A program made the position numbers and the translations under genes. A model generated the notes under the pieces. It saw only the letters and a program-made list of their open reading frames with translations. It was not told the origin of the DNA and made no database searches. Source: Candidatus Thermoflexus tengchongensis (GTDB lineage Bacteria > Chloroflexota > Anaerolineae > Thermoflexales > Thermoflexaceae). Taken from it: 64,000 nt of DNA. The DNA lies in assembly GCA_016842085.1 (NCBI GenBank), contig JAEVEX010000023.1, positions 45,839-109,838 on the forward strand, in the 5' to 3' direction. How positions within the stretch are numbered: position 1 is the stretch's first letter; every line of letters starts with the position of its first letter. Shown piece after piece: positions 1 to 64,000 of the stretch.

Positions 1-20
1 TGACCTCGGTCCGAAGTGGA

Positions 21-82
21 AAGGCCTCTCTTCCAGCATGCCACAGATGGGATATCCGTCAAGAGCCCGGGCGGATGGGGAG
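21..82. repeat. 62-bp direct repeat, left copy
   Basis: Sequence aaggcctctcttccagcatg...gcggatggggag is identical base for base to 938-999. Confidence 0.97.
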
Positions 83-339
83 TGCGTCTGATTACGGATA
101 GGCAGGTAGCTTTATCCAGGTGGTGCTAAACTTGAGACGGGTGTGCCGATCTCCTTTACAGGGCACTCGCTCCATGTCCGCCGTCAAGCGTATGGGCCCA
201 CATCGGTTTCTCTTCTACTTCTGCAGGCGACCATCCCGATGTTTCAGCGAACACGCTTCGTTGCCGCTTCGCCGCCCATTTCGCATGCAGTCGAGCGGCA
301 CGCTGTTAGGCGGTCCATACTTAATGTAGGAGGCTACAA

Positions 340-588
340 ATGAAAGACGAACAATTGCTGGAGCGGATCACGGTTGACCCCAGGGTTATGGCTGGAAAGC
401 CTGTCATTCGTGGGACACGGTTGACGGTTGAATACATCCTGAACCTATTGGCGCATGGTGCGTCGATAGAGGAGATCCTTCAGGAGTATAAGGGGCTCAC
501 CCGCGAAGACATTCAAGCCTGTATTCTGTTTGCCGCGAAGATGCTGGAAAGCACAGAGTTTATGCCTCTGATTGTGGAGAAGGCGTAA
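340..588 (+). CDS. DUF433 antitoxin-like protein
   Basis: ORF with ITVDPRVMAGKPVIRGTRLTVEYILNLLAHGASIEEILQEY, typical of DUF433; directly followed by a DUF5615 gene. Confidence 0.9.
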   Translation: MKDEQLLERITVDPRVMAGKPVIRGTRLTVEYILNLLAHGASIEEILQEYKGLTREDIQACILFAAKMLESTEFMPLIVEKA

Positions 589-939
589 ATGCGTTTTCTT
601 GTGGACGAGTGCACCGGTCCTGCTGTTGCGGAATGGTTGCGGGGGCAGGGATATGAGGTCTTTTCCGTATACGATGAGGCACGGGGTCTGGACGATGAAG
701 CCATTATTCAGAAAGCCTTAGCAGAGAATTGGATTCTGATAACAAACGACAAGGACTTTGGGGAAAAGATTTACCGAGAAGGGTGCCCTCATCGGGGTGT
801 CATTCTCCTGCGGCTTGAAGATCAGCGATCTGCTGTGAAGATAAAGGTGCTTCAGAGATTGCTCCAGGACTATGCAGACCGATTGTCTGACCAGTTTATA
901 GTAGTGACCGAAACGAAAGTCCGATTCGCCCGCAAATAA
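589..939 (+). CDS. DUF5615 PIN-like toxin
   Basis: MRFLVDECTGPAVAEWLRGQGYEVFSV...ILITNDKDFGEKIY, the acidic-residue pattern of DUF5615; abuts the DUF433 ORF. Confidence 0.9.
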   Translation: MRFLVDECTGPAVAEWLRGQGYEVFSVYDEARGLDDEAIIQKALAENWILITNDKDFGEKIYREGCPHRGVILLRLEDQRSAVKIKVLQRLLQDYADRLSDQFIVVTETKVRFARK

Positions 940-999
940 GGCCTCTCTTCCAGCATGCCACAGATGGGATATCCGTCAAGAGCCCGGGCGGATGGGGAG
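938..999. repeat. 62-bp direct repeat, right copy
   Basis: Identical to 21-82; overlaps the last two bases of the toxin stop codon. Confidence 0.97.
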
Positions 1000-1157
1000 G
1001 CATCTCGTCCCTCTTTCCCCCTGGTGGGAGGGTAGGGGATGGAGGGGTGATGCGCCCAAAGGCGGCGCGCATGAAACCAGGGCCTGGGGATCCCGGGGGA
1101 AGCAAAGGGAGCGAGAAAGGTAAGGGGAATGTGACCTTCCGCGAGAGCTGAGCCTTC

Positions 1158-1595
1158 ATGCGGGTGCTCCTGGACGCCAATCTCTTCGTCCGTTACCTCC
1201 TGGATCCTGAACGGGAGAGCCCCAGCGCACAGATTATACACGCGGCCGTTCATGGTGAGTTCACATGGCTGCTCCCCGAGGCCCTGCTCGATGAACTCGT
1301 CCGCGCGGTGGCGAGAAAGCCCTACCTGCGTGAGCGCATTCGCCCGGAAGAGATGGCTCAGCTGGCCGGGATCCTCGAAAGCGTTGCAGATATGATCCCT
1401 CGCATCACCGAGCCCATCCCCGCCGTCACGCGGGATCCCAAGGACGACGATCTCCTCGCCTATGCTCTGGTAGGGGAAGCCGACTACCTGGTGACAGGAG
1501 ACAGGGATTTGCTGGTGTTAGAGCAGATAGGAACCTTGCGCATTCTGACCCCGCGGGCATTCCTGGAGGTGCTGAGGCAACATAAAACGCTTTGA
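1158..1595 (+). CDS. PIN-domain protein (putative toxin, no adjacent antitoxin seen)
   Basis: MRVLLDANLFVRYLL...DPKDDDLLAYALVGEADYLVTGDRDLL, PIN acidic motifs. Confidence 0.88.
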   Translation: MRVLLDANLFVRYLLDPERESPSAQIIHAAVHGEFTWLLPEALLDELVRAVARKPYLRERIRPEEMAQLAGILESVADMIPRITEPIPAVTRDPKDDDLLAYALVGEADYLVTGDRDLLVLEQIGTLRILTPRAFLEVLRQHKTL

Positions 1596-1635
1596 TCTCC
1601 CAAAGCACCCCTTTGTACAGGGGGAAGATCTCGTC

Positions 1636-2574
1636 TCATTGCATCTGTGTCTGGGTTTCCGGGAAGAAGCAGGCTGCCTCCCAGCCTGGCCCGACGGGGA
1701 GGAGGGGCGGGCGTTCCACCCCGCATCGGGGCTGGGCTTTCCAGCAACGGGGGGCGAAGGGGCAGCCTGCGACGGGTACCGGCCCGGCCTCCCCTCCCAC
1801 CCGGGGGTTCGGCCGCTTTCCTTCTGGCCCCGCGCCCAGCAGGGCGATGGTATAGGGATGGGTGGGGCGCGAGGCGACGGCCTCGGCCGGGCCGCGCTCC
1901 ATCACCCGCCCCGCGTAAAGGACCACCAGGTCATCCGCGATGCGCCGGATCAGCGGGAGGTCGTGGGTGACGAAGACCATGGCCAGCCCGCGCTCCCGCT
2001 GCAGCTCCAGGAGCAGGTTGATGATCTGCGCCTGGACGGATACATCGAGGTTCGAGGTGGGCTCGTCGCACAGCAGCAGCTCCGGATCCAGGACCAGGGC
2101 GCGCGCGATGGCGATCCGCTGGAGCCCGCCCCCGGAGTAATGCGCAGGATAGCTCTTCAGCGAGGCGTCCGGGAGCCCCACGCGATCCAGCAGCTGTCGG
2201 ATGCGTTCCCGCGCGCGGGCGTCCCAGCACCCGTGGGCGCGCAGGGGCTCGCCGACGATCTCTTCCAGAGTCATCTGGGGATCCAGGGCATCGTAGGGAT
2301 CCTGAAAGACGAAGCCGATGCGGCGCCGGATGGCCTTCAGCTCCTGGGGCCGGTAGCGATAGGGCTCCCCCCGAAACCATAGCCGGCCCGCCGAGGGGCG
2401 CTCCAGTCCCAGGGCCAGGCGGATGCAGGTAGTCTTCCCGGAGCCGGACTCCCCCACCAGCCCCAGGATCCGCCCTTTCCAGACGGCGAACTCCACCTCC
2501 TCCAGGGCGGCAAAGCGGCCGTAGCGTCGACTCACCCGCTCAAAACGGAGGATAGGCGGCTCCAGGCCGTTCAT
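1636..2574 (-). CDS. Oligopeptide/dipeptide ABC transporter ATP-binding protein (OppF/DppF-like)
   Basis: Walker A GESGSGKTT, signature YSGGGLQRIAIARAL, Walker B LLLCDEPTS; start taken at MNGLEPP. Confidence 0.9.
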   Translation of the reverse strand: MNGLEPPILRFERVSRRYGRFAALEEVEFAVWKGRILGLVGESGSGKTTCIRLALGLERPSAGRLWFRGEPYRYRPQELKAIRRRIGFVFQDPYDALDPQMTLEEIVGEPLRAHGCWDARARERIRQLLDRVGLPDASLKSYPAHYSGGGLQRIAIARALVLDPELLLCDEPTSNLDVSVQAQIINLLLELQRERGLAMVFVTHDLPLIRRIADDLVVLYAGRVMERGPAEAVASRPTHPYTIALLGAGPEGKRPNPRVGGEAGPVPVAGCPFAPRCWKAQPRCGVERPPLLPVGPGWEAACFFPETQTQMQ

Positions 2575-3533
2575 CCCAAGTCTCCCCGGGGAAAATAGCA
2601 GGCGACCATGCGCTCCCCCCAACGGAGCGGCTCAGGAAAACGTTCCCGACAGCGATCCTGGCGGTAGGGACATCGCGGATGAAAGGGACAGCCGGAAGGG
2701 CGCTGCCCGGGGGAGGGCGGATGGCCAGGAATGGCGTAGAAGGGCTCGCCGCGCCCGCCGGCGATCAGATCCCGATAGGTCCGCACCAGGGCTTCCGTAT
2801 ACGGGTGAGCGGGGGCGGAAAGGATCTTGGAACACGGCCCGAGCTCCACGAGGCGACCCGCGTAAAGGACCGCCACCCGATGGGCGAGGGCGGCCACAAC
2901 CCCCATATCGTGGGTGATCCAGAGCACCGCCATCCCGCTTTCCGCCTGAAGCTGGCGGACCAGGGCGAGGATCTCGCCCTGGGTGAGGCGGTCCAGGGCG
3001 GTGGTGGGCTCGTCGGCGATGAGCAGCGGCGGATGGAGGGCCAGGGCCATGGCGAGGATCGCCCGCTGCCGCATGCCCCCGGAGAGCTGGTGCGGATACA
3101 AACGCGCCACCCGTTCCGGGTGCGGGATCTGCACCCGGGCCAGGGCTTCAACGGCGCGCGCCCAGGCCTCGGAAGCGGAAAACCCCAGGTGCGTCTGGAA
3201 CACCTCCGCCACCTGGGCGCCCACCGGAAGGACCGGATTCAGGGCGGCCATCGCCTCCTGAGGAACCAGGCCGATGAGACGGCCGCGCAGCGGGCGCACC
3301 GCCGCGGCGGGCATGGCGTAGAGATCATGGCCGTTCACTTCGATCCGCCCCCGGACCGTGGCCCCGGGAGGGAGCAGGCGCGCGATGGCCATCGCCAGGG
3401 TGGTCTTGCCGCTGCCGGTCTCCCCCACCAGCGCCAGGATCTCCCCCGCTTTCACTTCCAGGGAAATATCCTTTAAGACCCGGAGGTGTCGATAGGCCAC
3501 CGTCAGATCCTGAACCCGCACGATCGTCCTCAT
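2571..3533 (-). CDS. Oligopeptide/dipeptide ABC transporter ATP-binding protein (OppD/DppD-like)
   Basis: GETGSGKTT, LSGGMRQRAILAMAL, LLIADEPTT; start trimmed to MRTIVRVQDL because the listed upstream extension overlaps the permease out of frame. Confidence 0.9.
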   Translation of the reverse strand: MRTIVRVQDLTVAYRHLRVLKDISLEVKAGEILALVGETGSGKTTLAMAIARLLPPGATVRGRIEVNGHDLYAMPAAAVRPLRGRLIGLVPQEAMAALNPVLPVGAQVAEVFQTHLGFSASEAWARAVEALARVQIPHPERVARLYPHQLSGGMRQRAILAMALALHPPLLIADEPTTALDRLTQGEILALVRQLQAESGMAVLWITHDMGVVAALAHRVAVLYAGRLVELGPCSKILSAPAHPYTEALVRTYRDLIAGGRGEPFYAIPGHPPSPGQRPSGCPFHPRCPYRQDRCRERFPEPLRWGERMVACYFPRGDLG

Positions 3534-4450
3534 CCGAGTCCCTCCCGGGTGCGGGGATCCAGGACCATCCGCAGCATGTCCACAATGCCGTTCAGGAGGA
3601 CCACGGCGGCGCCTCCCACCAGCACAGTGCCCATCACCAGCGGGCGATCCAGGGTCTGCATCCCCTGAACGGCCAGCAGTCCGATCCCGGGCCAGCCGAA
3701 GATCGTCTCCACCACCACCACGCCGGAGAGGTAAGCGCTGAGATCCATCCCGGCCATCGTCACCAGGGCGGGAAAGACATGAGGGAAGCAATGGCGGAAG
3801 AGAATCCAGCGGTTGGGCAGCCCTTTGGCCACCGCCATCCGCACATAGGCGGATCCCAGGCTTTCCTCCAGACGATCTCGCACCACCCCGGCATACCATG
3901 GGGTCCCGGCCAGGCCCAGGGTCAGCGCGGGGAGGATCAGCTCCCGCAGGCCCGCTCCCCCCGTTGTGGGAAACAGGCGGGCTCCGAAGCCGAGAGCCAG
4001 CAGGAGCGCCAGCCCGATGACGAAGGTGGGGAGCGAAAGGAGGATCAGGTTGAGGCCGGAGAGCCATCGCCGGAGGCGGGAGGAAAGCGCCAGCGCAACC
4101 CCAATGGGGAAGCCGATGAGGATCTCCGCCACGACCCCGGCCAGGGCCAGGGCGGCGGTCGCCGGGAGCCGGCCGGCGATCAGGCGGGCCACCGGTTGCC
4201 GGCGGACGTAGGACTCTCCGAGATCACCCTGGGCGACGCGGATCAGATAACGGCCGAGCTGCTCCCACCACAGCCGATCCAGCCCCAGCTGAGCCCGGAT
4301 GCGCTGGGCCACCTCCGCGCTGGGGGTCCGGGGAGCCAGCATCCGCACCGGATCCCCCGGGATGACGAACTGCACCAGGAAGGTCAGCACGATCAGGCCC
4401 AGGAGGGTCAGCAACCCCTGCGCAATGCGGATCCCTATAAGGCGAGCCAT
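3530..4450 (-). CDS. ABC transporter permease (OppB/DppB-like)
   Basis: Hydrophobic; FVIPGDPVRMLAP near N-terminus and YLSGVVVVETIFGWPGIG. Confidence 0.9.
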   Translation of the reverse strand: MARLIGIRIAQGLLTLLGLIVLTFLVQFVIPGDPVRMLAPRTPSAEVAQRIRAQLGLDRLWWEQLGRYLIRVAQGDLGESYVRRQPVARLIAGRLPATAALALAGVVAEILIGFPIGVALALSSRLRRWLSGLNLILLSLPTFVIGLALLLALGFGARLFPTTGGAGLRELILPALTLGLAGTPWYAGVVRDRLEESLGSAYVRMAVAKGLPNRWILFRHCFPHVFPALVTMAGMDLSAYLSGVVVVETIFGWPGIGLLAVQGMQTLDRPLVMGTVLVGGAAVVLLNGIVDMLRMVLDPRTREGLG

Positions 4451-5304
4451 GAGAAGCGCCTCTCCCCGGGATGGGCTTGTTTCAGGCCCTCGGCGATCAG
4501 CAGGAGCCCCATGGTGGTCAAAAGCAGGAAGGCGGCCGGGGCGAGGAACAGATGCGGCGCAAAGGCCAGGGCGCCCTGTCCCTCGCCGATCATGTTCCCC
4601 CAGGAAGGGGTGGGCAATGGCACCCCAGCGCCCAGATAGGAGAGCGTGGCTTCCATCATCACGGCGGCAGCGGCGTTCATGGGGGCATAGGTGAGCAGCA
4701 GCGTCTTCAGGTGCGGCAGGACATGCCGGAGCAGGATCCGATGCCGGGCCTCCCCCATCGCCACGGCCGCCTCCACAAACCCCCGGCGTCGCATTCGGAG
4801 GGTCTCATTGTAAATCAGGCGGGCCGGATAGGCCCAGAACAGGATCGTGATGATCGCCACGGGGCGCAGGGGCCCGGCCGGCAGCAGGGCGGTCAACGCC
4901 AGGCCTGCCAGGGTGGTGGGAAGCGCCAGGCCGATATCCGTCAGGCGCATCAGAAACGCTTCCAGGAAGCCCCCGTAGAAGCCGGCGACCATCCCCACCG
5001 CGGCCCCGAGGGCCAGGCTCAGGACCGCCGCCAGGATCCCGATGGAGAGAGAGACCCGTCCGGCGAAGGCCGCCCGGGCCAGGACATCCCGGCCCAGCGT
5101 GTCCGTCCCCAGGGGATGGGCGGGGCTGGGGCCCAGGGGCAGCCCCAGAGGGCTCAGGCCGGCGGCGAAGTCCTGATAATAGGGATCCCCCAGCCATGGC
5201 GCCAGGAGGGCGATGCATCCCACCGCCCCGACCAGGGCCCCCCCGATGGCCACGGAACGCCGGGCTTCAATCGGCCACCCAGAGGCGATCGTAATAGGTG
5301 CCAT
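4435..5304 (-). CDS. ABC transporter permease (OppC/DppC-like)
   Basis: HPLGTDTLGRDVLARAAFAGRVSL motif; start taken at MAPITIASG. Confidence 0.88.
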   Translation of the reverse strand: MAPITIASGWPIEARRSVAIGGALVGAVGCIALLAPWLGDPYYQDFAAGLSPLGLPLGPSPAHPLGTDTLGRDVLARAAFAGRVSLSIGILAAVLSLALGAAVGMVAGFYGGFLEAFLMRLTDIGLALPTTLAGLALTALLPAGPLRPVAIITILFWAYPARLIYNETLRMRRRGFVEAAVAMGEARHRILLRHVLPHLKTLLLTYAPMNAAAAVMMEATLSYLGAGVPLPTPSWGNMIGEGQGALAFAPHLFLAPAAFLLLTTMGLLLIAEGLKQAHPGERRFSWLAL

Positions 5305-6997
5305 ATTCCCCCCGGTAATGGTAGTTCTGGATCCGCTCGCGCCGGCCGGCGATGAAGTTGAAGGACACCAGCCACAGGAACGGTGCATCCTCGCCAATCA
5401 GCTGCTCGATCCGGGCATAGACCCGGTTCCGCTCCCGCTCGTCGAAGATCTGCTTCGCTTCCCGGGCCAGCCGATCCACCTCCGGGTTGCCATAGCCGGT
5501 GTGATTGTCCGAGGCGTCGGAGACGAAAAGGGCGTTCACCATGTCCGCCGGGGAGGGCTGCACCATAAACCAGGATCCGCTCCACATCTGAAGCTCCCCT
5601 TTGTTCACCAGATCCTGGAGGGCGCTGGGATCCACCTGCTCCAGGCGCACCCGTATGCCGATGGCGGCCAGATCCTGCTGGACGATCTGGGCCTCCTGGA
5701 GGAAGGGGCTGTCGGAGCGGGCGGTGAGGGTGATCGAGAAGCCGTTGGGGTAACCGGCCTCGGCCAGGAGCCGCTTCGCCCGCTCCGGATCGTATCCGTA
5801 AGGCTGGAAGATCCGATCGTAGTTCTCCAGCGTCGGCGGGAACGGCGCCCCCCACGCCCGGGACTGGCCGGCGAAGATCCGTTCGATCTTGGAACGATCC
5901 ACGCCCCAGTTGAGGGCCTGACGGACCCGTCGGTCGCTCAAAGGGGGATGTCGGGTGTTCATCTCGATCCACCGCCCGGCGAGGACCGGCACCGGTTGGG
6001 CCAGGCGGCGCAGTTTGGGATCGGCAAGGACGCGGCTCACCTGGGTCGCCGGGATCCCTTCGCCGAGGATGTCCAGATCCCCAGCCTGCAGCTGCAGAAG
6101 CAGCGTATCCTCGGCGATCCCCCATCGGAACTCCACTTCATCCACATAAGGGAGGCCCGGCCAGAAGTAGTCCGGGTTCTTCACGAAAACCGCCCGTTGC
6201 CGCTCCTCGCTGTATTCCGCCAGCTTGAAAGGACCGGTGCCCACCGTGTAGGTTCGCCCGAAGTCTTCCGGGTGGGCCTCCACCTCCTCGCGGGGGATCG
6301 GCGCGCTCATGGGGAGGGAGAGGAGGTTCAGGATGGTGAAATCCGGCTGCACGAGATGAATGCGCAGGGTGTAGCGATCGACCACCTCCACCCCCTCCAG
6401 GGTCTTCGTCTTCCCCTCCATCACCGCTTTGGCGCCGACGATGGTCTCAAAGTAGCTCTGGGCCCATGAGGCGAGCTCCGGGCTCAGGGCCCGCTCCCAG
6501 GACCACTTGAAATCCTCGGCGGTGACCTCACGGCCGTTGTGGAATCGAATACCCTGTCGCAGGCGGACCGTGAGCGTGCGGCCGTCGGCGGAGACCTCGG
6601 GCATGGCCTCGGCCATATGCGGGGCTGGCCCCCCGGCCTGGCCGTCATAGGCGAGGAGCGTGGCATACACCAGCTCCGTCAGCACATCCCAGGCGGCCAG
6701 GTTGTAGCCCAGGGCGGGGTCGATGGAGTTCGGTCCCTCGGTCCAGCCAACGACCACCCGCCCGCCGGGTTTCCCTCCGGCGAAGGGCGGCCCCGGAGGG
6801 CGACCGGGGATCGGCGTGGGGGAAGGGGGAACCGGGGTCGGGGAAGGGACCGCCCCGGTGGGCGAGGGCACAGGGCTTGGGGGAGCGGTCGGCGGGCCAG
6901 GCGTGGCCACCGGGGCGCATCGGGCCAGGAACCACCCGCCGACGCCGAGTCCCAGCCACTCCAGAAACTCCCGTCGGGTGATCTTGCGGCTCGTCAT
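5267..6997 (-). CDS. ABC transporter substrate-binding protein, family 5 (peptide/oligosaccharide type)
   Basis: N-terminal RKITRREFLEWLG (Tat-like); RVVVGWTEGPNSIDPALGYN; RVRQALNWGVDRSKI. Confidence 0.92.
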   Translation of the reverse strand: MTSRKITRREFLEWLGLGVGGWFLARCAPVATPGPPTAPPSPVPSPTGAVPSPTPVPPSPTPIPGRPPGPPFAGGKPGGRVVVGWTEGPNSIDPALGYNLAAWDVLTELVYATLLAYDGQAGGPAPHMAEAMPEVSADGRTLTVRLRQGIRFHNGREVTAEDFKWSWERALSPELASWAQSYFETIVGAKAVMEGKTKTLEGVEVVDRYTLRIHLVQPDFTILNLLSLPMSAPIPREEVEAHPEDFGRTYTVGTGPFKLAEYSEERQRAVFVKNPDYFWPGLPYVDEVEFRWGIAEDTLLLQLQAGDLDILGEGIPATQVSRVLADPKLRRLAQPVPVLAGRWIEMNTRHPPLSDRRVRQALNWGVDRSKIERIFAGQSRAWGAPFPPTLENYDRIFQPYGYDPERAKRLLAEAGYPNGFSITLTARSDSPFLQEAQIVQQDLAAIGIRVRLEQVDPSALQDLVNKGELQMWSGSWFMVQPSPADMVNALFVSDASDNHTGYGNPEVDRLAREAKQIFDERERNRVYARIEQLIGEDAPFLWLVSFNFIAGRRERIQNYHYRGEYGTYYDRLWVAD

Positions 6998-7074
6998 GGG
7001 CCCCTCCTTTCCTCATCAAATCCTCGCCAAAGGCGCATATGGCGCGTCTGGACAGCGTGGCGCTCGGTTTCCTC

Positions 7075-8163
7075 TCAAACCGGGGAGAGCGGGATGCCGA
7101 ATTCCAGCGGCGGGACCGGCTGGCACGGGTTCCCAATCCGCACCAGCATCCGGCGTCCCCTCGGATCGATCACGATCCCGGCCGCGCTCCGGCTGTCCGA
7201 AGCAGGGCCAGGATGGCGGCAGACGGTAGCTTCGCCGGGCCCCGGGATGTGATCCGCCAGGATCACGAGGAGATCCATGGGCTGGGCCCTGGAACAGAGG
7301 ACCGCCCGGGCGTTCAACCGCTCCACCCGATGCCGGCTGGCCGGGACGTCCTCTGCCAGCTGCTGGGCAGCGCATTCCGGCGCTTCGAAGTGCGCGCAGG
7401 TCGCCCAGATTCCCTCCACCCATCGGACGGCATGCACCGTCCCCGCCATCTCGATGTCCACCGCCCGGGAGCCGTCGCTGACGATATAATGGCATCCCGC
7501 GGTGGAAGGGGATGCCGTCACCGCCCGAAGGGCCTCTTCCACGGTGCGAGAGCGCAGGATCCGACGGGCGATGAACGTGTAGGGGAGCCCGGGGGGATGG
7601 GTGCGAAGGGTCACCCCGGTGTGCACGCTGCCCAGCCCGGCGTCGTTCACCCCCACGCCCCCCAGTGTCCCTGCATCCGCCAGATACGCCATGCGCCGGC
7701 CCTCTTCCTCCAGGACGAAGAGCCATGGATCCCCCCACCAGTCCGCTCCGTCCCAGGTCTGGGCCAGCAACATCCCTCCTTCCGCCGTCCGATCGGGGGG
7801 AAGGATCACCGCGGAGCAGCGGGGACCGGCCGGCCTGGGCGGACGGCCCCGCGCATGGATCAGATCGGCGATCTCCTCGTAGAAGTTGAGGCCGAGGACG
7901 GCCTCGAAGGGCACGCCGGCGCCCTCGGCCATCCCCTCCAGCTCCGCCGTGAGCGCTGGCTCCAGCGCCAGGGCCGGCGCGGCCCGCTCCCGCAGCCACT
8001 GACCCAGCTCCTCGGCCGAGAGGGGATGGACCGCGTGGATGGCTTCGGCCACCAGCTCCGCCCAGTAACGGCGGATCCAGGGGGCGGCCGCCCGGCCGTG
8101 TTGCCGCCCGCGCTCCCGGGGCGATCCCGCCAGCCAGAGGATGCGGATCGTCTCTTCCCTCAT
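7075..8163 (-). CDS. C45 family peptidase / acyl-CoA:6-aminopenicillanic acid acyltransferase-like Ntn hydrolase
   Basis: GSPRERGRQHGRAAAPWI N-term; RCSAVILPP with candidate nucleophile Cys; QTWDGADWWGDPWL. Confidence 0.8.
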   Translation of the reverse strand: MREETIRILWLAGSPRERGRQHGRAAAPWIRRYWAELVAEAIHAVHPLSAEELGQWLRERAAPALALEPALTAELEGMAEGAGVPFEAVLGLNFYEEIADLIHARGRPPRPAGPRCSAVILPPDRTAEGGMLLAQTWDGADWWGDPWLFVLEEEGRRMAYLADAGTLGGVGVNDAGLGSVHTGVTLRTHPPGLPYTFIARRILRSRTVEEALRAVTASPSTAGCHYIVSDGSRAVDIEMAGTVHAVRWVEGIWATCAHFEAPECAAQQLAEDVPASRHRVERLNARAVLCSRAQPMDLLVILADHIPGPGEATVCRHPGPASDSRSAAGIVIDPRGRRMLVRIGNPCQPVPPLEFGIPLSPV

Positions 8164-8242
8164 CGCGGCTTCCCTCCTCCTTGCGCCCGCCGGTGGTGTC
8201 CGGGGATCCGGGCTTTGGGAATTCCCTCGCAGGCGATCCCGC

Positions 8243-9139
8243 TCATCCGGTTGGGAAGAGCCCTTCCCATGGCTCCATGGAGCGATCCTCCGGAAGCCGG
8301 TGGAGGATCGCCAGCGTTCGCCGGTTCCAGATCTGCATGGCTTTCGCCCGCCGGTAGGCCCGGTGCAGACCGGTTTCGACGGCGAACCCCAGCGCGCCCA
8401 TCAGCTGGTGGGCGATAGTGGTGATCCAGACCGCGGCGCTTCCGGCATAGACAAGGGCGGGCGCCCAGTCCGAAAGCTCTGGGGTCGCGCCGACCAGCCC
8501 GCGCAGGCCTTCGACGACCGTCGCGGCCTCCCCCAGGTAATGTTGAATCATTGGCTGGGCCGCGAGGGGGCGATCGAACTGCCGGCGGGCGAAGACATGG
8601 TCCATCGCCTGCCGGAAGGCTCGCTCGGCCAGGCCAGCGAGATAGGCGACGGTGGCCGCCGCCCATGCCCGCCAGCGCCGCCGGGCCTCTTCCTGCGATG
8701 CTTCCCGCTGAACCGGGAGCCTCTCCGTCGGAAACCAGTAAACCCCCAGATCATCCAGGTAAGGCATGGGGGATCCGGCGGGCGGCAGGGGGGCCCAGCC
8801 CAGGCCATCGGGCAGGGGGATGGCCGCCTCCCGGGCATGGGCCGCATAGCGAACCCAGCCGTCCAGGGCGAGAGCGCCGCCGAGGGTCGCCTGATCGATC
8901 AGGGAGAGCGGCGCCACCGCTTTCCCCAGGGCGAAGGCACCGGCGATCCCCAGCGGCAGCCCTTCCGGATCTCCCACCCACGCCATCCAGCCCAGCTCCC
9001 TGAGGTGTTCGGCCAACCCCTCGTCGTGATCCTCCCCCCATCGGCCGGGCTGCCATTCGGACGGCGGCTTCCATCCTTCCAGCAACCGCGCGAAGGACTG
9101 TTCCACCAGCCGGGCTTCCGAAAGGGTCTCCCATTCCAC
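8243..9139 (-). CDS. Acyl-CoA dehydrogenase family protein, short and divergent
   Basis: 298 aa; C-terminal ACAD-like AFRQAMDHVFARRQFDRPLAAQPMIQHYLGEAATVVEGLR and HQLMGALGFAVETGLHRAYRRAK. Confidence 0.78.
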   Translation of the reverse strand: MEWETLSEARLVEQSFARLLEGWKPPSEWQPGRWGEDHDEGLAEHLRELGWMAWVGDPEGLPLGIAGAFALGKAVAPLSLIDQATLGGALALDGWVRYAAHAREAAIPLPDGLGWAPLPPAGSPMPYLDDLGVYWFPTERLPVQREASQEEARRRWRAWAAATVAYLAGLAERAFRQAMDHVFARRQFDRPLAAQPMIQHYLGEAATVVEGLRGLVGATPELSDWAPALVYAGSAAVWITTIAHQLMGALGFAVETGLHRAYRRAKAMQIWNRRTLAILHRLPEDRSMEPWEGLFPTG

Positions 9140-9166
9140 AGGAGGGCCTCCGATGAGAGCGCCGGA

Positions 9167-10390
9167 TCAATCCCTTCGATCCTCCTCCGGCATGGGGAGG
9201 ACGGCGAAGGTGTCCTCCCCGCATCGAGGGATGCGGTCGCCGATCGGATTGGGCTGGCCGTTCAGGCGCCACAGGCTGCCCAATGTCCAGACGCGACCCA
9301 CCTCGGGTTGCTGGAAAACGGTCAGCAGCCGGTTCGCCTGCACCTGGGGATCCCGGTAGAGCGCGCTGAGGCGACGCACCGGCCCGCAGGGGACGCCATG
9401 GGCTCCCAGCTGCTTCAGCCAGAAGGCCACCGGCCGGGCCGCGATGCGGGCCTCGATCTCGCGCACCAGCGCCTGTCGCCGCTGGCGCTCTTCGGGATCC
9501 TCCGGGATCTTGTCGGGATCTTCCACGGCCGGATCCCGGAGGCCGAACACCCGGAGCATGGCCTCCCGCTGGCGTCGGTTCAGACATGCCACCGCGAGGA
9601 AGCCGTCCCGGGCCGCATAGCAGCGGTAATAAGGGTTCAGGGAAAGGCGCAGGGCCACCTCCTCCGCGCGGCGGCTCAGATCGTCCGGCCCCGCGGGCTG
9701 TTCCGGATCTTCGAAGGGCGGGGGGCCCTGAAGGGCCTCCACCCATACCAGATCCTGCAGCTGGACCGCCAGGGCGGCGGCGAGCAGGGAGACCTCGACA
9801 TGCATGCCGTGCCCGGTCGCCTGCCGATGATGAAGGCCCGCGAGGGCGCCCAGGGCCATGAGGAGCCCGGCGACCAGATCCGCAACCGGGATCCCGCCCG
9901 CCCGCACCGGCAGCCGATCCCCGGGATGCGCCCCGGTGAGCAGAAGGCCGCTGAAGGCCTGGGCGATCAGATCGTAAGCCGGCTTGCCCGCCAGCGGACC
10001 CTCCGATCCGAAGGCGGTCACCGTGCACAGGACAGCCTGCGGGTTCAACGCCTGGACCGTCTCCCAGTCCAGCCCGAAGGCGCGCGCGCGATCCGGCGGG
10101 AAGTTGTGCAGGATGAGATCGGCCCCGCGGATCAGGTGCGCACTGGCCCGCCGCCCTTCCTCGGTTCGCAGGTCCAGGATCACCGATCGCTTTCCCCGGT
10201 TCAGCGCGTAGAAGTAACGGCTCTCCCCGGGCGCGAACGGATCCAGATGACGATACGCTTCCCCTCCGGGCGGCTCGATCTTCACCACCTCCGCCCCCAG
10301 GTCGGCCAGGAGCATCCCGGCCAGCGGCCCCGCCACATACTGGGCGTATTCCAGGACCCGCAATCCCTCCAGTGGCCGCTCCGCCCTCAT
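9167..10390 (-). CDS. CaiB/BaiF family CoA transferase
   Basis: LEGLRVLEYAQYVAGPLAGMLLADLGAEVVKIEPPGGEAYR...NRGKRSVILDL. Confidence 0.93.
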   Translation of the reverse strand: MRAERPLEGLRVLEYAQYVAGPLAGMLLADLGAEVVKIEPPGGEAYRHLDPFAPGESRYFYALNRGKRSVILDLRTEEGRRASAHLIRGADLILHNFPPDRARAFGLDWETVQALNPQAVLCTVTAFGSEGPLAGKPAYDLIAQAFSGLLLTGAHPGDRLPVRAGGIPVADLVAGLLMALGALAGLHHRQATGHGMHVEVSLLAAALAVQLQDLVWVEALQGPPPFEDPEQPAGPDDLSRRAEEVALRLSLNPYYRCYAARDGFLAVACLNRRQREAMLRVFGLRDPAVEDPDKIPEDPEERQRRQALVREIEARIAARPVAFWLKQLGAHGVPCGPVRRLSALYRDPQVQANRLLTVFQQPEVGRVWTLGSLWRLNGQPNPIGDRIPRCGEDTFAVLPMPEEDRRD

Positions 10391-11709
10391 TCCGCCTCCC
10401 GCGCCAGATCCATGCAGGCTCGCGCGATCCGTTCCAGGGATTCCCCCACGATCTCCCCAGTGTGGGCAGCGGAGAGGAACCAGCGCCCGAGGGGAAAGCG
10501 ATGGGCGAAGATCCCATGGCGAACCAGGAGCTCGCAGAACCGCCGGTAGCGAGGCGCGTCCTGCAGGGCCGCGAGCTCCCGATAGGTCCGGACGCCCTCC
10601 GATCCTGCGGTCCCGAACACGGGCAGCAGCATCGAAGCGATCCGGCGCACATGGCCGACCAGCCCGGCGGCGCGCATGGCCGACTCGATGCCCTGCGCGA
10701 GCCGTTCCGTCCGCTCGGCCAGCGCCGCATAAAGCGTGGCTCCCTCTTCCTGCAGTCGATCGAGCACGGCCCGGGCGGCAGCCAGGACAGTCGGGGAACC
10801 TGTGTAGGTCCCTCCGTGGACGACGCGGCCCTCGGCCACCGGCCGCATCAGCTCCCGGGGGCCGCCGAAGGCGGCCAGGGCGAACCCGCCGCCCAGGATC
10901 TTGCCCAGGACGGTGAGGTCCGGCCGCACTCCGTAGAGGGCCTGGGCCCCGCCGGGGGCCACCCGGAACCCGGTCAGCACCTCATCGAAAATGAGAAGCG
11001 CTCCCCAGCGATCCGCCAGCGCCCGCAGCCCTTGCAGGAATCCGGGAACCGGGGTCAGCAGGCCGCCGGAGCCCAGCACCGGCTCCACCAGGATGGCGGC
11101 GATCTCCCGACCGTGGGCCTCCATGCACGCCTGCACGGCCTCCAGGTCATTGAACGGGCACACCCACACGTGGGCCACGGCTTCCGGAAGCACCCCGGCG
11201 CTCTCCGGGGCACGGGCCTCCGGATCCGAGGGCCCCCAGCCCACGCACACCGGGTCCGCCCATCCGTGGTAGGCCCCTTCGAACTTCACCAGGCCGGGGC
11301 GGCCGGTGAGGGCCCGGGCGAGGCGCACCGCCGCCATCACCGCCTCCGTCCCCGAGTTGGCGAAGCGGATCTGCTCGATGGAGGGGAAGAAGGCGGCGAT
11401 GCGCTCCCCCACCTCCGCATAGAGCCGGTGGGGGAAGGCGAAGTGAGGGCCCATGGTGCGGATCGTCTGAAAAACGGTCTCGACCAGCCAGGGCGGGTTG
11501 TGGCCGAACAGGTTGACGCCGTAGCCGCAGCAGTAATCAATGTAGCGCTGGCCATCCTCATCGTAGAGGAAAGGGCCCTCGCTGCGGGCGATCACCAGCG
11601 GGAAGGTCCCCATCTGCCGGGCGTAGCTGGTCTCCCCACCCGCCACCCAGCGGGAGATCTCCTGGAAGAGCGCCTGAGCGCGTGTCGGATTCACGATCCG
11701 TTCGGACAT
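10387..11709 (-). CDS. Class III aminotransferase (glutamate-1-semialdehyde aminomutase-like)
   Basis: RFANSGTEAVMAAVRLARALTGR...LLIFDEVLTGFR...LTVLGKILGGGFALAAFGG; start at MSERIVNPTR. Confidence 0.9.
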   Translation of the reverse strand: MSERIVNPTRAQALFQEISRWVAGGETSYARQMGTFPLVIARSEGPFLYDEDGQRYIDYCCGYGVNLFGHNPPWLVETVFQTIRTMGPHFAFPHRLYAEVGERIAAFFPSIEQIRFANSGTEAVMAAVRLARALTGRPGLVKFEGAYHGWADPVCVGWGPSDPEARAPESAGVLPEAVAHVWVCPFNDLEAVQACMEAHGREIAAILVEPVLGSGGLLTPVPGFLQGLRALADRWGALLIFDEVLTGFRVAPGGAQALYGVRPDLTVLGKILGGGFALAAFGGPRELMRPVAEGRVVHGGTYTGSPTVLAAARAVLDRLQEEGATLYAALAERTERLAQGIESAMRAAGLVGHVRRIASMLLPVFGTAGSEGVRTYRELAALQDAPRYRRFCELLVRHGIFAHRFPLGRWFLSAAHTGEIVGESLERIARACMDLAREAE

Positions 11710-12848
11710 TTCAACCCCCGTCGGGCGATCACCAGACGCTGGATCTCCGCCGTCCCGCCGGAGATCGTGCTCCCCACCGCCGCCCGATAGAGGGCCGCGG
11801 CGCGTCCCCGGAGGAGAGCGGAGGGCCTGGCCTCGGCCAGGCCGGGAACGCTGAGGAGGTCCAGGGCCACCCCGGCGATCCGCCGGACCAGCCGGCCCAC
11901 GGCCAGCTTGGCCATCGCGCTCAGCGCGCTGGCCGCCTCCCCGCGGGCGAGGCGGGCGGCCGCCTGATAGCAGAGCTGACGGGCGGCTTCCAGGCCGCCC
12001 CGCAGATGCCAGAGGGTCCAGCGCCACGGACCGGCCGGATCCTTCTCCTGCAGGAGCTGTTCCAGCTCATCCAGGATCCAGCGCAACGCGCCGACCTTCT
12101 CGATCGTCACCCGTTCGAAATCCAGCGTGTAGAGCATCACCTTCCACCCTTCGTTCAGTGGGCCGACCAGCGCCGAGGCCGGCGCGAAGACGTCGTCCAG
12201 GAAGATCTCTGCCAGCCGCCCGCCGCCCATCGTGGGGAAGGTTCGCACCGTGATCCCCCGCGTGTCCATAGGGATCACGAACACCGAGAGCCCATGATGC
12301 TTCGGCGCCCCGGGGTCGGTTCGAGCGGCCAGGTAGATCCAGTCCGCGAGGTGGGCGCTGGAGGTCCAGATCTTGTGCCCGTTCAGGATGAACCCGCCAG
12401 GGACCGCACGGGCGGTGGTCCGCAGGGCCGCCAGGTCGGAACCGGCCTCTGGCTCCGAGAACCCCTGACAGAAGAGCAGCTCCCCGCGGCAGATACGGGG
12501 GATCAGCATCTCCACCTGTTCCCGGGATCCGAAGCGCAGCAGGGCGTTCCCCACAGTGCGGCAGGAGAGCAGGTAAGGGGAGAGGGGGAGCCAGTGATAG
12601 CCGAACACCTCCTCCGCGGCGGCGGTTTCCATGAAGCTACGGCCCTGGCCGCCCAGCTCCCGGGGCCAGTGCAGCCCGATCCAGCCCGCCTCTCCCATCC
12701 GGCGGTAGATCTCCCGGGAATCCCCATCCGAGGGCATCCCCTGCGCCCCGAGGTCCAGGTCGGTTTCCAGCGCGGGGGCCACCGACTGGCAGAAGGCCTC
12801 GGCCGCCCGCTGGATCTCCGCAATCCGCAGATCAGGTGGACGCTCCAT
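11691..12848 (-). CDS. Acyl-CoA dehydrogenase
   Basis: GFSEPEAGSDLAALRTTA, NGHKIWTSSAHLADWIYLAART, GGTAEIQRLVIARRGL. Confidence 0.93.
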   Translation of the reverse strand: MERPPDLRIAEIQRAAEAFCQSVAPALETDLDLGAQGMPSDGDSREIYRRMGEAGWIGLHWPRELGGQGRSFMETAAAEEVFGYHWLPLSPYLLSCRTVGNALLRFGSREQVEMLIPRICRGELLFCQGFSEPEAGSDLAALRTTARAVPGGFILNGHKIWTSSAHLADWIYLAARTDPGAPKHHGLSVFVIPMDTRGITVRTFPTMGGGRLAEIFLDDVFAPASALVGPLNEGWKVMLYTLDFERVTIEKVGALRWILDELEQLLQEKDPAGPWRWTLWHLRGGLEAARQLCYQAAARLARGEAASALSAMAKLAVGRLVRRIAGVALDLLSVPGLAEARPSALLRGRAAALYRAAVGSTISGGTAEIQRLVIARRGLKCPNGS

Positions 12849-13623
12849 TGTTGCTCTTTCCAGCCAGTCCGGATATCGCGTGGAGCTGTTCGGAGATCGC
12901 CTGGGCGGCCCGGCGGAGGGCGGGGAGGATCTCCCGGCGCAGGCGCCGGGCGGACCAGCGGCTCAGGGGGACGGAGACGTTGACGGCTGCGCAAACGCGA
13001 TCTCCCTCCCACACCGGGACCGCGCACGCGTTCAGGCCGAGCTCGTATTCCTGGTAGGAGATCGCATAGCCTTGAGCGCGGATCCGTCGCAGATCAGCCC
13101 GCAGATCGCGCCAGCGGGTTTTCGTGAAGGGGGTGCGCGCCGGATAGGGCTCCGGACCCAGGCGGGCCCGCGCATCCTCCTCTTCCAGATAGGCCAGCAG
13201 GCATTTCCCCAGGGCGGTGCAGTGGGCCGGCAGGAGCAGGCCCACATAGGTCTGCACCCGGAGCAGACGGGGGCTTGCGTAGCTGACCAGATAGAGGACC
13301 TGTCCGCCCTCCAGGACCGCCAGATTGGCGGTTTCGCCCAGGGCATCCGAGAGCTGCCGCACGTGGGGGCGGGCGATCTCAGGCAGTCGAAGCGCCTGGA
13401 GCGCGGGGCCGATCAACCGCACCACCTCGCTTCCCAGGCGGAAGCGCCGGGTAGCCGGATCCTGCTCCACGAAGCGATAGGCCATCAGGGTCCGCAACAG
13501 GCGATGGACGGTGGGGAGGGGCAGGCCGGTCGCCTCCCCCAGCTCGGAGAGCGTCCACTCCGGGCGTTCCGGCGAGAACTGCTGCAGGATCCGCAGGCCG
13601 CGGGCGAGAGACTGGATGGCCAT
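12832..13623 (-). CDS. IclR family transcriptional regulator
   Basis: IQSLARGLRILQQFSPERPEWTLSELGEATGLPLPTVHRLLRTL; effector domain with ALGKCLLAYL. Confidence 0.93.
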   Translation of the reverse strand: MAIQSLARGLRILQQFSPERPEWTLSELGEATGLPLPTVHRLLRTLMAYRFVEQDPATRRFRLGSEVVRLIGPALQALRLPEIARPHVRQLSDALGETANLAVLEGGQVLYLVSYASPRLLRVQTYVGLLLPAHCTALGKCLLAYLEEEDARARLGPEPYPARTPFTKTRWRDLRADLRRIRAQGYAISYQEYELGLNACAVPVWEGDRVCAAVNVSVPLSRWSARRLRREILPALRRAAQAISEQLHAISGLAGKSNNGAST

Positions 13624-13652
13624 GGGAGCTCCAGGTTGTGATGGTTTTCAAT

Positions 13653-13673
13653 ATATGAAATCAATTTTCATAT
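13653..13673. promoter_or_regulatory. Candidate IclR operator (inverted repeat)
   Basis: ATATGAAA-tcaat-TTTCATAT, perfect 8-bp arms, 30 bp upstream of the IclR start. Confidence 0.6.
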
Positions 13674-14125
13674 CATGATATTCAAGATAAGACCTCCTGT
13701 CGAGCTGGAGCGCCTTGGGCCCAGGGCTTTCCAATTTTCGGGGCTCGGGGTATTCCCGGGTTGAGGACGTTCTGGAGGTGGTGCCATGGAGGCAGAACTT
13801 GTTGAGAGTCCTGAGGGGACCCGACGACAGGCTCGCCACGCTCAAGCCTCAGGGATGTCGGCGGAAATCTTTCCCATACAGTTAAGGAAGCCAGCCGCAT
13901 CACCTCTTTCCTTCATCAGATTCAGCAACCCCGATGCCCGGGCGCCCGCGCGGGGAATCGGGAGGAGACCCCTTCACTGCTGTCTCCTTCAGAGGTGGCA
14001 TAGCTTCCTTTTTAAGCTTTTCTTAAGCTTATCTTAAAACCCTCTTCAGGACAGTTTCCATGTTTTCAGCTAATCTGTGTTACGAGTTCTGAATCCTAAC
14101 AACCTTCGATGGAGGAGGAAGGCGC

Positions 14126-14854
14126 ATGGCTCTTCAGGCGTTCCGGCATATGCGCCTGGTCAGAGGGGTGATATTCGTGATGCTGGCAGCCTGCACACGG
14201 GCGAATCTTCCATCGACACCCATTCCCCCGGTCTCAACGGCCACGCTGGTACAAACCCCTCCCCTCTTCACAGCCACCCAGACAGCCGCTTCCTCTATGC
14301 TCACGCCGATGCCTGTTTCTCCCGTCATCACTCCGACGAAGCCAGCGGGTCCGCCTGCTGCCTCCCCTACGCCTGTAGCCACCCTTGTTGCGGTTCCCTC
14401 TCCGACTTCTCTCCATGGGCCGACTCCCCATCCTGTGCCGCTCCTGCCGGATTTCGGGATCCAGAAATCTGCTCAGTGCGACTGGGCTCATGCGCAGTGC
14501 ACCTTCAACATCATCGTAACCAATTATGGCCCGGATACCCAGATGGGGATCTCCATCACGGACACCATGACGATCTCCTTTACCCTGGCGGGCTTTGGAG
14601 GGCCCAGCGGCCCTATCTGCTTCATGATCACCCCTTCGATCATCCGATGTGACGATCGATATCCACAATTTGTCCCTCACGGCGGTACGCTGGGGATGGG
14701 CCTCGTCGTGAAGATCTCCGGGCCTTTGAAGCCCTTCCAGAACTGCGCCTATCTTCTGACGAGCGATGCGAACCCTCAGAATAACCATGCATGTATAAGC
14801 ATCGTTCCGCCTATGCCTACGCTGCCGCCTCCCCGCACCCCACCCACCCCTTAG
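14126..14854 (+). CDS. Secreted lipoprotein-like protein of unknown function
   Basis: VMLAACTRA lipobox-like motif, Thr/Pro-rich linker, then a DUF11-like beta-domain (NIIVTNYGPDTQMGISITDTM). Confidence 0.6.
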   Translation: MALQAFRHMRLVRGVIFVMLAACTRANLPSTPIPPVSTATLVQTPPLFTATQTAASSMLTPMPVSPVITPTKPAGPPAASPTPVATLVAVPSPTSLHGPTPHPVPLLPDFGIQKSAQCDWAHAQCTFNIIVTNYGPDTQMGISITDTMTISFTLAGFGGPSGPICFMITPSIIRCDDRYPQFVPHGGTLGMGLVVKISGPLKPFQNCAYLLTSDANPQNNHACISIVPPMPTLPPPRTPPTP

Positions 14855-14883
14855 GCGGAGAATGAAGCGCCGGAGAGAGAGGT

Positions 14884-16209
14884 TCAGGGCCCTGACAGGG
14901 GGATCCGGGGATCCAGGGATCGAAGGGCGATGATCTCCAGAGCCAGAGCTATTCCTCCGCCCGTCGCGATGCTGAAGGATACGCCCAGCGCCTGCGCCAG
15001 CCCTCCCGAGAGCAGCGCGCCGACCGGGAAGAGGCCGAAGAAGACCAGCGTGTAAAGGCTCATGACCCGCCCCCGCAGCGCGTCCGGGATGAGATGTTGA
15101 ATCATTGTGTTCGCTAAGGCGTTCTGCACGGCAAACCCCACGCCGATCCCCACCAGGAGGAGCAGGGCCAGGGGCAATTGGGATGCGAAGGCCAGGCCGA
15201 TCACCAGCCCGGGGAAGAGGAGGCTGGCTGCCCGGAGCAGAAGTCCCGCATAACCCGGCCTGCGCAATACGGCCACGAGCAGTGCTCCCATCAGCGCTCC
15301 CACCCCCACGGCCGTGGTCAACAGCCCGAGGGTGATCTCGGACCCCCCCAGCACATCCCGGGCCAAGGCGGGGAGCAGAACTGAATAACCGGAGGCGAAG
15401 AGATTCGAGACCGCCACCATGAAGATCAGCGTCCGAACCGTCCGGTGGTACCAGACATACTGAAAGCCCTCGCGAAGCTGGGCCAGCGGGGAATGCTCCA
15501 CTCCCGGTCCAGGGTGATCGGAAACCCGCATGCCCATGAGCCCGAAGATCACAGCCAGGAAGCTGATTCCGTTCAGGAGGAAACACCATGCAGGGCCGAA
15601 GGCCGCCAGGACGATCCCGGCCAGGGAGGGGCCGATGATCCGGGCGGAGTTGAACAGGGCGGAATTCATGGCGATGGCGTTCATGAGGTCCTCCCGCCCC
15701 ACCAGTTCAACAACAAAGGCTTGTCGGGCCGGCGCGTCGAAGGTGTTCGCCAGGCCCAGCAGAAAAGAGAGCACCACGATATGCCAGGGCCGGACCCACC
15801 CCGGGAAGGCCAGCGCGGCAAGAACCAGGGCCAGCGCCATCATCGTGGATTGGGTGAGGATGAGCAGGTTCCGTTTGGGAACCCGATCGGCCACAATCCC
15901 TGCCCATGGGGAAACCAGGAGGACAGGCACCGCGGAGACGAAGCTGATCAGGCCGAGGTAGAAGGGGGAGCCGGTCAGAATGTAAACCAGCCATGATTGG
16001 GCGACGTTCTGCATCCACGTCCCAATCAGGGAGATCATTTGGCCGAAGAAAAACAACCGATAGTTGCGATGGCGGAAGGCCGGGAACGCGCGGGCCAGAG
16101 AGGCCCATATCCCGTGCTCCCGGGGTGCACTCTGTGGAAAGGCCAGCTCAACCGGGGTCGGATCCGCTGCATCGCGAGACGTCCAGTTCTTCCGTCGAAA
16201 CATCGCCAA
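14884..16209 (-). CDS. MFS transporter (enterobactin exporter-like)
   Basis: FPAFRHRNYRLFFFGQMISLIGTWMQNVAQSWLV with multiple TM segments. Confidence 0.9.
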   Translation of the reverse strand: MAMFRRKNWTSRDAADPTPVELAFPQSAPREHGIWASLARAFPAFRHRNYRLFFFGQMISLIGTWMQNVAQSWLVYILTGSPFYLGLISFVSAVPVLLVSPWAGIVADRVPKRNLLILTQSTMMALALVLAALAFPGWVRPWHIVVLSFLLGLANTFDAPARQAFVVELVGREDLMNAIAMNSALFNSARIIGPSLAGIVLAAFGPAWCFLLNGISFLAVIFGLMGMRVSDHPGPGVEHSPLAQLREGFQYVWYHRTVRTLIFMVAVSNLFASGYSVLLPALARDVLGGSEITLGLLTTAVGVGALMGALLVAVLRRPGYAGLLLRAASLLFPGLVIGLAFASQLPLALLLLVGIGVGFAVQNALANTMIQHLIPDALRGRVMSLYTLVFFGLFPVGALLSGGLAQALGVSFSIATGGGIALALEIIALRSLDPRIPLSGP

Positions 16210-16235
16210 TCCACCGGAATCACAGGGTCGAAGCG

Positions 16236-18068
16236 CTAAATCGCTCTCCCTTCGAACTGGCTCATGTAGAGGCGATAGAAAACGCCGCGCCGGGCAAGAA
16301 GATCGCGAAATGTCCCCGCCTCGACGATCGCCCCATCCTGCAGAACGAGGATCCAGTCGGCATCGCGAACCGTGCTGAGGCGGTGGGCGATGATCAGGCT
16401 GGTCCGTCCCTCGCGCAAACGCCGGAGCGCCTGCTGGACCTGGAGCTCCGTGCGGGGATCCACGCTGCTGGTCGCCTCATCCAGGATGAGAACAGCCGGA
16501 TCCGTCAGGAGGACCCGCGCGATGGCCAGCAGCTGGCGCTGCCCGCGGCTCAGGTTGCTACCCTGCTCGGAGAGAACAGTGACGTAACCGTGAGGCAGCT
16601 GGCGGATGAACACGTCGGCCCCTGCCAGCTGCGCCGCCCGGATGACCTCCTCATCGGAAGCCCCCGGGCGTCCATAACGGATGTTCTCCATCACTGTGGC
16701 GGCGAACAGGAAAGCATCCTGGAGCACCACCCCTATCTGCTGGCGCAGATCCCCACGGCGCACCTCTCGGATATCGTATCCATCCAGGCAGATGGAGCCA
16801 TGCTCGGCTTCGTAGAAGCGCAGGAGCAGGTTGGCCAGGGTGGTCTTCCCCGCCCCGGTGGGCCCTACGATGGCGACGGTCTGGCCGGGGCGGACGTGGA
16901 AAGAAATGTTTCGCAGCACGGGCACCCCCGGCACATACTCGAAGCTCAGGTCCTTTACGCAGAGCTCTCCGCGCACGCGATCCAGGGACACCGCATCCGG
17001 CGGATCCGGGGGCTCCGGGGGAAGATCCAGGATCTCGAAGACCCGCTCCGCGCCGGCCAGCGCGGCCTGGAGGGCATTGTAGATGCTGGAGATCTGCCGC
17101 AGGGGCTGAACGAAGGCCCGCGCGTAGCTGATGAACGCTACAATGGTCCCCACCGTTGCCGCCCCCCGCAGGGCGAGCCATCCACCCAGGCCGGCGATGA
17201 GGATGACGAAGAGGTTCCCCAGCTGGTTGGTCAGAGGCATCAGCAGGAGGGCGTAGGTGTTCGCCCGAACCGCCGATTCATACACGGCCTGATTGCGGCT
17301 CCGGAAGGTCTGGATCAGCCGCTCGCGGCCGCGGAAGGCGCGGATCACCCGGATCCCACTGATGGATTCCTCGACCACACTGCTCAGCTCCCCCAGGTTC
17401 CGCTGGAGCTGCCGGAACTCCCGTCGGGTAGCGCGGGTGATCCAGGCTGTGGAGCCGATCATCAGTGGCCCCATGACGAGGGAGGCCATGGCCAGCACGG
17501 GATTGAGGAGGAACATGGCGATCATGAGGCCGGCAAGGGATAACAGGCTGGCCGCCATGCCGATGAGGTTCTGGGAGATCGCTTGATGGACCGCATCGAT
17601 ATCGTTGATCAGCCGGCTGATCAGTTCGCCGGCCGGGCGCATATCAAAGAAGCGGAGAGGCAGGCGCTGGAGGTGATCGAACAGATCCTGGCGCATCCGC
17701 TGCAGAGCCCGCGGGGAGATCCCGGCCATCAGCATGCCGGAGACCGCGTCCGAAGAGCTGCCGAGGAGGAAGGCCAGCAGCATCGCCAGGACCATGCGGA
17801 CCATGCCGGCGGTGTCGCGATGGATCGTCCAGGAGTCGACGGCGCGCCCGACGAGATAGGGGCCGATCAGGTTGGCCACCGTGGAGATCGACACCAGGGC
17901 CCCCACCCCTGCCAGGCGAGCCCGGTAAGGGCGCAGGTATCGAAGCAGCCGGCGCATGGCCTGGAGGGGATCCCGCGCCTGTTCCAGGCGCGATGGGCGA
18001 TCGGTTCCTCGCCGTTGCGAGACCACCCGCTCGACCGTCGAAGTTGCCCGCCGGATCCCCCACATCAT
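16236..18068 (-). CDS. ABC exporter, fused TM and ATPase domains
   Basis: GPTGAGKTTLANLLLRFY, LSRGQRQLLAIARVL, LILDEATSSVD; start at MMWGIRRATS. Confidence 0.92.
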   Translation of the reverse strand: MMWGIRRATSTVERVVSQRRGTDRPSRLEQARDPLQAMRRLLRYLRPYRARLAGVGALVSISTVANLIGPYLVGRAVDSWTIHRDTAGMVRMVLAMLLAFLLGSSSDAVSGMLMAGISPRALQRMRQDLFDHLQRLPLRFFDMRPAGELISRLINDIDAVHQAISQNLIGMAASLLSLAGLMIAMFLLNPVLAMASLVMGPLMIGSTAWITRATRREFRQLQRNLGELSSVVEESISGIRVIRAFRGRERLIQTFRSRNQAVYESAVRANTYALLLMPLTNQLGNLFVILIAGLGGWLALRGAATVGTIVAFISYARAFVQPLRQISSIYNALQAALAGAERVFEILDLPPEPPDPPDAVSLDRVRGELCVKDLSFEYVPGVPVLRNISFHVRPGQTVAIVGPTGAGKTTLANLLLRFYEAEHGSICLDGYDIREVRRGDLRQQIGVVLQDAFLFAATVMENIRYGRPGASDEEVIRAAQLAGADVFIRQLPHGYVTVLSEQGSNLSRGQRQLLAIARVLLTDPAVLILDEATSSVDPRTELQVQQALRRLREGRTSLIIAHRLSTVRDADWILVLQDGAIVEAGTFRDLLARRGVFYRLYMSQFEGRAI

Positions 18069-19816
18069 CCGGCCACCTCCAGGATCTCCTCGTCGATCTG
18101 CGCTGCGTAGATCTCCCGGTAGAGGGAGCAGGAACCCAGCAACTCCGCATGGGTGCCGATCCCAAGAACGCGGCCGCCCTCCATGACCACCATGCGATCG
18201 GCGCGACGGGCCGTGCTGAGGCGCTGGGTGACGATGATGCAGAGCCCCTCCCGCATCCACTCGCGGATGGATCGAAGGATGCGGCTCTCCGTCTCCAGAT
18301 CCACCGCGCTGGTGGCATCATCCAGGAGAAGAAGATCCGGGCGCATCAGGAGGGCGCGGGCGATCGCGATCCGTTGGCGCTGGCCCCCGGAGAGCGTCAC
18401 TCCTCGCTCGCCGATCCATGTGTCGTATCCTTCCGGCAGGCGGATGATGAACTCATGGGCCTGCGCCGCCATGGCTGCCTCGATCACCTCCTCATCCGGG
18501 GCGTCGGGGCGCCCGAACCGGATGTTATCCCGCACCGTCCCGGAGAAGAGGGAGGGTTCCTGGGGAACCCATGCCACACGGGCGAGGAAACGCTCCCGCC
18601 GCAGCCGCCGCAGATCCAGGCCATCCAGGGTGATACGGCCCTCCGTCGGATCGTAGAACCGGAGCAGAAGGTGCAGCAGGGTGGACTTCCCAGCGCCGCT
18701 TGGCCCCAGGATGGCCACGATCTGGCCCGGCTCCAGGGTCAGATGGATTCTATGAAGTACCGGTGCTCCGGCGGAGCCCTCATAGCGAAAGGAGACATCC
18801 TCTAGAGCCACACGGGGCCGCAGCGCGGGAAGCCTGTCCACCGCCTCCTCGGGCTCTTCTGCCTCAGTGCTCTGATCGAGGATCTCATGGATCCGCACGG
18901 CGGAAGCCGAGGCAGAGGCCCACACCTGGGCCAGGTTCGCCAGGATCAGGAGGGGGTTCAGGGTCGTCTGCAGATAGTTGACGAACGCGGCGATCCGCCC
19001 GGGCGTGGTGCCGCCGTGGGCGGCCTGCCAGCCGCCCATCCACACGACGAGAACGATCCCCAGGTTCAGACAAAGGCTGAGGGAAGGGCCCATCAGCGCC
19101 ATCTGCTCCATGACCCGGATGTTCCGCTCCGTGAAGGCCGCGCTGGCCTGCTCAAACCGCCGCCTCTCATCATCCCCGCGATGAAAGGCACGGACCGTGC
19201 GGACACCCGCAATGTTCTCTTGCAGGATGATGTTCAGACGGTCCAGCCGCTCCTGGACGGTTGCAAAGAGCGGCTCCATTCGCCAGAGGAAGAACCCGAT
19301 CAGCCCCGAAGTCAACAGGAGGAGGGGCAGCGCCGCCTGCGTCAGGCGCGCATCGGTCTGGAACATCAGGAGGATGCTTCCCGCGATCAGAAGGGGTGCC
19401 CGGGTTCCGATCCGCAGGGTGATCTGCACCAGCCGTTGGACAGCGGCGGCGTCGCTGGAGAGCCGGACCATCAGGCCACCGGTGGACCACTGGTCCAGAG
19501 CCGGAAGGGGAAGGGAGTGGATCCGCAGGAACAGGGCCTCCCGTAGATCCCGGGCCACGCCCTCGCTGACGCGCACCGAGAACGCGTTGTTCATTAGGGC
19601 GAAGGCGGCGTCGAGAGCGGACAGGATCAGCATCATGAAGAAAGCGCGCTGGATCTCCCGGAGATCCCCGGGCAGGATGCCATGGTCGATGAGGCGCTGG
19701 ACCATGCGGGGGATTGAGAGGTCCAGAGCTACCACTAAGATCAGGGAGAGGAGAGCGAGCATGCTATCCCGCCAGTAAGGGCGGAGGAAGCGGAGGAGCT
19801 TAAAGATCGCCCTCAT
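18065..19816 (-). CDS. ABC exporter, fused TM and ATPase domains (partner of the previous gene)
   Basis: GPSGAGKSTLLHLLLRFYDP, LSGGQRQRIAIARAL, LLLDDATSAVD. Confidence 0.92.
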   Translation of the reverse strand: MRAIFKLLRFLRPYWRDSMLALLSLILVVALDLSIPRMVQRLIDHGILPGDLREIQRAFFMMLILSALDAAFALMNNAFSVRVSEGVARDLREALFLRIHSLPLPALDQWSTGGLMVRLSSDAAAVQRLVQITLRIGTRAPLLIAGSILLMFQTDARLTQAALPLLLLTSGLIGFFLWRMEPLFATVQERLDRLNIILQENIAGVRTVRAFHRGDDERRRFEQASAAFTERNIRVMEQMALMGPSLSLCLNLGIVLVVWMGGWQAAHGGTTPGRIAAFVNYLQTTLNPLLILANLAQVWASASASAVRIHEILDQSTEAEEPEEAVDRLPALRPRVALEDVSFRYEGSAGAPVLHRIHLTLEPGQIVAILGPSGAGKSTLLHLLLRFYDPTEGRITLDGLDLRRLRRERFLARVAWVPQEPSLFSGTVRDNIRFGRPDAPDEEVIEAAMAAQAHEFIIRLPEGYDTWIGERGVTLSGGQRQRIAIARALLMRPDLLLLDDATSAVDLETESRILRSIREWMREGLCIIVTQRLSTARRADRMVVMEGGRVLGIGTHAELLGSCSLYREIYAAQIDEEILEVAG

Positions 19817-20270
19817 GGGTGCCGATCCTCCTCAGGATCTCCAGGGCAAGGAGGAGGCTTTGCAGCTCCCTGCGCCGAAGCGGGGCCAGACGCTCTTGAA
19901 GCCAGAGGCTGGCCTCCTGAAAGAGGGCTTCCAGCAGGGCATGCCCTTCCGGGGTGAGCTCCAGCTGCACACGCCGTCGATCAGCGGGATCCGGGCGGCG
20001 GGTCACCAGGCCCCGGTTCACCAGGGCGTCGACCGCTTGGCTGACCGCGGCGCGGCTGATCCCTTTGACCTCGGCCAGCTCGCGGACCGAGCGATAGCCC
20101 TTACGGATGTGGCGGAGGATGTGGAACTGCTCCACTGTGATCCCGTATCGCTCCACCGCCTGCCGGCGGATATGGGCCCGGATCTGACCCCAAAGCGGCG
20201 GGAACGCCTCCCAGAAGGCCTCCACCACCTGCTGACGTAACCGGCCCAGATCCCTTCCCCCTTCTCCCAT
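19800..20270 (-). CDS. MarR family transcriptional regulator
   Basis: YGITVEQFHILRHIRKGYRSVRELAEVKGISRAAVSQAVDALVNRGLVTRRPDPADRRRVQLELT. Confidence 0.92.
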   Translation of the reverse strand: MGEGGRDLGRLRQQVVEAFWEAFPPLWGQIRAHIRRQAVERYGITVEQFHILRHIRKGYRSVRELAEVKGISRAAVSQAVDALVNRGLVTRRPDPADRRRVQLELTPEGHALLEALFQEASLWLQERLAPLRRRELQSLLLALEILRRIGTHEGDL

Positions 20271-20360
20271 CGTCGATCGTTAAAATCCTTAATGATTAGG
20301 ATTCATAACAATACTATCGCGGATCGATAGGCTGTCAAGTCATGAGGGGGAGGTGAGGGA

Positions 20361-20940
20361 TTGCCTGGGAGGACAGCCCGCCGGCTTCATCCGCAACAGC
20401 AACGCATCCGGCTATTCCAGCCACTCCTGAGCTGCCTGGCGCGCCGCGACAGGCCTCCTGGGAAAACCGCTCCTCCCACGCCAGAAGCGGTATCCCCGTC
20501 TCCGGCTGCAGCTGGCTTCGTGGATGGGGAGGCGCTGGTGGCCGCTTTACGGCCGTTGTTGCCGGAGGAAGCGCATGACCTGGTGGACGGGAAGGCGCTC
20601 CGGCGGAGCCAGCGGGAGACGGGGGCAGGGGCGTTGGGGGTGTTGACGGTCGCGGGGCAGGCGTTGGGCACGGTATGGGCTCCAAGGAGGCGGGAGGGCG
20701 GTGATGAGCGGACGGGGGCACGGGCCTTGTTGGAGGAGCTACCGTTAGCAAGGGAAGGTGATGCGTGCTGACGCGGGCTTACTCAAAGCCCCCATGGTGC
20801 GGAAGGTGGTGGAAAAGCGGTGCCGGGCGTTGGCCGTGCTGCGTCTGCTGGCGCCAGCACCCTATATTCTGGATGCCCGGCGCCTTGTGGCGACCATGCC
20901 CGATGAGGGAATGGCCCGGTTGACCCTATCCTTGTGAGAA
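20361..20940 (+). pseudogene. Degraded ISAs1-like transposase
   Basis: Frame-broken: ...LVDGKALRRSQRETGAGALGVLTVAGQALGTVW... then, in another frame, VMRADAGLLKAPMVRKVVEK; resembles ISAs1 DGKxLRxS. Confidence 0.65.
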
Positions 20941-20973
20941 CTTTGAAAAACCATGAGACAAGCCCGCTTTTGC

Positions 20974-21001
20974 TTGACGGATTAGAGAATAAGTGTATAC
21001 T
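20974..21001 (+). promoter_or_regulatory. Sigma70-like promoter of RHH/PIN TA operon
   Basis: TTGACG (20974-20979), 16 nt spacer, TATACT (20996-21001); GTATA...TATAC half-sites overlap the -10. Confidence 0.6.
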
Positions 21002-21047
21002 ATTTATACGGTGTCTTTGTCCGGAACCGGAATCCGGAGGTCTTCAT

Positions 21048-21302
21048 ATGAGCACCTATAGTGAGCGACTTGAGATACGGCTTCCCCCGGAAATGATGCG
21101 CTTACTGCGCCAGGAAGCGCACCAACGGGGGATTTCAGTGGCCCAACTGGTGCGAGAAGCTATCGAGTTTTTGCTCGTCCAGGAGCGGCAGGCTCGCATG
21201 CAAGCCGCGGAGGCTCTATTCCAGATTGAAGCCCCAGTTGCGGCCTGGCCGGATATGAAGCGAGAAATCGAAGCCGCCCACCTGGGAGAAACGTCACAAT
21301 GA
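21048..21302 (+). CDS. Ribbon-helix-helix (CopG-type) antitoxin
   Basis: SERLEIRLPPEMMRLLRQEAHQRGISVAQLVREAIEFLL; overlaps the PIN gene by 4 nt. Confidence 0.88.
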   Translation: MSTYSERLEIRLPPEMMRLLRQEAHQRGISVAQLVREAIEFLLVQERQARMQAAEALFQIEAPVAAWPDMKREIEAAHLGETSQ

Positions 21303-21718
21303 GCCCTGTCTTTATCGATACCAATATCCCTATGTATGCAGCGGGCGTACTTCACCCGTTGCGGGAACCTTCGCAGCGCGTGATCCGGGCCATCGCCCGG
21401 GGCGAACTGGAGGCAGTCACGGATGCAGAAGTCCTCCAGGAAATCCTGTATCGCTACCTTCACATTGGTGAACGGGAAAAAGGCTTTCAAGTGTTCGATT
21501 ACTTTCGCCGTATCATGTTGGGGCATATCCTCCCAGTTGAGGATAGAGATGTGCAACGGGCTCGTGAACTGGCAGAGGAATATCCGACATTGAGTCCTCG
21601 GGATTTGATCCACCTGGCTGTTATGCAACATTACAACATCCACGAGATCATTACCGCGGACAGAAGTTTTGATGTTGTCCCAGGGATACAGCGCATTGAC
21701 CCGACGATGTTCGGGTAA
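21299..21718 (+). CDS. PIN-domain toxin (VapC-like)
   Basis: VFIDTNIPMYAAG...ELEAVTDAEVLQEILYRY...LSPRDLIHLAVMQHYNIHEIITADRSFD. Confidence 0.92.
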   Translation: MSPVFIDTNIPMYAAGVLHPLREPSQRVIRAIARGELEAVTDAEVLQEILYRYLHIGEREKGFQVFDYFRRIMLGHILPVEDRDVQRARELAEEYPTLSPRDLIHLAVMQHYNIHEIITADRSFDVVPGIQRIDPTMFG

Positions 21719-22016
21719 AAGCAAGAAGCCAGAATTTATGAGCCAGAAGGGTTTTGATGGGCTCAGGAGGGCCACGACCTTCTTTATCTCTACAGGTGGT
21801 GGCGATCTGCCAGGTCGCGCAGGCCATTCCAGGGCCGGCGAGGACGATGCATCCGGGCCATCTGAAGCGATGCCAGTGGCGGCGTTTAGGGGGCACATGG
21901 CCGGTGAGAAGCGGGGCTCCGCCCCCTAAACGGCGAGGGAGGCCATGGGAGGTGGGATTGCTGGCCCGATTCGTGGGCCGCTTGGTCTCTCCTCCATGCC
22001 CCCCATAGCGGGCGGA

Positions 22017-23309
22017 TCAATGGAACTGTTCGGCTTCCGTGGAGCCGGCGAGGGCGATCGTGGCGGCAGCTCCCCGGGTGACGGCCATCACGACGGCATC
22101 GAAGTAGCCGGTCCCGACCTCCCGTTGATGCCGGACGGCGGTGTAGCCCTCCGCCTCCCGGGCGAACTCCGCCTCCTGAAGGCGGGCGTAGGCCGCCATC
22201 CCTTCGAGACGGTAAGATCGGGCCAGCTCGAAGGTGTGCAGGTTGAGCAGATGCCATCCGGCCAGGGTGATGAACTGGAACCGGTAGCCCATGGCGGCCA
22301 GCTCCCGCTGGAAGCGAGCGATGGTTGCGTCATCCAGATAACGCTTCCAGTTAAAGGAGGGCGAGCAGTTATAGGCCAGCAGCTTGCCCGGAAACCGGGC
22401 GTGGACGGCCTCAGCAAATCGCCGGGCCTCCTCCAGGTCCGGCTGCGAAGTCTCGAACCAGAGCAGATCGGCATAGGGGGCATAGGCCAGGGCGCGGGTG
22501 ATGGCGCTCTCCAGCCCACCGCGCACAACGAAATACCCCTCCGGGGTCCGCTCCCCGGTCAGGAAGGGGCGATCGCGCTCATCGATGTCGCTGGTGAGCA
22601 GCGTGGCGTTCCGTGCATCGGTGCGGGCGATGAGCAGGGTGGGCACGTCCAGGACATCAGCGGCCAGCCGGGCGGCGTTCAGGATGCGGATGAACTGGCC
22701 CGTGGGGATCAGAACCTTCCCCCCGAGATGGCCGCACTTTTTCTCCGCGGCCAGCTGGTCCTCGAAGTGCACTCCCGCCGCCCCTGCCTCGATCATCGCT
22801 TTCATCAACTCGAAGGCGTGGACGATCCCCCCGAACCCGGCCTCGGCATCGGCGACGATGGGGACCAGCCAGTCGCGTTCCCTTTGCCCTTCCAGCCACT
22901 CGATCTGATCGGCCCGCAGCAGGGCGTTCTGGATCCGGCGGACCAGGGCGGGAACGCTGTTGACGGGATAGAGGCTCTGATCCGGGTAGGTCTGCCCGGC
23001 GAGGTTGGCGTCGGCGGCCACCTGCCAGCCGCTCACATAGATCGCCTTCAGCCCGGCGCGGACCATCTGGACGGCCTGGGCCCCGGTGAGGGCGCCGAAG
23101 GTCGCCACGTAGGGCTCCGTATGCAAAAGCTGCCAGAGTCGCTCCGCCCCGCGACGGGCCAGGGTATACTCGATCCGCACGGATCCCCGCAGGCGAACCA
23201 CATCCAGGGCCGTGTAATCGCGACGGATGCCCTTCCAGCGAGGATCCGTCGCCCAGCGCTGCTCCAGCGCTTCCGCCTCTGCCATCCACAGCGTGCCATC
23301 CCGGCTCAT
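22017..23309 (-). CDS. aceA: Isocitrate lyase
   Basis: [77 protein letters not shown]. Confidence 0.97.
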
Positions 23310-23344
23310 CGCGCACCTCCTATAAGGATTCGTGCTATGTATCA

Positions 23345-23563
23345 GGATGGACCAGATTGGCCTGAGGGGAGGAGGCCGGAAGAACGCCATCGCTGTGGGC
23401 GGAAAAGCCCCTCCAGGAGTTCAGCTCCGGCCTCCCTCCAACCCCGATGAGTTGCTTGGGCCCGAGAGCCCCTATGAACCGGGAGGTTGGGGGTGGGAGG
23501 CCCACCGTCCTTCCGCACCTCCTCCCCCCAGGCCCCATCCCCTTCTCCGGTAGGAGGTGACCC
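23345..23563 (+). ncRNA. Candidate IS110 bridge RNA region (hypothesis)
   Basis: About 220 nt non-coding leader before the transposase; contains perfect 10-bp stem GGAGGCCGGA (23371-23380) / TCCGGCCTCC (23426-23435). Confidence 0.4.
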
Positions 23564-24788
23564 ATGCACCGACAGGGCTTTATCGGACTGGATGTGGCTA
23601 AAGACACCTTCACCGCCGCTTTCCTCATCGTCGATGCCCTTTCGGGTCAGATCCTCCACGAACAGATCGAGACCTTCTCCTATGACCACCCGGGCTGGCA
23701 GCGCTTCCTGGCCACCTGGGAACCCCTGCACGCCGACTTCTGGTGGGTGGGCCTGGAAGCCTCCGGCCCCTATTCCGCCCTTCTCGAAGCCCACCTCTTC
23801 CGCCTGCACCGGCCCAACGTCTCCCTCCACCGCCTCTCCCCCCTCCAGGTCCGGGACTTCGCCCGCTCCCGCTCCCGCCGCCGCACCAAAACCGACCACC
23901 TGGATGCCTACACCATCGCCCTCTTCCTCCGCCAGCCGCTCACCATCCAGGCCCTCCCTGCCCCCCTCCAGGATCCCACCCCCCTCCGCGCCCTGGCCCA
24001 TCTCGACCAGCATCTGGCCCAGGAACTGACCCGCACCCCTCCAGGAGTGCGGTGCCTGGGCACCGCACTCCAAGCTCCTCCATTTCCTCTTCCCCGAGCT
24101 GGAGCGTGCCTGCGCCCGCTTCCCCAAAGCCCTGCGCACCCTGCTTCGCCACTTCCCCTCCGCTCACGCCATCGCCCACGCCTCCCGCCAGGAGCTCTCC
24201 CGCGTCCTCCCACCCCGCCACCGCCTGGACCTGGAGGCCCTCCAGGCCCTGGCCCGGGCTTCCTTCGGCCTCCACGACCCCATCCGGGCGCAAACCCTCC
24301 AGCTCCTCCTGGACCGCTGGGCTTTCCTGGAGACCCTGCGCGCCCGCTGCTTCGCCGCCCTGCAACAGGCCGTCCGCCAGCATCACCCCCAGGCCTGGCG
24401 TCTCCTCCGGACCATCCCGGGCATCGGCCCCCGCCTGGCCGCCCTCTTCCTCGCCCTCACCGGCCCCCTCGACCGCTTCCCCGACCGCAAAGCCCTCATC
24501 GCCTATGCCGGCCTCGACGTCACCCTCCACCAATCCGGCCGCTTCGCCGGCCGCTGTCGCCTCTCCAAACGGGGCGACCCCCTGCTCCGCCACGTCCTCT
24601 ACCTCATCGCCGCCGCCCTCAAACGCTACACCCGTCGCTTCGCCCAGGCTTTCGCCTACTACCGCCATCAGGGGCGAGCCGTCCGCGAAACCCTGGTCAT
24701 CCTGAGTCGTAAAGCCTTGGGAATGCTCTATCACCTCCTACGCCATCCGGTCCCCTTCCAGGACCTGCCAGCACCCACACCCGTCTAA
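23564..24788 (+). pseudogene. IS110-family transposase, frameshifted
   Basis: N-terminal half IGLDVAKDTFTAAFL...GLEASGPYS...RSRRRTKTDHLDAYTIA in one frame; C-terminal half LLRTIPGIGPRLAALFLALTGPLDRFPDRKALIAYAGLDVTLHQSGRF...KRGDPLLRHVLYLIA in the +1 frame, ending TAA at 24786-24788. Confidence 0.9.
24044..24071. repeat. 28-nt perfect palindrome (12-bp arms, 4-nt loop) inside IS110 transposase
   Basis: GGAGTGCGGTGC-CTGG-GCACCGCACTCC; removing exactly 28 nt restores the transposase frame. Confidence 0.9.
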
Positions 24789-26422
24789 GCCTTATAGTTG
24801 ACTCCTGCCTCCTGGATTCGCGCCTGTGGCGAGACCGTGGCCTCCAGATAGGCCATCCCCGGCTCCGTGAGGAAGGGGATAAAATCCTCCGACTCCACCA
24901 GGAAGTCCAGCAGCTCCTGGGCCTCCCGGAGGCGGAGATCTTCCTCCCGGCCTGCCAGCTCGAGGGCGGCCCTTTCCTGATCTCGAAGGGCGCGGTAGAG
25001 GGCCTGATCCACCCGGCGCCCGTCGTTCAGGCAGGCCCCATGGCGGCGCCATTGCCAGATCTGAGAGCGGGCGATCTCGGCCGTCGCCGTGTCCTCCATG
25101 CGGTGGAAAATGGCCACGGCCCCGCGCCCGGCCAGCCAGGCCCCCAGGTATTGCAGCGCGACAGAGATATTGTTTCGCAGTCCTTCTTCCGTGATGGGGC
25201 CTTCGGGGATCTGAAGGAGCATCTCCGGCGTGACCTCGCCCGGCGGGACATGATGGATCTGATCCGGTCCCCTAAGGGTTTCCCGGAAGACCTCCTGGAC
25301 GACCGGCACGAGGCCCGGATGGGCGACCCAGGCGCCGTCGAACCCCATCTGGACCTCCCAGGTTTTATCCGCTCGCACCTCCGCAAAGGCCCGCTCGTTG
25401 GCGATAGGATCCCGGCGGGGGATATACGCGGACATCCCACCGATGGCGTGGGCCCCTCGCCGATGGGCGACCTGCACCAGCCGTCGGGCGGCTGCCTGCA
25501 GGAAGGGAGTCGCCGATACCGTGAGCCGGTTGCGATCGGGGAGGATCATCGTCGGATCGTGGGCGAAGGCCTTGATCATGCTGAAGATATAATCCCAGCG
25601 GCCCAGGTTGAGGGCGGTGATCCGCTCCCGCAGCTCATACAGGATCTCCTCCATCTCGAAGGCCGCCAGGATGTGCTCAATGAGGACGGAGACCCGGATG
25701 GATCCGCGCGGCAGGTCCAGCCGATCCTCCGCGGCCTCACAGACCTGGTTCCAGAAGCGGGCCTCGAGGTAACCCTCGAGCTTGGGCAGATAGAGGTAGG
25801 GGCCGCTTCCCCGATCCAGGAGCTCTTGGGCGTTGTGGAAAATGAAGAGGCCGAAATCGAACAGCGCCCCGGCGACCGGCTGTCCATCCACCCACAGATG
25901 CGGCTCGATCAGATGCAGCCCCCGCGGACGCATCATCAGGGTGGCGATCCCCTCCGCCAGGCGATATTCCCGTCCCTCCGGGGAGATGTAACGGATGGTC
26001 CGCCGCACCGCTTCTCGAAGGTTCCACTGCCCCTGAAGCATGTTCCTCCAGGTCGGGACGTTCGCATCCTCGAAATCCGCCATAAAAACCTGGGCGCCGG
26101 AGTTGAGGGCGTTGATCACCATCTTGCGATCCGTCGGCCCGGTGATCTCCACCCACCGGCAGCGGAGATCCTTCGGGGGCGGGGCCACCCGCCAGTTCCC
26201 CTCGCGGATCCCCCGCGTCTCCGGCGGAAAGCCCGGACGCTCCCCAGCCGCGAGGCGGGCGTAGCGCTCCCGGCGCCGGGCCAGCAGACGCTGCCGCTCC
26301 TCCTCAAAGACCCGGGCCAGCTCCGCGACGAAGGCCACGGCCTCGGGGGTCAGGATCTCCTCGAAGGGTGCTTCGAGAGGCCCCCGGATCTCGATTCGCT
26401 CCAGCGCGGCACGCATCTCCAT
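24785..26422 (-). CDS. aceB: Malate synthase
   Basis: WVEITGPTDRKMVINALNSGAQVFMADFEDANVPTW; HMI-region SVLIEHILAAFEMEEILYELRERITALNLGRWDYIFS; start at MEMRAALERIE. Confidence 0.96.
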   Translation of the reverse strand: MEMRAALERIEIRGPLEAPFEEILTPEAVAFVAELARVFEEERQRLLARRRERYARLAAGERPGFPPETRGIREGNWRVAPPPKDLRCRWVEITGPTDRKMVINALNSGAQVFMADFEDANVPTWRNMLQGQWNLREAVRRTIRYISPEGREYRLAEGIATLMMRPRGLHLIEPHLWVDGQPVAGALFDFGLFIFHNAQELLDRGSGPYLYLPKLEGYLEARFWNQVCEAAEDRLDLPRGSIRVSVLIEHILAAFEMEEILYELRERITALNLGRWDYIFSMIKAFAHDPTMILPDRNRLTVSATPFLQAAARRLVQVAHRRGAHAIGGMSAYIPRRDPIANERAFAEVRADKTWEVQMGFDGAWVAHPGLVPVVQEVFRETLRGPDQIHHVPPGEVTPEMLLQIPEGPITEEGLRNNISVALQYLGAWLAGRGAVAIFHRMEDTATAEIARSQIWQWRRHGACLNDGRRVDQALYRALRDQERAALELAGREEDLRLREAQELLDFLVESEDFIPFLTEPGMAYLEATVSPQARIQEAGVNYKA

Positions 26423-26644
26423 TCCTCTAGGTGAAGATCCTGTGGGTGATTTCCGCCACGGGTTTACGGCGGGTGCTGTTATCGTATCGGCTCGCATCGG
26501 CGTTCACAATATCCCTTCGGGGGGTTCTGACGCCCTGAGAGAAGGGCTTCCCCGGCCCGTCGGTGGAAGAGGCCTTCCCCGACCAAAGGAGAGGGCACGG
26601 CTCGCCGTTTGAGGGGGGAGGACGGCCCCGAAGGCGTAGGGCGC

Positions 26645-27322
26645 TTATGGGGATTTCTCCGGGGGAAGCCGGCCGGAGCGAGCGGTGAAGTAGAAGTGGG
26701 CGGCCTCCGTGCGGTTGCGCACGCCCAGCTTCTGAAAGATGTTCTGAAGGTGGAATTTCACCGTCGTCACCCGGACGCCGAGGCGTTGGGCGATCTGGGC
26801 GTTACTCAGGCCCTCCGCCACCAGGGCCAGGATCTCGCGTTCCCGTTCGGTAAGGGCCAGCAATCCCTCCGGGATGCGCCGGCTGAGCCAGCGCCGGGCG
26901 GCCTGGGGGAACACCAGGTGGCCCTGGGCGACCTGCCGGATGGCCGTGACGGTTTGCTGGGGGGGCTCTGTCTTCAGCACGAAGCCGTCGGCTTCGCGTT
27001 CAATGGCCATCTGAATGAACTCGCCGTCCCCGAAGGCCGTAAGGATGAGCACCCGGGTTCCCGGGCTGGCCCGGCGGATCGCCTCCAGGCAATCCCATCC
27101 GGAAAGGCCGGGCATCTGGAGATCCAGCACCACCACGTCCGGGCGATGGCGCTCGACAACCGGGATCAGCTCCGTCCCATCGGTCACGGCGGCCACCACT
27201 TCCATGTCTTCCTCGGCCCGGAGCATCGCCCGCAGGCCCTCCAGGACCAGGGGGTGATCATCGGCCAGCACAACTCGGATCCGACGGGGAACCCCGCTCT
27301 TCCCTTTCAGCATGGCAGCCAC
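26645..27322 (-). CDS. NarL/LuxR family response regulator
   Basis: RVVLADDHPLVLEGLRAMLRAE...DVVVLDLQMPGLSGWD; HTH LTEREREILALVAEGLSNAQIAQRLGVRVTTVKFHLQNIFQKLGVRNR. Confidence 0.93.
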   Translation of the reverse strand: MAAMLKGKSGVPRRIRVVLADDHPLVLEGLRAMLRAEEDMEVVAAVTDGTELIPVVERHRPDVVVLDLQMPGLSGWDCLEAIRRASPGTRVLILTAFGDGEFIQMAIEREADGFVLKTEPPQQTVTAIRQVAQGHLVFPQAARRWLSRRIPEGLLALTEREREILALVAEGLSNAQIAQRLGVRVTTVKFHLQNIFQKLGVRNRTEAAHFYFTARSGRLPPEKSP

Positions 27323-27735
27323 ACCCGGATGGATGTTCCACGGCCTGGAGCGCTTTCGATCTCAAATCGGCCGCCCAGCAGCTCCGCGCGATCCCGCATC
27401 CCCCGCAGCCCGAAGTGGCGCATCGCTTCGGGGGAGGGGTTTTGCAGATAGGGCTCCGGATCGAACCCATGGCCTTCGTCCCGGACCTCGAGCCAGAGCC
27501 CGTGGGGCTCACCGCGCAACCGGACGGTGTAATGGGCGACGCCGGCGTAGCGAGCCGCGTTGTTCAGCGTCTCCTGGAGCAACCGGTAGAGGGCGATTTT
27601 CACCGGCAGCGGAGGGGTGGGGAGATTCCCTTCCACCTCCAGATGAACCTCCAGATCTGCTGACTGAGGCTCGACCTGATCCTCCACCTGCAGCAGCATC
27701 CCCTTCTGGCTGCTGGACGGGAAAACCCGGCGCAA
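27307..27735 (-). pseudogene. Truncated histidine kinase (HATPase domain remnant, NarX/LiaS type)
   Basis: LLQETLNNAARYAG...LEVRDEGHGFDPE...FGLRGMRDRAELLGGRFEIESAPGRGTSIRVWLP; no sensor or DHp region upstream. Confidence 0.75.
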
Positions 27736-28114
27736 GTCAGGCTCTATCCGAAGCCCTCTTTAGCCGCAGCCATCCCCCGCCACCCAGGTCCGGCTGAATC
27801 GCAGGTTGCCCCCATCGCATTCAGCAACTTTCCTCTTTCGAAGGACGGTTTTAAAATTAGAACTGGTGTAGTCGGGCTCCAGTGGGGAAAGTCTGCCCTT
27901 TCCAGGGTGGAGGGAGGTCACTGTTAAGGAAAGATCCCCATCGGCCAACCTCAATGCCCTCATCCCGCGAACTTCGAGGCTTTCATTAAAGAACAGGGGA
28001 CCACCTGAACAGGATCTCCGGTCTCGAAGGCTCCATCTGGAGGGGCACCCTGGCTCTGGGCACCCTGGCTCTCCCAGGTCTGACGGTTGCCTGTGGCAAC
28101 GGTAGAGGAGGGCG

Positions 28115-28774
28115 GTGATGGCAACCACCGGGAGCTTGCGGGAGATCCCGCTGGCCGCGCTGATCGAAACCGGATGCCGGTCTCGAGCATCTGCGCGACT
28201 CCGACTCCGGCAGGGCGAGTGGGAGGGCGAGATCTATTTCTCCGATGGCGAGATTGTCCATGCGGTTTGCGGGGATCTCCGGGGGGAGCCGGCGCTGTGG
28301 AGATTGCTGGGATGGACGGAGGGGCAATTCGTCCTGGAGGATGAAGTCCGCAGCCCCGAGCGCACCCTTTACCGCCCCTGGCAGGATCTATTGCTGGACG
28401 GCATGCGCAGGGCCGCTCGCTCCCCGGATGCGGCCAGCGCGACGACCCCTTTCCCCTCGGAATGGATCGCTCGCCTTCGTTCGATCGAGGGCGTTCTCGG
28501 CGTGGTGATCTGCGGTCCGGATGGCGTGGTGATGGCCGCAGAGGTTCCAGAGGGGAAGGGAGAGGCGGAAGGGGCGGTGGCGGTCTATCTGGCGGCGACT
28601 GCGGAGGCCCTGGCGGATCTTCTTCCCTTCGGCGCTTTCGAGCATGCCGTTGTCTCGGAGTCCCAGCGGCGGCTCCTGATCCTCCTGCGTTCGCCGTTCA
28701 TCATCGGCCTGGTGCTCTCCCCTCAGGCCTCGCCGGCGCTGGTCCTCTCCGAGGCGCTGGCCCGGCTGGCCTGA
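28115..28774 (+). CDS. DUF4388 + Roadblock/LC7-like protein
   Basis: N-term SLREIPLAALIETG...LRLRQGEWEGEIYFSDGEIVHAVCGDLRGEPALWRLLGWTEGQFVLE; C-term IEGVLGVVICGPDGVVMAAEV. Confidence 0.75.
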   Translation: MMATTGSLREIPLAALIETGCRSRASARLRLRQGEWEGEIYFSDGEIVHAVCGDLRGEPALWRLLGWTEGQFVLEDEVRSPERTLYRPWQDLLLDGMRRAARSPDAASATTPFPSEWIARLRSIEGVLGVVICGPDGVVMAAEVPEGKGEAEGAVAVYLAATAEALADLLPFGAFEHAVVSESQRRLLILLRSPFIIGLVLSPQASPALVLSEALARLA

Positions 28775-28839
28775 GGGAATGATTCCGCCTCTCACCGGGC
28801 GACCACCGGGCCCCAGGGAGAAGGGAGAAAGGAGAAAGG

Positions 28840-30012
28840 ATGGCGTTCGAGGAGCTGTTGCAGGAGGTGAATGCCATTCCGGGGGTGGAAGGGGTCTTCC
28901 TGCTCCATGAGGAGGGAGCGGTTCAGGGAAGCACACTCCCGGAGCGTTACCCGGCGGAGGCCCTCGCTTCGGCGGCGCGGCTCATCACCCGAACCTTCAG
29001 CGCGCTGGAGGCTTCCCGCCGGAGGGTGCCCGAGGTGGAGCTGTTTTTCACCGGAGGGCGCCTCCTCCTCCGGCGGATCCCGGGAGGGATCCTGGGGGTT
29101 TGCTGCGCCCGCTCGATCAACCGGCCGCTGCTCGATCTCGCCCTCCACCCGCTGATCCGATCGCTGAGCGCCGCCCTGAAGGAGCAGCCGGCGGCGCCCC
29201 GCAAATCCCGGGCCCCCCGGGCAGGCACCCTCCGGCTCTCCACCCTGATCCAGGATCTGGTGAACGAGGGGCTCCGCCTGGTTGAAGCGGCCCGGGCTCA
29301 GGGGCTCCTGATGCGCCTGCTGGGGAGCGTGGGGATCGCCTATCACTCCCCTTCCGCGGCCCGTTACCTGCCGACCCCCGCCTATCCGGGGTTAGAGCTT
29401 GCCGCCCCCTCCCGGCATGGGAAGGCCCTGGCGGCTTTCATGGAGGAGCAGGGATATGAGCCGCTCGCTCGGTTCAACGCGTTCTACGGAACTCGACGCC
29501 TCCACTTCCGCAAGCCGGAGGCCGGCTGGCCCGTCGACGTGTTCCTGGATGCCTATGAGATGTATCACCGGATGGAGTTCGCAGCGGTGCTCAGTCGTGA
29601 GGAGATCGCCCTGCCGCCCACCTGGCTCCTCCTTTCCCGCCTGCAGGTGGTGGAAGCCGGGGAAGCGGAGCTGCTGGAGATCGCGGTCCTGCTGCTGGAC
29701 CACGAGGTGGTGGAGGGGGAACAACCGGAGACGGTGGATCTGCGGGTGATCGCCGGGCTCTGTGCGGAGGATTGGGGGTGGTATCGAACGGTCACCATGA
29801 ACCTGGAGCGAGCGGCCCGGCAGGTCGAAGGATGGGAGGAGCCGGCGCGGGGGCGCGTCCGCGAACGCCTGGAGCGCTTGCGGCGGGCCATTGAGGCGGC
29901 TCCCAAAAGCCTGGGCTGGCAGATGCGCGCCCGGCTGGGAGACGCCGTGCGCTGGTATCAAACGCCCATCCGGCCGGAGGAGGGACCGCGGCCGGATATG
30001 GCCATCGGGTGA
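28840..30012 (+). CDS. Roadblock/LC7-like domain fused to a nucleotidyltransferase-like domain
   Basis: N-term ELLQEVNAIPGVEGVFLLHEEGAVQGS...; C-term GSVGIAYHSPS...YEPLARFNAFYGTRRLHF...PVDVFLDAYEMYHRMEF resembles AbiEii-type NTases. Confidence 0.6.
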   Translation: MAFEELLQEVNAIPGVEGVFLLHEEGAVQGSTLPERYPAEALASAARLITRTFSALEASRRRVPEVELFFTGGRLLLRRIPGGILGVCCARSINRPLLDLALHPLIRSLSAALKEQPAAPRKSRAPRAGTLRLSTLIQDLVNEGLRLVEAARAQGLLMRLLGSVGIAYHSPSAARYLPTPAYPGLELAAPSRHGKALAAFMEEQGYEPLARFNAFYGTRRLHFRKPEAGWPVDVFLDAYEMYHRMEFAAVLSREEIALPPTWLLLSRLQVVEAGEAELLEIAVLLLDHEVVEGEQPETVDLRVIAGLCAEDWGWYRTVTMNLERAARQVEGWEEPARGRVRERLERLRRAIEAAPKSLGWQMRARLGDAVRWYQTPIRPEEGPRPDMAIG

Positions 30013-30170
30013 TGGCGGCCGGGGCTCGCCCAGGGGGTTGGGAGCGGTCGAAGGGGATCCCCAACCCTTGAAAATCCCCCGGGCGGATCGGGCCAGGTAC
30101 AGAGCAGGTACAGGTATAAGTGGACAGAGCGCTCGTGGCCCATGAGGCCATGAAGTTGGGAGGAGTCCGG

Positions 30171-30437
30171 ATGCGCTGGGAGCCGGTGCGCCGTTTGGGG
30201 CGGGCGATCGGGGAGATCCTTTACGGGATGGCCCTGCACGATATGGTGCGGGCGAACCTCCGCCAGAGAGGATCCATGGAGCACCTCTTCCTGCTGATCA
30301 CCTTCGGGGATCTGGTGGGCATCCCCATTATTCCCCCCTATTACTGCATGCGGCTGCTCCCCTTCATCGTGCCTCAGATCCACTCCTGGCGCCGGCGTCT
30401 GCTTCGTGAGCGGGATCTCACGGATATGCTGTTCTGA
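30171..30437 (+). CDS. Conserved-looking small protein, unknown function
   Basis: Start at MRWEPVRRLGRAIGEILYGM with GGGAGGAG RBS; hydrophobic segment LFLLITFGDLVGIPIIPPYY; sits between the Roadblock and GTPase genes. Confidence 0.65.
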   Translation: MRWEPVRRLGRAIGEILYGMALHDMVRANLRQRGSMEHLFLLITFGDLVGIPIIPPYYCMRLLPFIVPQIHSWRRRLLRERDLTDMLF

Positions 30438-30445
30438 GGTGAGCG

Positions 30446-31330
30446 ATGACAGCTCCACGCCGGCGGGTCCTTCTGGTGATCGAGACAGCAGACCTGGCCC
30501 GCTATGCGGGGTTCCTGGAGTCCGCCGCATCGCGCTGGGAGATCCTGACCCTTCCCCTGCGCGAAGCGCTCGCTCAGCCGATCCCCGAGGAACCTCCGGA
30601 CGCGATCCTGGTCGCCGCGGAGGAGGTGCCGGAGGGATGGCTGGAGAGCTGGAAGCGGCCGGAACCGCGCCCTCTCCTGATCCAGCTGAGCGCCCGGGTT
30701 TCGGCGGCCTGCAAGGCCCCCGAAGGGCCATGGGATTGGGTCCTCCCGGCGGCTTCGCCGGGATCAGACCTGGAGGCGATCCTCCCCGCCTCCTCCGAGG
30801 ATCGGAGATCGACGATCCCGGTGCGGAAGGTCTTGCTCGTTGGGGAAGCGACCGTCGGCAAAACTTCCCTGGCCACCTTTTATCTGCAACGGGCCTTCGA
30901 TCCCCGCCGTCGCATGACCATTGGGGTGGACATCCATATCTGCCCGGTGGAAGTCGAGGGGATGGCGGTGCGTCTGGTGGTGTGGGATGTCGGAGGGCAG
31001 CGGCGCTTTGCCGCCCTGCGGGATCTTTTCTATCGGGGTGCCGCGGCCGGGGCGCTGGTTTTCGATCTGAGCAACCGCCTCTCCTTTTACCAGCTCCTGA
31101 GATGGTGGCAGGAGCTTCGGAGCCACCTCGGATCCATTCCCGTTCTCCTGGTGGGCAACAAAGCGGATCTGCCCCGCGAGATCTCCCGCCTGGAAGCGGA
31201 ATCCCTCGCCCGGGCATGGGGCACGCCGTATTTTGAGACCTCCTGCGTGACCGGCGTGGGGGTCCTCGAGTTCTTTCGGGCCCTGGCGGCCGCTGCCCTC
31301 CAGGGGACTTCGCGAGCGGAGCTAGGCTGA
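30446..31330 (+). CDS. Ras/Rab-like small GTPase with N-terminal receiver-like domain
   Basis: G1 GEATVGKTS, G3 WDVGGQ, G4 NKAD, G5 ETSC; about 125 aa N-terminal extension starting RRVLLVIETADLARY. Confidence 0.85.
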   Translation: MTAPRRRVLLVIETADLARYAGFLESAASRWEILTLPLREALAQPIPEEPPDAILVAAEEVPEGWLESWKRPEPRPLLIQLSARVSAACKAPEGPWDWVLPAASPGSDLEAILPASSEDRRSTIPVRKVLLVGEATVGKTSLATFYLQRAFDPRRRMTIGVDIHICPVEVEGMAVRLVVWDVGGQRRFAALRDLFYRGAAAGALVFDLSNRLSFYQLLRWWQELRSHLGSIPVLLVGNKADLPREISRLEAESLARAWGTPYFETSCVTGVGVLEFFRALAAAALQGTSRAELG

Positions 31331-31349
31331 CCTATCCCCGGCGATTACT

Positions 31350-31377
31350 GTAGGGCAACTGCTTGCAGTTGCCCTAC
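31350..31377. repeat. Dispersed palindrome copy A (13-bp arms, TT loop)
   Basis: GTAGGGCAACTGC-TT-GCAGTTGCCCTAC; between convergent genes; related to 51635-51660. Confidence 0.9.
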
Positions 31378-31382
31378 GTTTA

Positions 31383-32636
31383 CTAAGGTCCCGGCACGAT
31401 CCGCAGGATCCGATCATCGCCGGGCATGGGCCGTCCTCGCCCGTCGCGGTTGCTGGTGGTGAAGTAGAGCGCGCCGTCGGGCCCCATCACCACATCCCGG
31501 ATCCGCCCGAATTCCCCGCGGAAGAGCTCTTCATGGAAAATCACCGCCGTCCCATCCGGGCTCAGCACCACGTGGTGCAGATGTTGCCCGCGCAGCGCCC
31601 CGAAGAACAGATGGCCGTTCCACGGCGCGAGGCGCTCGCCGGTGACGAACGCCATGCCGGCCGGCGCCCAGGTGTCCTGCCCGCTATGAAGGATGGGATC
31701 CACAAAACGGGGATCCCCCGGCGCATCCGTCACCCGGGGCCATCCGTAATTGCTCCCCGGGCGGATGAGGTTCAGCTCGTCCAGGCAGCATAACCCCATC
31801 TCCCCGGTGGGTCCATGCTCGGTGCTGTAGAGCTGGCCGGTGGTGGGATGCCAGGCCAGGCCCTGGGGATTGCGGTGGCCATAGGAATACACATAGGAGC
31901 CCGGGAAGGGGTTGTCCGCGGGGATCGATCCGTCCGGGTTGAGGCGGAGGATCTTTCCGGCCAGGCTATCCAGTCGCTGGGCCAGCTCCCGCTGGGCCGC
32001 ATCGCCGGTGGTGGCGTAGAGCTTGCCATCCGGGCCGAAGGCCAGCCGCCCCCCATCGTGAATCCCGGCGCCCGGGATATGATCGATCAGGATCACTTCC
32101 TCCCCCGCGGTGTTCCCCCGCAGCGTCAGCCGGGAGATCCGGTTGCGGAGCGCGCCGCCCGCCCGGTAGGTATACATCACGTAGAGATAGCCGTTCTGAG
32201 CGAAGTTCGGATCCAGGGCCAGGCCCATCAATCCGCCCTCACCGGTCGCGGCCACCGGGAGGACCGCTACCGGTTCGGGGCGGAGCTGGCCGTTTTCGAT
32301 GACCCGGATCCGCCCGGGGCGTTCTGTGACGAAGATCCGGCCGTCGGGCGCGAAGGCCAGCGCCCATGGCACCTCCAGCCCGGTAGCCACCACCTCCACC
32401 CGAATCGGAAAAGATCCCGGTGAGGTAGGGGAGGGTGTGGAAGCCAGTGGGGTTGGAGAAGGTGGGGTGAGCATCGCCGTTGGGGTGGGAGACGGCGAGG
32501 GCCCAGGCGGTGGGAGGAAGGTCGGGGTTGCAGGAGGGAATGGAGGGGTGATCACAGGCGAGGGGGAAGCCGGACCCCGACCGCATGCCCCGAGAAGGAA
32601 GGAGAATATCCCGAGGAAGAGAAGCGGTTTCCGCAT
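31383..32636 (-). CDS. PQQ-dependent sugar dehydrogenase, lipoprotein
   Basis: VVATGLEVPWALAFAPDGRIFVTERPGRIRVI; YTYRAGGALRNRISRLTL; GHRNPQGLAWHPTTGQLYSTEHGPTG. Confidence 0.93.
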   Translation of the reverse strand: MRKPLLFLGIFSFLLGACGRGPASPSPVITPPFPPATPTFLPPPGPSPSPTPTAMLTPPSPTPLASTPSPTSPGSFPIRVEVVATGLEVPWALAFAPDGRIFVTERPGRIRVIENGQLRPEPVAVLPVAATGEGGLMGLALDPNFAQNGYLYVMYTYRAGGALRNRISRLTLRGNTAGEEVILIDHIPGAGIHDGGRLAFGPDGKLYATTGDAAQRELAQRLDSLAGKILRLNPDGSIPADNPFPGSYVYSYGHRNPQGLAWHPTTGQLYSTEHGPTGEMGLCCLDELNLIRPGSNYGWPRVTDAPGDPRFVDPILHSGQDTWAPAGMAFVTGERLAPWNGHLFFGALRGQHLHHVVLSPDGTAVIFHEELFRGEFGRIRDVVMGPDGALYFTTSNRDGRGRPMPGDDRILRIVPGP

Positions 32637-32736
32637 AGAGAACCTCCTGATCGATCTTCGCCGGAGTTGCGCCGTTCATTTTCCTACGAACCGAGCGGGG
32701 CACCGAAGGTCCCCGCCCAGCTCCCAAAATCCCCTA

Positions 32737-34116
32737 TCAGGAGCGAGGCAGGCGGATCCTGAAGGTGCTGCCCGCTCCCACCTGGCTCTCGACCTCAATG
32801 GTCCCTCCCATTGCTTCCACCAGCGCGCGGGCGATGGAGAGGCCCAATCCCGCTCCCCCTCCGGTGCGAGCGGGATCCCCCCGATAGAAGCGCTCGAAAA
32901 TGTGAGGCAGGATCTCCGGTGGGATGCCCGGGCCGGTGTCCTGCACCTCCAGCGCGATGGAGGTCTCTTCGGCCCGAGCCCGCAGGGTGATCCGTCCACC
33001 GGGGGGCGTGTATCGGATAGCGTTGTCGAGCAGAATGAGCAGCACCTGTTTCAGAAGGTCCGGGTCGGCCAGGACGTGGGTTTCCGGTGCTTCCGGGGTT
33101 TCGATGCTCTGCTCGCGGGCGAGCCGGCGGGCCTGGCGTCCCAGTTCGGAGAGAAGCGGGCGGAGCGGGATCGGCTCTCGCCGCACGGCCTGGCCGGCCT
33201 CCGCTCGAGCCAGGGCGAGCAGATCGTTGACCAGGCGGATCAGCCGATCACACTCCGCGATCAGATCCTCCAGCACTTCCCGCTGATCCTCTTGAGGAAT
33301 AGGGGGCTCCCGGCGCAGCAATTCCAGGTTGCCGCGCATGGTGGTCAGTGGCGTTCGCAGCTCATGGGAGGCATCCGCCACAAAGCGGCGCTGAGCCTGG
33401 AAGGCATGTTCCAGCTGCATATAAGCTGCCTGAAGCTCTTCCAGCATGGCATTGAACGTCCAGGCCAGCTCTCCGATCTCATCCGATGGCCCCGAGTAGG
33501 GAACCCGCTGGCTGAAATCCCGAAGCTGCCCGATCGCCCGCGCGGTCCGGGTGATCTGATGGATCGGGCGCAGGGCGATCCCCGCCAGCATCCATCCGGA
33601 GGCGAAGGCGGCGGCCAGGGCAGCCAGGCTGCCTGTGAAGAGGATCCTTCCGAGGGTTCCCTGGGCCTGGTCGTAATCAGCCAGGGAACGGCCGAGCTGC
33701 AGCACCCCACGCATCTGCCCATCCTGACGAACGGGAAGGTTATAAATGAGCAGGCGTCCGTTTTCCATATCGGCCACCTCGATCCATGCTCGACCCTGCT
33801 GGATCGCCGTCAGGCCCGCCGGGCTGATGGGAAGCTCGGCCCCTTCCAGGTTCGCGGTGCGATCCAGGATCTCTCCATCCAGCCGGCGGGTTTGCACATA
33901 GGTCTCTGGAGCGGCCAGCTTCCGGGCCGGATTATCGATAGCCTCCAGCCGAAAGCGAGGGGAGGTCATGAGTCGCCGGGCTTCATCTGCCAGAGCGTCT
34001 TCCAGAATTCGCAGGGTGAGGCGGGCCTGGATCCAGTAAACCGTAAGCCCGATGGCCAGAAGGGTGAACACCAGGATCCCGCTGTAAAAGAGGGTGAGCC
34101 GCAGGCGGATGGACAT
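32737..34116 (-). CDS. HAMP-containing sensor histidine kinase
   Basis: RRFVADASHELRTPLTTMRGNLELL; DNAIRYTPPGG; DTGPGIPPEILPHIFERFYRGDPART. Confidence 0.94.
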   Translation of the reverse strand: MSIRLRLTLFYSGILVFTLLAIGLTVYWIQARLTLRILEDALADEARRLMTSPRFRLEAIDNPARKLAAPETYVQTRRLDGEILDRTANLEGAELPISPAGLTAIQQGRAWIEVADMENGRLLIYNLPVRQDGQMRGVLQLGRSLADYDQAQGTLGRILFTGSLAALAAAFASGWMLAGIALRPIHQITRTARAIGQLRDFSQRVPYSGPSDEIGELAWTFNAMLEELQAAYMQLEHAFQAQRRFVADASHELRTPLTTMRGNLELLRREPPIPQEDQREVLEDLIAECDRLIRLVNDLLALARAEAGQAVRREPIPLRPLLSELGRQARRLAREQSIETPEAPETHVLADPDLLKQVLLILLDNAIRYTPPGGRITLRARAEETSIALEVQDTGPGIPPEILPHIFERFYRGDPARTGGGAGLGLSIARALVEAMGGTIEVESQVGAGSTFRIRLPRS

Positions 34117-34117
34117 C

Positions 34118-34795
34118 TCAGGCCTCCCGCAGCACATAGCCGATGCCGCGGACCGTATGGATCAGGCGCGGTTCGCCTCCGGCTTCCATCTTCCGTCGCA
34201 GGTAACCGATATACACCTCGAGGACGTTCTCATCGCCGCGGAAGTCATAGCCCCACACTTCCTCCAGGATCCGCTGACGGGGAAGGACCTGACGGGGATG
34301 GCGCATGAAGAAGGCCAGGAGCTCGAACTCCCGGGGCGTGAGGACAAGCGGGCGGGATCCGCGCCGCGCCTCCCGGGTCGTGGGATCCAGATAGAGGTCT
34401 GCGTAGGTCAGGGGACGCTCGGGCTGGGAAGCTCCGACACGACGCAGCAGGGCCCGGATCCGGGCCAGCAGTTCCGCGGGAGCGAAGGGTTTAACCAGGT
34501 AATCATCCGCCCCGCTATCCAGACCTTCCACCCGATCCTCCACCGCGTCCCGGGCGGTCAGCATCAGGATGGGCGTGGAATCCCCCGCCGCGCGCAGACG
34601 AGCCGCTACCTCCACACCGCTCAGTCCCGGCAGCAGCCAGTCCAGGATGATGAGATCCAGCGGTTGCTCCTGAAGCCGGGCCAGGGCCTCGAGACCGCTT
34701 GTGGCCGTAAGCACCTGATAACCCTCGTAAACCAGTGTGCGCCGCAGCATATGGAGCAGTTTCTCATCATCATCCACAATGAGAATCCGTGGCAT
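34118..34795 (-). CDS. OmpR family response regulator
   Basis: RILIVDDDEKLLHMLRRTL...LDLIILDWLLPGLSG...LTPREFELLAFFMRHP. Confidence 0.95.
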   Translation of the reverse strand: MPRILIVDDDEKLLHMLRRTLVYEGYQVLTATSGLEALARLQEQPLDLIILDWLLPGLSGVEVAARLRAAGDSTPILMLTARDAVEDRVEGLDSGADDYLVKPFAPAELLARIRALLRRVGASQPERPLTYADLYLDPTTREARRGSRPLVLTPREFELLAFFMRHPRQVLPRQRILEEVWGYDFRGDENVLEVYIGYLRRKMEAGGEPRLIHTVRGIGYVLREA

Positions 34796-35224
34796 CCTCC
34801 CTCCCTTTCGCTGTTCACCGGGGCGCTTTCGAAGCTTCGCCCGCTCTCAAATCGTCTTTTCCTCCCTCCACCTGGCCCTGAGAAAGAAAGCGTGGAAAGA
34901 GGGCTATCCCGACTTTTCAGATTCTGAGTTCAACCGTGTAAGTCCTATCATAACAACCTGAGAGTCCGCTGAGAACGGATCCTGGAATGGTTCTGGGCGC
35001 GAACGCTCGTTCTCTTAATGTTTTCTCAGGATGACCTGAGATCATGTCCTGATGAAGGAGAAATAAAAGGGCTTGAGGTGACAGCCGAAGGGCGTTGCCC
35101 TCCTTTCCCGGTTGCGAAACAGCGGAGGATCATCCGGGGTGGTCTCGCTTATCTTGAAATCCCTGGGATACATATTCGGATTCAATGGCCTATACCATCT
35201 GGATCCTGGTGCAGGAGGGATGCG

Positions 35225-36277
35225 ATGAATCGGTGGGAGACCATGCTCCGATTCGCCGTGCGGGTCGGCCTGGTGGTGCTGATCACAGGGTGTGGGCGCT
35301 CGCGTGGAGCGACCCCTGTTACGATGATCCCCACGGTGACGACGACGCCAGCGCCCACCGCGACGCCCACGCCCATCCCGACCCCCACCATTACACCATC
35401 GCCTACCCCGCACCCGCTGGCGGAATACACGATCGAAGGCATGCGACGGCGGATCTACCCTGGCGGGAAGATCGAGATCCGCGCTGTCGTCACCCGGACG
35501 GAAGCTTATACCCGCTATCTCATTGCCTATCCAAGCGATGGCCTGACCATCACCGGCGTGATGCAGATCCCTCATGGCCGGGGGCCTTTCCCCGTGATTG
35601 TTCTGAATCACGGATACATCCCACCCAGCCGGTATGTGCCGGGTTCGGATACATGGCGACCGGCCGATTATCTGGCCCGCCGGGGCTACATCACCCTGGC
35701 GCCGGATTTCCGGGGATGGGCGGGATCCGATTCCGGCCCCGATTTCTTCCGGATGGGCCTGGTGATCGATGCTCTGAATCTGATCAGCTCCATTCCTTCC
35801 ATTCCCCAGGCGGATCCTGAGCGCATCGGGATGTGGGGGCACAGCATGGGAGGCGGGGTCACCACCCGCGCGATCGTCATCGATCCACGGATCCGGGCAG
35901 CGGTCCTCTATGCGCCGGTCAGCGCGGATCTGGTGAACACCCGGCGGGGATTCGGCGGGGCCCGGAGCATGGAGGATCCATTTCTGGCCCAGGCATATGC
36001 CGATGCTCGCAGCGATCCCATGTTCCTGCGACAGGTCTCCCCAATTTATTACTTCCATTATGTGACCGCCCCGGTGCAGATCCATCAGGGGACCGCTGAC
36101 ACAACGACGCCGCCGGAATGGGCCCAGGCCATCCGGGATGCGCTGATTGCGGCAGGCAAGGAAGTGGAGTATTTCGAGTATCCAGGCCAGGGCCACGCCT
36201 TCCAGGGTCAGGCCTGGACGCTTTTCCTGCAGCGGATGACCGCGTTTTTCGATCGACACCTGAAAGGTTCCCGATAA
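35225..36277 (+). CDS. Alpha/beta hydrolase (prolyl oligopeptidase/DLH-like), lipoprotein
   Basis: LVVLITGCGRS lipobox; Thr/Pro linker; GMWGHSMGGGVTTRAI nucleophile elbow; HQGTADTTTP. Confidence 0.88.
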   Translation: MNRWETMLRFAVRVGLVVLITGCGRSRGATPVTMIPTVTTTPAPTATPTPIPTPTITPSPTPHPLAEYTIEGMRRRIYPGGKIEIRAVVTRTEAYTRYLIAYPSDGLTITGVMQIPHGRGPFPVIVLNHGYIPPSRYVPGSDTWRPADYLARRGYITLAPDFRGWAGSDSGPDFFRMGLVIDALNLISSIPSIPQADPERIGMWGHSMGGGVTTRAIVIDPRIRAAVLYAPVSADLVNTRRGFGGARSMEDPFLAQAYADARSDPMFLRQVSPIYYFHYVTAPVQIHQGTADTTTPPEWAQAIRDALIAAGKEVEYFEYPGQGHAFQGQAWTLFLQRMTAFFDRHLKGSR

Positions 36278-36481
36278 ATCCGGCGGTCGAAGGATTTCTC
36301 GGGAAACCGTGCGGGCTTACGCTTTCGGGCTTCCGTTGGATTTTCGTGAGAGGCGGGTGCCAGGGGCCAATCGCCTCCTATGAAAGCGCTGCCTAAGGAA
36401 GGGAAGGCCGGATTTTCGTTCTGAAGGCCGGAAGGCAGCCTGATCGCCTCAGCCCCGGATATCCTCCGGGATCGCGCGCGG

Positions 36482-36979
36482 TTATTCGGCCTCCCGCCGC
36501 GCCAGCTCCCGGTCCATCACAACCAGCCCCGTCCCATCCTCCCCGATGCGCCGGAGCGCCTCCAGGATCTGCTCCACGCTTTTTTCTTCCTCAATTTGCT
36601 CCTCCAGGAACCAGTGAAGCAGGGGCAGGCTGGAGGGATCGTTCTCGCGGACGGCGATCTGGTAAAGATTCTGGATGAGGCTGGTGACCCGGCGCTCATG
36701 CTGAAGGGCCTGAGCGAAGGCCTCCTGGGGGGAGGCGAAATCCACCGGGGGCTGTTCGATCGCCTGAAGGATGACGCGTTCCCCCCGGTCGCAGAGGTGA
36801 TCGAAGAACTTCATCGCATGACCCACTTCCTCACGAGCCTGCACCCGCATCCAGTGGGCGAACCCGGGCAGGTTCATCGCTTCGAAGTATGCGGCCATAG
36901 ATAGATAAAGGTAAGCGGAGTAGAGCTCGTGGCGGACCTGGTCGTTCATGGCCTCGCGGAGCGTCTGGCTCATGGCCAT
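36482..36979 (-). CDS. Ferritin
   Basis: LREAMNDQVRHELYSAYLYLSMAAYFEAMNLPGFAHWMRVQAREEVGHAMKFFDHL. Confidence 0.95.
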   Translation of the reverse strand: MAMSQTLREAMNDQVRHELYSAYLYLSMAAYFEAMNLPGFAHWMRVQAREEVGHAMKFFDHLCDRGERVILQAIEQPPVDFASPQEAFAQALQHERRVTSLIQNLYQIAVRENDPSSLPLLHWFLEEQIEEEKSVEQILEALRRIGEDGTGLVVMDRELARREAE

Positions 36980-37404
36980 GGGAACCTCCTGGTGTGTGGA
37001 GATAGTGGCCTGCGGGATCGGCCCGCTCAGCCAGGATGCCCCCCTCCGGGATCCAGAGCGGGTTGGAAGAGCCCATGGAGGGTCGCCTCTGAACTTTCCT
37101 CTCTGGAGTTACGCGGCTGGTTTTCTCTGAAGGCTTTGAGAGCGAGCGGAGCACCTTCCATGTTCCGCTCACCCCCAGCAGTTTTTCTTTCCCTTCATTG
37201 AGTCTACAGTTAAAGAGCCGAATCCGCCAGCTCTTCCGGGCGGTTTCCTGTTGAGGACGGGGAGAACTTCTCCGGATTCGATTCGAGCGAGGAGCAGGGT
37301 AGGGGTCTGCCGAAGGTGGGCCCCATGCCCTCGAGTGCTCTTTTCAGAGTCCGATTCGTAACGCTTGAACCGAATATCCGTTAAATGCATAGGAAAGGAT
37401 TTCG

Positions 37405-37995
37405 ATGGAAATGACCCCTGTTCCGGTGCATTCGGTTCGTCCAGAGGAGGCCACTGTCGAACCGGAGATGATCCGTCGGGCTCAGGGGGGCGATCCCGAG
37501 GCGGTGGGGTGGCTCTACGATCGTTTTTATCTCCCCATCTATCGCTACTTTCGGATCCGGCTGGAGGACCAGGAGCTTGCGGAAGATCTAACGGCGGAAG
37601 TCTTCGTGCGGATGCTGGAGCATCTGCCCCGGTATCGGGCACAGGGGCGCCCGTTTCTGGCCTGGCTGTATACCATCGCCCGAAACCTGTTGACGGATTA
37701 TTACCGCGCGCAGCCGCGCACCGTAGCGACGCCGCTGGAGGATCCGGAGCGTGCCCCTGGTGTGGAGGAGGAGATCGAGCGCATTGAAGCGCAGGCCCAG
37801 TGGGATTGCATCCGGCGGGCCATGCAGAGGTTAACGCCCGATCAGCAGGACGTGCTGTTCCACCGCTTTCTGGAGGGGCGCTCCGTGGAGGAGACGGCCC
37901 GGTTGATGGGGAAGCAGCCCAATGCCATCAAGGCGCTGCAGCACCGGGCGCTGGCCGCCCTGCGACGGCGGATGGAGGAGATGGGATGCCTATGA
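37405..37995 (+). CDS. ECF sigma factor
   Basis: YDRFYLPIYRYFRIRLEDQELAEDLTAEVFVRMLEHL; RLTPDQQDVLFHRFLEGRSVEETARLMGKQPNAIKALQHRALAALRR. Confidence 0.93.
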   Translation: MEMTPVPVHSVRPEEATVEPEMIRRAQGGDPEAVGWLYDRFYLPIYRYFRIRLEDQELAEDLTAEVFVRMLEHLPRYRAQGRPFLAWLYTIARNLLTDYYRAQPRTVATPLEDPERAPGVEEEIERIEAQAQWDCIRRAMQRLTPDQQDVLFHRFLEGRSVEETARLMGKQPNAIKALQHRALAALRRRMEEMGCL

Positions 37996-38780
37996 AGGAT
38001 CTTTCCTTTGAAGAGGTCCTGGCCCGTTGTCTGGATGAGATGGCCGCGGGTGCCAGCATCGAGCAGGTGCTGGCCCGTTACCCCGCCTACGCGGCTGAGC
38101 TTCGTCCGCTGCTGGAGGCCGCTCTCCGGCTGCGGGAGGTCCCCGTGCCGCCCCCGCGTCCGCAAGCCGTTCTTCAAGGGCGAGCCCGGGTGATCGCGCG
38201 GTCAAGGCCTTCGCAGGCCTCCGGTTGGGGATGGCTTCGGGGGCGTCGATGGGTTTCCGCATTGCTGATCGCCGGGTTGCTCCTCGCCTTGCTCTTCGGG
38301 GGAGGGACGCTGGGGGCGCAGGCGGCGGACGCCAGTCTCCCGGGCGATCCCTTCTACGGGCTCAAGTTGTGGAAGGAGTCTCTCGAGCTGACCTGGGCGG
38401 AATGGCAGGGGGATCCCGTCCCGGTGCTGGTGCGCCAGCTGGAGCGGCGTTCCGAAGAGATCGAGGCGTTACAGCGACAGGGCCGTCCGGTGCATCCGGC
38501 CGTTCTTCAGCGCTCCGCCCGTCTGCTGATTCGACTGATCCTCCTGGCCGAGCGCCATCCGGATCATCCCCTTCTCCGGCAGCGCGCCCTGCAGGCCATT
38601 GAGCGACATCAGGCGATCCTCCTGGCCCTGCGCGCTCGGGTTCCACCGGCCGCCCGCCCGGCGCTGGAGCGGGCCCTGGAACGGGCGAATCGGGCCCGTG
38701 AGGTGCTCTCCTCCACCGTTCCGCCTCGACCTTCACCCGGGCCGCCCCCCAAATGGCCTCCCCGAGGGCCCGGGCGCTGA
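37992..38780 (+). CDS. DUF5667-type membrane protein (putative anti-sigma factor)
   Basis: Overlaps the sigma stop (ATGA); N-term LARYPAYAAELRPLLEAALRL, TM LLIAGLLLALLFGG, then SLPGDPFYGLKLWKESLEL. Confidence 0.8.
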   Translation: MKDLSFEEVLARCLDEMAAGASIEQVLARYPAYAAELRPLLEAALRLREVPVPPPRPQAVLQGRARVIARSRPSQASGWGWLRGRRWVSALLIAGLLLALLFGGGTLGAQAADASLPGDPFYGLKLWKESLELTWAEWQGDPVPVLVRQLERRSEEIEALQRQGRPVHPAVLQRSARLLIRLILLAERHPDHPLLRQRALQAIERHQAILLALRARVPPAARPALERALERANRAREVLSSTVPPRPSPGPPPKWPPRGPGR

Positions 38781-39029
38781 TCCGTTGAGGGCTGAGCGGA
38801 GCGTTGAAGGTGCCCTGCTCAGCCTCTAAAAGCTCTGGGGAAACGCATGGCTGAACGTCTCCCGGGTGGTCTATTGCTGGTCTCCGCTCGCATGGCGCCA
38901 GGGAAGCTCTGTGGACCGGGCCTCCTATCCCCCTGATTCCCTCATAAAGAGAAAGGGGGTAGCTTCGCCGCCTCCCCAACCCCTTCTATAGAGCGGCAAC
39001 CCCTCCTGGCGTTTGCTGCGCAAGTTTTG

Positions 39030-39070
39030 ATCGATTCTGATTGATACTTGACATTTCAATCAAGATCGAT
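39030..39070. promoter_or_regulatory. DeoR-regulator operator and promoter
   Basis: ATCGATTCTGATTGA (39030-39044) / TCAATCAAGATCGAT (39056-39070), 13 of 15 positions pair; spans -35 TTGACA 39048-39053, with -10 TAAGAT at 39071-39076 (17 nt spacer). Confidence 0.75.
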
Positions 39071-39087
39071 TAAGATAAGCGCAGGAG

Positions 39088-39906
39088 GTGCTCATGCGGG
39101 CGGCTCGGCGGGAGCAGATCCTGCAGATTCTGAGCGAGCGGTCCTTCGTTACGGCCGAGGAACTGGCCCGGCTGACGGGGGCTTCCCTGCCGACGATCCG
39201 TCGGGATCTGCAGGTCCTGGCGGAGGAGGGATTGATCGTCCGCACCCGGGGTGGAGCCTCCCTGGGCACGCCCGGGATCGGCCACGAGATCCCTTATTTG
39301 ACACGGGCCCGGGTTCAGTTGCCGGAGAAGCGGGCGATCGCCCGCGCGGCGCTGGATTTCGTTCGCGAGGGCGATGTGATCGCCCTGGATGTAGGTTCCA
39401 CCACGTTCGAGCTGGCCCGTCTCCTTCGTCCCCGCCGGAACCTCACGGTCTTCACAGCATCGGTCCCCATCGCGCAGCTGCTGGCCAACACGGAGATCTC
39501 GGTGTTTCTCCTGGGCGGCCAGCTGCGCAAGAAGGAACTTTCGATCGTTGGCCCTCTCGCGTTGCGGATGGCTGCTCAGTTCTACTATGACCGCTTCTTT
39601 ATGGGAGTGGCTGGCCTGGACCCGGAAGCCGGGTGCACGGATTTCAGCCTGGATGATGTGGAGGTGAAGAAGGTCTTTCTGGAGCGCTCCCGCGAGATCA
39701 TTGTCCTCGCGGATCACACCAAGCTGGGCCATGTTTCCTTCACTGCGATTTGCCCGGTTCAGCGGGTGCACCGGGTGATCACCGATGCGGGAGCGGATCC
39801 GCGGATGATCGCCCGGCTGCGGGAGCTCGGGGTTGAGGTGCGAGTGGTGCCGGTGATGGAGGACCAGGCCGCGGCCCGACGTGAGCGCACGGTGCCTCAA
39901 CCGTAA
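39088..39906 (+). CDS. DeoR family transcriptional regulator
   Basis: ARREQILQILSERSFVTAEELARLTGASLPTIRRDLQVLAEEGLIVRTRGGA; GDVIALDVGSTTFELAR. ATG at 39094 is an alternative start. Confidence 0.94.
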   Translation: MLMRAARREQILQILSERSFVTAEELARLTGASLPTIRRDLQVLAEEGLIVRTRGGASLGTPGIGHEIPYLTRARVQLPEKRAIARAALDFVREGDVIALDVGSTTFELARLLRPRRNLTVFTASVPIAQLLANTEISVFLLGGQLRKKELSIVGPLALRMAAQFYYDRFFMGVAGLDPEAGCTDFSLDDVEVKKVFLERSREIIVLADHTKLGHVSFTAICPVQRVHRVITDAGADPRMIARLRELGVEVRVVPVMEDQAAARRERTVPQP

Positions 39907-39951
39907 AGTCCATGCGTCGATTGCTGGAATTCCCATAGCAGGAGCCATCGG

Positions 39952-40764
39952 ATGTCCTGGTTGCAGGAGCTCTTTGGGGTTTCCAAGCCGGTGATCGGGA
40001 TGATCCATCTTCCGGCCCTGCCCGGGGCTCCTCTCTATGATGCGGAAAAGGGGATGGAGGGGATCCTGGAATGGGCCCGGCGGGATTTGCACGCCCTTCA
40101 GGCGGGCGGGATCGATGCGGTGATGTTCTGCAATGAGAGCGATCGTCCTTATACCCTGCGAGCGGATCCGGCGACGGTCGCTGCGATGGCTGCTGTGGTG
40201 GGGCGATTGCGTGACGAGATCCAGGTGCCCTTCGGGATCGATATCCTGTGGGATCCCTTCGCCGCCCTGGCCGTTGCGCATGCCACAGGTGCCCGGTTCG
40301 TGCGGGAGGTCTTTACAGGCGTTTACGCCAGCGATATGGGGTTCTGGAGCCCCTCGGCAGGGGAAATCCTGCGTTATCGCCGGGTGATCGGTGCGGAGGG
40401 AGTACGATTGCTTTTCAACATCAATGCGGAGTTCGCTGCTCCCGTGGGAAGCCGGCCGCTGGCGGAGGTGGCCCGCTCCGTAGCCTTCTCCAGCCTTCCT
40501 GATGCGATCTGCGTCTCAGGGCCCATGACCAGCATGCCGGTACGGGTGGAGGACCTGCGAGCGGTGAAGGAGGCCGTGGGATCGATCCCGGTGTTCATCA
40601 ACACCGGTGCCCGTCACGACAACATTGCCGATCTGCTGCCTTTTGCCGATGGGGTGATCGTGGGGTCCAGCCTGAAAGTGGATGGGATCACCTGGAATCC
40701 GGTGGATCCGGAACGGGTGCGGTCGTTTATGGCGATCGTGCGGCGGCTCCGGGCAGAGGGGTGA
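39952..40764 (+). CDS. BtpA/SgcQ family protein
   Basis: KPVIGMIHLPALPGAPLY...GIDAVMFCNESDRPY...PFGIDILWDPFAALAVAHATGARFVREVFTGVYASDMG. Confidence 0.9.
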   Translation: MSWLQELFGVSKPVIGMIHLPALPGAPLYDAEKGMEGILEWARRDLHALQAGGIDAVMFCNESDRPYTLRADPATVAAMAAVVGRLRDEIQVPFGIDILWDPFAALAVAHATGARFVREVFTGVYASDMGFWSPSAGEILRYRRVIGAEGVRLLFNINAEFAAPVGSRPLAEVARSVAFSSLPDAICVSGPMTSMPVRVEDLRAVKEAVGSIPVFINTGARHDNIADLLPFADGVIVGSSLKVDGITWNPVDPERVRSFMAIVRRLRAEG

Positions 40765-40769
40765 GATCC

Positions 40770-41840
40770 ATGGCGCGGGTAGAGGTGGAAGGTCTGACCA
40801 AGCGCTTCGGTCGGGTGATTGCGGTTCAGGATTTCACCCTGGAAGTAAAAGAGGGGGAACTGGTCTCTCTCCTGGGGCCATCCGGATGTGGCAAGACCAC
40901 GGTCCTTCGGTGCATCGCCGGGTTTGAGCGGCCGGACGCTGGTCGCATCATTGTGGACGGCCAGGTGCTCAACGAAGTCCCTCCAGAGCGACGGAACATC
41001 GGGATGGTTTTCCAGACCTATGCCCTTTTCCCGCATATGACCGTAGCCGACAACATTGCCTTCTCGCTGATGATCCGGGGCCGTCCCAGGGAGGAGCGGG
41101 AGCGTGTGGTGAAGGAGATGTTGAGCCTGGTCCATCTGGAGGGCATGGAGGATCGCTATCCCCATCAGCTTTCCGGTGGCCAGCGACAGCGGGTTGCCCT
41201 GGCCCGGGCGCTGGCGATGCGTCCCAAGGTGCTGCTTCTGGATGAGCCTCTATCGGCTCTGGACGCTAAGATCCGGGAGGAGCTCCGAGGGGAGATCCGG
41301 CGCATCCAGAAGACGTTGGGGATCACCACGCTTTATGTCACCCATGATCAGGAAGAAGCGCTGGCCCTCTCGGACCGGGTGGTGGTGATGAATATGGGGC
41401 GGATCGAGCAGGTGGGAACCCCGGCGGAGATCTACAACGCGCCGCGGACACCCTTTGTGGCCATGTTTGTCGGGACGATGAACCTTCTGCCGGGCCGGCT
41501 GGAGTCGGATGGGCGCTTCCTCTGGAAGGGGACTGCTTTCCAGGTCCATCGAGGCGTGGAGATCCATGGGCGAGGGGAAGTTTACCTGGCCCTTCGGCCG
41601 GAGCGTTTGAAGATCGCCGCCAGCCCTGATCAGATCCCCCCGGAACACAACCGGATCCCTGGACGTGTGGAGTGGGTAACCTTCCTGGGCCCTATCGGCC
41701 GTTTGACGGTTCGAAGCGATGGGGAAACGCTGCTGGTGGATCTCTCCTCCGATGAGGCGATTCGATTCCCTGTCGGCTCGCCGGTCTGGATCCATTTTCA
41801 TCCAGAATCGGCTCATCTCGTGCCGAAGGAGTCGGGGTGA
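40770..41840 (+). CDS. ABC transporter ATP-binding protein (UgpC/PotA-like)
   Basis: LGPSGCGKTTVLRCIAGFERPDAG, LSGGQRQRVALARALAMRPKVLLLDEPLSALD; TOBE-like C-terminus. Confidence 0.95.
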   Translation: MARVEVEGLTKRFGRVIAVQDFTLEVKEGELVSLLGPSGCGKTTVLRCIAGFERPDAGRIIVDGQVLNEVPPERRNIGMVFQTYALFPHMTVADNIAFSLMIRGRPREERERVVKEMLSLVHLEGMEDRYPHQLSGGQRQRVALARALAMRPKVLLLDEPLSALDAKIREELRGEIRRIQKTLGITTLYVTHDQEEALALSDRVVVMNMGRIEQVGTPAEIYNAPRTPFVAMFVGTMNLLPGRLESDGRFLWKGTAFQVHRGVEIHGRGEVYLALRPERLKIAASPDQIPPEHNRIPGRVEWVTFLGPIGRLTVRSDGETLLVDLSSDEAIRFPVGSPVWIHFHPESAHLVPKESG

Positions 41841-42697
41841 TCATGACGGCTTTTGGGTTTAAGGGGCCGGATGCGGAGCATGGGGATGCTTTTGAGCGCT
41901 GGCTCCCGACTCTGCGAGCGGCGGGTTTCTCATGGATTGAGATCCGCGCCCCTGAGGAGCCGGATCCGGTTTGGGAGGCGCGATTGCGCGAGTGGCGGGA
42001 ACAGTATGGATGGTCGCTGTCGGTGCATGGTCGTTTCTTTGGGGTGAATCTCTCCAGCCCCAACGCGCGAGTGCGTCAGGCTGCGGTGGAGGTGGCCCGG
42101 GAAGATTTGATGTTTGCCGCGCGGATTGGGGCTCAGCGGTTGAATCTCCACGCGGGGGATGTGAACTGGTATGATGTCCCGCCCCCGGATCATCCAGACC
42201 ATGCCTGGATGATCCGGGAGCTGAATCGGCTGCGCACTCAGCACCTGCAGGCGGTCGCCCTTTCCCTGGCGGAGATCGGGGAGATGGCCCGGATCGTCGG
42301 CGTCGAAGTGGTGGTGGAGAACCTCTATAAGCCATGGGAGCTGCTGCGGACACCGGAAGAGGTCCAGATGTTCTTTGAGTCCATGGATCCATCCATAGGC
42401 TTCACGCTGGACACCGGTCACGCTCTGCTGGCGGGGTGGCCGCCGGTTACTTTCCTCCACGCTTTGAACAGCCGGGTCCGTCATCTCCATCTCCACTGGA
42501 ATGACGGGGCGTTCGATGTTCATGGTTTCCCGGACCTTTCCGAGCCTTCCGTACAGGAGCTCCTGCGATCGATCGGACGGATCAGCCCTCAGGCCACGCT
42601 GGTCATTGAAATCGTGCCGGGATCACCCAAGGGAACAATCGAGCGATTCCTGGAATGGCCCGCTCGAGCAAGGGAGTTTCTCGGAGCTTACCCATGA
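41837..42697 (+). CDS. Sugar phosphate isomerase/epimerase (AP endonuclease family 2 fold)
   Basis: LRAAGFSWIEIRAP; EMARIVGVEVVVENLYKP; IGFTLDTGHALLAG. Confidence 0.85.
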   Translation: MIMTAFGFKGPDAEHGDAFERWLPTLRAAGFSWIEIRAPEEPDPVWEARLREWREQYGWSLSVHGRFFGVNLSSPNARVRQAAVEVAREDLMFAARIGAQRLNLHAGDVNWYDVPPPDHPDHAWMIRELNRLRTQHLQAVALSLAEIGEMARIVGVEVVVENLYKPWELLRTPEEVQMFFESMDPSIGFTLDTGHALLAGWPPVTFLHALNSRVRHLHLHWNDGAFDVHGFPDLSEPSVQELLRSIGRISPQATLVIEIVPGSPKGTIERFLEWPARAREFLGAYP

Positions 42698-42721
42698 GAC
42701 TCCAGAAAGGAGGAGGTCGCC

Positions 42722-43894
42722 ATGCGTTCTAAAGGGATCGTTTTAGGTATGGTTCTAATGCTTCTGCTGGCGGCCTGTGCGCCGGCCGCCACGCCCACTC
42801 CGACGCCGGCACCTCCGGCTCCACCCACACCGGCCCCCGCCACGCCTACGCCGGTTCCGCCCACTCCAACGAAAACCCTGGAGCAGATGTCTTTTGAGGA
42901 GCGGATCGCCTTTCTGGCGGAGAAGGCCAAGGCGGAGGGCGGGGTAATCAATTCCTACGGGATGCCGGAGATCTGGGCGAACTATGGGGGGATCTATGCG
43001 GAGTTCAAGAAGCGCTTTGGCATCACCCAGCAGGACATTGACATGGGGAGCTCGGTGGTGCTGGCGCGCATGACAGAGGAGAACGCCAGCAAGAACGATG
43101 TCGCTGACCTCAAACCGGCCTTCGCCGCCGAGCTGGCCAAGCGAGGCCTCACAGCGGATTACAAGGTTTCCTGCTGGGATAAGCTTCCAGAGGGGCAGAA
43201 GGGCCAGGATCCGAACACGGGCTCTGTCTGGTACGTAGGCTACAAGGGTACCCTGGGCTGGATTGTGAACACCAATCTAATTAAGAAGATCCCGCGATCC
43301 TGGAAGGAGCTGGAGAATCCCGAATACAAGAACATGATCGGGTATCTGGATCCGCGCGCCACAGGTACCGGTATCAATACGGTGGAGGCTGCTGCCTACG
43401 CGGTGAGCGGGGATCCTTACAACTATAAGGCCGGTGCGGAGTTCCTGGGCCGGCTCCATAAGATGGGGCTGGTGGCCAGCGTGGATCCCAAGGTCACGGT
43501 GGATAAGTTCCAGCGGGGCGAGATCGGGATCCTGATCAACTTCGATTACAACCTCCTGAAATGGAAGGAAGAGCTGGGCGTCCCCAGCGAGGTGGTGATC
43601 CCGGCAGATGGGACGATCGCCAGCGGCGGCGGGGTGATCATCGCGAAGAACGCGCCGCATCCATACACGGCTCGTCTGTTTATGGAGTTCCTGCTCTGTG
43701 GGGATGGCCAGAAGCTCTACGCCCAGGCCTTCGTCACCCCCATCAACCCGGAGGTCCAGATTCCGCCCGAGGTGGCCGCCAAGTTCCCGCCCAAGGAGGC
43801 ATACGCCAAGGTGGTGATGATTGATTACGCCAAGGACGCGGCTATCTCGGAGGATCTGAAGAAGGCGTGGGCGGAGGCTACGGGAGCTCAGTAA
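42722..43894 (+). CDS. ABC transporter substrate-binding protein (iron/polyamine-type fold), lipoprotein
   Basis: LLAACAPAATPTPTP lipobox and linker; SVWYVGYKGTLGWIVNTNLIKKIPRSWKELENPEYKNMIG. Confidence 0.88.
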   Translation: MRSKGIVLGMVLMLLLAACAPAATPTPTPAPPAPPTPAPATPTPVPPTPTKTLEQMSFEERIAFLAEKAKAEGGVINSYGMPEIWANYGGIYAEFKKRFGITQQDIDMGSSVVLARMTEENASKNDVADLKPAFAAELAKRGLTADYKVSCWDKLPEGQKGQDPNTGSVWYVGYKGTLGWIVNTNLIKKIPRSWKELENPEYKNMIGYLDPRATGTGINTVEAAAYAVSGDPYNYKAGAEFLGRLHKMGLVASVDPKVTVDKFQRGEIGILINFDYNLLKWKEELGVPSEVVIPADGTIASGGGVIIAKNAPHPYTARLFMEFLLCGDGQKLYAQAFVTPINPEVQIPPEVAAKFPPKEAYAKVVMIDYAKDAAISEDLKKAWAEATGAQ

Positions 43895-43968
43895 AGATTG
43901 CCATTTCGGGCTGAAGGATGTCCTCAGCCTGCCAGCCACAGGAGTTACACGGTCAGTTTCTTCCCTGG

Positions 43969-44003
43969 GGCCGAGTGGGGTGCCTTAGGCGCCTCACTCG
44001 GCC
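43969..44003. terminator. Strong intercistronic hairpin after binding-protein gene
   Basis: GGCCGAGTGGGGTGCC-TTA-GGCGCCTCACTCGGCC, 16-bp stem with two G-U pairs and no clear U-tract. Confidence 0.6.
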
Positions 44004-44143
44004 TGTGAAGGATCCTCCCCTCTCTTCCTGGAGCGCTCTGGTGCTACAGAGGAGAAGGGTCTGATGGTTTTCTGTTCGAAACGAACGGCGTAAGCCCTGA
44101 GGTTATTCGTCTGCGCGGCATCCGGCGCAGGGCTTCCGAATTC

Positions 44144-45061
44144 GTGCTGGAGAGAACCATGCCGGATATCACGGTAACTGCAGTTCGCAAGCCGATGGAG
44201 CGGCGGAAGGTGGTGTGGCTGGCCTCCTTCTTGCGGGCTGAAGTATTGCTGTTGCTTCCCTTCTTGCTTTTTCTTGGCCTGTTTGAGATCTACCCCCTGA
44301 TCAACATGGCCGTCCGGAGCCTATTTGACACAAATGGGACCTTTACCTTTCAGAATTACATCAATGTGTTCACGAAACCTCAATTTCGGGTGGCGATCCG
44401 GAACAGCCTCCTCTTCGCTTCGGCAGCAAGCCTGGTTGGGGGGATTGGAGGAACCTTCGTGGCGGCCCTGGCCGTCCGGCTGCCCTCACGCTGGCGCAAC
44501 TTCCTGCTCTCCCTCTATGCTCTTCCGATGACCCTTTCCGGGCTGGTTGTGGCCTTTGCTTTCATTGTCCTTCTGGGCCGCAACGGTGTGCTCAACCTGA
44601 TCGTCCGCCGGGCTTTTAATCTTCCTCCTACGGTGTATTTCAACCTGTATGACTGGCCGGGCATCGTGATGGTTTATGCCTTCTTTCAGATCCCCCTGAT
44701 GACGCTGAGCATGGCCGCTGTGTTTGAGAACCTGGATCCCAGTTTGATTGAAGCAGCCCGCAATCTGGGTGCCCGGCCGTGGCAGGTCTGGCGGTATGTG
44801 GTGATACCGGTGCTTCTGCCGGGTTTCCTGGCGGGTATGAGCATTCAATTCGCCGGGATGATGGGGGCGTTTGGAACGGTGCTGGCCCTGGTCGGGATGG
44901 CCAAGAACCTGCTCTCCCTGCAGATTTACTCCCACGCTTCGGAATCCACCTATAACCTGCCCCAGGCGGGAGCGCTGGCCATCGTGCTGATTGCCATCAC
45001 CGGGGTGGCCCTGGCCCTGTTGAGCTGGGGTGCCCGGCGGCTGGCGCGGAGGGGGACATGA
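44144..45061 (+). CDS. ABC transporter permease
   Basis: Six-TM-like; EAARNLGARPWQVWRYVVIPVLLPGFLAG, EAA motif. Confidence 0.92.
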   Translation: MLERTMPDITVTAVRKPMERRKVVWLASFLRAEVLLLLPFLLFLGLFEIYPLINMAVRSLFDTNGTFTFQNYINVFTKPQFRVAIRNSLLFASAASLVGGIGGTFVAALAVRLPSRWRNFLLSLYALPMTLSGLVVAFAFIVLLGRNGVLNLIVRRAFNLPPTVYFNLYDWPGIVMVYAFFQIPLMTLSMAAVFENLDPSLIEAARNLGARPWQVWRYVVIPVLLPGFLAGMSIQFAGMMGAFGTVLALVGMAKNLLSLQIYSHASESTYNLPQAGALAIVLIAITGVALALLSWGARRLARRGT

Positions 45062-45840
45062 TCCGGTGGATCCTGTTTGTGTTCCTGGTGCTTTATATCG
45101 TCGTTCCGATGCTGATGCCCGTGATCTTCTCCTTCAGCGTGTTCTGGCAGGACATCCTGCCCCAGGGGTTCACCCTGCGATGGTATGAGGCCATCCTCAC
45201 GCGCCCTGCCAATTATGAGGCCTTGCTGGTCTCGCTGACCGTGGCCTCGAGCGCGGTTCTCCTGAATGTCTTGATTACTGTCCCTGCCGCATACGCCCTG
45301 AACCGGATGGCGTCGAAATGGGGGCAGCGCTTGCGGGAGGGAGCGATGATCCTGCCCCTGATCTTTCCTCCGCTGGTGGTGGGCACCGCGCTTCTGCAGG
45401 CTTTCACCCGTCCTCCTCTGGCGCTCACCGGGACGCTCTGGATGGTGATCATCGCTCATACCATCCTGGGCTTCCCTTTCATGTTCCGAATCGTCCTGGC
45501 TGCTTTCCAGACCATCGATGAACGGACTCTCAGCGAGGCGGCGGCCAGCCTGGGAGCCAACCTGTGGCAGCGGATGCGTTACGTGCTGATCCCTAACGTT
45601 CTGCCTGGCATCCTCTCCGGCGCCCTCCTCGTTTTCGCCATCAGCATGGGGGAGTTCGAGGTGACGTCCATGGTCGCCGGGTTTACAGCCCAAACGCTTC
45701 CCCTGCGCCTCTTTCAGCAGATCCGCAATGATATGCGGGTGGCTTCCGCCATCACGGCGTTCCTGATTTATGTATCTTTCCTCTCCTTCATGCTGATGAG
45801 CTATCTGGGAGCACGGATGCGCCGTCTCCGGGCCCTCTGA
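45058..45840 (+). CDS. ABC transporter permease
   Basis: SEAAASLGANLWQRMRYVLIPNVLPGILSGAL, EAA motif; overlaps previous gene by 4 nt. Confidence 0.92.
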   Translation: MIRWILFVFLVLYIVVPMLMPVIFSFSVFWQDILPQGFTLRWYEAILTRPANYEALLVSLTVASSAVLLNVLITVPAAYALNRMASKWGQRLREGAMILPLIFPPLVVGTALLQAFTRPPLALTGTLWMVIIAHTILGFPFMFRIVLAAFQTIDERTLSEAAASLGANLWQRMRYVLIPNVLPGILSGALLVFAISMGEFEVTSMVAGFTAQTLPLRLFQQIRNDMRVASAITAFLIYVSFLSFMLMSYLGARMRRLRAL

Positions 45841-46074
45841 TTCAGCGCTCCTGCTCCTGTGCGGGCTCATTGAGGAATCTCGCTCCCGGAGGATGGTGGC
45901 CAAACGGCTCACTGTAGAGGGCGCACAAACAATCCGGGAGCTATGCAGCCAGTCTTCTCGTAGGGGATTTTGGGGCCTCAGAGAGAGGGAGAAATGGGGC
46001 TGAAACATCTCACTGCCTTCTTGATCGGAGCCTATCGGGGCAAGTTAAGTCAAGGAAAAGAAAGGAGGTGAAAG

Positions 46075-47373
46075 ATGTTCCGTCGTATCGCTGGATTTGT
46101 GATGGCGCTGGGAATGCTGGCATCCTGGCTGCTCGGATGCCGGCCGGCGGCTCCTTCCCCGGTCACGCTGACCATCATTATGGAGCAGGTGCCGGATACC
46201 GACGTCATCCGCAAGCTCCTGCCGGATTTCGAGAAGGAGAACCCGGGGATCAAGGTGGTTATCGACGCCATGCCTTACGACGCGATGCGGGATAAAATCC
46301 TCGCCTCATTCATGGCTCCCCGGGCGACTTACGATGTGATCATCGTTGACAATCCATGGATGGATGAATTCGTCGCTGGCAATTTCCTGGAGCCTCTGGA
46401 CGATCGAATCCGGGGGATCCCCGACTACGACTTCGAGGATTTCGTGAAGCCGGTGCGGGACATCGGGGTTGTGGGCGGCAAGATCTATGGCATCCCCTTC
46501 TATAATTACGCGCTGGGCCTGATTGTGCGCCAGGATCTCTTCGATGACCCCGCTTATCGGGATGCCTATCAGAAGAAATACGGGAAGCCGCTGGCCCCGC
46601 CGACCACGCTGGAGGACTACGTTCGGATCGCTCAGTTCTTCAAGGAGCAGAGCGGTGGGAAGATCTACGGGGCGGCGATGCAGCCCCAGCGAGGCTATAA
46701 GGTCTTCGAGGAGTGGAAGAACTGGCTCTATGCCGCGGGGGGGAATCTCCTGGACGATCAGGGGAAGGTGATCCTGGACCGCCCGGAGGCTGTCCGCGCG
46801 CTGGAGCTTTACATCGAGATGTATAAAACCGCTGCTCCTCCCAACTCATTGAACTGGGGCTTTGATGAGGCCCTTCGGAGCATGGCGGCCGGAGAGGCGG
46901 CGACGATGATGAGCTACAACTGGATGCTGCCGACGCTGAACAACCCTCAGGGGCCGGCAGGCAACCTGGCCGGGAAGTTCGCGCTGTATGAGGTCCCCGG
47001 CGGCAAGGCGGTGCTGGGCGCCTGGCACTGGGCCATCCCGCGCAATGCACCTAACAAGGATGCCTCCTGGCGCTTTATCTCGTGGGTGACCTCGAAGCGG
47101 GTTGAGAAGCAACGGGTGATCCTGGGCGGGGCGCCCGTTCGGGTGAGCGCGATGAAGGATCCGGAGGTCTGGCAGAAGGGCTTCGGGCAGAGCTATTACG
47201 AGACGGTGCTGAAGATCCTGGAGGATGCGGAACCTCTGGCCCGAGGTCCCAAGGCGGAGGAGATCATTCAGGTCGTGGGCACCGAGCTGAATGCGGCGGT
47301 AGCTGGAGAGAAAACTGCGGAGCAGGCATTGAAGGATGCCGCGGCCCAGGTTCGTCGCATCCTGGGCCAGTGA
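46075..47373 (+). CDS. Sugar ABC transporter substrate-binding protein (family 1)
   Basis: AAAGGAGG RBS; LLPDFEKENPGIKVVIDAMPYDAMRDKILASFMA; ASWRFISWVTSKRVEKQ. Confidence 0.92.
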   Translation: MFRRIAGFVMALGMLASWLLGCRPAAPSPVTLTIIMEQVPDTDVIRKLLPDFEKENPGIKVVIDAMPYDAMRDKILASFMAPRATYDVIIVDNPWMDEFVAGNFLEPLDDRIRGIPDYDFEDFVKPVRDIGVVGGKIYGIPFYNYALGLIVRQDLFDDPAYRDAYQKKYGKPLAPPTTLEDYVRIAQFFKEQSGGKIYGAAMQPQRGYKVFEEWKNWLYAAGGNLLDDQGKVILDRPEAVRALELYIEMYKTAAPPNSLNWGFDEALRSMAAGEAATMMSYNWMLPTLNNPQGPAGNLAGKFALYEVPGGKAVLGAWHWAIPRNAPNKDASWRFISWVTSKRVEKQRVILGGAPVRVSAMKDPEVWQKGFGQSYYETVLKILEDAEPLARGPKAEEIIQVVGTELNAAVAGEKTAEQALKDAAAQVRRILGQ

Positions 47374-47439
47374 GTCGAATCGCGGGGGAGGCGATTCGGG
47401 CAGCCTCCCCCGGACTATTCTTTCGAAGGTGGAGGCGGG

Positions 47440-48309
47440 ATGGGACATCGGGACCGACGGTTGGGCCGCCGGATGGTTCTGCCTCTGATCCTGTTGTTGC
47501 TCGCTGTGCAGGGTTATCCGATGGCCTTCGCCGTGTATATCTCAGCGCACGATTACCGGCTCACCGCCCTGAGCGAGGTCCGCTGGGTCGGGCTGGAGCA
47601 GTATCGAGGGCTGCTGGACAATCCCTCTTACTGGACTGCGATGAAGAACACTCTGGTTTTCGTGTTCGGTGCGGTGAGCCTGGAGCTCCTCCTGGGCTTC
47701 CTGGTGGCTTATCTCCTCTGGCGGCCGGTGCCCGCGCAGAATCTCTTCCGGGCGATCCTGTTGACGCCCATGTTCGTCACCCCCATCGCCGTTGGCCTGA
47801 TGTTCCGATTCCTGCTGAACAATCAGCTGGGGATCATCCCGGTCTGGTTACGATCCCTGGGGCTGGAGATCGACTGGTTTGGCCCTGATCTTGCGCTCTT
47901 CTCCCTGATCCTGATCGATGTGTGGCAATGGACCCCGCTGATGGTGCTGCTGCTTCTGGCGGGGTTGGAGGCCCTGCCGGTGGAGCCTTTCGAGGCCGCG
48001 CGGGTGGATGGCGCATCGGAGCTTCAAATTATCCGACACTTAACCATCCCCCTTATCCGCCCGGTGATGCTGGCGGCGATCCTGATCCGGATGCTGGATG
48101 CCTTTCGTGTGTTTGAATATGTATACGCCATCACGAGGGGCGGGCCGGGGGAGCGCACCGAGACGATTCTGTTCCACATCTACCGGGTCGGCTTCCTGTA
48201 TTTCCGATTGGGAGAAGCGGCGGCGATGGCCATTACGCTTGCACTGGTGATCTTTGTCCTCGTGGTGCTTCTTTTCCGCAGTCTGCGGCGTCAGGAGGCC
48301 CTGACATGA
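47440..48309 (+). CDS. Carbohydrate ABC transporter permease (MalF/UgpA-like)
   Basis: EAARVDGASELQIIRHLTIPLIRPVMLAAIL, EAA motif. Confidence 0.92.
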   Translation: MGHRDRRLGRRMVLPLILLLLAVQGYPMAFAVYISAHDYRLTALSEVRWVGLEQYRGLLDNPSYWTAMKNTLVFVFGAVSLELLLGFLVAYLLWRPVPAQNLFRAILLTPMFVTPIAVGLMFRFLLNNQLGIIPVWLRSLGLEIDWFGPDLALFSLILIDVWQWTPLMVLLLLAGLEALPVEPFEAARVDGASELQIIRHLTIPLIRPVMLAAILIRMLDAFRVFEYVYAITRGGPGERTETILFHIYRVGFLYFRLGEAAAMAITLALVIFVLVVLLFRSLRRQEALT

Positions 48310-49181
48310 CCGGGCTGGCTCGTGGCATCGCCGTAAAGGCCATGCCCGCCCGCGGGATCCTGCGCTGGGGGCGGCGATGGCCTGTCCTTTTGCGATTCAG
48401 CATGCTCTCCATCGCCGCGGTGGCCGTCCTGTTCCCCTTTCTGTGGATTTTCCTGGCCTCCTTGAAGCCGCCGGTGGAGCTGAGCCGTCCTTCCCTCTTC
48501 GGGTTCGAGCCAACCGGTGTGAACTGGTCAGAGGTCTGGTTGAACTCCCCCTTCGCCCGCTATTTCCTGAACAGCGTGATGGTGGGGAGTCTCACGGTGA
48601 TGGTTTCCCTGATCGTCGGAGCACCTGCCGCTTACGCTTTCTCTCGCTTCCGGGTCGGAGGAACAGGGCTGCGCTTTCTGATCCTGGCCGCCCAGATGAT
48701 GCCGCCGGCGCTTTTCATCATCCCCTTTTTCCTGATGGCTTACTATGTTGGGCTTCTGGATACGATCTGGGCAGTGGCCATCGCCCATCTCACGTTTATC
48801 GCCCCTCTCGTGACGTGGTTTCTGATCGGGTTCTTTGAAGATGTGCCGCGGGATCTGGAGGAACAGGCGATGGTGGATGGATGCACGCGATGGCAGGCCT
48901 TCGTTCGGGTTGTCCTGCCGGCTGCTCGCCCTGGCCTGGCCGCCGCCGGGCTGTTCGCTTTCATCATGTCCTGGAATGAGATGTTTTACGCCCTGATGCT
49001 GGCGGGCGGGCATTCCAAGACATTGCCGGTGGCGATCGCTGGCTACTGGACCTTCCGGGGAGTGGATATGGGGAAGATGTCCGTGGCAATTACCTCGGCA
49101 GTGATCCCGGTGATGATCGCTTCATTTTTTGTGCAACGGTATCTGGTGCGCGGCCTGGGAGGAGGCGCTCTGAAAGGATGA
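48306..49181 (+). CDS. Carbohydrate ABC transporter permease (MalG/UgpE-like)
   Basis: LEEQAMVDGCTRWQAFVRVVLPAARPGLAAAGLFAFIMSWNEMFYAL. Confidence 0.92.
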   Translation: MTGLARGIAVKAMPARGILRWGRRWPVLLRFSMLSIAAVAVLFPFLWIFLASLKPPVELSRPSLFGFEPTGVNWSEVWLNSPFARYFLNSVMVGSLTVMVSLIVGAPAAYAFSRFRVGGTGLRFLILAAQMMPPALFIIPFFLMAYYVGLLDTIWAVAIAHLTFIAPLVTWFLIGFFEDVPRDLEEQAMVDGCTRWQAFVRVVLPAARPGLAAAGLFAFIMSWNEMFYALMLAGGHSKTLPVAIAGYWTFRGVDMGKMSVAITSAVIPVMIASFFVQRYLVRGLGGGALKG

Positions 49182-49195
49182 TCAGGAGGTCCGCG

Positions 49196-50698
49196 ATGGC
49201 GCGTTTCGCTCTGGGAATCGATGTGGGAACCAGTGGGGTGAAAGGGGTTCTGATCGAGCCAGGCGGGGAGCAGGTGGCGGAGGCCTATGCTCCCCATGAT
49301 CTCCGCTCTCCTCATCCGGGGTGGTCCGAAGAGGACCCGGCGGACTGGTGGCAGGGGGTGGTTTCCGTCTGCCGGCAGCTTCTGATGAATCGGGATCCGC
49401 GAGAGGTGGCTGTGGTTGGATGCAGCGGGATGGTGCCTGCCCTGGTCTTGCTGGACGAGAGGGGGCATCCCCTGCGTCCTGCTATCCTCCAGAACGATGC
49501 GCGGGCCGTGGAAGAGATCGAGTGGCTCCGTCGGAACCTGGATCAGGAGCAGCTCTTCGCCCGGACAGGCGGTTACACCAATCAGCAGCACGTCGGCCCC
49601 CGCCTGATGTGGATCCAGCGGCATGAGCCGGAGGTGTGGCGCCGCACCCGCCACGTCGTGGGATCTTATGACTATATCGCTCACCGGCTGAGCGGGGCAT
49701 GGTCGCTGGAGATCAACTGGGCGGTGGAGAGCGGCCTGTTTGATATTTACCGGCGGACATGGGATGAGATGTTTTTGCAGGCCAGCCATTTGCGCGAGGA
49801 GCTTTTCCCACCCGTGCGCTTTCCCACAGAGATCGTGGGCGAGGTTACGCGGGAGGCGGCGGAGGCAACAGGTCTGGCACCGGGAACGCTGGTGGTGGCC
49901 GGGAGCGCGGACCACGTAGCCTCCGCGCTGGCTGCTGGCCTCCGGGAGCATGGAGATCTGTTGATCAAGTTCGGCGCTGCAGGAGATATCCTGTATTGCA
50001 TGGATCGTCTGGAGACCCATCCCCAGCTTTACATTGATTATCACGATATCCCCGAACGTTACCTGCTGAACGGATGCATGGCGGCTTCCGGCTCTCTGGT
50101 GAAGTGGTTTGTTACCCAGGTGCTGGGGGAAGAGGGGGGCTCCACAACCTATCGTCGGTTGGATCAGGAGGCCGCAGCCGTTCCACCGGCTTCCGATGGC
50201 TTGATCGTCCTGCCTTATTTCCTTGGGGAGAAGACCCCACTCTTTGATCCAGAGGCCCGGGGGATCTTCTTTGGGCTTACCCTGAGCCACGGCCGGGGCC
50301 ATATGTTCCGCGCCATCCTCGAGGCAGTGATCTATGGATTCCAGCACCATCTGGAGATCCTGCGGGAACGCGGTTATCCCATCCGACGGGTGCTAGCCAC
50401 CGACGGCGGGGTGCGCAGCGAGCTGTGGCGGCAGATCGCCGCCGATGTTCTGGGGCTCCCTGTGGAGGCTCATCCCGGGCATCCCGGCTCGGCCCTGGGA
50501 GTGGCTTTCGTGGCCGGGATGGGCGCTGGCCTGTTCCAGGATTGGGCGGAGATCGAGGCCTTTGCGGGCCCAGCTTACTGGAATGAGCCGAATCCGGAAG
50601 CCCATCAACGGTATCAGGAGGCCTATCGCCTTTATCGAGACCTTTATGAGGCGCTCAAACCGCTTTTCCCTCGCGCGGGTCGGCTGTCCGGAGGGTAA
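49196..50698 (+). CDS. FGGY family carbohydrate kinase (xylulokinase-like)
   Basis: FALGIDVGTSGVKGVLIEPGGEQVAEAYAPHDLRSPHPGWSEEDPADWW; ATDGGVRSELWRQIAADVLGLPVEA. Confidence 0.93.
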   Translation: MARFALGIDVGTSGVKGVLIEPGGEQVAEAYAPHDLRSPHPGWSEEDPADWWQGVVSVCRQLLMNRDPREVAVVGCSGMVPALVLLDERGHPLRPAILQNDARAVEEIEWLRRNLDQEQLFARTGGYTNQQHVGPRLMWIQRHEPEVWRRTRHVVGSYDYIAHRLSGAWSLEINWAVESGLFDIYRRTWDEMFLQASHLREELFPPVRFPTEIVGEVTREAAEATGLAPGTLVVAGSADHVASALAAGLREHGDLLIKFGAAGDILYCMDRLETHPQLYIDYHDIPERYLLNGCMAASGSLVKWFVTQVLGEEGGSTTYRRLDQEAAAVPPASDGLIVLPYFLGEKTPLFDPEARGIFFGLTLSHGRGHMFRAILEAVIYGFQHHLEILRERGYPIRRVLATDGGVRSELWRQIAADVLGLPVEAHPGHPGSALGVAFVAGMGAGLFQDWAEIEAFAGPAYWNEPNPEAHQRYQEAYRLYRDLYEALKPLFPRAGRLSGG

Positions 50699-50839
50699 AA
50701 CCTCGATAGGAGTTGGACACTGGTTTCCTTCGAAGGACCTTCGGGCCTGAAGAAGGCGAGGGAAGAGGGGGGCCACCTCATCTTCTTCTCGGTCTGATCG
50801 TGTAAGTTTCAGCCACTTTACTTCCAAGGAGGTTTACCC

Positions 50840-51619
50840 ATGGGGCGCCTGGATGGACAGGTTGCGGTGGTAACCGGCGCAGGAACCGGGATCGGGGCGG
50901 CCATCGCCCGAACCCTGGCTCAAGAAGGGGCCTATGTCGCGGTGACGGATATTAACGAGGAGTGGGCCCGTCAGGTTGCGGAGGAGATCCGTCAGTCCGG
51001 CGGGGTGGCAGAATCCTGGCGTCTCGATGTCACCAAGAAGGCCGACAACGTCGCGGTGATGGATGCCGTGGTCGCCAAATGGGGACGCCTGGATATTGTC
51101 TGCCCGAACGCCGGGGTTTCCACAATGAACTGGGCTAAGGATCTCACCGAGGAGGAGTGGGATTACAACTTCAATGTAAACACGAAGGGGGTGTTCTTCA
51201 CCTGCCAAGCAGCCATTCCCCATATGATCCGCCAGGGCGGCGGTCGTATCATCATCACGGCGTCCATGGCCGGCCATCGTGCCGTCCCTCTGCTGGCTCA
51301 TTATGCGGCCTCCAAGTGGGCGGTGATCGGCTTCGGCCTGAGTTTGGCGGTGGAAGTGGGCAAGTATAATATCAAGGTCAATCTGATCTGCCCCGGGTTT
51401 GTCCGCACGTCGATGCAGGAGCGTGAGATCGTGTGGGAGGGACAGCTGCGGGGGATGGATCCGGAGGCAGTGCGCGCGGAATATGTGAGCAAAACCCCGC
51501 TGGGGCGGATTGAGGAACCTCAGGATGTGGCCAACGCCGTGCTGCTGTTGTGTCTGCCCGAGGCCGATTTCATCACCGGCGCGGTTCTGGATGTGACCGG
51601 CGGGGCCCATCTCACGTAG
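50840..51619 (+). CDS. Short-chain dehydrogenase/reductase
   Basis: VAVVTGAGTGIGAAIARTLAQEGAYVAVTD; NAGVS; YAASKWAVIGF catalytic YxxxK. Confidence 0.95.
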   Translation: MGRLDGQVAVVTGAGTGIGAAIARTLAQEGAYVAVTDINEEWARQVAEEIRQSGGVAESWRLDVTKKADNVAVMDAVVAKWGRLDIVCPNAGVSTMNWAKDLTEEEWDYNFNVNTKGVFFTCQAAIPHMIRQGGGRIIITASMAGHRAVPLLAHYAASKWAVIGFGLSLAVEVGKYNIKVNLICPGFVRTSMQEREIVWEGQLRGMDPEAVRAEYVSKTPLGRIEEPQDVANAVLLLCLPEADFITGAVLDVTGGAHLT

Positions 51620-51634
51620 CGCGCATAATCATGT

Positions 51635-51660
51635 TAGGACAACTGCAAGCAGTTGTCCTA
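51635..51660. repeat. Dispersed palindrome copy B (12-bp arms, AA loop)
   Basis: TAGGACAACTGC-AA-GCAGTTGTCCTA; same family as 31350-31377, opposite orientation, paired substitution in both arms. Confidence 0.9.
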
Positions 51661-51687
51661 CAATAGCCCCAGGATCGCGATACTGTA

Positions 51688-52932
51688 ATGGGCGACCTTC
51701 GTGGATACATTGAACCGATTGGGATCTCGCTGGGGATTGGGCTGCTGATCGGGCTGGAGCGGGAATGGGCGCATAAAGATGTGGGGTTGCGCACCTTCGC
51801 GCTGGCGGCGCTGGCGGGATGCCTGGCCTGGCTGATCCATCCCGTAGCCGCCTTCCTGGTCCTGGCCGCGGCGATCGCCCTGGTGAGCATCCTCAATATC
51901 CGCAGCATGCTGGTGGACCGCTCCCTGGAGATGACGACCTCGGTGGCCCTGCTGGTGACGCTGCTCCTGGGCATCGTGGTCGCGAAGGGGTATTTCCTGG
52001 CGGCGGCGGCTACCGCCGTGTTGGTGACGATGCTCCTGGCCTGGAAGGCGGAGCTGGTCCGATTCACAGTGGGGCTCTCCCTGGAGGAGCTTCGCTCCAT
52101 CGTGCTCTTCGGTGTGCTGACGCTGGTGATCTATCCCCTCCTGCCGGAGGGCCTGCCTCCGACGGTGGATCCCATGGGCCTGATCAACCTGCGGGCGGCG
52201 TGGCTGGTGGTGGTGATCCTCTCGGCCATCGGGCTGGTGAACTACGCGCTGCTGCGGCTTTACGGCGCCCGGGGGATCCATTTCACCGGGATCCTCGGCG
52301 GGCTGGTGAACAGCACGGCGACGGTTTCGGAGCTGGCCCGGCGATGTCGGGGACAGGAGGAGAAGGCGCTGGATCTGGCCCTGGAGGGGATGCTGCTGGC
52401 CAATATCGCCATGATGGCCCGCAACGGCCTGATCCTGGGGATCTTCGCGCCGGCCGCGCTGCTCCACGGCTGGCTGGCGGTGGGGCTGATGGCCGGCCTC
52501 ACCGGGTTGATGGTCCTTCGAATCCTTCGACGGAGCTCATCTTCGGCCGCGCCGGCGATCCGTCTGGCTTTTCCCTTCTCGCTGCGTCATAGTTTGCTCT
52601 TCGGGACGTTTTATCTGGTGATCCGGGCGGTGGTGGTGCTGGCGGATCGCTTCCTGGGGCCCGGAGGGTTTATGGTGGCGACGTTCCTGGGCGGGCTGGT
52701 GAGCAGTGCCTCGACGGCGGCGGCAGCTGCGACCCTGGCGGCTCAGGGACAGATCTCTACGGAAGCCGCCGGGCTGGGGGTGGTGCTGGCCTCCATGGCC
52801 AGCCTGCTCTTCCACGTGCCGATGGCCCGGCTGGGTGGGTTGCAGGGACCCTGGTTGCGTCGCCTGGGATGGGTTTCCATCCTCACGGTCCTGGTGGGGA
52901 TCCTCGGCCTGGCCATAGAAGGGTGGAGGTGA
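51688..52932 (+). CDS. MgtC/SapB N-terminal + DUF4010 membrane protein
   Basis: GISLGIGLLIGLEREWAHKDVGLRTFALAALAGCLAWL; GARGIHFTGILGGLVNSTATVSELARRC; multiple TM. Confidence 0.88.
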   Translation: MGDLRGYIEPIGISLGIGLLIGLEREWAHKDVGLRTFALAALAGCLAWLIHPVAAFLVLAAAIALVSILNIRSMLVDRSLEMTTSVALLVTLLLGIVVAKGYFLAAAATAVLVTMLLAWKAELVRFTVGLSLEELRSIVLFGVLTLVIYPLLPEGLPPTVDPMGLINLRAAWLVVVILSAIGLVNYALLRLYGARGIHFTGILGGLVNSTATVSELARRCRGQEEKALDLALEGMLLANIAMMARNGLILGIFAPAALLHGWLAVGLMAGLTGLMVLRILRRSSSSAAPAIRLAFPFSLRHSLLFGTFYLVIRAVVVLADRFLGPGGFMVATFLGGLVSSASTAAAAATLAAQGQISTEAAGLGVVLASMASLLFHVPMARLGGLQGPWLRRLGWVSILTVLVGILGLAIEGWR

Positions 52933-52949
52933 AACCGGGCTGTCAAGGG

Positions 52950-52997
52950 CTTCTGGGGCCGTGGGAGCGTTGAAGGGGCTCCCTACGGCCCCAGAAG
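52950..52997. terminator. Hairpin between convergent genes (bidirectional terminator candidate)
   Basis: CTTCTGGGGCCGTGGGAGC ... GCTCCCTACGGCCCCAGAAG, near-perfect 19-bp stem with one bulge. Confidence 0.6.
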
Positions 52998-53053
52998 GGG
53001 GCGGAGCCATCTCGCCTTCCGGAATGGGAGCCCGGCAGCGGGTGTCCTGCTTT

Positions 53054-53884
53054 CTATCCGGGATAAGCGCGGGCTTTCAGCAAGGCGAAGTGATCCATCG
53101 GGCCGTAAGCGCCCCGGCCGAGTTTAAAGGCCCGGGAGGCCTGGAGGAGCGCCGTCAAATAGTCTTTCGCCTCACGGATGGCCTCCAGGGGCGGAAGGCC
53201 TTTCGCCAGCCCCGCCGCGATGGCCGAGGCGAACGTGCACCCCGTCCCATGGGTGTTCACCGTGTCCACCCGCGGGGCGTCCAGCTCATAGAAATCCCGC
53301 CCGTCGAACACGATGTCCACGCTGTGATCCTCTCCCTCCAGGTGGCCGCCTTTCACCACCACCCAGCGCGGCCCCATCCCGTGGATGATCCGGGCCGCCT
53401 CCCGCATGTCCGCCCGGCTCCGGAGATCCCGCCCCACCAGCGCTCGCGCCTCATGGAGGTTCGGGGTGACCACCATCGCCAGGGGGAAGAGGTGACGGAT
53501 CAGCGCGTCCTGGGCCTCCGGGCGAAGCAGAGGATCCACGCTTTTGGCTCGCATCACCGGGTCCACCACCAGGTGCTCCACGCGGTATTCCCGCAATTTC
53601 TCGGCGACCACCTCGATGATGGCGGCATTCGCCAGCATCCCCGTTTTCACCGCATCGGCGCCGATGTCGCCCAGCACGGAGTCGATTTGGGCCGCCACGA
53701 ACTCGGGAGGGAGCTCGAAGACGGCCTGAACGCCCTGGGTGTTCTGGGCGGTGAGGGCCGTGAGCACGCTCATCCCGTAAACGCCCAGGGCACCGAAGGT
53801 CTTCAGGTCCGCCTGGATGCCCGCTCCCCCACCGGAGTCCGAGCCGGCGATCGTCAGGGCGCGCGGAAGGGTTGTCATTGCCAC
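53054..53884 (-). CDS. thiD: Hydroxymethylpyrimidine/phosphomethylpyrimidine kinase
   Basis: [64 protein letters not shown]. Confidence 0.96.
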
Positions 53885-54056
53885 CCTCCTGATTCAAGGA
53901 TGTTGAGACTCGCTCAGAGCGGGAGGTCCTTCCAGTCTTTGATCCTTTAAGGATCCAGGAGTTACGCCGCCAGCCTCCTCCTGGAGGCTTTTGGAGCCAT
54001 CCAGCCTGGAGGGGTGCCCAACGGCGCAGGTTGAATCCCAGGGCGTTGCGAGGGGA

Positions 54057-54728
54057 TCAGCGGTATAAGCCCTGATCCGGCCGGAGGTGCTTCGCCCGCT
54101 CGGCCAGCGCCTCATCCACGGCCTGTCGCAGGGCACGCGCGGCAGCCTGTGGATCCGGTGCCTGTGTGATGGCGGAGATCACCGCCACCCCGGCAGCCCC
54201 CATGCGGATGCACGCGGCGGCATTCTCCGGGGTTACTCCACCGATGGCCACTACTGGAAGCCGGGTGGAGCGGACGACAGCCGCCAGCCCCTCCAGTCCG
54301 ATGAGAACCGGGTTCGCTTTGGAAGCCGTGGGAAAGATAGAGCCTGATCCCAGGTAGCTGGCGCCGGCGGTTTCCGCCGCCTGAGCCTGGGCAGGGGTGC
54401 GGGCGGAGACCCCGATGAGGGCTTGAGGGCCCAGAAGGCGCCGGGCGAGCTCCGGCGGAAAATCCTCCTGGCCCAGGTGGACACCGTCGGCATGGATCGC
54501 CATGGCGACATCGACGCGATCGTTGATGAGGAAAGGAACACCATACTGCCGGCAGAGCGCCCGCAGGGCTTCCCCCAGCCGGAGCATCTCCCGTAACGGC
54601 CCGGACTTCCAGCGCAACTGCAGGGCGGTGATCCCTCCACTAAGGGCTGCTTCCGCAATCTCCAGCGGCGATCGCCCGGAGGTGAGCGCCGGATCCAGAA
54701 CCAGGTAAACCCGCAGGTCGAGGGACAT
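54057..54728 (-). CDS. thiE: Thiamine-phosphate synthase
   Basis: GITALQLRWKSGPLREMLRLGEALRALCRQYGVPFLINDRVDVAMAIHADGVHLGQED; VVAIGGVTPENAAACIRMGAAGVAVISAI. Confidence 0.95.
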   Translation of the reverse strand: MSLDLRVYLVLDPALTSGRSPLEIAEAALSGGITALQLRWKSGPLREMLRLGEALRALCRQYGVPFLINDRVDVAMAIHADGVHLGQEDFPPELARRLLGPQALIGVSARTPAQAQAAETAGASYLGSGSIFPTASKANPVLIGLEGLAAVVRSTRLPVVAIGGVTPENAAACIRMGAAGVAVISAITQAPDPQAAARALRQAVDEALAERAKHLRPDQGLYR

Positions 54729-54800
54729 CTCACGAACTCCCCCGGGGGCGATCTCCATGGGGAGGGATGGAGCGGGGCATGGAGCAAACCGATGGCGACC

Positions 54801-54905
54801 GTCCCTCCGCCGGCATGACCCGGATCAGGTTCCATGGGTCGGTGCCGGGGCCGGCCTCCGGCCGGCAGGGCACCCTCTCAGCCCGCTTCCCCGCGGACTC
54901 CCCAC
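54801..54905 (-). ncRNA. TPP riboswitch (THI element) upstream of thiE
   Basis: Minus strand: GCGGGCTGAGAGGGTGCCC ... CCGACCCATGGAACCTGATCCGGGTCATGCCGGCGGAGGGAC, with thi-box CTGAGA and CCTGATCCGGGT elements. Confidence 0.95.
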
Positions 54906-54952
54906 GTCGCCCCGAAATTCCGCAGTTACTGTAATGTGAAAAAAGGGGCCTG

Positions 54953-55162
54953 TCAAATTCGACGCTGGCGATAGGCTAGGGCGGCCCGGATATCCTCTGC
55001 GCTCAACTGGGGATACTCCCGAAGGATGTCTTCAAAGGACATCCCTTCCGCCAGGCTGCTCACAATCACCCTCACCGGAATCCGCGTGCCACGGATACAT
55101 GGTTCTCCATGGTGGATCTCGGGATTTATGACCACTCGCTCCCGCCAGTCAACGTGCGCCAT
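54953..55162 (-). CDS. DUF433 protein without adjacent toxin
   Basis: WRERVVINPEIHHGEPCIRGTRIPVRVIVSSLAEGMSFEDILREYPQLSAEDIRAALAY. Confidence 0.88.
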   Translation of the reverse strand: MAHVDWRERVVINPEIHHGEPCIRGTRIPVRVIVSSLAEGMSFEDILREYPQLSAEDIRAALAYRQRRI

Positions 55163-55350
55163 CTTCCGAATCCCCTCCTGGTCGACTTTTCTACATTATA
55201 CAACCCTAGCCTTCTCCGTGCCGAACCGATGGCTGAGACGTGGCCCCTGGCCTTCCCCAAATTTCGAATTCCACCCCCGTAACCTTTTCCAGGTGATTTC
55301 CGACATGATAAGCGAACCCGGGTTCAGTATCCCAAAGATGGGAGGGCCTC

Positions 55351-56841
55351 ATGAAAAAGGGCATCCGTTTCGGAGTCTTCCTGCTGGCGTGGATAGGGCT
55401 TGTGCTAACAGCCTGCACGACTGCTCCAGCGTCTGGGGAAGGAAGCGCAACGCGCTGGGAGGGAACGGTGGAGGCGATCCTCCCCGATGGCCTTCAGGTC
55501 TCCGGCCGGCTGGTTCGCTGGAACGGCCAGACCCAGATCCTGGGGGAGATCCAGGTGGGATCCCGGGTGGAGGTCGAGGGAGCCCAGGCGGATGGGGCTT
55601 TGAATGCCACTATGATCCGGGTTCAATCTTCAGGCGGATCGGTGGCCGGAACGGCAGGAGGGGCAATGGTGTCTCCGTTGCCCACCCCCATCCCTCAAAT
55701 CGAATTTCGAGGCGTGGTGGAAGAGGTCCTGCCCAACGGATACCGGATCGCTGGCCAGACGGTGGTCGTCACGACCACCACCCGAATTGAGGGGGCGATT
55801 GAGGTCGGCGTTTTCGTAAAGGTGAAGGGCATCCTCCTGGCCGATGGCTCAGTTCTGGCTCTGCGGATCGAGGTGGAGGCTCCCCCGGCGGAGGTGGAAT
55901 TCAAGGGCGTCGTGGAGGAGGTCCTGCCCGACGGCTACCGGATCGCGGGGCGAACCGTGATCGTGACAACGACCACCCGCATTGAGGGTCCGATCACCGT
56001 GGGGACCTTTGTGGAGGTGAAGGGCGTTCTGCAACCGGATGGAACGATCCTGGCATCCCGCATCCAGCGGGAGGAAAAGGAAGAGCGGCCGGAGGTGGAG
56101 TTCCAGGGGGTCGTGGAGGAGATCCTCCCGAATGGATATCGGATCGCCGGCCAGACGGTGATCGTGACCACCACGACCCGTATCGATGGGCCGATCGCCG
56201 TGGGGACCTTCGTGGAAGTGAAGGGAGTTCTCCAGGCGGACGGCTCCGTCCTGGCCCTGCGCATTCACGTGGAGAAGCCGGAGGAGGCCCGACCTGAGAT
56301 CGAGTTTAAGGGCACCGTGGAGGAGATCCTTCCCAATGGCTACCGGGTGAGCGGGCACACGGTCCTGATCACCGACACGACCCGCATCGATGGCCCGATC
56401 GCTGTAGGGACCCTGGTGGAGGTGAAGGGGATCCTTCAGGCGGACGGCACGGTGCTGGCGCTTCGCATCCACGTGGAAGACAAAGAGGAACAAGAGGAAG
56501 TGGAGTTCAAGGGTGCCGTGGAGGAGATCCTCGCGGACGGATACCGCATTGCCGGTCGGGTCGTCCGGGTCGATGCGAGCACGCGGATCGATGGCGCCAT
56601 CGCGGTCGGTGCCTGGGTGGAGGTGAAAGGGTTCCTTCAAAGCGATGGCTCTGTCCGGGCCGTTCGAATCCACCTCGAGGATCGGTCCGGGAAGGATTCA
56701 GGGGGCATTCAGGAGAAGCGGGACGAGGGGAAGAAGAGCAGCGACGAGATGAAGAAGGATGATTCAGGGAAGAAGAGTGAGGATGGGAACAAGGATGAGG
56801 ATCGTCATGAAGAAGACGATCACGACGATCACGATGATTGA
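55351..56841 (+). CDS. Lipoprotein with six tandem DUF5666-like repeats and a K/D/E/H-rich C-terminal tail
   Basis: Lipobox-like LVLTACTT; repeats of about 60 aa of the form VEFKGVVEEVLPDGYRIAGRTVIVTTTTRIEGPITVGTFVEVKGVLQPDGTILASRI; tail GKKSEDGNKDEDRHEEDDHDDHDD. Confidence 0.85.
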   Translation: MKKGIRFGVFLLAWIGLVLTACTTAPASGEGSATRWEGTVEAILPDGLQVSGRLVRWNGQTQILGEIQVGSRVEVEGAQADGALNATMIRVQSSGGSVAGTAGGAMVSPLPTPIPQIEFRGVVEEVLPNGYRIAGQTVVVTTTTRIEGAIEVGVFVKVKGILLADGSVLALRIEVEAPPAEVEFKGVVEEVLPDGYRIAGRTVIVTTTTRIEGPITVGTFVEVKGVLQPDGTILASRIQREEKEERPEVEFQGVVEEILPNGYRIAGQTVIVTTTTRIDGPIAVGTFVEVKGVLQADGSVLALRIHVEKPEEARPEIEFKGTVEEILPNGYRVSGHTVLITDTTRIDGPIAVGTLVEVKGILQADGTVLALRIHVEDKEEQEEVEFKGAVEEILADGYRIAGRVVRVDASTRIDGAIAVGAWVEVKGFLQSDGSVRAVRIHLEDRSGKDSGGIQEKRDEGKKSSDEMKKDDSGKKSEDGNKDEDRHEEDDHDDHDD

Positions 56842-56859
56842 AGAATCAGGGAGGGCTCT

Positions 56860-56905
56860 GGGGCCGGGCGGGACGCCAGGGGCGCCCCAACCCGGCCCCC
56901 TTTTT
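56860..56905 (+). terminator. Intrinsic terminator after DUF5666 gene
   Basis: GGGGCCGGG (56860-56868) / CCCGGCCCC (56891-56899) followed by CTTTTT. Confidence 0.75.
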
Positions 56906-57004
56906 CCCTTCCCGTAGCCCGAAGGCCTGGGTGGGAGGAAAGAAGGGGGAACGGCCATCTGGCCCTGGACCTGAATTCCGCAGCGTAAATCATGGGCGTG
57001 TCAA

Positions 57005-57652
57005 ATGGCCGGACCGGGAATCCGTGTGGGTGGCGTCTTCCTGTCAGAGCGGATACGATGGGGTCGATCGACGGTGGAAACCTTCCTTGAGCGATCTGGA
57101 ACGGTGACAGACGAGCAGGCCCTGCTGGCACGCGCGCGGTCTCTGGACCCGGAAGCCCTGTCCGAGCTGCACGAGCGGTATTACCGGATGGTGTATTTCT
57201 ACGTGCTCGGCCGGGTGGGGGAGCGAGCGGTTGCAGAAGATGTGACCGCCGAGGTCTTCCTTCGTCTCCTCGAGGCCTTCCATCGGGGACGAGGGCCGGA
57301 TCGCCATCTGGCGGCCTGGCTGTTCCGGACTGCGGATCATCTGGTGGCCGAACATCACCGGGCCCATTACCGGCATCCCGAGGTCCCGCTGGAGGAGGAT
57401 TGGGGCGGCTCAAAGGCAGCGGAGGAGGAAGGGGATGTGGTGACGCGGGAACGGGTCCGTGAAGCCCTGAATCATCTGACCCCGGACCAGCGAGCAGTGA
57501 TCCTGATGCGTTTCTGGATGGATCTCCCGCTGGCCCGCATCGCCCAGGAGTTGGGGAAAAGTGTGGGAGCCGTGAAATTGCTTCAGCATCGGGCCTTAGC
57601 GGCCCTCGCGAAACGATTAAAGGACATGAGGAACGACGATGGCGGAGCGTGA
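57005..57652 (+). CDS. ECF sigma factor (start uncertain)
   Basis: LHERYYRMVYFYVLGRVGERAVAEDVTAEVFLRLLEAF; HLTPDQRAVILMRFWMDLPLARIAQELGKSVGAVKLLQHRALAALAKR. Confidence 0.9.
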   Translation: MAGPGIRVGGVFLSERIRWGRSTVETFLERSGTVTDEQALLARARSLDPEALSELHERYYRMVYFYVLGRVGERAVAEDVTAEVFLRLLEAFHRGRGPDRHLAAWLFRTADHLVAEHHRAHYRHPEVPLEEDWGGSKAAEEEGDVVTRERVREALNHLTPDQRAVILMRFWMDLPLARIAQELGKSVGAVKLLQHRALAALAKRLKDMRNDDGGA

Positions 57653-58754
57653 GGATGTCCTGGAAGAAGCATTGAGGATGCTCCGGGAAGGGGCCACGCT
57701 GGAGGAAGTAACGACCCGCTATCCGGAGCTGGCCCCGGTTCTGCGCGCTGCCCGGATCCTGGAAGCCGCGCGCCCTCCCGCCCCCTCCCTGCGTGCGGAG
57801 CTGGCCTCCCGTACCGCCTTCCTTCAGCGCGCGGAGGCCCTGCGTTCCTCCCGCCGCCCATGGGCCATGGTTCTGCTCGGAGGGCTGCGATATGCGCCAG
57901 TGGGGGCGGCGATCGCGGTTATGCTCCTGATTGCCGGGCTCCTCCATGTCCTGGCCCAGGGAAGCTTGCCTGGGGACCCCCTGTATGGGGTCAAGCGTAT
58001 GGAAGAGCAGGTCTGGCTGGCCCTGACGCTGGACCCGGTGGAGCGGCGTCTGGTGGAGGAGACCATGGCGGCCCGCCGCTGGGAGGAATACCGGGCCCTC
58101 GCTCAGCGACGGGGCTCTGGAACGGTGAGCTGGGAAGGCCGGATCGAAGCGATGGAAGGGACAACTTGGCGCATCGGGGGTGTGCCGGTGGAGATCTTCC
58201 CCGAAACGGAGATCCTGGGGCCTGCAGCCCCAGATCAGAAAGCGAGGGTGACGGCCTTTCTGGGGCCGGAAGGGCAGCTGATTGCCGTGCGTATCCAGGT
58301 GATCTCTGAGACTCCTGTGCCGACACCCGAGCCGACCGGAACGCCGGCGGAGACCCGGACGGAACCCCCCACGCCGGTTCCGACGCGGATCCCCCGGCCG
58401 ACGCCCACACCATTACCGACGGCAACGCCGGTTCCAACTGCTACACCCTTGCCGCCAGCGACGGCAATGCCCACGCCCGCTCCGGCGAAGACGCAGGAGC
58501 CAACCCGGACACCTCAACCCACCCGGACGCCTGAGCCGACCCGCACGCCCAAAGAAGAAGAGGAAACCATTGAGTGGAAAGGAGTGCTCCAGGCGATCTC
58601 CGGATCCACATGGATCATCGACGGACGTGCCGTGCAGGTGACCGGAGATACGGAAATCCGGGGAGATCCCCGTGTGGGGGATCGCGTGGAGGTCAAGGCA
58701 CGGCGTCAGGCAGATGGCACTTTCGTCGCTCTGAAGATCGAACGGGAGGATTAA
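57639..58754 (+). CDS. DUF5667-type putative anti-sigma factor with Pro/Thr linker and C-terminal DUF5666-like domain
   Basis: TTRYPELAPVLRAARILEAAR; TM AVMLLIAGLLHVLA; SLPGDPLYGVKRMEEQVWLALTLD; C-term IEWKGVLQAISGSTWIIDGRAVQVTGDTEIRGDPRVGDRVEVKARRQADGTFVALKI. Confidence 0.8.
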   Translation: MAEREDVLEEALRMLREGATLEEVTTRYPELAPVLRAARILEAARPPAPSLRAELASRTAFLQRAEALRSSRRPWAMVLLGGLRYAPVGAAIAVMLLIAGLLHVLAQGSLPGDPLYGVKRMEEQVWLALTLDPVERRLVEETMAARRWEEYRALAQRRGSGTVSWEGRIEAMEGTTWRIGGVPVEIFPETEILGPAAPDQKARVTAFLGPEGQLIAVRIQVISETPVPTPEPTGTPAETRTEPPTPVPTRIPRPTPTPLPTATPVPTATPLPPATAMPTPAPAKTQEPTRTPQPTRTPEPTRTPKEEEETIEWKGVLQAISGSTWIIDGRAVQVTGDTEIRGDPRVGDRVEVKARRQADGTFVALKIERED

Positions 58755-58757
58755 GAA

Positions 58758-59423
58758 ATGGGTGTCTCATGGATGCATCGCATCGCATGGATCCTGGGAG
58801 CGTTCACCCTGGTGATTCTGGGGGCGATGGTGGGTCAGATGACCTGGGATCATGCCACGGCTGAGCCCACGCCTGCGATGTCGACGGCTGTGGCCTCTGA
58901 TCCTGATCCGGGGCTCGAAACGTTGCTTCGGGAGCGAGAGCAGGCTTATCGCCGGATGATTGCCGAAGCGAACGCCCAACTGGAACAGGCCTACCGACAA
59001 ATCCAGGAGCTTTCAGCTCAACTTTCGGATCAGCGCCCCGCAGATCCCTCCCCAGCTCCTTCAGCTTCCGGGGTGTCCGCTGAGCCTGAAGTCTCGATCT
59101 CCCCGGCTCGGGCCATCTGGATCGCCATGAACGCCGCGCCAGGATCCGCTCTGATGAAGGAGCCCGAACTGGTGCTCTTCGAAGGGACTCTCGCTTATGA
59201 GGTCACCCTGGACCAGGGTCTTCTGTATATCGATGCGAACACCGGGCGCATTCTTTACAACGGCATTCCACCTGTGATTCAGATTGTCGAGCCCGGTCCC
59301 TCCCAACCGGTCGTCCAGACGGGACCCTCTGCGGACGGAGGGCGTAAAGAAGAAGAGCGTAAGGTTAAGAAAGAGGAACACAGAGAAGATAAAGAGAAAG
59401 AAGAGCATGGAGATGATGACTGA
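58758..59423 (+). CDS. Membrane-anchored PepSY-like protein with charged tail
   Basis: N-term TM ILGAFTLVILGAMVG; coiled-coil-like QAYRRMIAEANAQLEQAYRQIQEL; AYEVTLDQGLLYIDANTGRILYNG; tail KKEEHREDKEKEEHGDDD. Confidence 0.6.
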   Translation: MGVSWMHRIAWILGAFTLVILGAMVGQMTWDHATAEPTPAMSTAVASDPDPGLETLLREREQAYRRMIAEANAQLEQAYRQIQELSAQLSDQRPADPSPAPSASGVSAEPEVSISPARAIWIAMNAAPGSALMKEPELVLFEGTLAYEVTLDQGLLYIDANTGRILYNGIPPVIQIVEPGPSQPVVQTGPSADGGRKEEERKVKKEEHREDKEKEEHGDDD

Positions 59424-59485
59424 GCGCGGTGAATGAGCGACATATGCCTGTATGCTGAAAAAATCCCTCTCCTGGAGGAGCTGGG

Positions 59486-59875
59486 ATGCGGGGAAAGGTC
59501 CATCGTGAGCGAAATGCCAGCGGGATGAAGGCAGTGCTGACCAGCGGGGCCCTGGCTGCCCTCCTCGGGCTGTGGGTGATGTTCGCAGCTCCAGAACAGC
59601 CTGCGGAGGAAACCGCGGAGGCGTCCCCAGAGCCGCTGCCACCGACGCCTGCTCTGGAGCTGGAGCCGTTGCCTACTCTTGTTCCAGCTCCGGATCGGAA
59701 CAGTAGCGGAACTCCGCGGGCTGTCCGCTCCTCAAAAGCTCCACCTCGTCAGCGCGTTTCTTCCCCGCCGGCTCTCAGATCCGTTCAGGCCCCACCACCT
59801 CCGGCACCTCGGGTGCTCCGGGTCCCCGCGCCGTCGAATTCCCGGCCTGCTGCCGTCACCCAATCCTCCCGTTGA
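59486..59875 (+). CDS. Pro-rich small protein of unknown function
   Basis: Start MRGKVHRERNASGMKAVLTSGALAALLGLWVMF with one TM, then Pro/Ala-rich segment. Confidence 0.5.
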   Translation: MRGKVHRERNASGMKAVLTSGALAALLGLWVMFAAPEQPAEETAEASPEPLPPTPALELEPLPTLVPAPDRNSSGTPRAVRSSKAPPRQRVSSPPALRSVQAPPPPAPRVLRVPAPSNSRPAAVTQSSR

Positions 59876-59944
59876 TGAGAATATTCGGTCGGGTGCTGGG
59901 ATCAGGAGCGTCAATTTTTTCGATCCGTCTGGGGGGAGACAACG

Positions 59945-60901
59945 ATGTTTTCAATCTCTTTTCGGGCGATGGGTTGTCAGATGAAAGCAATGGTGGATTC
60001 TGAATCCATCCACGCCGCCGCGGCGCTCCAGGAGGTCCCTCGCTGGTTTGCGTCCTGGGAGCGTCGCCTGAGCCGGTTTCGGGAGGATAGCGAGCTCCAG
60101 CGCCTGAATAACAGGACGGGGGACTGGGTTCAGGTCAGCCCTACGATGTGGAGGGTCCTTCGGGCTGCCCTCCTGGCCGCCCAGCTGAGCGAGGGCCTGG
60201 TGGTTCCCACGGTTCTTCCAGCGCTTGAGGCTGCCGGCTATGATCGCTCTTTCGAGCGGGTGTGCCAGGAGGGACCGGGGCACTCCCGGGTAGAGGAGCT
60301 TCAGAGCGGGACCTGGACCTTCATCCGGCTGGATCCAGCGCGACGGGCAGTGATGCTTCCGAATGGGACGCGGCTGGATCTGGGGGGGATTGTGAAAGGA
60401 TGGGCGGCCGATCAGACGGTGAAGCGGTTAAAGCCCTATGGGCCTGCTCTGGTGGACGCCGGCGGGGATATCGCAGTGAGCGGGCCCATGACCAATGGGG
60501 AGCCATGGCCCATCGGTGTAGCGGACCCACGCCTGGCATCTAAGAAGAGATGGGGAGACCCTCCCCTCCTGGGAATTCTCCGGATCGCTCGAGGCGGTGT
60601 GGCAACTTCAGGCCGGGATGTCCGTCGATGGCGGCGAGGGGCAGAGGAATACCATCATCTGATCGACCCGCGGACCGGTCGTCCGGCCCGCACGGATGTG
60701 CTTGCCGTCACCGTGGTAGCCCCGACGGCTTATGAGGCTGAGGTCGCAGCTAAAGTGGTTTTTATCCTGGGCAGTCAGGAGGGGCTGGAATGGCTGGAGA
60801 AGCGCCCGGACTTCGCCGGGCTGGTTGTCCGATATGATGGGGAGCTCATGTGGAGCTCACGCTGGTTCATGGAGTGGGCAGGATCCCGATCATCCTCATA
60901 G
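59945..60901 (+). CDS. FAD:protein FMN transferase (ApbE family)
   Basis: FRAMGCQMKAMVDS; FREDSELQRLNNRTGDWVQVSPTMWRVL; LDLGGIVKGWAADQTVKRL; YHHLIDPRTGRPARTDVLAVTVVAPTAYEAEVAAKVVFILG. Confidence 0.93.
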   Translation: MFSISFRAMGCQMKAMVDSESIHAAAALQEVPRWFASWERRLSRFREDSELQRLNNRTGDWVQVSPTMWRVLRAALLAAQLSEGLVVPTVLPALEAAGYDRSFERVCQEGPGHSRVEELQSGTWTFIRLDPARRAVMLPNGTRLDLGGIVKGWAADQTVKRLKPYGPALVDAGGDIAVSGPMTNGEPWPIGVADPRLASKKRWGDPPLLGILRIARGGVATSGRDVRRWRRGAEEYHHLIDPRTGRPARTDVLAVTVVAPTAYEAEVAAKVVFILGSQEGLEWLEKRPDFAGLVVRYDGELMWSSRWFMEWAGSRSSS

Positions 60902-60916
60902 ATTCAGGGGGAGAAG

Positions 60917-61690
60917 ATGGAACCTCGTGAGCTGGATCAGCTCGATCAGACATTGATGGCTCTCTCCACGATGGTGGAGCTGCTGTTTTCCGGCATTATA
61001 GGAGCCCTGCTGGCCATCCTGGTGCTGCCGGTCTGGCTGCCGGCTCTGGCGGGATCTCTGCAGGGCCCCACACCGAAAGCTTACTGGTATCTCTCCCGAG
61101 CCAGCGGGCTGGTGGCTTATGGCCTGCTCTGGCTCTCCATGCTCATGGGCCTGATGATTACCGGCCGCATCGCCCGCCTCTGGCCAGGAGGGCCAGCGGC
61201 TTTCGATCTCCATCAGCACACCGCACTGCTGAGCCTGGCGCTTTCTACGTTTCACGCATTGATTCTGCTGGGTGATCGCTATATTTCGTTCACGCTGATG
61301 CGGATTCTGATCCCCTTTTCCAGCGCGGATTATCGACCGATCTGGGTCGGATTTGGGCAGATCGGATTGTATCTGCTGGCTCTGGTGGGATTGTCTTTCT
61401 ATGTGCGGCGGAAGATCGGCCATAAGACGTGGCGGCGGATTCATTATCTGAGTTTTGTAGTCTTCCTGGTGGTTACTGTTCACGGGCTGATGAGCGGGAC
61501 CGATGCGACGAAAGCGGGCGTGCGCCTGATGTATCAGGCGGCTGGGGGAAGTGTGCTGGGGCTCCTGATCTACCGGATCCTCGCGATCTCAGTGTTTCCA
61601 GGGCTCCGCAAGTGGACTTCTGCTTTCTCGAGGGGGAAGCGGGCAGAGCCAGCTGGCCCGCCTCGTGTCCCACATCCAGCGGGGCAATAA
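60917..61690 (+). CDS. Ferric reductase-like transmembrane protein
   Basis: SRASGLVAYGLLWLSMLMGLMITGR; FDLHQHTALLSLALSTFHALILLGD; WRRIHYLSFVVFLVVTVHGLMSGTD, paired His in TM helices. Confidence 0.85.
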   Translation: MEPRELDQLDQTLMALSTMVELLFSGIIGALLAILVLPVWLPALAGSLQGPTPKAYWYLSRASGLVAYGLLWLSMLMGLMITGRIARLWPGGPAAFDLHQHTALLSLALSTFHALILLGDRYISFTLMRILIPFSSADYRPIWVGFGQIGLYLLALVGLSFYVRRKIGHKTWRRIHYLSFVVFLVVTVHGLMSGTDATKAGVRLMYQAAGGSVLGLLIYRILAISVFPGLRKWTSAFSRGKRAEPAGPPRVPHPAGQ

Positions 61691-61820
61691 GCAGGGCAAT
61701 AGGTCACAGATGGGAAAGGATTGAAGGGCTGGGTCGCTGCCTGACGGTCCAGCCCTTCAGATCCGACCGGGATTGCACATTTCACCTCCCCCGGCTTCGT
61801 CCGGCGGGCTGGATCGCGGA

Positions 61821-63563
61821 TCACCCTGTGAGCTGCACCCGTTTCTGCATCTGGAACATCGAAAGAATCTCTTTCACGGTGGTGGCGTCTTCCGGCCCTT
61901 TGTCCTCGCGGATCCACCCCACGACCCGGGGGAAGCGAAGGGCATAGCCGGGTTCCTCGTCGGTTTTCCCGCATGTATGAACCGGCGAGCGGGTGATCTC
62001 ATCAGCCAGGACAGTTACCACATACCTGGGCTCCACCCACACATCAGGCTCGAGGACCGATTCTACCCGGGCCGGTCGGTGTTCCGTCCGGATCTGATCC
62101 AGCAGCTCCCGGATCCGCACCCACTCCTCCTCCGTCAGTCCGCTGCCGATCTTGGCCACTGTCTTAAAGGTATCCGAGTCGGGATCATAGACGGCGCCCA
62201 GGAGTGCCCCGATGCCGAACTTCGCCCGCATGCCGCGGCCCCGGAAGTAGCCCACAATAACGACATCGATGGTGTCGCTCAGCTCGCCTTTGTAGGAGCG
62301 CTTCAGCTTGATCCAGTGGAAACCGCGCGCGCCGGCCTGATAGGGGGCATCCAGGCGTTTGGCTACAATACCCTCCATGCCGCGTTCGATCGCCTCGTCG
62401 AAGAACTGCTGGATCACGCGAGGGTCATCGGTGACGATCCGATCGACGAGGCGGATGCGGCCGTCCGGTCGGATCATTTGGGATAGCGCCTCGAAGCGGA
62501 CAGCGTAGGGCTGTGGGGTGTAATCATGGCCGTCGGCATAGAGGAGATCAAAGGCGAAGAGGACCAGGGGGTATTCTCGCATCATTTCCTCGACGCCGTG
62601 CTTGCGCTTTCGCTGGACGGTGACCTGGAAAGGATAGATCTCACCGGTTTCCTCATTGACCGCTACGGCTTCCCCTTCCAGGATGGCCTCCCGGGCCGCG
62701 ATCTGCTGACGGACGGCCTCGATCAGCTCGGGGAACATGGGGGTGGTTCGCTCCAGATTACGGGAGAAGATCTCCACATGGTCGCCAGCCTTGTGGATCT
62801 GGCAGCGGAAGCCGTCGAGCTTGACCTCGACCGCGCATCGGCCCAGTTTCTCCACGATTTCCTCGGCGCTGGGGAGGCGCTCCGCCAGGGCCGGGCGGAT
62901 GGGGTTCCCCACCCGAATGCGGAACGCACGGATCCCCTCGATGCCCTGCTCGAAGAGGGTTCGGGCCACCAATCCCAGATCCGAGCACAGGTTATATGCG
63001 CGCTCCAGGTCCGGCCGCAGGCTCCGATCGCCGACGACCGCTTTGGAAAGGGCGTCCAGGATGGTGGGATCCCCCACCCCGAGCCGCAGGCGTCCCAGGA
63101 CGAAGCGGGCGATGTAGCGGGCTTCCTTTGGAGAGGATCGCTGGAAAAGATCGGCGAGCATCTGGATCTTGCGTTCGACGCTTCCCTCGCCGGTCGTTTC
63201 GGCGATCCGCAGGAGAGCGTCATAGACTTCCTGCACGCTCATCCTGGCCGGGTGGGTTTTCCGTTGTTGAAGCAATTCTTCGGCCACCAGGCCGGGATCG
63301 CCGCGCTCTTTGTTCAGCCGGGTGACTTCTGCCTCACTGGCGCCAGCGGCGCGGGCGATCGCCCGGAGGATCAATTTCTCGGCCATGCCGATCTCGATCC
63401 CGCGGAAGGGCGGGAGCAGCTGTTCCTGACAGAAGTAAACGACCTTGTCGATCTCCTCCCATTCACACGCCCGGAACAGTTCGCTGAGGATATCGAACAT
63501 TTCCAGGCGCTTCGTGGTTGCTTCGAGCCGCTCAAAGTAATCCACCAGCTGGGCGAACCGCAT
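61821..63563 (-). CDS. ATP-dependent DNA ligase, archaeal-type
   Basis: VEVKLDGFRCQIHKAGDHVEIFSRNLERTTPMFPEL (KxDG nucleotidyl motif); EGIVAKRLDAPYQAGARGFHWIKLKRSY; full N-terminal DNA-binding domain. Confidence 0.95.
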   Translation of the reverse strand: MRFAQLVDYFERLEATTKRLEMFDILSELFRACEWEEIDKVVYFCQEQLLPPFRGIEIGMAEKLILRAIARAAGASEAEVTRLNKERGDPGLVAEELLQQRKTHPARMSVQEVYDALLRIAETTGEGSVERKIQMLADLFQRSSPKEARYIARFVLGRLRLGVGDPTILDALSKAVVGDRSLRPDLERAYNLCSDLGLVARTLFEQGIEGIRAFRIRVGNPIRPALAERLPSAEEIVEKLGRCAVEVKLDGFRCQIHKAGDHVEIFSRNLERTTPMFPELIEAVRQQIAAREAILEGEAVAVNEETGEIYPFQVTVQRKRKHGVEEMMREYPLVLFAFDLLYADGHDYTPQPYAVRFEALSQMIRPDGRIRLVDRIVTDDPRVIQQFFDEAIERGMEGIVAKRLDAPYQAGARGFHWIKLKRSYKGELSDTIDVVIVGYFRGRGMRAKFGIGALLGAVYDPDSDTFKTVAKIGSGLTEEEWVRIRELLDQIRTEHRPARVESVLEPDVWVEPRYVVTVLADEITRSPVHTCGKTDEEPGYALRFPRVVGWIREDKGPEDATTVKEILSMFQMQKRVQLTG

Positions 63564-63692
63564 AGATCGCTCCTCTGGGGAAGATAGGTCTCCGATTCAG
63601 AATTTGAACTTAACCGCATCAGCCCTATGTATTATTGTATAGGAGTTCGGTTATGCCGTGAGGCCTTCTCCCGTTACCCCATGGAGCGTGGA

Positions 63693-63878
63693 GAAATGAT
63701 GAATGTCCGGCGATCCCGCCGCGTAGTCGTGACGGGGGCTTTCGGGTTTTCGGGGCGCTTCATCGCCCGGCGCCTTCTGGCCCGTGGGGATGAGGTGATC
63801 ACGCTCACCAACCACCCGGAGCGTGATCCCTTCGGAGGACGCGTGCGGGCGTTTCCTCTTCTTTTTGAAGATGGGTAG
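63693..63878 (+). pseudogene. Truncated NAD-dependent epimerase/dehydratase
   Basis: RRVVVTGAFGFSGRFIARRLLARGDEVITLTNHPERDPFGGRVRAFPLLFEDG then stop; only the first Rossmann motif remains. Confidence 0.75.
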
Positions 63879-63880
63879 TC

Positions 63881-64000
63881 TCCCTCAATCGTGTTGATAT
63901 ATAATCTACCGCATCAAGACGGTTGAGGGAGCAAAATGGAACACACACGATTAGTTTCGCCCGGTTCCTTCTGCTGGAACCCAGATTGTCCGGATTACGG
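63881..64000 (+). mobile_element. Left end of a putative insertion sequence, cut by window edge
   Basis: TCCCTCAATCGT ... ACGGTTGAGGGA imperfect inverted repeat, then ATG at 63936 reading MEHTRLVSPGSFCWNPDCPDYG, zinc-finger-like N-terminus seen in some transposases. Confidence 0.5.

Follow-up and report, generated by a model that had tools for sequence, protein, structure and literature searches.

A four-gene module on the plus strand of a Thermoflexus-like member of the Chloroflexota, located at positions 28118–31330 of the window (the whole analysed stretch of 64,000 nucleotides), encodes a Ras/Rab-like GTPase together with two Roadblock proteins and a small protein. The four genes probably form one functional unit, in which a GTPase switch is run by Roadblock proteins and a dead nucleotidyltransferase domain serves as a scaffold. 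The module is real and uncharacterised. From its sequences it appears to be kin to known systems of Roadblock proteins and small GTPases, and the receiver-Ras fusion of its GTPase family, for which no earlier description was found in the searched literature, appears to be new to that literature.

All four neighbouring plus-strand open reading frames named in the original prediction are present. Gene 1 (28118..28774, +), the first gene of the conserved unit, encodes a protein of about 218 amino acids with a PATAN (DUF4388) domain (E = 1.9e-18) and a C-terminal Roadblock domain, and ATG 28118 is more likely its start than GTG 28115. Gene 2 (28840..30012, +) encodes a protein of 390 amino acids that combines an N-terminal Roadblock domain (amino acids 1–115) with a C-terminus of nucleotidyltransferase fold (amino acids ~135–376), predicted to be catalytically dead. 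For gene 3 (30171..30437, +), the starts of relatives and a GGAGGAG Shine-Dalgarno sequence make ATG 30171, giving 88 amino acids, the more likely predicted start over GTG 30120, giving 105 amino acids; its small product belongs to a family that is associated with ArsA/GET3 and has kinship with NCBIfam NF041419 (cory-CC-star). Gene 4 (30446..31330, +) encodes 294 amino acids comprising a pseudo-receiver (amino acids 1–~115) and a Ras/Rab-like G domain (amino acids ~126–285; Pfam Ras, E = 6.1e-39). Between Thermoflexus genomes, dN/dS values ranged from 0.02 to 0.28 across all four genes, and the four open reading frames are therefore real genes under purifying selection.

Co-conservation in relatives, on which the original prediction had staked its case, was observed well beyond the genus, as the four genes keep their order throughout Thermoflexus and at six other loci in the Chloroflexota (L172, L174–L178). 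Given this recurrence, the four-gene arrangement is not due to chance. The unit outside Thermoflexus was found through a GTDB scan; the patterns used in that scan enriched for Asgard matches, which are not evidence of descent on their own. Among 399 evenly drawn Chloroflexota genomes, receiver-Ras proteins occurred only in Thermoflexus and solo relatives, and the unit is therefore rare.

The G domain of gene 4 carries GEATVGKTS, WDVGGQ and NKAD, as had been described earlier, as well as TIGVD. By sequence all nucleotide-binding motifs are present, and G1, G3 with its Gln, G4 and the switch I Thr place the protein in the Ras superfamily. The catalytic Gln is kept in 20/20 receiver-Ras proteins, and all GTPases of the four-gene module (type I) have Ala at P-loop position 12. 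In the tree, type I GTPases are monophyletic (support 100/97) and have as their sister a second receiver-Ras clade (type II; joint support 100/99), which supports the view that the GTPase belongs to a single clade associated with such units. MglA lies far away in the tree, split from the module GTPases with 100/100 support; the Rab/Asgard placement of the Chloroflexota clade is weak (83/43). The G3 motif had been called Arf/MglA-like and is indeed Arf-like in its letters, but among solved structures the domain is closest to Rab/Ras, by sequence and by predicted structure, and it is not an MglA. An Arf relation read from the G3 letters was rejected, as Ras/Rab ranked far above Arf in Pfam and structure searches. 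Membership in MglA was likewise rejected, because G3 is WDVGGQ and not the TVPGQ or GTPGQ by which MglA is defined (PMC4316618), and because the protein falls outside the MglA clade. No MglA was found in the genome of the window, where gene 4 was the only Ras-like GTPase found. A eukaryotic-type Rab, with F motifs and C-terminal prenylation cysteines, is not encoded either, since gene 4 has no C-terminal Cys; relatives of gene 4 show IGVDF/RF/YRG-like Rab motifs and the window protein shows IGVDI. The Rup GTPases (Wuichet and Sogaard-Andersen, PMC4316618) resemble gene 4 in having G1–G5 motifs nearer to eukaryotic Rab/Ras than to MglA, and are single-domain proteins as described there. Group 1 of Rup, by its description, is without the catalytic Gln and has as neighbours a coiled-coil protein, an OmpA-type protein and a c-di-GMP enzyme or kinase (PMC4316618), whereas gene 4 has the Gln and is accompanied by Roadblock proteins, its neighbours encoding the PATAN-Roadblock, Roadblock-nucleotidyltransferase and small proteins.

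The N-terminus of the GTPase, originally called receiver-like, turned out on alignment with true receiver-Ras fusions to be receiver-derived but degenerate. A response-regulator receiver has an acidic pair, a phospho-Asp, a Thr/Ser and a Lys; in the window protein the positions of the phospho-Asp and of the Lys are both occupied by Ala. Comparison of the Thermoflexus N-terminus with the receiver by hhalign gave a probability of 45% and an E-value of 2e-4, and the assignment as pseudo-receiver in Thermoflexus is drawn from this weak profile similarity together with fold order and position, which counts as a point against the favoured reading. A fold search with the whole AlphaFold model of gene 4 gave only Ras domains among the matches listed and has no bearing on the pseudo-receiver. 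The homologous N-terminal domain in L062/L175 is recognised as a receiver by Pfam (2.6e-18), and the receiver is intact in several relatives while it is degenerate in Thermoflexus, so gene 4 descends from a response-regulator-Ras fusion. Type II proteins have intact receivers, with histidine kinase and response-regulator genes close by in 4/5 contigs (upstream in L179–L182) and with a V4R protein encoded nearby in two contigs. No intact histidine kinase gene was found adjoining type I units, and this, together with the degenerate receiver of the window, counts against a one-unit switch. In the ancestral state, phosphorylation of the receiver may have gated the GTPase, and in Thermoflexus this input would have disappeared or given way to regulation that does not depend on phosphorylation.

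Both candidate regulators belong to the Roadblock/LC7 proteins by fold and profile match, although their single-sequence Pfam scores (E = 0.008 for gene 1 and 6.5e-4 for gene 2) lie under the gathering cut-off. The Roadblock half of gene 1 is secure at the level of profiles, matching the Asgard Roadblock structure 7yh1 in the PDB with E = 2e-9. For gene 2, an AlphaFold model searched with Foldseek displayed a Roadblock fold that matched LAMTOR2/Ragulator, Asgard Roadblock and M. xanthus MglB in the PDB and was closest to LAMTOR2/p14 of Ragulator. In one genome (G013, locus L061), both Roadblock proteins are encoded beside a canonical MglA and MglB-like Roadblocks instead of this GTPase, which ties them to the regulation of small GTPases. 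By analogy with MglB and MglA, the two proteins, dimerised with themselves or with each other, may bind the GTP-bound G domain and either set its nucleotide state, as GAP and/or GEF, or hold it on a platform, while PATAN would link the complex to output partners.

An unlikely, though not far-fetched, alternative is that the Roadblock proteins do no more than keep the GTPase in place, at the membrane or at polar machinery, in the manner of Ragulator, leaving its nucleotide state unchanged and offering PATAN and the dead nucleotidyltransferase as docking surfaces. The closeness of the gene 2 fold to LAMTOR2/p14 and the fusion of both Roadblocks to large domains without predicted catalysis agree with it, as does the Ala at P-loop position 12 in all type I proteins. 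In Ras itself, an Ala here would get in the way of an arginine finger. However, the same Roadblock pair occurs in G013 with MglA and MglB-like proteins, a setting in which Roadblock proteins are GAPs, and MglB itself supplies no arginine finger when it acts (PMC4316618), which makes Ala12 compatible with GAP action.

Regarding the small protein, the prediction of a complete switch with a membrane anchor exceeds the evidence. The product of gene 3 has one borderline hydrophobic stretch (maximum Kyte-Doolittle-19 value 1.68). It aligns with a cory-CC-star-related family over the core FGDLVGxPIxPPYY...LLRERDLTD and reached 3.6e-8 and 33 bits against NF041419, below the curated cut-off of 80, so that it falls outside the curated family. 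No paper was found in the literature search for the name cory-CC-star, and the Rv3679/Rv3680 literature held nothing on the small protein. Relatives normally lie beside ArsA/GET3 ATPase genes (within 1.5 kb in 17/21 non-module loci of the family examined), unlike gene 3, whose neighbour encodes a Ras-like GTPase. Given this association, the Thermoflexus genome G002, which keeps the small gene in the absence of the other three, and two loci (L170 and L171) with the other three genes and no small gene, which also count against a one-unit switch, it is conceivable, if rather improbable, that the three larger genes make up the switch and that the small gene is a hitch-hiker of an ArsA/GET3 pathway. 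Against this, in Thermoflexus as in six other lineages gene 3 has the same two genes on either side and overlaps the GTPase gene or lies within about 20 nt of it, and no other gene of the four is as well conserved (85–99% identity within Thermoflexus, dN/dS down to 0.02). As part of one unit, the small protein might recruit the complex to a membrane or a client, to judge from its ArsA/GET3-associated relatives.

The C-terminus of gene 2 had been described as a degenerate nucleotidyltransferase, and this was borne out by homology to PF14907 (NTP_transf_5), which its homologues match, and by loss of catalytic residues. In place of the active site GG...DxD...D of that family, the window has GS...GLEL, indicating homology only. 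The first Asp of DxD and the GG pair are both gone in 14/14 GTPase-linked copies and kept in 9/9 others; when near relatives were collapsed, the first Asp was lost in 8/8 versus 0/9 (Fisher 4e-5). An active enzyme modifying the GTPase, for example by AMPylation, or another target is therefore very improbable and was rejected on the table of catalytic residues, although stand-alone homologues match NTP_transf_5 and occur widely in the phylum, with matches in 89/399 genomes. Within the favoured Roadblock-run switch, the dead domain may serve for binding or as a scaffold.

That the genes are merely chance or positional neighbours without functional link is scarcely credible, for although a common gatB flank in L175–L178 means that position alone is conserved there, gene order stays constant in Thermoflexus while the flanks change (a truncated histidine kinase/response regulator in the window, a BPD_transp_2 permease in L054, a glycosyltransferase in L055), the GTPase clade tied to the unit is monophyletic, and the nucleotidyltransferase lost its catalytic residues only when linked to this GTPase.

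Among known systems, MglA/MglB (with RomR and RomY; Myxococcus, Thermus) is similar in that a Ras-superfamily GTPase is encoded with Roadblock proteins and linked to a receiver domain through RomR. In the present module, by contrast, receiver and GTPase make up a single protein, and the Roadblocks have PATAN and a dead nucleotidyltransferase as their fusion partners. MglB is a dimer with GAP/GEF activity (PMC11016934), a Roadblock GAP can be bipartite, as with MglB/RomY (PMC9481161), and in some cases a PATAN protein is encoded close to mglA (PMC4316618). The Streptomyces conservons (CvnABCD) likewise combine a small GTPase and a Roadblock protein in an operon with a link to two-component signalling, but the window module has no kinase-type CvnA and no CvnC, and its GTPase is not of MglA type; type II relatives have a kinase, but a different gene set. 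Asgard archaea possess GTPases with a similar Rab-like G domain alongside Roadblock, longin and TRAPPC3/V4R proteins (PMC10933270), solved Asgard Roadblock structures are close to genes 1 and 2, and the V4R protein encoded nearby in two type II contigs is a further point of likeness. In the strain studied there, GTPase and regulator genes are generally not in operons, in contrast to the operon described here, and no receiver fusion was found in the passages of that article covered here.

The module brings together in one operon a Ras-like GTPase that is not MglA and its candidate Roadblock regulators. Since genome layout is a poor guide to which GTPase pairs with which regulator in Asgard archaea (PMC10933270), these operons offer ready-matched sets for testing Roadblock control of Rab-like GTPases, and such sets, some of them from thermophiles, could show how this control operates and what its origin may have been. 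A more far-reaching interpretation, put forward tentatively, is that of a bacterial Rab-like GTPase under direct two-component control, gated by phosphorylation of its fused receiver and read or reset by Roadblock proteins of the same operon, joined in the sister type, perhaps, by V4R/TRAPPC3-like proteins. If true, two-component phosphosignalling would be wired to a Ras/Rab-type switch within a single protein, an arrangement for which no description was found in the searched literature, and the family would represent a bacterial counterpart of Rab-Roadblock-TRAPP circuitry, from which Thermoflexus would later have lost the phosphorylation input.

The window, from a 3.9-Mb host genome that shares its genus with named Thermoflexus genomes, holds all four adjacent open reading frames (ORFs) of the original prediction on the plus strand (28118-31330), encoding a PATAN(DUF4388)-Roadblock protein (gene 1), a Roadblock-nucleotidyltransferase (NTase) protein (gene 2), a small protein of about 88 residues (gene 3) and a Ras-type GTPase with an additional N-terminal domain (gene 4). 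The probable start codons are ATG 28118 for gene 1 and ATG 30171 for gene 3, because relatives start there and a Shine-Dalgarno sequence lies upstream. A gap of 8 nt separates genes 3 and 4, with AGGTGA ahead of the GTPase ATG. Between Thermoflexus pairs, dN/dS (Nei-Gojobori) for all four genes ranged from 0.02 to 0.28. Divergent from the module (26645-27735, minus strand), a LuxR-type response regulator gene adjoins a 142-residue HATPase-only fragment resembling a truncated histidine kinase. Judged by eye, the ORF at 23564-24712 (plus strand) has an IS110-type transposase-like start followed by a Pro-rich reading and is perhaps a frameshifted insertion sequence; it is flanked by ORFs resembling, again by eye, isocitrate lyase (22017-23390, minus strand) and malate synthase (24785-26497, minus strand).

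Co-conservation in relatives, proposed as a check on the module, was found, as the gene order repeats in Thermoflexus and in other Chloroflexota loci. Within Thermoflexus the order PATAN-Roadblock, Roadblock-NTase, small gene, GTPase is complete at L054/L169 ('Candidatus Thermoflexus japonica', GTPase 92% identical to that of the window), L055/L166 ('Candidatus Thermoflexus sinensis'), L057 and L058; all four genes are present at L059/L168 ('Thermoflexus sp.'), where in-frame stops break genes 2 and 4, and the contig of L060/L167 starts just ahead of gene 2. Outside the genus, the same four-gene order occurs at L172 (Anaerolinea sp. MAG), L174 (Anaerolineales), L175 (genome G046), L176 (Ca. 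Aquidulcis MAG), L177 and L178; L176 has gene 2 in duplicate, and L177 carries an additional, truncated gene 2. Only the small gene is missing from L170 (Chloroflexi) and L171 (Ca. Eisenbacteria MAG). Both Roadblock genes lie upstream of the GTPase gene in all eight of these loci (L170-L172, L174-L178); the ninth, L173, begins 123 nt ahead of the GTPase gene, and any upstream genes would fall outside the contig. The L171 module (MFFQ01000036.1) is nearly equal to that of L170, and its presence in a Ca. Eisenbacteria MAG may reflect transfer or mis-binning. Flanks vary among Thermoflexus loci (the apparently truncated histidine kinase and LuxR regulator in the window, a permease at L054, a glycosyltransferase at L055), and an upstream gatB is common to L175-L178. 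Among 399 evenly drawn Chloroflexota genomes, Thermoflexus alone had the full receiver-Ras protein, and the unit is therefore patchy and rare. In G002, of the same genus, the intact small gene (L056:1092-1358) is the sole module gene kept at the locus; none of genes 1, 2 and 4 was found in the first 10 kb of the locus contig, and genome searches matched neither gene 2 nor the GTPase. This small gene adjoins a glycosyltransferase-sized flank found in other Thermoflexus.

The G domain matches Rab6/Sec4 (E ~1e-28), and in a predicted-structure fold search its model matched Rab8, Rab1 and K-Ras with TM ~0.9 on the target. In a 66-row tree, the module GTPases (type I) were monophyletic (support 100/97) and sister to a second receiver-Ras clade (type II, 99/94; joint support 100/99), solo Chloroflexota Ras proteins came next, MglA was placed far from the module GTPases, and this Chloroflexota group joined Rab and Asgard proteins weakly (83/43), the Asgard rows having been picked by sequence patterns. 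An MglA query on the window's genome matched this GTPase alone. None of the 20 receiver-Ras proteins lacks the catalytic Gln. At P-loop position 12 all type I proteins have Ala and all type II proteins Gly. At the N-terminus of the G046 GTPase (L062/L175), Pfam identifies a receiver (2.6e-18). Every type II protein, together with L177 and L178, keeps the acidic pair, phospho-Asp, Thr and Lys; L172, L173, L175 and L176 have DN for the second acid and Ser for Thr, and the receivers of L174, L170 and L171 are partly degenerate. Since the Thermoflexus domain is predicted to be an alternating beta-alpha domain, gives an in-register hhalign alignment to true receivers (E 2e-4, probability 45%) and has lost the phospho-Asp and Lys, it is assigned with moderate confidence as a pseudo-receiver.

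Five type II contigs (L179-L183) were obtained in the GTDB scan. Histidine kinase and response regulator genes lie upstream of the receiver-Ras gene in four (L179-L182; a GAF/PAS kinase and an OmpR-type regulator in L180 and L181), a PATAN gene comes next in L179, L181 and L182, and Roadblock genes occur in all five. L181 (2427-12320) further holds MglA, a dCache-HAMP sensor and an XylR_N-V4R protein, and in L183 (1397-3569) an XylR_N-V4R gene overlaps by 4 nt a receiver-Ras gene that in turn overlaps a Roadblock gene, each overlap being of a few nt. V4R, clustered with receiver-Ras and Roadblock genes in these two contigs, has a TRAPPC3/Bet3-like fold.

The Roadblock domain is secure by profile in gene 1 and by structure model and fold search in gene 2; other contigs of the window's genome carry two further Roadblock genes, both stand-alone. 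The NTase of gene 2, predicted to be degenerate, indeed retains neither the GG pair nor the first Asp of DxD. The same loss occurs in 14 of 14 receiver-Ras-linked copies, whereas GG...DxD is kept in all eight stand-alone relatives examined, a form common in the phylum Chloroflexota, and in the MglA-linked copy of genome G013 (receiver-Ras-linked versus other copies, Fisher p 1e-6; p 4e-5 with near relatives collapsed by hand to 8 lineages). In G013 (L061:5687-9659), the gene 1 and gene 2 orthologues are clustered with a canonical MglA (E ~1e-63 against M. xanthus MglA), an MglB-like gene, further Roadblock genes and kinases; there the pair would work with a different GTPase, a putative partner swap.

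The gene 3 family is found in about half of the relatives (31/60), and gene 3 itself scores below the cut-off of NF041419 (cory-CC-star). Its hydrophobic stretch, which contains an invariant Asp, is borderline, so that a membrane role is possible. An ArsA/GET3 gene lies <=1.5 kb from 17 of the best 21 non-module family loci, often after two tandem small genes. Tandem family proteins directly before two ArsA/GET3 ATPases (L063, L067-L069; in L067 they follow a CstA gene) are a separate conserved cluster.

In the titles and abstracts of the literature searched, which includes few subscription journals, no receiver-Ras fusion or such operon is described; one survey covers single-domain prokaryotic GTPases and records PATAN proteins close to some MglA genes (PMC4316618). 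Precedents for Roadblock control of a GTPase are MglB as GAP/GEF (PMC11016934) and MglB/RomY as a bipartite GAP (PMC9481161). Documented in its gene content, order, motifs, degeneration pattern and selection, the module is real and is an uncharacterised variant of the Roadblock-small-GTPase arrangement. In a plausible mechanism, the pair encoded by genes 1 and 2 would bind the G domain and set the nucleotide state of the GTPase, both putative activities, the PATAN domain and dead NTase would act as a scaffold, the small protein may do recruitment, and the ancestral input would have been phosphorylation.
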